The position numbers and the translations under genes are program-made. A stretch of DNA of 33,647 nt from a virus. The notes beneath the pieces are model-generated. The model had not been told where the DNA came from, did no database searches, and was given only the letters and a program-made list of their open reading frames with translations. Shown one piece after another: positions 1-33,647 of this stretch (positions are counted from its first letter, which is position 1; every line of letters begins with the position of its first letter). The stretch is from IMG/VR virus record IMGVR_UViG_3300009509_000068, positions 1 through 33,647 of that record; one strand, 5' to 3'.

Positions 1-99
1 ATTGCAGGGTCCCCCTCTGAAAAAACGTGGACTGAAGCAGTTGCAGAATTCCTAAAGGACAACGAAACAGATGATGATGACAGCGAGCGAACTGACTAA
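1..99 (+). CDS. 3' end of an unidentified gene (partial)
   Basis: The plus-strand frame starting at base 1 is open up to a TAA at 97-99 and gives 32 residues. The last part is very acidic (ETDDDDSERTD). The gene starts outside the window, so nothing can be said of its function. Its end overlaps the ATG of the next gene by 29 bases, which suggests one co-transcribed plus-strand unit. An acidic tail with a downstream overlapping start fits a compact phage gene. It is too short to match to a family. Confidence 0.55.
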   Translation: MAGSPSEKTWTEAVAEFLKDNETDDDDSERTD

Positions 100-844
100 A
101 GCTGACCAGTCATTCCCGGCTATAACTGGTAACATTGAAAAGGATACCGAGACCATAGTCAGCGAATTGGCAGTAGGTACATACGTTGTAGAACGTGGAA
201 TGGCTAGGTTGTATTTGGTATGGAAAACAAAGACGTTTCTAAACCTTACTGCAGTCCAGTTTACTTGCAAGTCTTGTGGATTTGTATATGAGGGCGAAGA
301 GTTTTCAGACGACGAATTTTGCCCACGGTGCGAGAGCGGGAATACAGAGGCAACGTATGTCCCGCTCTTCCCAACACTTGAGGCATATTTGTCCCATGTC
401 GCAGACATGACTGGCAAGAGCAGACAAACGCTTTTCAGCAGGCTTAGGGTATATCGAGTTCTTTGTGAGGAGCGCGGTGTTTTACCAGAGTCAGTATTCA
501 AGCTAACACTACTCAGTTCTGGAGCCGCATCTAAACTTGCATCGGCAGACGAAGATGCGGACAACGTAGAGCTAAAGAATGACTCGTGGCAGGAAACCGT
601 TGATACTGCAATTGGCGTAGGAACAAAGTCGGGAGCGCTAGAATACATTAAGTATGATGTGCTAAAAGAAACAAAAATCACTGCCGTTATAAGCCTTGCG
701 ACTAAAAGCGGGACAGTGTTTAGGGAGTATAACGACGGCGAAGATAAGTTTGTATTAGAAGAGTATAAATTTGTACTAAGTGGCGAATGGCCTGACCAAG
801 TGACAGATTGGCTTGTCGGGAAGCTTGGGGCTAAGGCAGAATAG
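71..844 (+). CDS. Zinc-ribbon protein of unknown function
   Basis: A 257-residue protein. A four-cysteine zinc ribbon is visible at about residues 66-87: CKSC, then an acidic linker, then CPRC. It is followed by a helical stretch (about 105-160) that includes TGKSRQTLFSRLRVYR, which looks like a helix-turn-helix recognition segment but is not certain. The C-terminal third is mixed alpha/beta and acidic. The gene starts with three ATGs in a row (71, 74, 77). AAAGGA about 11 bases upstream favours the first. It is the only complete plus-strand gene and lies just upstream of the large structured RNA, so a regulatory or nucleic-acid-binding role is reasonable but inferred. No named family is recognised. 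Confidence 0.75.
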   Translation: MMMTASELTKADQSFPAITGNIEKDTETIVSELAVGTYVVERGMARLYLVWKTKTFLNLTAVQFTCKSCGFVYEGEEFSDDEFCPRCESGNTEATYVPLFPTLEAYLSHVADMTGKSRQTLFSRLRVYRVLCEERGVLPESVFKLTLLSSGAASKLASADEDADNVELKNDSWQETVDTAIGVGTKSGALEYIKYDVLKETKITAVISLATKSGTVFREYNDGEDKFVLEEYKFVLSGEWPDQVTDWLVGKLGAKAE

Positions 845-857
845 CATGGTTACATTC

Positions 858-886
858 GGTACAAAGTGATACAATTCGCGTATAAT
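858..886 (+). promoter_or_regulatory. Promoter of the large structured RNA
   Basis: A perfect TATAAT lies at 881-886. Seventeen bases upstream, 858-863 reads GGTACA, which shares only the ACA end with TTGACA, so the -35 is weak. The predicted start is near 893, at the run of G that opens the structured RNA. No ribosome site or start codon follows, which fits a noncoding product. The stretch from 845 to 857 holds nothing else that I can see. Confidence 0.6.
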
Positions 887-892
887 TATCGT

Positions 893-1360
893 GGGGCACA
901 AAGACAGGTGCTATACACAGCGGAGTACCGCTGCACCCCGCAACTTCTCCGGGCTTAATAATGTACGGTGCGTGCCTTGAAAAAGCACGCGAAGCATACT
1001 GTACGGCGCGAAGAGGGAGCGGGTGGCGCAGGACTGCCTCCGGTCAATAAGACCTTGTCGGCCAACCGCCACGAGATGGCAGAACGGACATTTGCGCGAC
1101 GCGCCACCCTTAAATGAGAATTCTATGTATGAGGCGCAGCAGCCCTTCGGGGATATAGCAAGTCGCGGATATGCGAGAAATGGCATTGAGCGGAGGAACG
1201 GGGGGCGAATCGACGGGCCGCGTGTATAACCTGACAAGAGGGCTCCTTGCTATCGTGTGAATAGGGCTATATGCCACGACGAACGAAAGCACGATGGCAC
1301 ATAATAAAGGTAGGGCAGCGCGGCAGGACTAATTCCAAGTCCGCGTTGCCCTCTTTTTTT
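893..1360 (+). ncRNA. Large structured noncoding RNA, about 467 nt, family not assigned
   Basis: This is the only long gene-free stretch of the window. It is visibly richer in G+C than the flanks and full of complementary segments. Seen helices: CAGCGG/CCGCTG at 918-923/928-933, with GGTGC/GCACC at 907-911/933-937 stacked below it; a two-part stem 963-969/998-1004 and GCGTGC/GCACGC 970-975/985-990; a perfect 9-bp helix GGGTGGCGC/GCGCCACCC at 1021-1029/1101-1109 closing a loop with GGTC/GACC (1042-1045/1051-1054) and GCCA/TGGC (1068-1071/1077-1080); a UUCG tetraloop hairpin at 1143-1152; TCGC/GCGA at 1163-1166/1173-1176; a perfect 8-bp long-range helix ATAGCAAG/CTTGCTAT at 1155-1162/1246-1253; and TGCCA/TGGCA at 1272-1276/1295-1299. 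A promoter sits just before it and an intrinsic terminator ends it. Short ORFs on either strand cross the helices and lack ribosome sites. Size and phage setting recall GOLLD and ROOL RNAs, but that is inference. It lacks the recognisable cores of RNase P RNA, tmRNA and group I introns. Confidence 0.8.
1312..1360 (+). terminator. Intrinsic terminator of the structured RNA
   Basis: AGGGCAGCGC at 1312-1321 pairs with GCGTTGCCCT at 1343-1352 (10 bp, one G-U). Above a GGCA bulge, GGACT (1326-1330) pairs with AGTCC (1338-1342) around a 7-base loop. The stem runs straight into seven T at 1354-1360. The T run overlaps the TAA stop of the converging metallophosphoesterase gene. In the minus direction the hairpin is followed only by a broken T run, so it could stop late transcription there but less well. 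Confidence 0.92.
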
Positions 1361-2270
1361 ATTCTAAGAATGTGTAATCTGTAAATGACGGGTCATTCGC
1401 AAATAGATTCCCAACACCGTCCCTAACAACAACGAAGCTCTGTGTCATTACTGGAGCAGTGGAATCTGTTTGATTCGCGTAAGGGATAACCCCAGGGTCT
1501 GCCAAGCACCCATTATCTATAATGACGCTCTGTCCAGAATCGTCAAACCCCTTGCTGACTTTGTGCTGGTGGTGCGTGATGATATGTTGTCTGAATTTAT
1601 GTGCCAGCTTTTTGCCAACGCTCTGCGAATTTACACTATAGCTTGCCTGATGTGTTATTCGCCAATCACCGTTTATTGTGTCAAGTATACAATGAGAATA
1701 CTCATAAAAATTCACATTGTCTACACCGATCAACTTGCCCAATTCCTCATTGCCAACTTCGCCAAGCAACCGATATACAAATCTCAACTCGTGATTACCT
1801 AGCAATACTTCTATGTAGTCAAATACGCCTAGTGCGTCCTCTAGGAATTTCACTGTAACCTCTAGCTCTTCCCTAAAAGACGGCGTGTATGGGTTAGTAG
1901 CAATATATCTGCTAAACACGTCCATATTGAATAAGTCGCCAGCTATTATTAGGCGTCTTGGTTTCGGAAGTAGCACCATAGCTGTGTCTAACATAATGCC
2001 TGCAAAGTCATAGTCAAGGTATGGCAAATGCAGGTCGCCAGCAACAACTGCGTCGCCCTTGAACCTTGGTGGAGTGTCCCACCTTGTAAGAGCCTTCTGT
2101 GGCTTCCTAAGTTGACCAAGGTCGTTTACCTGCGCCCACTCTCTAAGCCTTCTGTCTAGTGTGGTTGGGCGAATACCGACTTTCTCTGCCAGCAGTTCAA
2201 CTGGTATACCAGCGATCTTTTGTGCAAGAAGAGAGTCTCTAACTGTAAACGTCAAGTCTTTCCATCCCAT
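1359..2270 (-). CDS. Metallophosphoesterase with N-terminal helix-turn-helix
   Basis: A 303-residue calcineurin-like phosphoesterase. The metal-binding motifs are all present in order: D79-x-H81, G111-D112, G158-N-H160-E161, H207, and H234-x-H236 (HHQH). Such enzymes use two metal ions to cut phosphomonoesters or phosphodiesters; the substrate is not evident. Residues about 20-48 (PVELLAEKVGIRPTTLDRRL) form a likely helix-turn-helix, so the protein may act on or at nucleic acid. The start is set by GGGAGGA seven bases before the ATG. It is the last gene of the minus-strand block and has its own promoter, so it need not be expressed with the tail genes. Confidence 0.9.
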   Translation of the reverse strand: MGWKDLTFTVRDSLLAQKIAGIPVELLAEKVGIRPTTLDRRLREWAQVNDLGQLRKPQKALTRWDTPPRFKGDAVVAGDLHLPYLDYDFAGIMLDTAMVLLPKPRRLIIAGDLFNMDVFSRYIATNPYTPSFREELEVTVKFLEDALGVFDYIEVLLGNHELRFVYRLLGEVGNEELGKLIGVDNVNFYEYSHCILDTINGDWRITHQASYSVNSQSVGKKLAHKFRQHIITHHQHKVSKGFDDSGQSVIIDNGCLADPGVIPYANQTDSTAPVMTQSFVVVRDGVGNLFANDPSFTDYTFLE

Positions 2271-2291
2271 ATAAATTCCTCCCTAATAAAA

Positions 2292-2321
2292 TGCCTATGC
2301 CATTCAATTATAGCATAGGCA
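2292..2321 (-). promoter_or_regulatory. Perfect inverted repeat over the promoter: operator or terminator
   Basis: TGCCTATGC (2292-2300) and GCATAGGCA (2313-2321) form a perfect 9-bp dyad with a 12-base centre. In the minus direction the hairpin is followed by TTTTATT, so it may end the tail operon. The centre also contains the -10 box of the next gene, and the predicted transcript start falls at the second arm. The same DNA could therefore be a repressor site. Confidence 0.7.
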
Positions 2322-2335
2322 AAATGTTAGATCAA
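2307..2335 (-). promoter_or_regulatory. Promoter of the metallophosphoesterase gene
   Basis: On the minus strand TTGATC (2335-2330) and TATAAT (2312-2307) are separated by exactly 17 bases. The start is expected near 2300, giving a leader of about 30 nt that holds the GGGAGGA ribosome site. Confidence 0.75.
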
Positions 2336-2344
2336 GTCAGTTTT

Positions 2345-2929
2345 CTAAATAAAGTATCCGGTACACCGAAGCCATATATCTAGCGTGTTTGTCCCCGTTG
2401 CGTCGACTGTATACCAAATATCACCATTCGTGCATGGGACAATAGCATGTGATGATGCAAGCGCGTCATTGTTTATCCCTGCACACTGTACTTCCATCCC
2501 ATGTTGCGTTGCTGTAGAATATGCATATAGCCTCACGGCACAACTTGTCACGGTGGAACTGCCGCTATCCCTAATTGCCATTCTAATTGCAAGCGCCCTA
2601 GCTTCTGCTGGGATTGTTGAGCTCCAGCTTGTGTTCTCTATCTTTGTCAATGCCGCAACGTCGCTAAAGCTCGCTCCGCCGAATGAAGAGTGAGTAAGCG
2701 GGTCGAGCAACGGGACAAAAACAAACCCCGTATAAGTCGTGCCGTCTCTTTCAGGCTTTAGATTCCCCGTATATTCAATGTTTATGACACTGAGTATCTT
2801 CGCAATTATCTTATGCCATCTTGCAGTCAAGGAACCAAAGTTCCACCTCCCGTCTGTCGCAGGATAGACATTCCCCTCTATAGACTGATCGCCCTTTTTC
2901 GGTATTAAAACTTCATCCTTTACTGCCAT
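2345..2929 (-). CDS. Probable tail tip or appendage protein
   Basis: A 194-residue protein rich in Thr, Ser, Ala and Gly, with no signal peptide or membrane segment. The N-terminal part (about 1-70) resembles the short adaptor segments that attach appendages to phage baseplates: PATDGRWNFGSLTARWHKI. The rest looks like a beta-sandwich of the kind found at tips of tail fibres. The start overlaps the stop of the 690-residue tail protein as TAATG, which ties its translation to that gene. Its place after the distal tail genes fits a structural or receptor-binding role, but no family is clearly recognised. Confidence 0.75.
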   Translation of the reverse strand: MAVKDEVLIPKKGDQSIEGNVYPATDGRWNFGSLTARWHKIIAKILSVINIEYTGNLKPERDGTTYTGFVFVPLLDPLTHSSFGGASFSDVAALTKIENTSWSSTIPAEARALAIRMAIRDSGSSTVTSCAVRLYAYSTATQHGMEVQCAGINNDALASSHAIVPCTNGDIWYTVDATGTNTLDIWLRCTGYFI

Positions 2930-5001
2930 TATACCATACTCCCCCCACTAAGCCCTGCAAGCGTAAGGATAATATCAACTAGTGTTCCTGACACATCTGT
3001 TGGAGTGACAACAAGCCTATTCTGTTCTGCGTCATAACTTGTTTCTTGCACAATAAATTCTGTAACATCTGAATCGTCTATTCCTCCACCAGTAGACGGA
3101 ATTATGTTTGTTAGCACCACTTTATCTCCAGCCTTCACCCACGATGACGGGAATTTTCCGCCAATACCGTTCATCACAATTGGCCCAATTAAAATGCCTG
3201 CGGTCTGTTTCGGCTTGCTGTATGCACTAGCTACAACATCTGACAGAATATCAGCAGTCGCCTCTGATGCCCCTGCAATACTATATACCCCGTCTCTATT
3301 ATACCCAAACCTATTATACAGGGCAGTTATTGGAACCCACGGCGTAATATTTCGCTCGCCTACAGACCCGCTATATAAAACCGCAACTCGCGTCTTCATC
3401 CCATCAAGCCCACTTGTTATTGAAAGTGCCTGTTGTCCTTTAACCAAAAGAGAATTGTTAATGTACCAAACGCGCGTGTTTTCTTCTACTTTGCCAACAA
3501 ACATTGTTGCGTCCTTATAGACACCAACAACAAGAGGAGTAACAGAAGACGAGCCGAATGCCATAGCCTTTCCTATCACATCTCCTGGCCTCTCGTTGTT
3601 TGTGAACATAATTGGGTTTATCGGAACTATTCCAGTATCAAATATATATCCAGTTGTATCTTTCACAAAGTTCGATTGCGTGATTGCGTCATAAATAACA
3701 TCAGCGGCAGATGAATAATCTCCATCCAGGCTTGCATAATCAAAGTATGCAACACCGCCATTCGTTGACGGGCAAGCAAAGATAACCCTTACCTTCTTAC
3801 AAGTGGCTGGGACTGTAAAATCTGCTTCGACTAAAGTGTATGACGTGCCAGCAATTCCAGTAGAAGTATAGCATGTATTTATTTGAGCGCCATTCGTTAA
3901 GTCCCATATACAATATCTTCCAGCATATGTTCCGTCACCCCTTGTATAAAATGAAAGTGTGTAGTCGCTACCCATAACTACAGGGAAATCCTGCCATAAA
4001 TATGTGTCTGTTCCAGAGCCAGCAGTTAATTTTAACGCACTAGAACCTTCATAAACATTCGATGTTTCTACAGCAATCGTTCCAGTACCAGCACTGCCAG
4101 TCCAGTTGTCAAATGATGATGATGCATCATTGTCTTCAAAATCACCATTCTCAAAGTCTACACTGTAATAATAGAATCTAGGCCAAGTCCACACATAAAA
4201 GATTGCGTCTCCTGTAAATGCCGCCCACGAAGAAGTGTAATACTTCATAGACCCATCGGTATAGCCTGCACCGCTGTCATAAGCCCACCCTATTGAATCG
4301 GCAGTTGTATTCACGCCGCCATTTATAACTATCCAATAAGGAGTATCGGCATTTAGGCGGTAACTCGTAGAAAGCCCTGTAAACACAGTCTCTTCTGTTC
4401 CTATCGTTTCTGTCTGTATTGTCACTGTTGCAAGAGTCGTAGATGCTGGACTGCCAGATGAATCTTCACGCAACGATACAATTATGTACTCACCAGGGGC
4501 GCTTGTTCCGTCATTGGTTAGCCTTACGGCTATATTCTGTATAGCCAGGGGCTCCGAAAGCTGAAAACTTTGTGCAAGCAAAAGATATGTTGAGTTAAAT
4601 TCCCTGACACTATCTTCATTTAGAATAGAATGCTCCGCGCCAGGGTTCCCACTAAATGAACCATCATCGTACATCGCGTCGAATGTGTTTGCCCAAAGAC
4701 CACTGCATGTGAATGTCGCTTGCCCAGGCTCGTATGTAATAGTCTCGATCCTACCCTCCCATACAATCTCTCCAGTACCATCAGTCACCCGTATAAAATT
4801 GTGATAATAGCTTGAATACATAACATATGCGTCTGTATTTGTCGCATTTACACGAAATGTACATTCTGCAAACCCGCCAGGATTCTTCGTTGTAAATACA
4901 AGGTCGCGGACTTCTAGACTTAATGTATCAATTATAGAACCAAATATATCATCTACATCACTTGTATAATTATATATCGCAACTTTAAATCCTTGTGCCA
5001 T
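2929..5001 (-). CDS. Baseplate hub-like tail protein with two inserted carbohydrate-binding-type domains
   Basis: A 690-residue protein. The first 115 residues and the last 260 (about 430-690) look like the two halves of a siphovirus tail-tip hub of the ReqiPepy6 Gp37-like type. Between them lie two beta-sandwich domains. Residues about 130-275 (LLAQSFQLSEPLAIQNIAVR onwards) match a domain type common on extracellular proteins. Residues about 283-427 (DFENGDFED through YFDYASLDG) look like a CBM4/9-type carbohydrate-binding module. Together these suggest a hub that also touches surface sugars. It begins in a TAATG overlap with the upstream gene and ends in another with the next. Domain names rest on pattern and position, not on a search. 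Confidence 0.8.
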   Translation of the reverse strand: MAQGFKVAIYNYTSDVDDIFGSIIDTLSLEVRDLVFTTKNPGGFAECTFRVNATNTDAYVMYSSYYHNFIRVTDGTGEIVWEGRIETITYEPGQATFTCSGLWANTFDAMYDDGSFSGNPGAEHSILNEDSVREFNSTYLLLAQSFQLSEPLAIQNIAVRLTNDGTSAPGEYIIVSLREDSSGSPASTTLATVTIQTETIGTEETVFTGLSTSYRLNADTPYWIVINGGVNTTADSIGWAYDSGAGYTDGSMKYYTSSWAAFTGDAIFYVWTWPRFYYYSVDFENGDFEDNDASSSFDNWTGSAGTGTIAVETSNVYEGSSALKLTAGSGTDTYLWQDFPVVMGSDYTLSFYTRGDGTYAGRYCIWDLTNGAQINTCYTSTGIAGTSYTLVEADFTVPATCKKVRVIFACPSTNGGVAYFDYASLDGDYSSAADVIYDAITQSNFVKDTTGYIFDTGIVPINPIMFTNNERPGDVIGKAMAFGSSSVTPLVVGVYKDATMFVGKVEENTRVWYINNSLLVKGQQALSITSGLDGMKTRVAVLYSGSVGERNITPWVPITALYNRFGYNRDGVYSIAGASEATADILSDVVASAYSKPKQTAGILIGPIVMNGIGGKFPSSWVKAGDKVVLTNIIPSTGGGIDDSDVTEFIVQETSYDAEQNRLVVTPTDVSGTLVDIILTLAGLSGGSMV

Positions 5002-6458
5002 TATTCTGTGCCCCTTATATTAAGGTAATACGGAGTATGATAAATATAGACAGGGCTTGCTTTAGATGGAACATATAGTCCTGCTACCTCAACAAGAAAG
5101 TACACCGTTGTTGCAACCCCAGGTTCTAGGTGAATTGGCAACCCGGTACCAATTCCAGACTGGAATATTGAAGACGTATATCCAAACCGAACCCAGTCTC
5201 TAATTCCATTATCTTCAATAAATGAGCCTGACGTGTCTGGGCCATTTGTCCCCATCAACTCCAACTTCCTGTAACAATAGTCTTCTGCGGGAAGCATCAT
5301 TAGGGCATCTACCCTAACATTCTTTGTTCCGCTGTCATCTGGCAATGCAGTAAGATATACATAGTTCCCGGTTGGTGTTTCTCCGTATGCAAAGTCAGAT
5401 GGTACTCTTTCTATCACACCAAGATCAAAAATATAGTTATTTGTTGCATGATAGTCTTGCGCTGGCCTATGTGCTTCATAATAGGTAAAAGACACTCCAT
5501 CTGGATTCGTGTTTGCCATTCTGTAAGTACACTCATTAGAGAAACTCCCAAGCGCAAATACTCTGACCTTGCCCTTCCCATACAGGGCTTGACCAATACC
5601 AAGGGCTTTCCTTAAAAGGTTGACCTCCACAGATGACGAAATGCTAAACTCGACGGCATATCCTCCAGTTGCATCTGTCCCTCCCGAATATGCAGTGCTT
5701 TTAGATGTTAGCGAACCACCGAAGGTCGCATAGTCCATACTCTCCGCCTCCCACTCCATGACAAAAGAGGAATTGTAATATGGTTTCGCGGCTACCCATA
5801 CAGGATTTCTAACGCCAGAATCAGAGCTATTCCCCTCTAGCTTAATCCTTGCAGGCCCAGGAATATCTCCATTTATTGCCGATCCTGCTATAGCAATATA
5901 ATTGTCATAATATGAATCATTCGTATTATTTATGGTGCCACTCCCCACCAAGACTTCCGCGCCTCTGGCAAATGGCTTGCATTCTAGCTCTAGCGAAAAG
6001 CCCTTTATTGTATCCTGGTCGCCAGTTGTAACCCAATTCAACGCCTCAACCGACATTATGTTGTCTGGCAATTTAAGGATGCCATATACAACGTCGAAAT
6101 AAACTGGATTTGTCAGCGTGTCGATCTGATACTTCAGGAATACTTTCCCAATGTCGCTTGGACGCATCTCTGCATTTATAGCTTGCCTGATTAACCGTCC
6201 TATAACGATCAATTTATCTACAATGTCGTCCCTGTCATCTCCTACTACCTCAAAGATAATTCGTATCCTTCTATTGTCATAAGATATGCCAGCAGCGGAA
6301 GACCCTGCATATCCTATATATCCACCAGTACGTGCGAGTGAAACCTGCGGCGTTTCTATAATAAGTCCGCCATCTTCGATTAAACACCATGATGTACCAC
6401 TAGACCCAACGAAGCTAACCGTAGTACTCCCGTCGCTAAGTTCCAAAATGTGTGCCAT
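5001..6458 (-). CDS. Distal tail protein (Dit-like)
   Basis: A 485-residue protein encoded directly after the tape measure gene, the usual place of the distal tail protein that joins the tail tube to the baseplate. The N-terminal 150 residues read as a Dit-type beta domain (MAHILELSDG, then RRIRIIFEVVGDDRDDIVDK, then FSLELECKPFARG). The remaining 300 residues contain a beta-rich extension (about 225-400) that may be a second, carbohydrate-binding-like domain. It is joined to both neighbours by TAATG stop-start overlaps, so the three tail genes are translationally coupled. Confidence 0.8.
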   Translation of the reverse strand: MAHILELSDGSTTVSFVGSSGTSWCLIEDGGLIIETPQVSLARTGGYIGYAGSSAAGISYDNRRIRIIFEVVGDDRDDIVDKLIVIGRLIRQAINAEMRPSDIGKVFLKYQIDTLTNPVYFDVVYGILKLPDNIMSVEALNWVTTGDQDTIKGFSLELECKPFARGAEVLVGSGTINNTNDSYYDNYIAIAGSAINGDIPGPARIKLEGNSSDSGVRNPVWVAAKPYYNSSFVMEWEAESMDYATFGGSLTSKSTAYSGGTDATGGYAVEFSISSSVEVNLLRKALGIGQALYGKGKVRVFALGSFSNECTYRMANTNPDGVSFTYYEAHRPAQDYHATNNYIFDLGVIERVPSDFAYGETPTGNYVYLTALPDDSGTKNVRVDALMMLPAEDYCYRKLELMGTNGPDTSGSFIEDNGIRDWVRFGYTSSIFQSGIGTGLPIHLEPGVATTVYFLVEVAGLYVPSKASPVYIYHTPYYLNIRGTE

Positions 6459-9400
6459 TATGCCATGCTCCTCCCAAGGTTCCTTGCCTTAAATCCAAGC
6501 TCTTGCCCAAGTTTTCTTGATACCTCTCTAACAATTCTATCAATATCATCATCACTTCTAACTGTGTTCCCGCTAACAGTTATGTTTACATTCGGCGGCG
6601 AATTCCCACCTCCTGCGCCAAATAGGTCTGGCAGTCTATCAAGCGGGATGATTGCCTCTGGAACATCCCCAACTATCGCAAGTTGTTCCTTGATCGCAAT
6701 GCCACCCTTTGCGAGTCTTGGTATACGCACTTCGCTAAGCAGCCCAATTTCGCCAAGACCTAATCCCTTAAGGACTTTGTTTACTGCACCAATAAGGTTA
6801 TTTATTCCATTTATGATGGTGTTGATCCCCTTTTCGAGAAAGTCGATCATGCCATTGATTGCAGCTTTGATTGCAGTCTCAACAGTCTCCTTTATGGTAT
6901 CAAATATCTCCTTAAAGTAATCTGCAATCTTGTCAAGACCCTCTTTGATCTTGTTCCACCAATCTGTTGCAATTTTCCCAAGCCATTCAACGCCCTTGTC
7001 TATAAGTCCTTTCAACCAAGGGACAAGTGTAGTTGTGATCCACGACCACAGCTTTGTAATGATCTCGCCAATCGCTTCTTTAAACTTTGCCCACCACTTT
7101 GGAAGGTTCTCTTTTAGGTATGTCGCAACCTTCTTCACCGTAGACACAATCCACGGTATCAACTTTGTGGTGATCCAGTTCCATAGTCCAGTTATAATTG
7201 TTCCAAGGACTTCTCTGAACTTTGCCCACCAGCCAGGCAGATTTTCCTTAAGGTATGCCACGACCTTTTGTACCGTTTCTACAACCCACGGGATCAGCTT
7301 GGTCGAAATCCATTCCCACAGCGCTGCAGCAATAGTCCCAACTGTTTCCCAAAACGCCTTGAACCAAATCGGCAGGTTTTCTTTTAGGTATGCCCACACC
7401 TTCCCGACGATCTCCACGACCCAAGGAATTAGAGTTTCTGTTATCCACGCCCACAACTTCTGCGCGGTTGTCACCAGCCAGTTCCTGAACGCCTCCCACC
7501 AGATAGGCAGGTTCGTTTGCAAGAATGACACGACCTTTGCAATAATTTCTATCACCCACGGCAAAAGAACAGTTGTGATCCACATCCACAACTTCTGTGC
7601 GGTTGTTGACAGCCAAGTCCTGAACGCCTCCCACCAAATAGGCAGGTTCGTTTGCAAGAACGTCCAGACTTGTGTAATCAAGTTCGAGACCCAAGGAATT
7701 AGGACTGTCGTGATCCAACTCCACAACTTCGCCGCCGTTTCAGACAACCAAGTCTTTATTGCTTCCCACCAGATTGGCACATTCGCTTGTAGGTATTCCC
7801 ATACCTTGCCAACCACGTCCTTTACCCAAGGAATCAACGTGCCCGTTATCCAAGGCCACAATTTCTTGCCGATGCCAATGAGCACTTTTGGAACCATTGT
7901 CATCATACTGCCAAGTAACTTCTTGAAGTTTTTTAGTACATCTGGCAATATTTTCTTTAGTGCCTCAAATGCACCCTTGATGCCTCCCTCCTTAAATCCC
8001 TTCTGTAGCGCCGCAATAATTGGATTTAGGAATTTGTAGAGTCTGTAGAACATATCTACAACAGGCCCAAGTATTTGCTTGAATGGGCCAAGAACTTTAG
8101 CCAATACAGAGAACCCTTTCTCTGCACCACCAGTCTTGAATGCCACGGATACAAATTCCGCAGCTTTTTTGATGTATGCAAGGAACTTCTTGAACATATC
8201 AATGACTGGCTGGAATGGCTTGAGTAGCTTTTTAAACCACTCCTTGATGCCGTTTACAATGTCTGGAATGATCGAGTTCCCAATCAGCTTGTTCCACAAG
8301 TTCTTGAAGAACCCAATTATCTTGTTGACAAAGTCGCTAATCTTCTTTACAACTCCTTGTAGGCCAAATAGATTAACAAGGCCGTCAACAAGGCTCCTGA
8401 CTATACCCATAACAGTGTCGAATATGCCAAGGAACACGCCACCGATAGCCTTTAGGAGTCCCTTTAGAACGCCCATAACAGCGTCCTTGATCTTTCCCCA
8501 GGCTTCTTTCAGTTTCTCTTTTCCGGCCTCAGTGTCACCAGTTATGAGTTTCCACAAGCCCTCAAAGAACAACACTATTCCGCTGAGTATGTCAAATATT
8601 GCTTTGACTAGCTCGATTATACCCTTTATGACTCCACCGAACACCTTGCCAAGTGCAGGGAGTATGATCTTTATTAGCCCGGCAACAATTTGAAGTGCCT
8701 TTGTAAATGCACCAGCAATAAACTTGGCAACTGGTTCAATCTTTTTGTATATATCCTCAAGGACGTCGCCAAACTTTTTGCCGCTGCCCTCACCAATGCC
8801 AAGCGCGGACTTTATATTTTCCATAAAGCCCTTAACGGCACCTGTTATATTATCCCAAATTTGTACAAAAGCGTCACGGAATTTGTCCCAATTGCGCTTT
8901 ATATAGACGCCAGCCGCGACGATGACGCCGACAACTGCAAGAACGACTGCAATGATACCCGATGCCGCTGCAACAAATGTCGCTATAGAACCAGCGGCAC
9001 CTGCTATTGTAGAACCTATACCAGCAATTGCAGGGCCAATTGTGCTAAGCCCACCTGAGAAGATGCTAAAGAATCCCTTGATTGACCCAAGAACTTTCCC
9101 TCCAAACATCTTTGCGGCTTCGCCAGGAAAATCTTTTACCCAGCTAAGTCCAAGCTTCCAGAATGACAACTTTGACTTTATTGCCCCGCCGATTGTTCCA
9201 AGCGCGGATGGGATTTTCTTCATCCCGTCCTTGAAATACATGGCCCTGAGCGCAAGAGTCTGCATAGCACTCCCGGCCTTCTTCCCTGCCTTGGGCCACA
9301 CTGTCGTTGACCAAGTCGCAAGGCTAGATAGCGGACCACCGACTTTTGTCAACCCCCTAAAAGCATCTCCGAATTTGCCTATCACAGAAGGAGCAACTAG

Positions 9401-12400
9401 CCAGCCAGCAAGCTTTAATAGTGGATTCCTTAGTAAGAACAATGACGCAGCGAATGTTCCCAAAATCGGCGCATATTTTTGGAAGGCACTCCCCATCTCG
9501 GTTGTGCCGTCCGTTATTCCAGATTCCCCAATCGCATCACCAACTCCACCGAATATAGACTTTATTCTGTCCTTGAATGACTCTATACCAGTCTTTATGT
9601 TTTCGAATGTTTGGCTAACTGTATCCCAAACGTCCTTTATTTTCTTGCCCCATCCATAAAACTTTGTTGCGCTCTCGTCAAGCGCACCGGCCATTGCAGC
9701 GAGTTCTTCTTGAGGTATCGCACCTAGAAGCCCCTCAGATATATCTCCAAATAGGCTCATGTCAATTTCGGTCGGAATAAGGTCTTCGCCAGAGAATCCC
9801 TGTACAAACGCTTCCCAAAGTGCCTTGCCCTTCTCAAGTGTGTTTGTTACAGTACCACCAAGGTCGGCGATCTTTCCAACAAATCCAGCGATGTCCTCTG
9901 CCCCGCTTGCGTAGTCGGACGTGTCAACTGGCGGAATTAGTGTATCTGGCACCGACATATTCAACGAGTCTTCTAGCTCGCGTATTCTGTCGATGTTGTC
10001 ACTTAGCATTTGCTCTTCGGCCTCAGACAGCTTTAGCCACTCGTCCTCTGGCTTAGTCTTGTTCAAGTCCTCATACATGAGCTTCTTTTCCATGAGGGCT
10101 TTCACAAGCCTCTTGCGCAGGCTAAGCTCTTCACGAAGCAATGGCGTCGTGTCCATGCCACGAGACTCATACAGTTCTTGCAGTCGCTTGTTGACCTCAA
10201 GTTGTCTTAGCAAGTCTGCTATTAAATCTGCAATCTTGTCGGCAAGCGACTTTATGCTACTCCCAACTCCCTCAATGGTTTTCTTTAGCTTCTTAAGCGC
10301 CTCAAGATAATTTAGAAGAGCGTCGTCCTGGTCTTGAAGCGCTCCAATGTACTCCTGCTGCCATTCAACTTGAGTCTTTAGGCTGTCAACATTCTCTTGC
10401 GCTACTTGTTCCTCTGTCTCTGCATTCGACAGCGCAAGGTCTCGCCTCTTTTTTGCCGCCCTGATAGCAGCAAGCTTCTCTGCTTCTGTTAGGTCTGTGC
10501 GCGCAGCAATTGCACGAGCCTCTGCCTGGTATGACTCTTCAATATCAGACTTCTTCTGCTTTATCTTCTCAAGCTCTTTTAATGCCTGATTGTATTGAAG
10601 CTGGAGTCTTAGCAGTTGTACGATCTCGTCACCTGCTTCGCCAAGCATATCTTCTATCTTGCCAAGTATATCTTCGGCAATGACTCCCGTCTTGTTGAAC
10701 ACATCAATCAATTCGGAAACAAGAGTCCTGGCATCTGCAAGTGCTGCCCCAATATTGACTTCGTCCATTTGGCCTATTGCCGCCATATTCTCAAGGACGC
10801 TGGCTATAATCTGTGAGACCTTTTTTAGTATCCCGAAGTCTGCATTTAGGAACCCTTGTAGGTAGGTGTCTATAAGCCTTGAGCCCCATTCATTAATGGA
10901 GCTAAGTGGGCCTGCCTCTGGAGGAGAGTGGCCCTCAAGGAACATAGAAATAATGCCACCAACAAACTCTAGGGCGCGAACCAGTGTGCTCGCGGCTGCT
11001 GAAACAATGCCCTCAGCTATATTGGCAATTAGATTGTCTCCCCAGTCAAACGCCCCTTCTGCTATTTCGTGCAGCTTGTCAGTTATAACATCAAATCCGT
11101 CTCCAGACTTGAGCAGTGCTATAACAAGACCTCCGCCAAGTATCGCGGCAAGACCACCAAGGAGTGTTGATATAAGCGACAGCCCACCACCGAACGTCGC
11201 GAATGTTGCAATGAGTCCGACAAGACCCCCAATAAGGTTAACAGCACCATTCACAATCATGGACAGGCCGAATCCGATAGAACCCAATAGCGCGAGCAGT
11301 GGCAGCCCAACCACTAGGAATGCCGCTGCCCCAACTGCCATCATTTTTTGTTCTACTGTCAACTTCCTGACCCAGTCTGTTAATTCTTGCACTGCGGGAA
11401 TCAATGCGCTAATTATCTCCTGCGCGACTGGCAACAGGTCTTCTGCAAAAACATACCCGACTTCAAGTACTGCGTTCTTCAAAATGTCGAACTGTGTCGC
11501 AGTCGCGGTCAGGGCACGTTCGAACTCGACCTGGAGTGATGTTCCGTCCTCAAACGCCTGGTTTGAAATTGCCATCATTTGTTGCAGTTCTGGATACGCC
11601 GCAGCAAACCGCTTAACTGCATTAGCGCCAGTAGTTCCAAAAATGTCCATAGCAACCTGAGTTGCCATTGTGGCGTCTTCAATCTGTCCTATCGCATAAA
11701 CCATCTCCATGAAAGTTGGCAGCGCTTCTTCATTTAGCTTGTTAGCCATTTCTTCTGTGCTAATACCAAGTAGCTCTGCGGCCTTTTTGTAGTTAATGGT
11801 CATCTGTTCAAGGGCAACGCGGACCCTTGTACCACCACGAGACATACTCTCCGACATCTGCGTGATCGAAGTTGCAAGTCCTGCAACGTCAGCGGCAGAC
11901 AGGCCAAGCGTTGATGCCGCAGGTGCTATTCTAAGCATTGCGCCAACAACTTCGTCTTCTGAGACGGACGAAGATTGACCTAGCTCGTTAATTGCCGATC
12001 CTAGATTTTCGATTGTAGTTGTGTCTATCTCGTCAAAGAGCGTTATGAATCTCGAAAATGCAGTTGCTGCTTCGTTAGCATTTAGCGTAGTAGAGACTTG
12101 CATCATGTCCATAACGCGGACAAATTGTAGAATCTCTTCTCTCGCTGCGGCAACATTCCCGGCAAGCATATTGCCAAGTCCAACACCAGCGCGACCAGCT
12201 TCGCCTGCAAGATCAGCAAGGTCTTTTGCCGTTGTCGGCGTTGTCATTGCCATCTTGCGAAGTTCTTCTCCAAGTATGGCAACTTGGTCTTTTGCCATGC
12301 CAGTCGTCTTTTCGACTTCGACTAGCTTCTTTTCAAATGAGGTAGCTTCCTCTGCAACCTTTTTCAGTGCACCTGCAACAGGAAGCCCGATCATTGCAGA

Positions 12401-12586
12401 CATTGTGAACCCAAGGTTCTGAACGCCCTGGGCCATCTGGCGAATACCAGTAACGGCCTGCGACGACATTGCTACCACAGACCGTATACTCGCCCCAAAT
12501 GACTTCATGGAACTTCCAAGGCTTGCAAACTCGCGCTTGGCTTGAGACGTATTAGCTTTGACTTCAATAATTACAGGAGTCGCCAC
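6458..12586 (-). CDS. Tail tape measure protein, TP901-type N terminus
   Basis: A 2042-residue protein, the largest in the window. It sets tail length and is ejected with the DNA. Residues about 80-340 match the TP901-family core (GEELRKMAMTTPTTAKDLAD). Residues about 415-492 form a long hydrophobic block that could cross the host membrane. A HSPPEAGPLSS motif and a charged coiled coil (RDLALSNAETEEQVAQEN) follow. More hydrophobic stretches lie near the middle. Residues 1575-1889 are seven tandem 45-residue Trp-rich repeats. The C terminus has the usual ending (RIPRLAKGGIAIKEQ then EAIIPLDRLP). At about 1.5 angstrom per residue the tail would be near 300 nm. It starts at GTG inside TAGTG, overlapping the HNH gene. 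Confidence 0.96.
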   Translation of the reverse strand: MATPVIIEVKANTSQAKREFASLGSSMKSFGASIRSVVAMSSQAVTGIRQMAQGVQNLGFTMSAMIGLPVAGALKKVAEEATSFEKKLVEVEKTTGMAKDQVAILGEELRKMAMTTPTTAKDLADLAGEAGRAGVGLGNMLAGNVAAAREEILQFVRVMDMMQVSTTLNANEAATAFSRFITLFDEIDTTTIENLGSAINELGQSSSVSEDEVVGAMLRIAPAASTLGLSAADVAGLATSITQMSESMSRGGTRVRVALEQMTINYKKAAELLGISTEEMANKLNEEALPTFMEMVYAIGQIEDATMATQVAMDIFGTTGANAVKRFAAAYPELQQMMAISNQAFEDGTSLQVEFERALTATATQFDILKNAVLEVGYVFAEDLLPVAQEIISALIPAVQELTDWVRKLTVEQKMMAVGAAAFLVVGLPLLALLGSIGFGLSMIVNGAVNLIGGLVGLIATFATFGGGLSLISTLLGGLAAILGGGLVIALLKSGDGFDVITDKLHEIAEGAFDWGDNLIANIAEGIVSAAASTLVRALEFVGGIISMFLEGHSPPEAGPLSSINEWGSRLIDTYLQGFLNADFGILKKVSQIIASVLENMAAIGQMDEVNIGAALADARTLVSELIDVFNKTGVIAEDILGKIEDMLGEAGDEIVQLLRLQLQYNQALKELEKIKQKKSDIEESYQAEARAIAARTDLTEAEKLAAIRAAKKRRDLALSNAETEEQVAQENVDSLKTQVEWQQEYIGALQDQDDALLNYLEALKKLKKTIEGVGSSIKSLADKIADLIADLLRQLEVNKRLQELYESRGMDTTPLLREELSLRKRLVKALMEKKLMYEDLNKTKPEDEWLKLSEAEEQMLSDNIDRIRELEDSLNMSVPDTLIPPVDTSDYASGAEDIAGFVGKIADLGGTVTNTLEKGKALWEAFVQGFSGEDLIPTEIDMSLFGDISEGLLGAIPQEELAAMAGALDESATKFYGWGKKIKDVWDTVSQTFENIKTGIESFKDRIKSIFGGVGDAIGESGITDGTTEMGSAFQKYAPILGTFAASLFLLRNPLLKLAGWLVAPSVIGKFGDAFRGLTKVGGPLSSLATWSTTVWPKAGKKAGSAMQTLALRAMYFKDGMKKIPSALGTIGGAIKSKLSFWKLGLSWVKDFPGEAAKMFGGKVLGSIKGFFSIFSGGLSTIGPAIAGIGSTIAGAAGSIATFVAAASGIIAVVLAVVGVIVAAGVYIKRNWDKFRDAFVQIWDNITGAVKGFMENIKSALGIGEGSGKKFGDVLEDIYKKIEPVAKFIAGAFTKALQIVAGLIKIILPALGKVFGGVIKGIIELVKAIFDILSGIVLFFEGLWKLITGDTEAGKEKLKEAWGKIKDAVMGVLKGLLKAIGGVFLGIFDTVMGIVRSLVDGLVNLFGLQGVVKKISDFVNKIIGFFKNLWNKLIGNSIIPDIVNGIKEWFKKLLKPFQPVIDMFKKFLAYIKKAAEFVSVAFKTGGAEKGFSVLAKVLGPFKQILGPVVDMFYRLYKFLNPIIAALQKGFKEGGIKGAFEALKKILPDVLKNFKKLLGSMMTMVPKVLIGIGKKLWPWITGTLIPWVKDVVGKVWEYLQANVPIWWEAIKTWLSETAAKLWSWITTVLIPWVSNLITQVWTFLQTNLPIWWEAFRTWLSTTAQKLWMWITTVLLPWVIEIIAKVVSFLQTNLPIWWEAFRNWLVTTAQKLWAWITETLIPWVVEIVGKVWAYLKENLPIWFKAFWETVGTIAAALWEWISTKLIPWVVETVQKVVAYLKENLPGWWAKFREVLGTIITGLWNWITTKLIPWIVSTVKKVATYLKENLPKWWAKFKEAIGEIITKLWSWITTTLVPWLKGLIDKGVEWLGKIATDWWNKIKEGLDKIADYFKEIFDTIKETVETAIKAAINGMIDFLEKGINTIINGINNLIGAVNKVLKGLGLGEIGLLSEVRIPRLAKGGIAIKEQLAIVGDVPEAIIPLDRLPDLFGAGGGNSPPNVNITVSGNTVRSDDDIDRIVREVSRKLGQELGFKARNLGRSMA
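6920..7864 (-). repeat. Seven tandem 135-bp repeats inside the tape measure gene
   Basis: Seven in-phase units of 45 codons fill 945 bases. Each begins KLWxWITxxLIPWV and continues with about eight residues, then V-x-x-[FY]-L-[KQ]-x-N-[LV]-P-x-W. Trp positions are kept while linker residues vary, and the last unit is the most divergent. The period fits two helices per unit with Trp at fixed points. Long open frames on other strands across this stretch are products of the periodicity. Confidence 0.9.
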
Positions 12587-13377
12587 TATTCGCTACATTC
12601 CCCCATGAACTCTGCCAACTCGATTTCTGTCACACCAAACGCGCCGTAGCTCGCGTGAAATTCCATGTGGCATCTATCGCACAGAGTTATTCCGTTCTCA
12701 ACATCAACCCGTAACGACTTATTCTCAGTGTATGGTCTTATGTGGTGAGCGTGTAGTGGCCCATCAGAACCACAACACCTGCACATATAACCATCACGTT
12801 CCAAAACTTCCTCTCGCCACGCCTGGTGCGCAGCCTCACTATGTCGACTATATCTATCTTCGTCGGACTTTGTCGCATCCCACATTGGGTTCTTTTCGCC
12901 AGTCATTCCGCTCATGCGCTCGCTAGAAATCTCCCGCTGCAAGCAGCCACAAGACTGCGTTGCGCCAGAGGACAGGGCAGAAGCCTCAACCTCTGTTTCA
13001 TTCCCGCACTCACACAGGCAGTTATAGTAATACTGCCCACGATTCCCGCGCCTGTCAGAAAGCCCTTGGACATATAGCCTCCCAAAGGTCTTATCAGTCA
13101 AGTCCTCAAAGTTCGCAACTTTAGACCCACACTTTTGACAATAAGTATTGTCCTTCCCAGCTATTGACTGCCAAGCAACTTTCCTAGTTAGCTTGCACTC
13201 TGGACACTGAACAAGAACCTTGATTTTTGACTGCTCAGGAAGATCGCTGACATCAACACGAAAAGTGTCACCCATAGCAGTATACTTGTACCCGCGTTCA
13301 ACATAGTGTCCTTTAGTTCTTGTAGACCACTTAACCTCAACGCGGTCATTCAGAACTACAAACTTGTCGCCCGTCAT
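12586..13377 (-). CDS. HNH endonuclease with zinc fingers and a NUMOD3-like motif
   Basis: About 263 residues. From the N terminus there is a zinc knuckle (CPEC to CQKCG), a second cysteine set (CLCECG to SCGCLQRE) seen in many phage HNH proteins, a NUMOD3-like motif (GMTGEKNPMW), and a C-terminal HNH domain: RDGYMCRCCG, then HAHHIRPY, then GITLCDRCHMEFH. The HNH fold uses the His-Asn-His set with one metal to cut DNA. I start it at the ATG at 13377, which forms an ATGA overlap with the preceding gene. A GTG at 13395 would add six residues. It separates the chaperone genes from the tape measure, where most siphoviruses have nothing, so it is probably a free-standing homing endonuclease. Confidence 0.9.
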   Translation of the reverse strand: MTGDKFVVLNDRVEVKWSTRTKGHYVERGYKYTAMGDTFRVDVSDLPEQSKIKVLVQCPECKLTRKVAWQSIAGKDNTYCQKCGSKVANFEDLTDKTFGRLYVQGLSDRRGNRGQYYYNCLCECGNETEVEASALSSGATQSCGCLQREISSERMSGMTGEKNPMWDATKSDEDRYSRHSEAAHQAWREEVLERDGYMCRCCGSDGPLHAHHIRPYTENKSLRVDVENGITLCDRCHMEFHASYGAFGVTEIELAEFMGECSE

Positions 13378-13757
13378 TTTACCTTCTTCCACCACTCTGG
13401 ATCGCTAAAGTCAATCACGTTCCCCGACTCGTCATAAGCAACGCTTTTTGGAGGCTCTGCAAGGCGCTTCTTGATTGCAGCTATTCTCTTTTGCTCTATC
13501 CACGGCGCGAACGTCTTTTCCAAAGTCTTGCGTAGCTCTTTAGAGTACGTCCTTAGCGACTTTGCGAATTTCTTGTCCTGTGGAGTCCTAGCTAGAGGCA
13601 TAACTGCAGTCATGGTTTGCCAGTACAAATTTTTATCCTCCATAATGAATCTGTAAGATTCTAAGGCCCACTCTTCGCCATACTCTTCTATATGAGCAAG
13701 AATCTGCTCGTCAGTGAACCCGTAAGCCTGCCTAATCTGATGCTTGACCCTCTTCAT
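13374..13757 (-). CDS. Second tail assembly chaperone (gpT-like)
   Basis: A 127-residue helical, basic protein just upstream of the tape measure region and overlapping the previous gene by 26 bases in another frame. In lambda-like phages the second chaperone reading frame is made as a frameshift extension of the first and binds the tape measure and tube protein. Here it could be made from its own ATG (GGAG three bases before, a short spacing) or by a +1 shift from the previous gene at TTT-TTT-C. Residues such as DEQILAHIEEYGEEWALESY are typical of chaperone helices. Role is inferred from place, size and overlap. Confidence 0.75.
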   Translation of the reverse strand: MKRVKHQIRQAYGFTDEQILAHIEEYGEEWALESYRFIMEDKNLYWQTMTAVMPLARTPQDKKFAKSLRTYSKELRKTLEKTFAPWIEQKRIAAIKKRLAEPPKSVAYDESGNVIDFSDPEWWKKVK

Positions 13758-14184
13758 CGTCTCCGTCGGAGCGTGTTGCCAGAAAAAACCTCTGGTACAA
13801 ACTCGCGAACGCAGACTTTACTCCAGGTCGATAGTCGAACGATCTCAGCAATGCTTCGATAAACCAACCAGGGTCAAAGTATTCTTCAACAAAAGCCTTG
13901 TCCCTGTTGATTATAATTCCAGATAGCTCGACAAGTGCTTCAGGTGTAAAGCCCAACTCCATAAAGTTAGACATCAAGTTAATTGCAACACTATAGTCGT
14001 CCGTCTGTTCAAGCTGCCCTGATTCAAGCGCACCCATAAGTGCAGGAAGCGCATTGCGCCCAAGCCATGAAGTCAATTGACCAAATTGCTTTGCGTACTC
14101 AACTCCCTTTGTCTCAAGGTTTACCTCTTGATCTTCAATGTACAAAATAAGAGGTCGTTCTTCGTCCCACTTGTAATTCGCCAT
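13732..14184 (-). CDS. First tail assembly chaperone (gpG-like)
   Basis: A 150-residue, mostly helical, acidic protein between the tail tube gene and the tape measure. It has the length and position of siphovirus gpG-type chaperones. Its C terminus (RSDGDDEEGQASD) is acidic. The +1 frame is open from before a TTT-TTT-C run at 13788-13782 into the next gene. A shift there would join residue F near the end of this protein to WQHAPTET and then to the next protein. It follows the tail tube gene after a hairpin that may lower expression relative to the tube. Confidence 0.8.
   Translation of the reverse strand: MANYKWDEERPLILYIEDQEVNLETKGVEYAKQFGQLTSWLGRNALPALMGALESGQLEQTDDYSVAINLMSNFMELGFTPEALVELSGIIINRDKAFVEEYFDPGWFIEALLRSFDYRPGVKSAFASLYQRFFLATRSDGDDEEGQASD
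13782..13788 (-). other. Candidate +1 programmed frameshift site
   Basis: In the frame of the first chaperone the codons are AGG TTT TTT CTG. A tRNA-Phe on the second TTT could move one base forward to TTC and keep pairing, entering the frame of the second chaperone gene. The +1 frame has no stop between here and its ATG at 13757. The -1 frame meets a TGA at the overlap. No lambda-type X-XXY-YYZ heptamer is present. The shift is inferred, not shown. Confidence 0.4.
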
Positions 14185-14219
14185 GTTACTGTATCCCTTT
14201 CCTAAAAGTTTGTGTATAT

Positions 14220-14248
14220 GGGCGGGAAGGCTATATACCTCCCCGCCC
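14220..14248 (-). terminator. Strong hairpin after the tail tube gene
   Basis: GGGCGGGAAGG (14220-14230) and CCTCCCCGCCC (14238-14248) pair over 11 bp around a 7-base loop. On the minus strand the next T run comes only about 10 bases later, so it is not a clean terminator. It could be an attenuator or a 3' stabiliser of the abundant tube mRNA. Confidence 0.6.
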
Positions 14249-14258
14249 GGTTGTATTG

Positions 14259-14657
14259 CTAGTTATTCACCCATTTCAGAGTGCCGTCACCCTCAGCTTC
14301 ACCGCTTAGGCTTGAGAAGTCCTCTGAGTTAATGCCGTGTTCAACATTCGCGATATAGGCATATCCGTACCAGTAATTCGTCATATTCGCACGAGTCGGG
14401 TACACAATAAGCATTCCGCGAGTGTTTTCGATTGCGGCAGTCACGAGTGCGTCGTCTGAATCGTCATAAAAACCTTCAAGCGACGCAGTCCAACTCTTCC
14501 ACGTAGGAGACTTGTCAGCAAACGCCTCAGCAGCGGAGGCTTTGAATGGACGCGCTTCGGCAATATCGGTGTCCCAACTAATAGTTGCGTCTGACCGTTC
14601 TGCCAAAACATTGCCATCAAAATAGACGAGAGCGTCAATACATACTACCTTTGCCAT
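14259..14657 (-). CDS. Major tail tube protein
   Basis: A 132-residue protein of the short phage tail tube type: it starts MAKVVCIDALVYFDGNV, has an ATISWDTDIAEARPF segment, a central TPxWKSW-like stretch and ends with an EDFSSLSGEAEGDGTL motif that is common near the end of tube proteins. Tube subunits stack as hexameric rings around the tape measure. The gene starts in a TAATG overlap with the glycosyltransferase gene before it and is followed by a strong hairpin and then the chaperone pair, the normal order for siphovirus tails. Confidence 0.88.
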   Translation of the reverse strand: MAKVVCIDALVYFDGNVLAERSDATISWDTDIAEARPFKASAAEAFADKSPTWKSWTASLEGFYDDSDDALVTAAIENTRGMLIVYPTRANMTNYWYGYAYIANVEHGINSEDFSSLSGEAEGDGTLKWVNN

Positions 14658-15733
14658 TATAACACCCTCCGGTTATCGTTTATATATTTCAAAATCTTTG
14701 CGGCCCTGGACATATATGTATGTCCAGAAACGGCTCGCCTGCCAGAAGCAACAATTTTGTCCCTCTGGCGCGGATGGCTAAGATAGAACTTGATCTTGTC
14801 GCCAAGCTCTTCTGCGCCATCAAAAACAACAATGTCCTTCCCGTCCTCAAAAAGCTCTAGGAGCTCTGGCCGTGAATCGGTAAGAAGGAACCCGCCGCTC
14901 CCTAGAATCTCATAGCAACGCGGCGACACGCTATAAGCTATTCCTGGCTCAATGTGCAACACATTTTCACCAGGCCATTTGGCCGTCCTGTAAATGTTCA
15001 AACTAATTCTTGAATTTGTATAAAACAACGGAACTTCTTCTTCGTTATCTAGGAACTCAGGACTATAATACTTGTCCAGTCCGTCCCCTAAGTCGCCCCA
15101 GTTGCCACCAAAAAGTCTCAAGTCTATGTCTGTCCAGTCTATAGACGTTAGCAGATTTATCCTTTCAGGGAACCCAGTCCCGACCATAAATACATCTGCC
15201 ATGTGATCAACGGACATAGGCTGTGGCTTATGAACCGTTGGTTCATAAGCATGTCTTATATACAACGAGTTCTCATTCACATCTGCAAATTTTTGCAAGC
15301 TGGAAAAGTCCATAGTCGCTGCATAGTCGACACGTTCCAGAATTGGGTACTGTGTTTCGTCAATATATGGCGATTCTGTAAACAGACACATCGTCGCAAA
15401 CTTCTTTTCAAGCCCACTCCTAAATGTGTCTAGCCAGTCCCAAACTCCTGGAGGTAACGCAAGGCCAGACACAACAAAGATCAATTCTGGCTGCTTGCGA
15501 GCCACCCTTGCGATCAAGTCTTCAGCGGCGAGCAACATCGCTCTCTTTTGAAGGCCCAAGTCCTCTGCATCTCCATCCTCTATATACGAGAGTGCAGTTG
15601 CATGATACGCATAGTGGTCGTGATAATTAAACGCCGCGACCTCATGCCCTAAGTCTGAAAACGCCTTAGTGTAATACTTAAACGTGTCAAACGTAGAGAA
15701 CCTTGGCCCCGGTGCTACTGTTAAAATCCTCAT
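14657..15733 (-). CDS. CgeB-like glycosyltransferase
   Basis: A 358-residue GT-B-type enzyme. The N-terminal half begins as a Rossmann fold (MRILTVAPGPRFSTFD). The C-terminal half matches the Glyco_trans_1_2 domain of CgeB and related transferases: SPRCYEILGSGGFLLTDSR, then LFEDGKDIVVF and a LSHPRQRDKIVASGRRAV helix. Such enzymes move a sugar from a nucleotide donor to a protein or glycan acceptor. Its position inside the tail operon, directly before and overlapping the tube gene, suggests that the acceptor is a virion protein or a host surface glycan, but the sugar is unknown. The ATG has AGGGG four bases upstream. Confidence 0.88.
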   Translation of the reverse strand: MRILTVAPGPRFSTFDTFKYYTKAFSDLGHEVAAFNYHDHYAYHATALSYIEDGDAEDLGLQKRAMLLAAEDLIARVARKQPELIFVVSGLALPPGVWDWLDTFRSGLEKKFATMCLFTESPYIDETQYPILERVDYAATMDFSSLQKFADVNENSLYIRHAYEPTVHKPQPMSVDHMADVFMVGTGFPERINLLTSIDWTDIDLRLFGGNWGDLGDGLDKYYSPEFLDNEEEVPLFYTNSRISLNIYRTAKWPGENVLHIEPGIAYSVSPRCYEILGSGGFLLTDSRPELLELFEDGKDIVVFDGAEELGDKIKFYLSHPRQRDKIVASGRRAVSGHTYMSRAAKILKYINDNRRVL

Positions 15734-15965
15734 GTGCCCCTAGTCCTATCTGTAAGAATTTAGCAAGCTCGCGCTGAACTCTCTCTATTGGTTTGACCAT
15801 GTGTTCTGGAAGATCGGACAGTTGTGTTCTAAGTATAACTCCACACGCCTTTACAAAATCGTCCTCATACATGATCATGCTATTAGTGTCCATTCCACAT
15901 ATTAAAGAGATTGTATCACATGCCTGCATACAAGTCAAGAAACCATCGCTATATTTTTGTTCCAT
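15687..15965 (-). CDS. Small protein of unknown function
   Basis: A 92-residue frame that fills the space between the tail terminator and the glycosyltransferase gene. Its ATG comes one base after the TAG of the tail terminator gene, and its end overlaps the glycosyltransferase start by 47 bases. It has three cysteines in the first 25 residues and is helical, without membrane segments. Nothing in it identifies a family. In this position some siphoviruses carry a small tail-completion protein. Confidence 0.6.
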   Translation of the reverse strand: MEQKYSDGFLTCMQACDTISLICGMDTNSMIMYEDDFVKACGVILRTQLSDLPEHMVKPIERVQRELAKFLQIGLGAHEDFNSSTGAKVLYV

Positions 15966-15966
15966 T

Positions 15967-16443
15967 CTATGCTCTTTCTATTTGCGCTTTCACGGCGACC
16001 AAAAACTCTAGCGTCAAGTATGTGACATCGTTAATGTTTTCTGGTTCGCCCATGTAATTGACGTCCGTTATTGTTAGGGCTCCTGTTGAAGTTATAGTGC
16101 GGACATTCACCGAGTTTATCAATGCTTCAAAAACGTCGTCCGCCAACTCGGCAACCTTTTGGTCTGGAGAGGTCGACGCCGCAACGTCAAACTTGACGTG
16201 TAGCCTGACATAATATGACCATTGCCACATTCCATACTGGAATGCCTTTGGGCTTTGAGAACTCCCCATCGCAGGGAATATAGACCCAAAATAATCAAGC
16301 CCATTGTCCCTTGCATACTTCAACGCGGAGTCCCACCCAATATAACCAACGCCCAAATTCTCGCCGCTATCGTCAGTTTGGAACTGGCTCAAGTCGGCTA
16401 TAAGTACATTCTTTATACCTTCTGCATATGTATATGCGCCCAT
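15967..16443 (-). CDS. Tail terminator-like protein
   Basis: A 158-residue protein placed between the neck protein and the tail tube, the normal place of the tail terminator that caps the tube and joins it to the head. The C-terminal part (TSTGALTITDVNY, then DVTYLTLEFLVAVKAQIERA) has the beta-strand pattern of that family. The ATG is preceded by AAGGTAG. The assignment rests on position, length and the C-terminal pattern. Confidence 0.65.
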   Translation of the reverse strand: MGAYTYAEGIKNVLIADLSQFQTDDSGENLGVGYIGWDSALKYARDNGLDYFGSIFPAMGSSQSPKAFQYGMWQWSYYVRLHVKFDVAASTSPDQKVAELADDVFEALINSVNVRTITSTGALTITDVNYMGEPENINDVTYLTLEFLVAVKAQIERA

Positions 16444-16447
16444 AATT

Positions 16448-16996
16448 CTACCTTGATAAATACGCCACTATAAGAGAATCAACCCGTCTAGATGCTTTCT
16501 CCAGGTCTCCCCAATGTTTTACCTTTACAATCCACTCAGGGAATTTGAACATTGACCCTCCGCTTGGGTACTCCGCTAGTATAGGACCTGTTGTTCCAAT
16601 ATACCCACGATTCTCCATTGCTTCTGCAAGGTCTTCAGCGTCATACCATTCCAGTTTCAGCTTCTTCCTTGCCCAATCATACAACTCATAAAACGTTCCG
16701 GTCGGTCCGCCTTCGCGGATTTCTCTACCGCCCTTTGGGTTGCCCTCTATTATTTGAAGCTGGCTTGGAGTTACAACACTATGCAAGTTTCGCAGGTAAT
16801 TTCCTGTATAACCGTGCTTGTACTTTACGCCCTTACCTCCAGCGCCAGGCTCGAATAGATCGCCAAGGGTCTTCCTAAATACCTTGTCAAGCTCCTTGAG
16901 AACTGGCATTGCGCCTTCGCGCTCAAGCCCATCGTTCGACAAGTAGTATACACGCTTTTCCCAAAGGTCGGCACCTGTTACGCGAACAGTATACAC
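16448..16996 (-). CDS. Head-tail joining or neck protein (HK97 gp10-like)
   Basis: A 182-residue protein following the head-tail connector. It begins with GTG directly after the TAG of that gene. The stretch VLKELDKVFRKTLGDLF is a helix of the kind that starts HK97 gp10-like neck proteins. A Gly-rich middle and SRRVDSLIVAYLSR at the end follow. It likely forms part of the ring between portal and tail. Family assignment is by gene order and pattern and is moderate. Confidence 0.6.
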   Translation of the reverse strand: MYTVRVTGADLWEKRVYYLSNDGLEREGAMPVLKELDKVFRKTLGDLFEPGAGGKGVKYKHGYTGNYLRNLHSVVTPSQLQIIEGNPKGGREIREGGPTGTFYELYDWARKKLKLEWYDAEDLAEAMENRGYIGTTGPILAEYPSGGSMFKFPEWIVKVKHWGDLEKASRRVDSLIVAYLSR

Positions 16997-17605
16997 CTAG
17001 CTAAATCTCCACTTTTGTCCTATGGTGTCACGAATGATGTAGCGCAACTTCGCAGCAAGGCCAGTTGGGAATCCGAAAAAGTTCCCGGCACTTTCCCCGG
17101 CCCTCTGCGTTGCCCTTGATACCGCAAGTGACGTACTCGCCCCTGCCCTCTCGTAGTACAAAGCGATCTCTTCTATACACAAGATTGCCGCAAGCTTCAC
17201 AAACGCCGGGACAGTGGATTGATTCGCAACATACACAACCGTTATGTTTTGTTGCCCTTCTGGAAATGCAGTCCCTGAGCTTCCGGTTGCCCTGTCCAAA
17301 GAACTGCCAGCAACGCTAACCAGGCGAATGTATCCAGCTTCATAGACCTTATATTCCGTCGAAGAAAGATCGACGCTGTCAATAGTTAGCGACGTAACAG
17401 ACGATATTGGAGCGTGCCGCAGTATAATGGTGTCGTTTACGCCGTCACCATCCAGGGTCTCTGTATATGTTGAAGTCCCACCAAACGACTGTCCGGTGTG
17501 TTCGTCTATCATGCCTTCAACAACCAAACTCCACGTGTCCTTAAGACCACTAGCAGCAAGGCCAGAGAAGTCTGCTACCTCTTCTTTTGTGCAATACTTC
17601 CACAT
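16997..17605 (-). CDS. Head-tail connector (adaptor) protein
   Basis: A protein of 202 residues from the ATG at 17605. The start is chosen because GAGG lies just upstream and the preceding gene ends at 17607; a TTG at 17638 would overlap that gene. It starts MWKYCTKEEVADFSGL, has a helix with HTGQSF, and then beta strands, as in gp6-like phage head-tail adaptors. These bind the portal and take the neck proteins. Neighbours (methyltransferase before, neck protein after) do not conflict with this. Confidence 0.72.
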   Translation of the reverse strand: MWKYCTKEEVADFSGLAASGLKDTWSLVVEGMIDEHTGQSFGGTSTYTETLDGDGVNDTIILRHAPISSVTSLTIDSVDLSSTEYKVYEAGYIRLVSVAGSSLDRATGSSGTAFPEGQQNITVVYVANQSTVPAFVKLAAILCIEEIALYYERAGASTSLAVSRATQRAGESAGNFFGFPTGLAAKLRYIIRDTIGQKWRFS

Positions 17606-17606
17606 A

Positions 17607-18308
17607 CTAAACCTCACACACGGCGGTAATTCCGTCAAACGCAGAAGATATGTCAGAGATAGAGCCCATCAGGTCGTGCCCAAACAACTGAACAGAACTA
17701 AAGTACCTGCTAAGCAAGTCCGTAAGTTTCACCATGTCATAATCTTCTTCGTGGTAAGGATTCCTAATACCGCCAGTAATTTTCAACTCGTTTACCGGAA
17801 CACTAACAACGAGTATTCCGTCGTCGCTAAGGGCTCCAACAAATCTCTCTATAAGTTCGTACCCAGGACTAACGTGTTCGAGCCCATCAAGGCAGGTTAT
17901 AAAGTCCGCCTTCGGGAGTTCGTCATTCATCATATCGGCAACGTCAAAGTGGACATTGCGGAATTTATACATATCAGATGCAGTCTCTATAGACCGACGG
18001 TCTATGTCTAGTCCAAGAACGTCATTCCCATTACTCCCTAAGATAGCAGTCCCATATCCAGTTCCACATGGCACATCAAGCACAAAGTCGTCTTGCCTTA
18101 AATATCGTGATGCAAAAATGTATCGTTGCATATTCAGCCACGCGAACCTTAGCTTTGGGAAGATATACCGGACAATGCCAGTCATCTCCTCAACGTCGCC
18201 GCCAACACTAAGCTCCATTGCCTTCCTAGACATCGCAAGCGCGTCGCGGAAGTCGTCCATTGGTGCAACGCGCTCAATAAATTCAATAGCAGCCTGCTGT
18301 GCCTCCAT
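17607..18308 (-). CDS. SAM-dependent class I methyltransferase
   Basis: A 233-residue protein. Motif I is VLDVPCGTGYGT (76-87), followed by an acidic pair in LGLDID (about 98-103), FDVADM at 121-126 and the motif IV-like DGLEHVSPG at 141-149. The fold binds S-adenosylmethionine. The pattern is that of small-molecule or sugar methyltransferases (UbiE type), not DNA methyltransferases, since there is no DPPY or PCQ motif. It has a GGAG ribosome site and sits between the holin-like and connector genes. With three glycosyltransferase domains in the same operon, methylation of a sugar is a reasonable inference. Confidence 0.88.
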   Translation of the reverse strand: MEAQQAAIEFIERVAPMDDFRDALAMSRKAMELSVGGDVEEMTGIVRYIFPKLRFAWLNMQRYIFASRYLRQDDFVLDVPCGTGYGTAILGSNGNDVLGLDIDRRSIETASDMYKFRNVHFDVADMMNDELPKADFITCLDGLEHVSPGYELIERFVGALSDDGILVVSVPVNELKITGGIRNPYHEEDYDMVKLTDLLSRYFSSVQLFGHDLMGSISDISSAFDGITAVCEV

Positions 18309-18317
18309 CCCTAACTC

Positions 18318-18632
18318 CTATTGCCTTGATGAACTTACTGGAGCTTTGTGGTAAATTGCCTGCGATGTGAAAAAGCCTCCAATAATGGTTGCAATCGCGA
18401 CAATTACTCCCCAATATGGCTCAACATATTCAAGCACGCCAAATTCAAGAACCAAAGTCCCACCAACTCCCAAAAGGATTGTAACTCCAATGGTGATTGC
18501 CATAGCAGCCCACCCTTCGAGATTCGGCCAAAGCTTCTTGATTAACCCAACAAGAAATGTAACCCCGACTCCAAGGCCAGCAGTCGAAGTAAGCCATACC
18601 ACAAAACTCTGTGCGGTTAAAAACTCACCCAT
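18318..18632 (-). CDS. Holin-like small membrane protein
   Basis: About 104 residues with three hydrophobic helices (about 12-30, 42-66, 75-93) separated by short loops, and a polar C terminus. It has no lysin-like domain. A pair of ATGs follows AGGAGG; the second (18632) has better spacing than the first (18635). Size and membrane layout fit a holin, which forms lesions for lysin release. The lysin is about 6 kb away in the same operon. Other small membrane proteins at 30795-30029 are competing candidates. Confidence 0.65.
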   Translation of the reverse strand: MGEFLTAQSFVVWLTSTAGLGVGVTFLVGLIKKLWPNLEGWAAMAITIGVTILLGVGGTLVLEFGVLEYVEPYWGVIVAIATIIGGFFTSQAIYHKAPVSSSRQ

Positions 18633-18641
18633 CATATCCTC

Positions 18642-18992
18642 CTAAATATCACTTACTCTTTCTTTCACATTTATCGTCCTGTCGTAGACGACGTGTTCTT
18701 TAGTGCCATCATACCACACTATGTCAATATAATAAGAACCAACCGTTAGCGCCTCTGTCGTTGCGGGTTCTAGATTCCAGTATGCAGTCCCAGTCGCGCC
18801 ATATGTCGCGACGTCTGCATTCTGTTGAAGAATAGCAGCGCCATCGGCGTCGGACTTGCTCGACTTAATTGTCAACGTAACTGTGTCGGCTGTTATATTT
18901 TGGGCGACGCCCCCCTTCTTGCAAAGGACAGTTATCTCAACAGTCTCTCCTAAGAAAAAGTCACCTATCATTCCTACAATTATTTTAGCCAT
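18642..18992 (-). CDS. Ig-like or BppU-type domain protein
   Basis: A protein of 116 residues from the ATG at 18992; GGGG eight bases before favours it over a TTG three bases upstream. The sequence is a single beta-sandwich: KIIVGMIGDFFLGETVEITV, then DTVTLTIKSSKSD, then YWNLEPATTEALTVGSYYID and a last VYDRTINV strand. This is the layout of N-terminal domains of phage baseplate BppU proteins. It follows the repeat-fibre gene and may dock that fibre. Confidence 0.65.
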   Translation of the reverse strand: MAKIIVGMIGDFFLGETVEITVLCKKGGVAQNITADTVTLTIKSSKSDADGAAILQQNADVATYGATGTAYWNLEPATTEALTVGSYYIDIVWYDGTKEHVVYDRTINVKERVSDI

Positions 18993-19024
18993 CAATAAAC
19001 CCCACTGAATACAATCGCATCAAA

Positions 19025-21199
19025 TTAACAGTCATAATCATATTCTACACTATCTTCAAAAATATTGCAAGTGATATTGTCAACAATCACATTAATGATA
19101 ATGTTCGGACACGGCACTCCAATGATCACTGCGTCGGCAGTAAAGACGCCTGCTCTCGCAACAACAATCCAGGCGTCTGCTGTAAAACTGCCAAGGCCAG
19201 GAGATATAATCCTTGCGTCCGCAGTAAACGACTGACCTACCGTCTTTTTGATATTCGCATCTGCTGTAAATGATACTTCTTGTACGGAAAGTATAATTGC
19301 GTCTGCAACAACGGACGAACTAATCGCTCTTGCGACAATCGCGTCAGCAGTTATACTGCCAGATATATACTGCCCAATAATCGCGTCTGCCGTAACAGAA
19401 CCAACAGAGCCCTTCTTTACAACTGCGTCGGCTGTTACGCTACCTGGAGTTGCCTTGCTGATAATCGCATCTACAGTAAAGCTTCCTGCCTGCCCGACCT
19501 TTACCACCGCATCTACGGTGAATGAATCTTCGGTCGCCTTGGCAATTATAGCGTCCGCAGTCACAGACCCGCTTCGCGCTATTTCTATCCAGGCGTTTGC
19601 TGTAATAAACTGGCTCTTCCCCTTCTTGATAATAGCGTCGGCAGTAATAGATTCCACACCAGTAACGCTAATATAGGCGTCGGCAGTTATGCTTTGTGCC
19701 TTGCCCTTCTTGACAATTGCGTCTGCCGTTATAGAATCGCTAATGATTTTTTGCAACCATGCGTCTGCCGTGACGCTTTGGCTCTTGCCCTTTTTAATGA
19801 CTGCGTCTGCCGTTATAGATTGTGCAGAAGCCTTCTCAATTATTGCGTCTGCGGTTATGCTGTCACTCGCGCTTGCGACTATGATTGCGTCTGCGGTTAC
19901 ACTTTGGGCTTTGCCTTTCTTGATTATGGCGTCCGCCGTAACCGCTCCACCACCTGCGCCAAGTGTAATATATGCGTCTGCAGTAAACGACTGAGCCTTG
20001 CCCTTCTTGATTATGGCGTCGGCGGTTATAGGCCCAACAACAATAACTTCAATGACGGCGTCGGCAGTTATAGACTGGGCCTTTCCCTTTTTAATGACTG
20101 CGTCTGCGGTGATATAATTTTCTGGCGCTGCGGCAATAACGGCGTCTGCCGTAAACGACTGGGCCTTGCCTTTCTTGACTACGGCGTCTGCTGTGACAGC
20201 ACCACTTTTCGCGCTCTTGATTATTGCGTCGGCAGTTACAAACTGCGCCTGGCCCTTCTTGATAATGGCGTCAGCAAGAATCTCCCCAGCAGACGACACA
20301 ACAATCAACGCGTCTGCTGTAAACGACTGGGCCTTGCCTTTCTTTACAATCGCATCAGCGGTAAAACCATCTTCAGTCTCTGCAAAAATAAGTGCGTCGG
20401 CAGTTATAGCGCCAGTAACTGCCTTTTTGATAATTGCGTCTGCAGTCAACGGGCCAGATGTATATGTCTCAATGATGGCGTCTGCAGTTATTGATTGGGA
20501 CTTGCCCTTCTTAATAATGGCATCGGCGGTAATAGAGTCTTCTACCGTGCCACCACTAGCCTCATTGAAGTTTACGGCAAGTGCGCTCCAGTTCGGCGTA
20601 CTTGAAGAAGATTGCCACGCTAAATATCCACTGCTTCCTACATACGCAACAGAAACAACCGTGCCGCCCTGGTCTGTTTCTGTAGCCTGAGTTCCAGTCG
20701 TAACAGAAATAACTGCGGGGTTTCCCTCATCTGTCGTTGCTGCCGCGACAGTCATAGAACCAGAAATAGCACCAGAAACGGTTATGTCGAACGTGGCACT
20801 TGTCGAAGCGTTATTTGTGTTACTTGCCTGAACAGGATCAGACTGGTCAACCGTTATAAGATCAATCGCGGTGGAACACCCACTTGTTACCTTGGAGGCA
20901 TGAGTAACCTGAACATTAGCAGTAACTCCACCAAGGTCTGCACCATACGTTGTCTCTGTAATAATCCACGCTTCTGTATAGAAGTTAAGTGATGTATCAA
21001 TAAATTCTGCTGCCCATGCCAATGCGTGACCATTAAATGTTACTCCAGTAACATTGGCATCGGAAGAACTTGAGTCAACTGCCTGCACCAATACTACAAG
21101 AAGGTCTGTATCGGCGTGTGTCGTATGGGAAAACGAATAGCTAGTATTGATGTTATTATAGTTTCCAGATGGGGTATGGTTCCCCTTGGTGATCGCCAT
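19025..21199 (-). CDS. Long repeat fibre protein with 34 tandem 14-residue repeats
   Basis: A 724-residue protein. Residues 1-220 form a beta-rich N-terminal domain (YSFSHTTHADTDLLVVLVQA to TPNWSALAVNFNEA) of a kind seen in phage and surface adhesins. Residues about 222-698 are 34 tandem units with consensus S-[IVF]-T-A-D-A-[IV]-[IV]-K-K-G-K-A-Q. The last 26 residues are different (NIIINVIVDNITCN, ending DYDC). The units suggest a beta-solenoid rod with alternating surfaces. There is no signal peptide. The gene starts in a TAATG overlap with the cysteine-cluster gene. A tail fibre or head decoration protein is the most likely role. Confidence 0.8.
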   Translation of the reverse strand: MAITKGNHTPSGNYNNINTSYSFSHTTHADTDLLVVLVQAVDSSSSDANVTGVTFNGHALAWAAEFIDTSLNFYTEAWIITETTYGADLGGVTANVQVTHASKVTSGCSTAIDLITVDQSDPVQASNTNNASTSATFDITVSGAISGSMTVAAATTDEGNPAVISVTTGTQATETDQGGTVVSVAYVGSSGYLAWQSSSSTPNWSALAVNFNEASGGTVEDSITADAIIKKGKSQSITADAIIETYTSGPLTADAIIKKAVTGAITADALIFAETEDGFTADAIVKKGKAQSFTADALIVVSSAGEILADAIIKKGQAQFVTADAIIKSAKSGAVTADAVVKKGKAQSFTADAVIAAAPENYITADAVIKKGKAQSITADAVIEVIVVGPITADAIIKKGKAQSFTADAYITLGAGGGAVTADAIIKKGKAQSVTADAIIVASASDSITADAIIEKASAQSITADAVIKKGKSQSVTADAWLQKIISDSITADAIVKKGKAQSITADAYISVTGVESITADAIIKKGKSQFITANAWIEIARSGSVTADAIIAKATEDSFTVDAVVKVGQAGSFTVDAIISKATPGSVTADAVVKKGSVGSVTADAIIGQYISGSITADAIVARAISSSVVADAIILSVQEVSFTADANIKKTVGQSFTADARIISPGLGSFTADAWIVVARAGVFTADAVIIGVPCPNIIINVIVDNITCNIFEDSVEYDYDC
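19106..20536 (-). repeat. 34 in-frame 42-bp coding repeats, partly paired as 84-bp units
   Basis: Each 42-base unit encodes 14 residues with T-A-D-A almost unchanged. Positions 9-14 vary, and in the first two thirds every second unit keeps KKGKAQ or KKGKSQ, giving an 84-base higher-order repeat. One unit has an extra Gly. Synonymous sites differ widely between units, so the DNA copies are old or kept apart while the protein pattern is selected. Confidence 0.9.
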
Positions 21200-21522
21200 T
21201 ATTCTCCCCTATACCATTGCTCTCCGTATAAAAAGGGCAATCTGTCCATGCTCCCTCCGCCCTGTCGCACAAATGTATACGAACAAGTCCCATCACGGAC
21301 AACATCAATCCACGGATTGTCTGGAAATTTTATACAACTTTGATGTGTCATCCCGCACTCTTCACAATACTGTTCTCTAGCGTCGTATATGTCACAATTG
21401 GCCTTGTCGCGAATCATAGCAAAATGAGGACATTTTAGCTTCGCGCAGCCACAGGCACCACATTGTCGACATTCCCCTGTTCGTATAAATGTTATACCAT
21501 GAACTTCAAATATATCAGACAT
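21199..21522 (-). CDS. Cysteine-cluster protein (YkgJ-like)
   Basis: A 107-residue protein with many cysteines: CRQCGACGC near residues 18-26, KCPHF, NCDIYDAREQYC, CEECG and SCIKF. The CxxCxxCxC start followed by a C-x-[IV]-Y-x-x-R-x-x-x-C segment resembles YkgJ-type proteins that bind zinc or an iron-sulfur cluster. The function in phages is not known. It overlaps the repeat-fibre gene as TAATG and lies just after the 124-residue paralogues, so it may assist or modify that structural set. Confidence 0.7.
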   Translation of the reverse strand: MSDIFEVHGITFIRTGECRQCGACGCAKLKCPHFAMIRDKANCDIYDAREQYCEECGMTHQSCIKFPDNPWIDVVRDGTCSYTFVRQGGGSMDRLPFLYGEQWYRGE

Positions 21523-21527
21523 ATTTT

Positions 21528-21902
21528 CTATGGATACGGAGTAAATGTCGGCTCGTCGGCAACTTCCGTTTCTCCATTAGGATATACCCACGTTATCTGC
21601 TGTGACGGCGTTGGGTTCTCTCTTGACCACCCAATTGCATATAGGCGCACCTGCCTTTCATAGCCAGCGCCATTCCTACCAACAACCCTGCTAAAAAGTA
21701 TCGGGGATTCTGGAACGCCGATCTCGACCTCAATGCTGCCATTCCCGCCTTGCCCCTTTCTTGTAAGGCGAATCAAATCAGCGTTAGCAAGTTCGCTTGC
21801 ATACGTTGTAAGCCAGCCGGGTTCGTTCCCCCAATCTATTGTGGCAGTAACTACAGAGCTTGTCTCTAGCTCTATTCCATATAAAAATCTTGGCCCATTC
21901 AT
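21528..21902 (-). CDS. 124-residue protein, second of a tandem paralogue pair
   Basis: Start at ATG 21902, with GGAG about seven bases upstream; a TTG at 21914 is less likely. It shares with the previous gene an IDWGNEPGWLTTYA segment near the N terminus, an LFSRVVGR strand, VRLYAIGWS, TWVYPNGETEVADEPTF and the same length. It is beta-rich, without membrane segments or signal peptide. I do not recognise the family; a small structural or adhesin domain is likely from the neighbours. Confidence 0.78.
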   Translation of the reverse strand: MNGPRFLYGIELETSSVVTATIDWGNEPGWLTTYASELANADLIRLTRKGQGGNGSIEVEIGVPESPILFSRVVGRNGAGYERQVRLYAIGWSRENPTPSQQITWVYPNGETEVADEPTFTPYP

Positions 21903-21910
21903 ATGTATCT

Positions 21911-21945
21911 CCAAAACAAAACAGCCGGGAATTCAATCCCGGCTG
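21911..21945 (-). terminator. Intrinsic terminator between the paralogue genes
   Basis: On the minus strand, CAGCCGGGA and TCCCGGCTG form a perfect 9-bp stem (21922-21945) with a TTGAAT loop, followed by TTTTGTTTT (21921-21913). The ribosome site of the next gene begins directly after. It could act as a controlled stop between the two paralogues. Confidence 0.75.
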
Positions 21946-22019
21946 CATATTGCGACGCGCCACCACCATTGGATTGAAGCGGCACGGATAGCCAGCATTG
22001 AATTGCTGGGGCTATTTGG
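21946..22019 (-). promoter_or_regulatory. Leader segment with a hairpin that can pair with the terminator
   Basis: Between the paralogues lies a second hairpin, CCAGCA/TGCTGG at 21992-22009, extended by ATAG/CTAT around a CC bulge. Its loop ATTCAA is the exact complement of the terminator loop TTGAAT. A third segment, TTCAATCC in the linker, complements GGATTGAA of the terminator's 5' arm and loop. The parts needed for a kissing-loop or antiterminator switch are therefore present; that they work so is inference. Confidence 0.5.
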
Positions 22020-22394
22020 TTATTTCATGTACAGTCTTACAAAGCTAGGCTCTTCGTTGGCTTCTATCATCCCATCTGGATAGACCCACACGATTGACTT
22101 TATTGCAACACCATCTGAAGTTGTCTTTTGCCACCCTATGGCATAGAGCCTAATTTCCTTATTACTTGTTATTTGTCCGATAACGCGACTAAATACAATC
22201 CACTTCTTGTCACCAGCCAGGTCTACAGAGACCGCCTGGCGCTGAATGCCACTCTTCGGCACAAGGGCCATTGTAACTGCGTTGTCCAAAATCTTACTGT
22301 GTGTCTCTATCCAATCTGGCTCTTCGCCCCAATTGATAAGCACTCCAGTTTCTCCGTCGGAAACAACTATGTTATATTCAATGTCCCTAGTCAC
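22020..22394 (-). CDS. 124-residue protein, first of a tandem paralogue pair
   Basis: The GTG at 22394 is chosen: GGAGG stands five bases upstream and the resulting protein equals its paralogue in length. An ATG at 22421 would add nine residues and overlap more. Residues include INWGEEPDWIETH, VFSRVIGQ, EIRLYAIGWQ and VWVYPDGMIEANEEPSF. The start lies inside the last codons of the sulfotransferase-glycosyltransferase gene (GTGACTAG), so translation is coupled to it. Function is unknown. Confidence 0.78.
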   Translation of the reverse strand: MTRDIEYNIVVSDGETGVLINWGEEPDWIETHSKILDNAVTMALVPKSGIQRQAVSVDLAGDKKWIVFSRVIGQITSNKEIRLYAIGWQKTTSDGVAIKSIVWVYPDGMIEANEEPSFVRLYMK

Positions 22395-23829
22395 CGTCTC
22401 CTCCGATATAGCGCAGCGCATTTATGGCCGCGTCCTTATTCGCGTCAAGCAGCGGTATGGCTTCCTCCAAAATGGGAATCAAGTCTACTGCATTAAACTC
22501 AACGACGTCTGGCCTTGACTGTCTAGCCATCCACGACTTGAAATCAGTCCACCCCTGGGCCTTCTGCCCAATGTGGTATGGTTTAGCAATTGTGTCAATC
22601 CCAATTCTAAACCCTAGTTCCCTTGCACGTCTAAAGAAGTAAATGTCCTCAGACTCCCTACCTCTATCATACATAAAATAGTCTGTAAAGTTCGGGCCAT
22701 ACTCATTAGTCATTGCTTCCAAAACGTGCCTCTTGATCAAGGTAAATGCAAGCCCAGTCGCATCTACATCTATAATGTCTCCATCCTCAACGTCAACAAC
22801 TCTGTCAAAAGCGTCTCCGTTCAGGCTGACTGGTATTGGTGGTTGCGGGTCTAGCAGCCTAAATGTTACTGGCAATGGAGGCCAGTCTCTTTTTGTACAA
22901 AACCCTGCAACGATGTCATAATCCCAATTTGCCTTATTAGAACGAAGTCTCTCCAACTCGTCTTGTTCAAAGATCATGTCGTCGTCAACAAATAGCAAGC
23001 TATTCTGTTCCGACTCTAAGAACTCACGAACAACTTCGCTCCCGGCCCAATGGGCAGGCATCCACCCTCTAGGCATCAAGATCGCATCTCCTGGCCTTGT
23101 TCCACCAGTTAGTAGCTTTGTCCAACTTAAAAAGAAGTGGTACTCAGGAAACTTTGCAATCCTTGTCCCAATTGCTATTCGTCCCCATCCGTCTACTGCT
23201 GGCTTGACATATCTCGCTTGCCACTTCCCGTCTTTGTCCCAACTTACAAAGTTCGGCCTGATGTGCCTTATGGCGTCAAAAATATCATCTTCGCCAGGAG
23301 GCTCCATTCCATCGAACACAAAGTCAACAATGCTGCTTACTGCCACTTCTGGAGTTGCTACAAGCGCGTCAAAGTCGACAACAATATATGCACCACCATA
23401 TTCGGAAAGGAACTTTACCATTGTATTGTGTACTACGTCGTACCGCTCTTCTGCAACCGTCCTGTCAACTCCATATGCTCGCACAACGGAGTTTATGGTT
23501 GCCTCCCTATTTCTGTGAGCAACAACAATCCTTACGTCGTCACCAAAGAAGGGCAAATACTCTCCAAGGAGCATCGTTAGATGCGGGTCTTTCACTCCCC
23601 AAATAGGTGCATCTTCACTACGGATAGAGACATATTCGTCGAGCCATCCAGTTCCAAGCCCTTCCCTGCTGCGCCTAAAGAAACTTACATCTTCGTAAGT
23701 CCCAAGGCGATTATTCTTATCTGCTGGCACAAACTCAATTCCCATAGGAATACCAAGTTTGTGCAACACTCCAGAGACAGCAGAGGTCCCAGACCTCCCA
23801 GTCCCCACTACCAGAACTACTCTACTCAT
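22387..23829 (-). CDS. Sulfotransferase and GT-A glycosyltransferase fusion
   Basis: A 480-residue protein with two parts. Residues 1-200 look like a P-loop sulfotransferase: VVGTGRSGTSAVSGVLHKLG (8-26) is the 5' phosphosulfate loop, with the WGVKDPHLTML segment and AHRNREATINSVVRAYG (104-120) as the 3' phosphate region. Residues about 215-430 look like a GT-A glycosyltransferase with a metal-binding LLFVDDDMIF (278-287), DVDATGLAFTLIKR and the late SEDIYFFRRARELGFRIGID. Either domain could act on a sugar; together they could add a sugar and sulfate it. GGAGG precedes the ATG. The pairing in one chain is unusual. Confidence 0.82.
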   Translation of the reverse strand: MSRVVLVVGTGRSGTSAVSGVLHKLGIPMGIEFVPADKNNRLGTYEDVSFFRRSREGLGTGWLDEYVSIRSEDAPIWGVKDPHLTMLLGEYLPFFGDDVRIVVAHRNREATINSVVRAYGVDRTVAEERYDVVHNTMVKFLSEYGGAYIVVDFDALVATPEVAVSSIVDFVFDGMEPPGEDDIFDAIRHIRPNFVSWDKDGKWQARYVKPAVDGWGRIAIGTRIAKFPEYHFFLSWTKLLTGGTRPGDAILMPRGWMPAHWAGSEVVREFLESEQNSLLFVDDDMIFEQDELERLRSNKANWDYDIVAGFCTKRDWPPLPVTFRLLDPQPPIPVSLNGDAFDRVVDVEDGDIIDVDATGLAFTLIKRHVLEAMTNEYGPNFTDYFMYDRGRESEDIYFFRRARELGFRIGIDTIAKPYHIGQKAQGWTDFKSWMARQSRPDVVEFNAVDLIPILEEAIPLLDANKDAAINALRYIGGDGD

Positions 23830-23863
23830 TGTGCCTCCTATAACACAATTTTAAGATACGTCC

Positions 23864-24349
23864 CTAAGCTTCATCGAAGCTATAGTTTATAGTTTCTTGC
23901 GTCCAGTTGCCTGCGGCGGCGTCCGAGTCAACGTCAAGCTGGAACACAGCATAATCAGTTGTACTCCCGATACCAGTCATATTTGTGGCGTGCCACGCGA
24001 ACCTTGAACCAGTTAGATAACTTGTCCAGTTATTCGTCGCAACAGAGCTATCGCTATTTGTTGGAGTTACACCAGACGCGGTCTTCCCAACATATAGCGT
24101 AGTAGATGACTGAACTGCGCCGTCGCCCCACAACTGAAAGTTATTCACGTAGTTGTCAGGGGCAGCATCTACTCTCGCCTTAACCCACTTTTCATATGAC
24201 TGATCACCAGCAGTGATCGGATACGCCTGCCTGTTTGGAAGCGAGTTTGTGGCATTATCTGCACTAATCAGGTCAACGCCCGAAACAGCAGCAGACTCAA
24301 CTGCCGCACTCGCCCCGGTATAAACTCTAATCGTAACCGTTGCAGCCAT
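23864..24349 (-). CDS. Probable minor structural protein
   Basis: A 161-residue protein with a strong GGAGGA ribosome site and its own promoter. It is beta-rich: AATVTIRVYTGASAAVESAA, then FQLWGDGAVQSSTTLYVGKT, then DYAVFQLDVDSD and a last ETINYSF strand. There are no catalytic motifs, signal peptide or membrane segments. This style is common for head decoration or fibre-associated proteins of environmental phages. Its neighbours are the lysin and the sulfotransferase fusion. No family can be named. Confidence 0.65.
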   Translation of the reverse strand: MAATVTIRVYTGASAAVESAAVSGVDLISADNATNSLPNRQAYPITAGDQSYEKWVKARVDAAPDNYVNNFQLWGDGAVQSSTTLYVGKTASGVTPTNSDSSVATNNWTSYLTGSRFAWHATNMTGIGSTTDYAVFQLDVDSDAAAGNWTQETINYSFDEA

Positions 24350-24403
24350 TTAAATTCCTCCGTTTATTTGTCCCCAAACCGTAGAGACAATCAATTCTGT
24401 TGT

Positions 24404-24432
24404 ATATTACCACAATCGCCTTGTTTAGTCAA
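24404..24432 (-). promoter_or_regulatory. Promoter upstream of the 161-residue protein gene
   Basis: On the minus strand, TTGACT (24432-24427) and TAATAT (24409-24404) are 17 bases apart, giving a start near 24397 and a leader of about 48 nt. The fit to consensus is 5/6 and 4/6. Confidence 0.55.
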
Positions 24433-24441
24433 GCGCGATTG
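24413..24441. promoter_or_regulatory. Dyad over the -35 box: possible operator
   Basis: CAATCGC (24413-24419) and GCGATTG (24435-24441) are perfect inverted copies, extended inward by CTTG/CAAG with one bulged base. The dyad covers the -35 box and spacer of the promoter. No T run follows on either strand, so it is more like a protein-binding site than a terminator. Confidence 0.5.
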
Positions 24442-24447
24442 CAGAAC

Positions 24448-26580
24448 TTATTTATAGGGCCAATGTTCGACCATAAACTCTGCGGCGTCTGCCATCCTGC
24501 GAAGCTCTACAACAATCTCAGAATAATCTCCGCTAGGTGGCTCGACTGGCTCTTCGCCTCCGTCGTCGCCAACAGCCTTTGTGAACACAACCCAATACTT
24601 TATGTGCTCGTCCCACCAACCAGGAACAACCAACACGTCAGAGTACCACTTGTCGCCCCCAGGCATAATCCAGACCCAATGTGCAGGATCGTCGGGGTTT
24701 AGGAATTCTCCTGGTCCCCACAACCATTCTACGTACCCGTCAGGGCCAGAGAAATTGCTTGGAAGCTTGTAATGCCTATTTGGATATTGTTCCCCGTCTG
24801 CATCGTCTGGCTGCTCCCACACAGTTTCAGACAAGCGTGGCGCTGCGTCGTCTGGCAACAATTCGCCATCGCGCCATCCTTCAAGGATTGCAACGCCAGG
24901 AATAGGTGCGCCATTCTCGTCCTTCGCATATACTCTAAACGCCATACTGCCACCAGTGTCTAGAATAAGCTGCTTTACTCTCCAAACAGCCTCCCCCTCT
25001 GGCGGTTCCGCGCTAATCAGTCTCGCGCCACGAGCCTCTGCAGCAACCCATCCATTCTCCACTACAACCCCATTAACATCAATAACTTCAATCATTTCGC
25101 CTCCTCCATTCTCAGGAGCATATTTCTTTATCAGTGCCTCAACAGTCCCTTTAAACTTATCAAGGTCTATCCTTGTACTTATTCCATCAACGTATCCGTA
25201 GTCTCCAACCTTGTTTTGCCAAAACTCCCATTCGTCCCAAGGTTCGGGGACTATAACAGCGGATTCGTCGTCTGTCCAGTGAGCGAGCCACAAGTCGCGA
25301 CCCTCTCCCCAGGACGTATCTCTCCCAGCCATAAAGCCTGGACTCGTGTAAACCTTCGCGTATTTCCTAACAGGCCACCCAAATCTCTCGACAAGCCTCT
25401 CGTCAACAGCATTAAGGTGTGCTGCGCACTTTGCATCTGTTAGCGTACTAACTTCCAGGTCGCAGAAGTAGCCAAGGTCTAAGTGCCTGTCGCCAACAGA
25501 TTCTACAAACAACAGGGCCTGCCCACCGAATCCGTCTTGTAGGCCATGATATGCGCCAACCAGGAATCCTGCAGCTTTTGCACCTTCATAATACTCGTCA
25601 AATCTTGGGTCTTTTACTACTGCCGTCCTGTCGTCATTCGGGCCAGAAGCCCTAATTATAACAAAAGAATATCCGTCGGCCTTGACCTTATTCCAGTCAA
25701 TGTTGCCCTGCCACTTACTAACGTCTATTCCAAGAGCCCTTTCGTCGTCAACGACTGGAGGCTCTTCTGGATTAGGAGTCGCAACGATATATGCTGCGAG
25801 TTTGTCAGCCAAAGACTGCGTAACCTCAAAATCAACCCAGTCCAAATTCGGACCAGCCGTGAAGATTGTTGCAGCCTCAACAATCTCGTCTTTCATCAAT
25901 TCGCCATCATACCACTTTAACTGCTCTATATACTGATCTTCACTTGCATAAGTCTTCCAACCAGTCTTTGCAGCGACTTCACCAAGGACACCACCGTCTA
26001 TCCCGCATTCAGTAATCAGGATCGGCGGAACATTAAAGCCTGCAGCTTCGAGCTCGTCAACCGTTCGTCTGTATCTCAAACAATACCAAGAATCACTGTC
26101 CCACATAGCAGGTGCACTGTATTCGTGCAATCCAAAATAGTCACACGCCTGTATTCCGGCACCAACATCCTTTGCGGTATTTACGTCAGGCCACCCGACA
26201 CTAAAGTTGCCACCGACAGTCTTCCATCCGCGAGCGTGCATCAACGCGCTCCACTCAATCAGGAACTCCTTAAGATTGTACCTGAATGAAGCGTCCCACA
26301 TTGGGTGTGGTTCATTCGGCGATTCCCATGCATAGATGTATGGTCTAGACTCATATACCGGGAGCCATCTGTCAAACCACTTCCGCGCCCCCGCTCGGCC
26401 CTCTTCGATAAGTGCATTAGCCTCACCGTCAGGCATGAAAGTCCTGCCTATAATACGAATGCCTGGGAATGGATTCTCCGCTGGTGGGTCGATCATCTTG
26501 ACATAGCCAACACCAGACTTCGTAACAAATTCTTGTGCGTAACCTGGAACCATCTGGAAGTGTAATGTTAGTTTGCTCAT
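24448..26580 (-). CDS. Multidomain lysin: GH-A-like hydrolase plus GH25 lysozyme
   Basis: A 710-residue protein. Residues 1-265 resemble a TIM-barrel glycoside hydrolase of clan GH-A: YAWESPNEP with E90 as likely acid-base, LHEYSAP, and ILITECG with E191 as likely nucleophile. Residues about 282-485 are a GH25 lysozyme: GIDVSKWQGNIDW with D286, VGAYHG, FCDLEV with D374 and E376, and EFWQNK. Residues 495-710 hold an uncharacterised domain and a short helical tail, perhaps for cell-wall binding. GH25 cuts the glycan chain of peptidoglycan. It lacks a signal peptide, so it needs a holin or acts from the particle. It lies after the capsid gene. Confidence 0.85.
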   Translation of the reverse strand: MSKLTLHFQMVPGYAQEFVTKSGVGYVKMIDPPAENPFPGIRIIGRTFMPDGEANALIEEGRAGARKWFDRWLPVYESRPYIYAWESPNEPHPMWDASFRYNLKEFLIEWSALMHARGWKTVGGNFSVGWPDVNTAKDVGAGIQACDYFGLHEYSAPAMWDSDSWYCLRYRRTVDELEAAGFNVPPILITECGIDGGVLGEVAAKTGWKTYASEDQYIEQLKWYDGELMKDEIVEAATIFTAGPNLDWVDFEVTQSLADKLAAYIVATPNPEEPPVVDDERALGIDVSKWQGNIDWNKVKADGYSFVIIRASGPNDDRTAVVKDPRFDEYYEGAKAAGFLVGAYHGLQDGFGGQALLFVESVGDRHLDLGYFCDLEVSTLTDAKCAAHLNAVDERLVERFGWPVRKYAKVYTSPGFMAGRDTSWGEGRDLWLAHWTDDESAVIVPEPWDEWEFWQNKVGDYGYVDGISTRIDLDKFKGTVEALIKKYAPENGGGEMIEVIDVNGVVVENGWVAAEARGARLISAEPPEGEAVWRVKQLILDTGGSMAFRVYAKDENGAPIPGVAILEGWRDGELLPDDAAPRLSETVWEQPDDADGEQYPNRHYKLPSNFSGPDGYVEWLWGPGEFLNPDDPAHWVWIMPGGDKWYSDVLVVPGWWDEHIKYWVVFTKAVGDDGGEEPVEPPSGDYSEIVVELRRMADAAEFMVEHWPYK

Positions 26581-26605
26581 ATCCCTTAATCTCCTGCCTC
26601 AATCC

Positions 26606-26636
26606 AAAAGGCCCACCCACCTATTGGTGGGTGGGC
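26606..26636 (-). terminator. Terminator hairpin after the capsid gene
   Basis: GCCCACCCACC (26611-26621) and GGTGGGTGGGC (26626-26636) form a perfect 11-bp stem with a four-base loop. On the minus strand it is followed by CTTTT. It lies between capsid and lysin and probably lowers read-through so that capsid mRNA exceeds lysin mRNA. Confidence 0.85.
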
Positions 26637-26669
26637 GCTTTCTAGGATAGGAGGCACAACAAACAACTA

Positions 26670-28007
26670 TTATGTTACAGTCACACGGCGAACGGCCCCG
26701 TGGAGCTCGCCCCAAGGAACCTGCACAGTATGATATGACTTCAGCCTAAATTGCAGGCTATCAGTTGTTTCCGACAATGTTACATAATTCACCAGCGAAT
26801 CCATTGGTTCTCCAACGGTCGGTGTCAGCACAGGACGTGAAAGTCCTTGGCGCTGCCCAAGGCCAACCAGGAAGATTGTCTCGTCACCAGCCGCCATCGG
26901 GTGAATGTTTGACAGTCCAGTCAGGCCAGTGTCGCTATATGCAGCAACATTTGTGTTCACGGAACCGTCAGAGTTATATGTCTTTGCAGCGATAATGTCA
27001 ATCAGGTCATAATTCGCATCCGCGTCTGCTTCGCCAGCAAGCGTTCTGTAAATTGCATACAGCTTCGCTGTTGAGTCTGCAGTCCATGTCAGATCGACGG
27101 TATCGTGCGTTGCAGTTGTGACAGTGTCACTGTCAGCGGTTCCGGCAACTTGCTCGCCATAAACTGTGATGCTTGCGATCTTGTATCTATAAAGACCGTC
27201 ACCAAGCGCGAACCCACCACCAGTTCCAGCTACCGCAGCCGTCACTGCTGGGGATGTGGTTGTTCCAAGAGGGCGAACAAAGCCGCTCTTCAAGATAGGA
27301 ACACCACGGTATGTTTCCATTTCAAAACCACCTTCAAATGAGATAGTTTGCACTGCCCGGCGAATCAAAGTTTGCAGGCCAGTTACCTTGCTATTCATTT
27401 GTGGTGACATCAGGAACAGCCACTGCATGTCCCGAACGTTCCGATACTTGTTCATCGTAATGTCAAGCAGGTCGTCCAGGTCTGACAGTGTAATTGTTCC
27501 ATCAGCGTCAATCACATTGTCTGTAGGCGAATCGTTCAAAATCCACCCGTACAGACCTGTGTATTGGTAGGCATCTCCGGTAAAGCTAAGGTCATCTCCG
27601 TGACCCCAAATTGTTGAATACTCAAACAAGTCCGCTAGACCTTCCGTAGCAGACTCAATCTCGTCTGCCATTACGTCCGTAAATGACCGTGCCGCTGAAA
27701 CCATAAAGTCAGACGCCTGTCCGTGGGTACGCAGAATCTTTACTTCCACTGACCTACGTTCATACGTGCTTTGGCTATAGCTTGCATCAGTCATCTCGCC
27801 TTCGAACCACGCAGCAGCGTTATTTGCAGTACGGCGAACTACCCTGTGGATGTTGCCATCTGCGCGAACAACTGGAACCATGCGTGTCAGCGGCGAAAGC
27901 TCAAGAAGGTTGGCGCGGATCATAGGTTCAAGGTCTTCAGGAATAAGGGCTGTCCCGGCAGCAGAACTTGCTGTGAGTGCCTTTTTCAGTTCAGACTTAT
28001 AATCCAT
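26670..28007 (-). CDS. Major capsid protein, HK97 fold with inserted Ig/FN3-like domain
   Basis: A 445-residue protein directly after the protease-scaffold gene. The start MDYKSELKKALTAS and the FEYSTIWGHG and MQWLFLMSPQM segments follow the HK97-fold pattern (E-loop, spine helix, A domain). Residues about 247-368 are a separate beta-sandwich of FN3/Ig type (YRYKIASITVYGEQVAGT, DLTWTADSTAKLYAIYRT), after which the capsid fold resumes with DETIFLVGLGQRQG and ends in VRRVTVT. Such an insert would be displayed on the shell. AGGTGG lies six bases before the ATG. Confidence 0.93.
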   Translation of the reverse strand: MDYKSELKKALTASSAAGTALIPEDLEPMIRANLLELSPLTRMVPVVRADGNIHRVVRRTANNAAAWFEGEMTDASYSQSTYERRSVEVKILRTHGQASDFMVSAARSFTDVMADEIESATEGLADLFEYSTIWGHGDDLSFTGDAYQYTGLYGWILNDSPTDNVIDADGTITLSDLDDLLDITMNKYRNVRDMQWLFLMSPQMNSKVTGLQTLIRRAVQTISFEGGFEMETYRGVPILKSGFVRPLGTTTSPAVTAAVAGTGGGFALGDGLYRYKIASITVYGEQVAGTADSDTVTTATHDTVDLTWTADSTAKLYAIYRTLAGEADADANYDLIDIIAAKTYNSDGSVNTNVAAYSDTGLTGLSNIHPMAAGDETIFLVGLGQRQGLSRPVLTPTVGEPMDSLVNYVTLSETTDSLQFRLKSYHTVQVPWGELHGAVRRVTVT

Positions 28008-28018
28008 TTTTACACCAC

Positions 28019-28684
28019 CTATTTATTTATTGTTCTTCGGAGGACTTCTTTCATCCTCTCGCGACGCTGTGCAGGAGTCATGTCCAGGTATCTCTTTGTC
28101 TTCTCAACGGAAGTCTCTGGTGACAACTCTTCGCCATCTTCGTCAACAACGACTCTTGCAGAGCGAGTTGCCGCTGGAACAAGAATCTCTGTCAGTCCAG
28201 CGATCACCTTTTCAGTTACCCTATCAACAAATGCGTCTTCATCAAACCCAAAGCCCTTGTCTTCAACTTCTACTTCGGGCTCTTCTTGCTCGTCCTCACC
28301 AGACTCTTCGTCGGCTTCGTCGGCCTGTTCTGGCTCTACGGACATTGCATCTATAAATCTTTCAACGACACGATCTGCGAGTTCGTCTAGAGATTCCACT
28401 AGTCCAGAGACTCTCGACTCAAGTCCGTCAAGCAATCCCTTTATTTCGCCCACGGCCAGGGCAACGTCAAAGGTTTCCTCTTCGTCTTTTTCTACAATCT
28501 CTTCCTCTTCTGTGGAGTCGTCTTTCTCGATCTCAGGCTCAACGTCTTGTGGCTCTTCAGCTTCGCTTCCCTTGCCATCAACGTCGGGCTGCACATCTTC
28601 GCCATCGACTACTTCAGGACTTTCGTCCTCAACCGCGTCGAGAACCTCTTGTTCTCCCGCAGCTTCTTTTTCTACTTGATCCAT
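28019..28684 (-). CDS. Internal in-frame start: separate scaffold protein (nested)
   Basis: ATG at 28684 inside the protease-scaffold gene is preceded by GGGAGAC at 28694-28688, with five bases between GGGAG and the ATG. Translation from here gives 221 residues (MDQVEKEAAGEQ onwards) comprising just the scaffold part. Lambda makes its scaffold Nu3 in the same way inside gene C. That this start is used is inferred. Confidence 0.45.
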   Translation of the reverse strand: MDQVEKEAAGEQEVLDAVEDESPEVVDGEDVQPDVDGKGSEAEEPQDVEPEIEKDDSTEEEEIVEKDEEETFDVALAVGEIKGLLDGLESRVSGLVESLDELADRVVERFIDAMSVEPEQADEADEESGEDEQEEPEVEVEDKGFGFDEDAFVDRVTEKVIAGLTEILVPAATRSARVVVDEDGEELSPETSVEKTKRYLDMTPAQRRERMKEVLRRTINK

Positions 28685-29548
28685 ATTGTCTCCCATAATT
28701 TCACTATTCTTGAAAAGTACAGTTCTATGGGACATACCCTTAAACTTTTCGCTGCCAACTTCTTGTATTGCCGCAGCGTAATTCGCTGGATGGTCGACAT
28801 ATGAAATCTCCACCATGTCGTATGAGTGAATAATTAGGGGCCAGAACCAGGGGTCGACGTCTTCGCCAGCCTCAGCAATCGCCTCTTCGTTTATCTCATA
28901 CTCGCGCGGAATGATTCCAACAGAGTAAGCCTTCAAGACCCCGCCCTGAATAAGCTTCTTTGTCTGTTCGTCAACTGGCACCGTGACCACTTCGTTCCAC
29001 TTGAGGCCATCAGCCTCCCCGATGCGGTCAATTCTGCCAGAAGGACTATCATGCATAGTCCTGATATTCCCCCATTGCCTCCACCGTTCAACGGCCTCTA
29101 CGGTTGCGTCCTTAGTAATGATGTCGCCAACTTCATCCATCTTATCGTCGGTAAAGAACCCACGAACATAAATGGTGTCGCTATCACTTTCGCCAGCACC
29201 CTTCGGGAGGAATGTCCCATAAGACTTGTAGCGCACACGAGAGCCGATTAAGTCTTTCGTGCGCCTGTCTAATCTCTTTGCCATTTTATCATCGTCCTCA
29301 AGCAACGGAATATCGCCCTTCTCGACAACGGCAATCACCATGTCTTCCTTGTGGCTGTCTACCCACTCTCTTGCCTCTTCCATTGTCCACTTGTCAACAT
29401 CAAACAGATAAGTGACAATTTCCTTGCAGTCGGTGCAGTATAGCGCCTTAATACCCTTCCCCGAATCTACCGTTATGGTTCTCAGTTCGTGGTTGCTATG
29501 ACCACTACTCACAGGGATTCTGTGATAATTCTCCGTCGTCTCTGGCAA
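28019..29548 (-). CDS. Prohead protease fused to scaffold
   Basis: A 509-residue protein. Residues about 100-265 are a HK97-type S78 prohead serine protease: GDIITKDA, MHDSPSGRI with H166, LKAYSVGIIP with S209, and EISYVDHPAN with H253. Residues about 289-509 are very acidic and coiled (EPEIEKDDSTEEEE, LLDGLESRVSGLVESLDELA), typical of scaffold, ending in a basic QRRERMKEVLRR helix. An in-frame ATG at 28684 has GGGAGA just upstream, so free scaffold may also be made. The listed start is TTG at 29548, in overlap with the previous gene; GTG at 29512 is possible. A CTDC pair near residue 38 is unexplained. Confidence 0.9.
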   Translation of the reverse strand: MPETTENYHRIPVSSGHSNHELRTITVDSGKGIKALYCTDCKEIVTYLFDVDKWTMEEAREWVDSHKEDMVIAVVEKGDIPLLEDDDKMAKRLDRRTKDLIGSRVRYKSYGTFLPKGAGESDSDTIYVRGFFTDDKMDEVGDIITKDATVEAVERWRQWGNIRTMHDSPSGRIDRIGEADGLKWNEVVTVPVDEQTKKLIQGGVLKAYSVGIIPREYEINEEAIAEAGEDVDPWFWPLIIHSYDMVEISYVDHPANYAAAIQEVGSEKFKGMSHRTVLFKNSEIMGDNMDQVEKEAAGEQEVLDAVEDESPEVVDGEDVQPDVDGKGSEAEEPQDVEPEIEKDDSTEEEEIVEKDEEETFDVALAVGEIKGLLDGLESRVSGLVESLDELADRVVERFIDAMSVEPEQADEADEESGEDEQEEPEVEVEDKGFGFDEDAFVDRVTEKVIAGLTEILVPAATRSARVVVDEDGEELSPETSVEKTKRYLDMTPAQRRERMKEVLRRTINK

Positions 29549-29684
29549 CTTGCTCTTTCACCTTCTCCCTACAATCACTGCAATAAATCTCCGCAACAAT
29601 TGTAGAAATTAGCTTCCCGCACCTAATACAGTGGAACCTATTTGCAGGCTTCATTTTATCATACTTGCTATATACCACTGCCAT
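29505..29684 (-). CDS. Small zinc-ribbon protein
   Basis: 59 residues from ATG 29684, chosen for AGAGG six bases upstream; a longer frame from 29777 would lie wholly in the previous gene. It has a CIRCGK and CSDCRE pair, a four-cysteine zinc ribbon. The ends overlap the previous gene by 17 bases and the protease gene by about 44, so it is tightly packed. Function is unknown; small zinc ribbons are common near phage head genes. Confidence 0.65.
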   Translation of the reverse strand: MAVVYSKYDKMKPANRFHCIRCGKLISTIVAEIYCSDCREKVKEQVARDDGELSQNPCE

Positions 29685-29973
29685 AAGGTGCCTCTCTTGC
29701 GGCTTCTGCAATATCGCTAAGGATTTGAGAAGCCCTAACCTCTCCAATGTTCTTGATTCCAAGTAAGAAGTCCTCACCAGCAGACAGTAACATCTTTGCC
29801 GTGATTGCCCTTACTCCGCCACCGTAGTCAACTAACTCTCCGTGCACCCTTTCTTCCCACGCAGCGTAAATCTTTCTCACGATACTAGAATCTAGTATAA
29901 AATCTATTGCATACGTGTCGTCGGGGAATGCACTCATTCTGTAACCCAACGACCCACTTGACCAATCAAACAT
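29668..29973 (-). CDS. Small protein of unknown function
   Basis: A 101-residue soluble protein with an AGGAGG ribosome site seven bases before the ATG. A helical C-terminal half (LLGIKNIGEVRASQILSDIA) has a helix-hairpin-helix look (IKNIGEVRASQIL), which would suit DNA contact, but one motif is thin evidence. It lies between the membrane proteins and the zinc ribbon gene. Confidence 0.6.
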   Translation of the reverse strand: MFDWSSGSLGYRMSAFPDDTYAIDFILDSSIVRKIYAAWEERVHGELVDYGGGVRAITAKMLLSAGEDFLLGIKNIGEVRASQILSDIAEAAREAPYGSGI

Positions 29974-29987
29974 TCCAACGCCTCCTA

Positions 29988-30017
29988 TTTATACCATACA
30001 TTCTTATACCAAGTCAA
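29988..30017 (-). promoter_or_regulatory. Possible promoter upstream of the 101-residue protein gene
   Basis: On the minus strand, TTGACT (30017-30012) and TATAAA (29993-29988) are 18 bases apart. The predicted start would fall at the ribosome site of the gene itself, so either the start is slightly upstream or this is chance. Low confidence. Confidence 0.35.
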
Positions 30018-30028
30018 ATGACCAATGA

Positions 30029-30448
30029 CTAATTTTGACCATTGCTCATTTCTTTACATAGTTCGTCGTCTATCTCGAATACAGGGACAGCGCCTAGAGA
30101 CTTAATCTGCAGAATCAACCTCCTGACGCCGTCGCAGAGGATGAAGTTGTTCCTTTCGACTCCGGCAAGCCTAGACAATACTTCGACGAGCTGTGCTTCT
30201 CTCTCGGCGTCCCGCTCCTCTAAGATTGTCACTTTTTCCATATATGGCTCTAGCAGTCCCTTTGCGGCAGTAACTATCACCGCCTTTGCTTCTGCGTCAG
30301 ATTTCTCAGCACTCTTTACTATTGCAACTCCCTCAGCCTTATCTCTTTTTCTTGTATTTCTATAACTCAAAATGCCAGGTATAGACATCAATGCAGCAAC
30401 AAGTATTGGTGCGAGTGCAGTAATTACTTCAATCCATCGTTGATCCAT
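30029..30448 (-). CDS. Small membrane protein with coiled coil
   Basis: 139 residues. One membrane helix near the N terminus (VITALAPILVAALMSIPGIL, about 8-28), then a long charged helix (DAEAKAVIVTAAKGLLEPYM and EERDAEREAQLVEVLSRL) that should form a coiled coil. The layout suits an inner-membrane spanin-like or holin-accessory protein, or a scaffold anchor, but no lysis motif is certain. It overlaps the previous gene by 25 bases and has GGAG nearby. Confidence 0.6.
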   Translation of the reverse strand: MDQRWIEVITALAPILVAALMSIPGILSYRNTRKRDKAEGVAIVKSAEKSDAEAKAVIVTAAKGLLEPYMEKVTILEERDAEREAQLVEVLSRLAGVERNNFILCDGVRRLILQIKSLGAVPVFEIDDELCKEMSNGQN

Positions 30449-30795
30449 TTCTGTCTCCTAGCTACCGTCATTGTCATTAAGATTAGCTCTACTAGCGTCT
30501 GCAGCCTAATTGCCTCCGCCCACACCCCCCAAGAGAAAAACCTGCACGCGTCACTAATCTTAATGCACTCAGCAATAATGTCTATAGCGCCAAACTCCTT
30601 CAGTGATGCGGCAATGCAATATACAACAAAGTGAGCCAACAGCACAATGATTCCAATAAACCCATCTGGAATATGCTTATATTTTCTTCTAAAGGAATAA
30701 ATCATTCCCAACAAAACAACAGAAACAACAGCGTTCGCCGCGAGAAGAATTGCCCTTATGTCACAACAGTCGAACCCTGGCTTATTAATAGACAT
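30424..30795 (-). CDS. Holin-like membrane protein
   Basis: A 123-residue protein with about three hydrophobic helices (about 14-36, 45-66, and 85-110), and two cysteines next to the first. GGAGG stands six bases before the ATG, within the end of the portal gene. It is a second holin candidate besides the protein at 18632, which has a cleaner three-helix form. The pair of membrane proteins sits between portal and protease, an unusual place for lysis genes. Confidence 0.55.
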   Translation of the reverse strand: MSINKPGFDCCDIRAILLAANAVVSVVLLGMIYSFRRKYKHIPDGFIGIIVLLAHFVVYCIAASLKEFGAIDIIAECIKISDACRFFSWGVWAEAIRLQTLVELILMTMTVARRQKWINDGLK

Positions 30796-32347
30796 TCCTA
30801 ACCTCCTCTAGAAACTCGTCAAAGAACTTTGCAATGATCTCTGGCTCGTTCCCGATAGAGTCTAGCGTGCCTGATACATACAGCGAGATTTCTTCTGGAA
30901 GTGACACTGGCACAAACTGGCGTCTGAATCTTTTACCATTTGCAATCCTAATTGCAAACTTGCGCCACTTTCTCAATTCTTCAGCGATTGAACTTTCTTC
31001 CATGTCTGGTTGTTCAGGCGGCATTGTTGCAGGAACCTGATCTTCTTCGCCTGGCTCCATATTCCCTTCGTCGTCGTCGACTGGTTCGTTTTCTGGCCTG
31101 CCTGGTTTCCCATCTGGCCCGACCATATCCATATTCTTAGGCAATAGATAATAGTCGCCATTTTCTCTAGGCATTTCACCGCGAGATGCCCTTGCCTCAT
31201 TGGGGGACCATTGCCCCCACTGAATCCTACGAAGCTCAATAGAGGCGTCCTCTACTGCCGTTGTGAAGTCTGGCCTTCTAAACTTAAACTTCCATTCCGG
31301 TGCGTCGAAGAGCCTTATACAAACATTCACGTATATTGCCTCTTCAAGAAGGGCCATCATTGGCCTGAGAGTTGACTCGTAAAACTCACGACGCAACTCC
31401 CTCATATCAGAACTTGACTCTATGCCATACTTTGCACCGGGAACGCCTGTGGACGCAGATATTTCATTCCTATTTAGCTCACGTCCTTCAACGTAGGGCG
31501 CATCTTCCCTTGCGGTGGAAATCTGCTTAAAGCCTCCCTCACCCTTCATTATGATAGGGTTGCGCCCAAAATTCTCTGCGCCGGTATATCTAGAATTGAC
31601 CATAGCAACAAATCTAGAAAAGGTGTCGTCATCTATGTCGTTAGGAGTAAACCAAAATCCAGAATAAGGTGCGTCGCGGTTCTCGTGCAAAGACCTATAT
31701 GCTATTGCTGCATATATCTCACTTGGCAATGTATACTCTGTCAGAGACAACAATTCTGCCATATATATGCCACCAGCATAGTCTGGAACAGCGAAAAACA
31801 CAACGTCTTCTGGACTCGCAAACTCAGACTTAGATTCGACTCCACCAACTCTCAAGTATTGAACATACGCTGGCTTCTTGAACCTTCCATCTGGCTCAAC
31901 ATTTGGCTTAATAACCCCAGGTATGACGTCAAACCCAAGAGGGCGACCAGTTTTCTCTTCCCTGACAATCTCCCATGCGGCATGACCAAAGATTCTAAAA
32001 GAGAATGCAGTGGTGTATATCTTTGCGAGCGGACTGTATATGTCCTTCACGTTTGCCTGCATAGGACTAACATAGTTAAAAAAGTCAAGAATCCTCTTAC
32101 GTTTCCTCTGCGAACCGCCGCTGTCCAGTTCTGCCTCAACAATGTCGAACCCAGGCCCGACAACGCCACGACCAACAACTGCACCAGAGGCGCTTAGGAA
32201 TGGAACAACCGCGACAGCATCCATTAAGTCAAGAATTTCTTCCTCTCTTGAACTTCTACCGACAACTGTTCTCGGCAAGCGCGAAGCAACCTGCGTCACA
32301 CTTGCCTTGCTTAGTGCTCCGTCATTAATGAAAATTCTTACACTCAT
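30785..32347 (-). CDS. Portal protein
   Basis: A 520-residue protein at the place of the portal, after the terminase and before the protease. Such proteins form the 12-subunit ring through which DNA enters and leaves the head. It has a long alpha/beta core (FGHAAWEIVREEKTGRPLGF, then GRNPIIMKGEGGF) and a helical stem (ELRREFYESTLRPMMALLEE). The C-terminal region is acidic and proline-rich (about 415-455) and likely flexible. The ATG has no ribosome site at the usual distance: the G run is 12 bases away and belongs to the promoter spacer. Confidence 0.88.
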   Translation of the reverse strand: MSVRIFINDGALSKASVTQVASRLPRTVVGRSSREEEILDLMDAVAVVPFLSASGAVVGRGVVGPGFDIVEAELDSGGSQRKRKRILDFFNYVSPMQANVKDIYSPLAKIYTTAFSFRIFGHAAWEIVREEKTGRPLGFDVIPGVIKPNVEPDGRFKKPAYVQYLRVGGVESKSEFASPEDVVFFAVPDYAGGIYMAELLSLTEYTLPSEIYAAIAYRSLHENRDAPYSGFWFTPNDIDDDTFSRFVAMVNSRYTGAENFGRNPIIMKGEGGFKQISTAREDAPYVEGRELNRNEISASTGVPGAKYGIESSSDMRELRREFYESTLRPMMALLEEAIYVNVCIRLFDAPEWKFKFRRPDFTTAVEDASIELRRIQWGQWSPNEARASRGEMPRENGDYYLLPKNMDMVGPDGKPGRPENEPVDDDEGNMEPGEEDQVPATMPPEQPDMEESSIAEELRKWRKFAIRIANGKRFRRQFVPVSLPEEISLYVSGTLDSIGNEPEIIAKFFDEFLEEVRNVY

Positions 32348-32353
32348 AATGGC

Positions 32354-32382
32354 ATTCTACCCCCTTTACATAATTCTGTCAA
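32354..32382 (-). promoter_or_regulatory. Near-consensus promoter giving a leaderless portal mRNA
   Basis: On the minus strand TTGACA (32382-32377), a 17-base spacer and TAGAAT (32359-32354) are the best promoter match I found in the window. Six bases separate the -10 box from the A of the portal ATG, so that A is the predicted first transcribed base. Confidence 0.75.
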
Positions 32383-33116
32383 GCGAGTGGCTCTAAAGTA
32401 AGCCCTTCTAATCTCGCAAGAGCAGACTTCTCACGATAGGTGCCTTCCCTTCCTAGCTCTGTGTAAAATCTAGGACTACGGGCATGGAATACCCTTGTGT
32501 CCAACAGTGTCCCAACAAGAAGCCCTTTACCTGCAACCCTTGACTGAAAATCCGCGTCCTCAAGGTGCATTAGTCCCTTCCCGGTATGGAATCCACCAAC
32601 GGCGTCTATAACTTCGCGCGTTGTTGCTGCGAACCACCCGCCAGCATTCCCAATCTCTATCATCATTCCGTCAATAGAGGCGTGTCCGAGAGGAGAACCT
32701 TCCCATCTCCCGCCATCGTCATTTATTGTGTCTGTGCTAACATACCCAAATTTCCTGCCACCGAATCTACTTGTCAAAACTCTCTTGAACCTGCCCTCCC
32801 ATCCAGGTGGCTCTATTTCAAATATGTCATCGTCGACTGTTACAATTATGTCGCCAGTAGCAAGCGGGACTATCATTCCGTATGCATTTAGTCCATAATT
32901 CTTGTCCCCTGTCAAAATCTTGCACTCAACGTTCTTTGGACAAACGTGAGAGAACATGGACAGGTATTCCTCAGTTCCGTCGTCACTTCCGTTGTTGAAA
33001 ATTATAAACTCAAAGTGGAGTGATTCGTCTAGACTGTTTATAACTGCATCAATTGTTCTTTGCAAAAACGGAAGTTTGTTATACGTGATCATGCACAAAC
33101 TAACGTCTATGCCCAT
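32379..33116 (-). CDS. GT2 family glycosyltransferase
   Basis: 245 residues from the ATG at 33116, which overlaps the previous stop as TGATG; a GTG three bases upstream is possible. GT-A features are clear: VSLCMITYNKLPFLQRTI at the start, FNNGSDDGTEE (40-50), the metal-binding TVDDDIFEIE (94-103), NAGGWFAATTREVIDAVGGF and a LEDADFQSRV acceptor-side motif. It transfers a sugar from a nucleotide donor. Its place between terminase and portal is unusual. It is the first of three glycosyltransferase-containing genes in the late operon. Confidence 0.9.
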   Translation of the reverse strand: MGIDVSLCMITYNKLPFLQRTIDAVINSLDESLHFEFIIFNNGSDDGTEEYLSMFSHVCPKNVECKILTGDKNYGLNAYGMIVPLATGDIIVTVDDDIFEIEPPGWEGRFKRVLTSRFGGRKFGYVSTDTINDDGGRWEGSPLGHASIDGMMIEIGNAGGWFAATTREVIDAVGGFHTGKGLMHLEDADFQSRVAGKGLLVGTLLDTRVFHARSPRFYTELGREGTYREKSALARLEGLTLEPLA

Positions 33117-33472
33117 CACGAAAGCCTCAACAGCTTCACGTCGCTGGCAGCGATAACACCTATATGTCTATCTTTCGGAATAAGCCTTGCCAGCCTGTCA
33201 AAGTCATGCTCTCCAATCCCGTCACTTGGCACGATTAAAATGTCATTGTCATTTACGACTATAACCGAATCCCTAAGCGCGACAGCCACTGCCTCCTGAA
33301 CTGCCTTTGTTATTGCAGCCCTAACGGTCTCGCCAGAAACGGCCCTTACTGCTTCGTCCCGCACGAGCCCATAAAACGGCTCCGTGCCGATAAGTCCAAC
33401 AGCTATTGACTCTAGAATCTCACTAGAAGAAACGAGAGACAATAGGTGTTTTTGTACCGTCTTCTTCAACAT
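33116..33472 (-). CDS. Unknown 118-residue protein
   Basis: A mostly helical N-terminal half (VSSSEILESIAVGLIG, EAVRAVSGETVRAAITKAVQ) and a beta-rich C-terminal half. GGGAGA stands about 12 bases before the ATG. The first 50 bases overlap the end of the terminase gene. It is flanked by terminase and the GT2 gene and shows no known motif. Confidence 0.6.
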   Translation of the reverse strand: MLKKTVQKHLLSLVSSSEILESIAVGLIGTEPFYGLVRDEAVRAVSGETVRAAITKAVQEAVAVALRDSVIVVNDNDILIVPSDGIGEHDFDRLARLIPKDRHIGVIAASDVKLLRLS

Positions 33473-33647
33473 AATAGTATGTATTCTCCCATATTTTGCT
33501 ACGCTCTATCTTTCTACCATCTTCCGATACGCCTTCGTCTCCGCCTGGCACTTGATCGCCCAAAACAACAAAGTCAAATCTTGTACTGTTTGGAGATATG
33601 ACAGCAGCAAGTCTCAATAGCGCCAAGGCAAATGCGAAGTGGTCGGC
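33423..33647 (-). CDS. C-terminal end of probable large terminase (partial)
   Basis: The frame is open to the right edge of the window and ends at 33423. The 74 residues begin ADHFAFALALLRLAA, the kind of helix with D-H that closes the nuclease domain of phage large terminases, followed by a loosely folded tail (GDQVPGGDEGVSEDGR). Place directly before the portal supports this. The ATPase and most of the nuclease lie outside the window. The start is beyond the edge; the TTG at 33626 should not be taken as the start. Confidence 0.6.
   Translation of the reverse strand, partial: ADHFAFALALLRLAAVISPNSTRFDFVVLGDQVPGGDEGVSEDGRKIERSKIWENTYYYVEEDGTKTPIVSRFF

Follow-up and report, generated by a model that had tools for sequence, protein, structure and literature searches.

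A conserved structured RNA gene in a wetland-sediment bacteriophage that matches no catalogued RNA family

A 33.6-kb virus record, analyzed over its whole length (the window), derives from a bacteriophage of wetland sediment and carries on its plus strand a real, free-standing gene for a structured RNA. The folded shape of this RNA is preserved in related phages more than its sequence. The first-pass annotation had proposed a large structured noncoding phage RNA at this place, and the compensatory changes in related phages, together with the lack of a conserved reading frame, bear this out. Conserved structure, the strand and the absence of a conserved frame are established, as is synteny, which is full in one relative and partial in another; that a structured RNA exists here is in our judgment close to certain.

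Genomic Setting and Ends of the RNA Gene

On its minus strand, the window has phage genes, those for head, portal, and endolysin among them. The RNA gene is located between a plus-strand gene for a zinc-ribbon protein and a convergent phosphoesterase gene (Table 1). The intergenic region (845-1358) comprises 514 bases without an open reading frame (ORF) of at least 120 aa, in line with the earlier statement that no credible ORF accounts for it, and is GC-rich as described (56% versus 47% window-wide). None of 100 dinucleotide shuffles folds as well as the plus strand (z -2.7). For the zinc-ribbon protein, neither a confident predicted fold (pLDDT 59.5) nor a PDB match at E<=0.001 was obtained.

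The TATAAT element reported in front of the RNA is perfect and also occurs in L003, one of the two related contigs described below. In both sequences it is separated by 7 nt from GGGC, the opening of helix P1. The proposal that the RNA has its own promoter thus holds for the -10 element but less well for the remainder, as the -35 box of the window is weak and a promoter scan returned zero sigma-70 sites in the window; in L003 the scan reported TCAACA-17-TATAAT. The strong terminator noted behind the RNA was likewise recovered as a hairpin and T run that are plain on reading the sequence. It was not detected by the terminator scan, owing to the scan's rules on loop length or tail. L003 and the second related contig, L002, carry terminator hairpins at the equivalent place, but with unrelated sequences.

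Table 1. Features of the RNA gene and its neighbors in the window.
Feature	Position	Strand	Remarks
Zinc-ribbon protein gene	71-844	+	Rubredoxin-like zinc-ribbon match, sub-threshold; 64% identity to the L003 neighbor
-10 element TATAAT	881-886	+	Perfect, read from the sequence; also in L003
P1 closing helix	893-897/1242-1246	+	Pair probability 0.99 in the window
Noncoding RNA, inferred transcript of ~465 nt	~894-1358	+	5' end placed by the distance to the -10 element, 3' end by the terminator
P2 long-range helix	905-918 with 1222-1233 (905-909/1229-1233, 912-918/1222-1228)	+	12 bp common with L003
P3 arm	963-1004 (963-968/999-1004, 970-975/985-990)	+	12 bp common with L003
Conserved motif GACCUUnUCGGC region	1051-1063	+	Sequence kept in L003; second arm, predicted partner 1204-1219, from the two-sequence consensus fold only
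Second-arm helix	1075-1078/1184-1187	+	Common with L003, one two-sided change
Conserved motif GCGAAUCRnnRGGCC	1205-1219	+	Kept in 3/3 sequences
3' domain hairpin	1248-1299 (stem 1248-1258/1289-1299, tip 1265-1267/1273-1275, loop UAUAU 1268-1272)	+	
Intrinsic terminator	1312-1360	+	Stem 1312-1323/1341-1352, probability 0.99, then T run
Metallophosphoesterase gene, convergent	1359-2270	-	phrog_221, E 3e-11; 70-71% identity in L002 and L003

Relatives in Wetland Sediment

An IMG/VR search with the phosphoesterase identified two other contigs, L002 and L003, whose source samples are Mai Po wetland sediment (PMC6461988). The 73.9-kb contig L003 retains the whole arrangement of zinc-ribbon protein (64% identity), RNA, and phosphoesterase (71%). 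Its full-length RNA of ~575 nt lies in an ORF-poor stretch of 619 bases between the neighboring genes, and its major capsid protein is 94% identical to that of the window. In L002, the phosphoesterase (70%) and the 3' ~200 nt of the RNA are present up to the contig end; therefore, the 5' part of its RNA and its zinc-ribbon gene cannot be judged. The comparison set accordingly consists of two full-length RNAs and one partial RNA.

Further genes were seen along these contigs. A very long ORF of 2042 aa (6458-12586, minus strand) shows 57-58% identity in both relatives, and an HNH endonuclease gene (12586-13395, minus strand) is retained in both at 71% identity. Relatives of the protein encoded at 19025-21199 (minus strand) match many times and with overlaps in contigs L023, L027, and L033, a pattern as for repeated or multi-copy sequence. 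Within the structural gene block, the product of 22387-23829 (minus strand) gave a weak match to a sulfotransferase-like domain, and the PHROGs that it matches are glycosyltransferase-like. Two more stretches of the window, 18355-19024 (670 bases) and 29549-30028 (480 bases), are devoid of ORFs of at least 120 aa, and short genes may be present there. A DnaB-like helicase gene is situated ~2 kb from the RNA of L003, and near this helicase gene, at 10327-10809 (minus strand), the contig encodes a protein that matches sigma-70 region 2 (E 5e-6).

Conservation of the Fold

The RNAs were folded separately, their pairing profiles were aligned with a home-made structure aligner, and the pairs predicted in both RNAs were counted. 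The window and L003 RNAs, which are 60% identical across structure-aligned positions (224/373), share 44 pairs, 19 of them changed at both bases, 8 at one, and 17 at none. In 200 dinucleotide shuffles of L003 the maxima were 28 common pairs and 11 two-sided changes, while 200 identity-preserving shuffles, with identical columns fixed and the letters at differing positions shuffled, reached at most 29 and 9, respectively. The antisense strand yielded 6 common pairs and a single two-sided change. Nine homologous protein-coding comparisons from the same phages (both strands, 64-78% identity) gave 4-45 common pairs and no more than 3 two-sided changes. Since one of these coding controls reached 45 common pairs, pair totals alone do not discriminate, and it is the two-sided changes that do.

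A six-frame translation comparison of the two full-length RNAs, run with composition correction off, produced only short weak matches (best E 0.004, 23 residues, 30% identity) and no conserved reading frame.

Architecture of the RNA

Helix P1 closes a domain at the predicted 5' end of the transcript, and an independent fold of the L003 RNA shows the equivalent closure by CGUAGGGC/GUCCUACG (p 0.99). The 12 pairs of the long-range helix P2 include 7 with two-sided changes relative to L003, 3 with one-sided changes, and 2 unchanged pairs. In the 3' hairpin, 95% of cells are paired across the three sequences and 6 pairs show two-sided changes; its covariation score was reached by none of 500 shuffles, and slid versions all scored far lower. 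The UAUAU loop of this hairpin is invariant in all three sequences, and GAWCGAA, i.e., GA(A/U)CGAA, is also kept in all three. The conserved letters are mostly found in loops and bulges, while the helices, which include G-U pairs, vary freely. The L003 RNA has longer arms and an additional hairpin ahead of its terminator.

Some elements singled out by the first-pass annotation are not part of this conserved architecture. The UUCG hairpin is present (1143-1152) but is not retained in L003. Two long-range helices, 1021-1029/1101-1109 and 1155-1162/1246-1253, are exact to the letter; however, they lie outside the minimum-energy fold and are not conserved. For the former, the aligned L003 positions, read by eye, have no complementary counterpart. 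For the latter, positions 1246-1253 clash with the covariation-supported stem of the 3' hairpin, and base 1246 is also used by P1.

The invariant UAUAU loop might base-pair with an AUAUA at 1153-1157, and an equivalent partner occurs in L003 from RNA position 304. The chance of finding AUAUA in both 100-nt stretches is ~0.04, and the motif was picked after looking; it is therefore only a lead.

Searches for Known Families and Further Members

None of the 4227 Rfam models matched the window at the gathering threshold, and a cutoff of E<=10 likewise gave no hit in the RNA region. The L003 copy had five sub-gathering matches, with no large phage RNA among them; the best, SR1 sRNA (E 0.014), was terminator-driven and on the opposite strand, and all five were judged to be chance. 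The designation as unassigned therefore stands. The GOLLD and ROOL covariance models gave no match in the window or in the L002 and L003 regions, ARAGORN found neither tRNA nor tmRNA in the window, and a blastn search of phage and plasmid sequences with the RNA as query returned only a 26-nt chance match.

The zinc-ribbon and phosphoesterase proteins had zero matches among phage records, the phosphoesterase was not found in GTDB genomes, and alignment-guided IMG/VR scans for both neighbors as well as a helicase scan recovered known contigs only. The contigs G003-G007 of the phage group showed nothing convincing for the zinc-ribbon gene and the RNA, although they may not extend into this region. 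When IMG/VR and the GTDB genomes were scanned for RNA motifs, a strict pattern found only the two known viral contigs. A looser pattern added four viral and four genome contigs, which were judged to be chance from reading their flanks: no upstream CGAATC-GGCC motif was seen in them, and they were mostly coding-looking sequence. A covariance model of the 3' domain, run on 25 sources, scored strongly only on the three copies that had served to build it; two further matches were partial and weak (E 0.12 and 0.78). To judge from these searches, the RNA family looks rare in the IMG/VR and GTDB genome collections.

Possible Function of the RNA

Our leading, though still tentative, reading is that the gene represents a new, rare family of large phage RNAs that acts as a folded RNA in trans; the size of the RNA, the conserved fold and loops, the dedicated -10 element and terminator, and the location in a phage suit such a role. 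In the mechanism that we infer, from transcription to action in trans and any assembly, transcription would begin ~7 nt past TATAAT (near 894), terminate by means of the hairpin near 1358, and yield a transcript of ~465 nt that is not translated. The 5'-terminal nucleotides of this transcript would pair with 1242-1246 and thereby close a multibranched domain consisting of P1/P2 and two long arms, followed by the separate 3' hairpin with the invariant UAUAU loop and then by the terminator. Selection would preserve the fold and the short motifs GCGAAUCRnnRGGCC, UAGGRCnUAUAUGYC, and GAWCGAA over the sequence. In trans, the RNA might associate with copies of itself, or else it might hold a ligand or protein; it would then resemble GOLLD and ROOL in its mode of action while forming a family of its own. 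Self-assembly is put forward by analogy to these two RNAs.

That conserved letters fall largely in loops and bulges while the helices change freely would also fit a trans-acting regulatory RNA or a protein sponge, whose short conserved loops (UAUAU, GAWCGAA, and the GAAU bulge) are binding sites for a protein of the host or the phage, or base-pair with an mRNA. We regard this explanation as possible but rather less probable, as ~465-575 nt is large for a simple sponge and no confident fold singles out the adjacent zinc-ribbon protein as a partner.

A more specific proposal is that the new family is confined to a little-known group of tRNA-rich sediment phages and forms, through palindromic UAUAU kissing loops, an RNA-only particle unlike those of GOLLD and ROOL; it allows an alternative, internal UAUAU-AUAUA contact with 1153-1157. 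We consider it unlikely. Slightly more doubtful still is that the RNA is a structured untranslated or spacer part of the transcript of the zinc-ribbon gene, with termination and stabilization between the convergent genes as its main task. The RNA does directly follow the zinc-ribbon gene, and its terminator faces the phosphoesterase gene; however, it has its own TATAAT at equal P1 spacing in L003, and 19 compensated pairs and conserved internal motifs would be superfluous for a simple spacer.

The helicase gene near the RNA in L003 might hint at a replication origin or another DNA element with hairpins acting in DNA. This is very improbable, since the congruence of the folds is confined to one strand (44 versus 6 common pairs), the conserved helices contain G-U pairs, and the promoter and terminator suit a transcript. 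Least probable of all is a divergent GOLLD or ROOL RNA, which the size class and the tRNA-rich phage group might suggest, given that the Rfam models left the window unmatched, that L003 has no GOLLD or ROOL match, and that the RNA is shorter than the 659-nt ROOL and >800-nt GOLLD examples (PMC12286853).

Comparison With Known Large RNAs

GOLLD and ROOL form RNA-only cages and are often found near tRNA islands or in tRNA-rich phages (PMC12286853). We predicted 25 tRNA genes on the related contig G004 and 14 on the L003 contig (G002); one tRNA of G002/G004 has an undefined two-base anticodon call. Along the L003 contig, which is not closed, the RNA is ~40 kb from the nearest tRNA (26.7 versus 67.3 kb) and, within this contig, does not appear to lie in a tRNA island. 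Of the kinship with GOLLD or ROOL raised by the first-pass annotation, the similar setting in a tRNA-rich phage group remains, but membership as a divergent representative is unsupported.

Like the RNA described here, ROOL is large, structured, and noncoding; it occurs in phages and prophages, frequently in tRNA-rich surroundings. The solved ROOL, however, has 659 nt and forms an octamer cage (PMC12286853), while the present RNA of ~465 nt has no Rfam match. GOLLD, another large RNA of tRNA-rich phages, is conserved in its 3' region and varies more in its 5' part; the present RNA resembles it in that conservation is highest in the 3' hairpin and motifs. In contrast, GOLLD often exceeds 800 nt (PMC12286853), and a 14-mer cage is known for GOLLD only. 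The ~600-nt OLE RNA is similarly ornate and forms dimers (PMC12286853), but it is bacterial and has known protein partners. The ~800-nt noncoding transcript of ICP1 and the lncRNAs of phage K are likewise large, unassigned phage RNAs (PMC7567579, PMC9241854); they are known from RNA-seq, whereas the RNA of this study is known from conserved structure.

Significance

Large RNAs of phages rank among the biggest for which no function is known. As metatranscriptomes exist for the L002 and L003 samples (SRR7284884 for MaiPo-9 and SRR7286715 for MaiPo-11; PMC6461988), expression of the RNA can be checked without new sampling. The RNA described here joins the small set of big phage RNAs of unknown job and matches no catalogued family. 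Being a somewhat smaller family without an Rfam match and from tRNA-rich phages, it offers an independent case for what such RNAs do.
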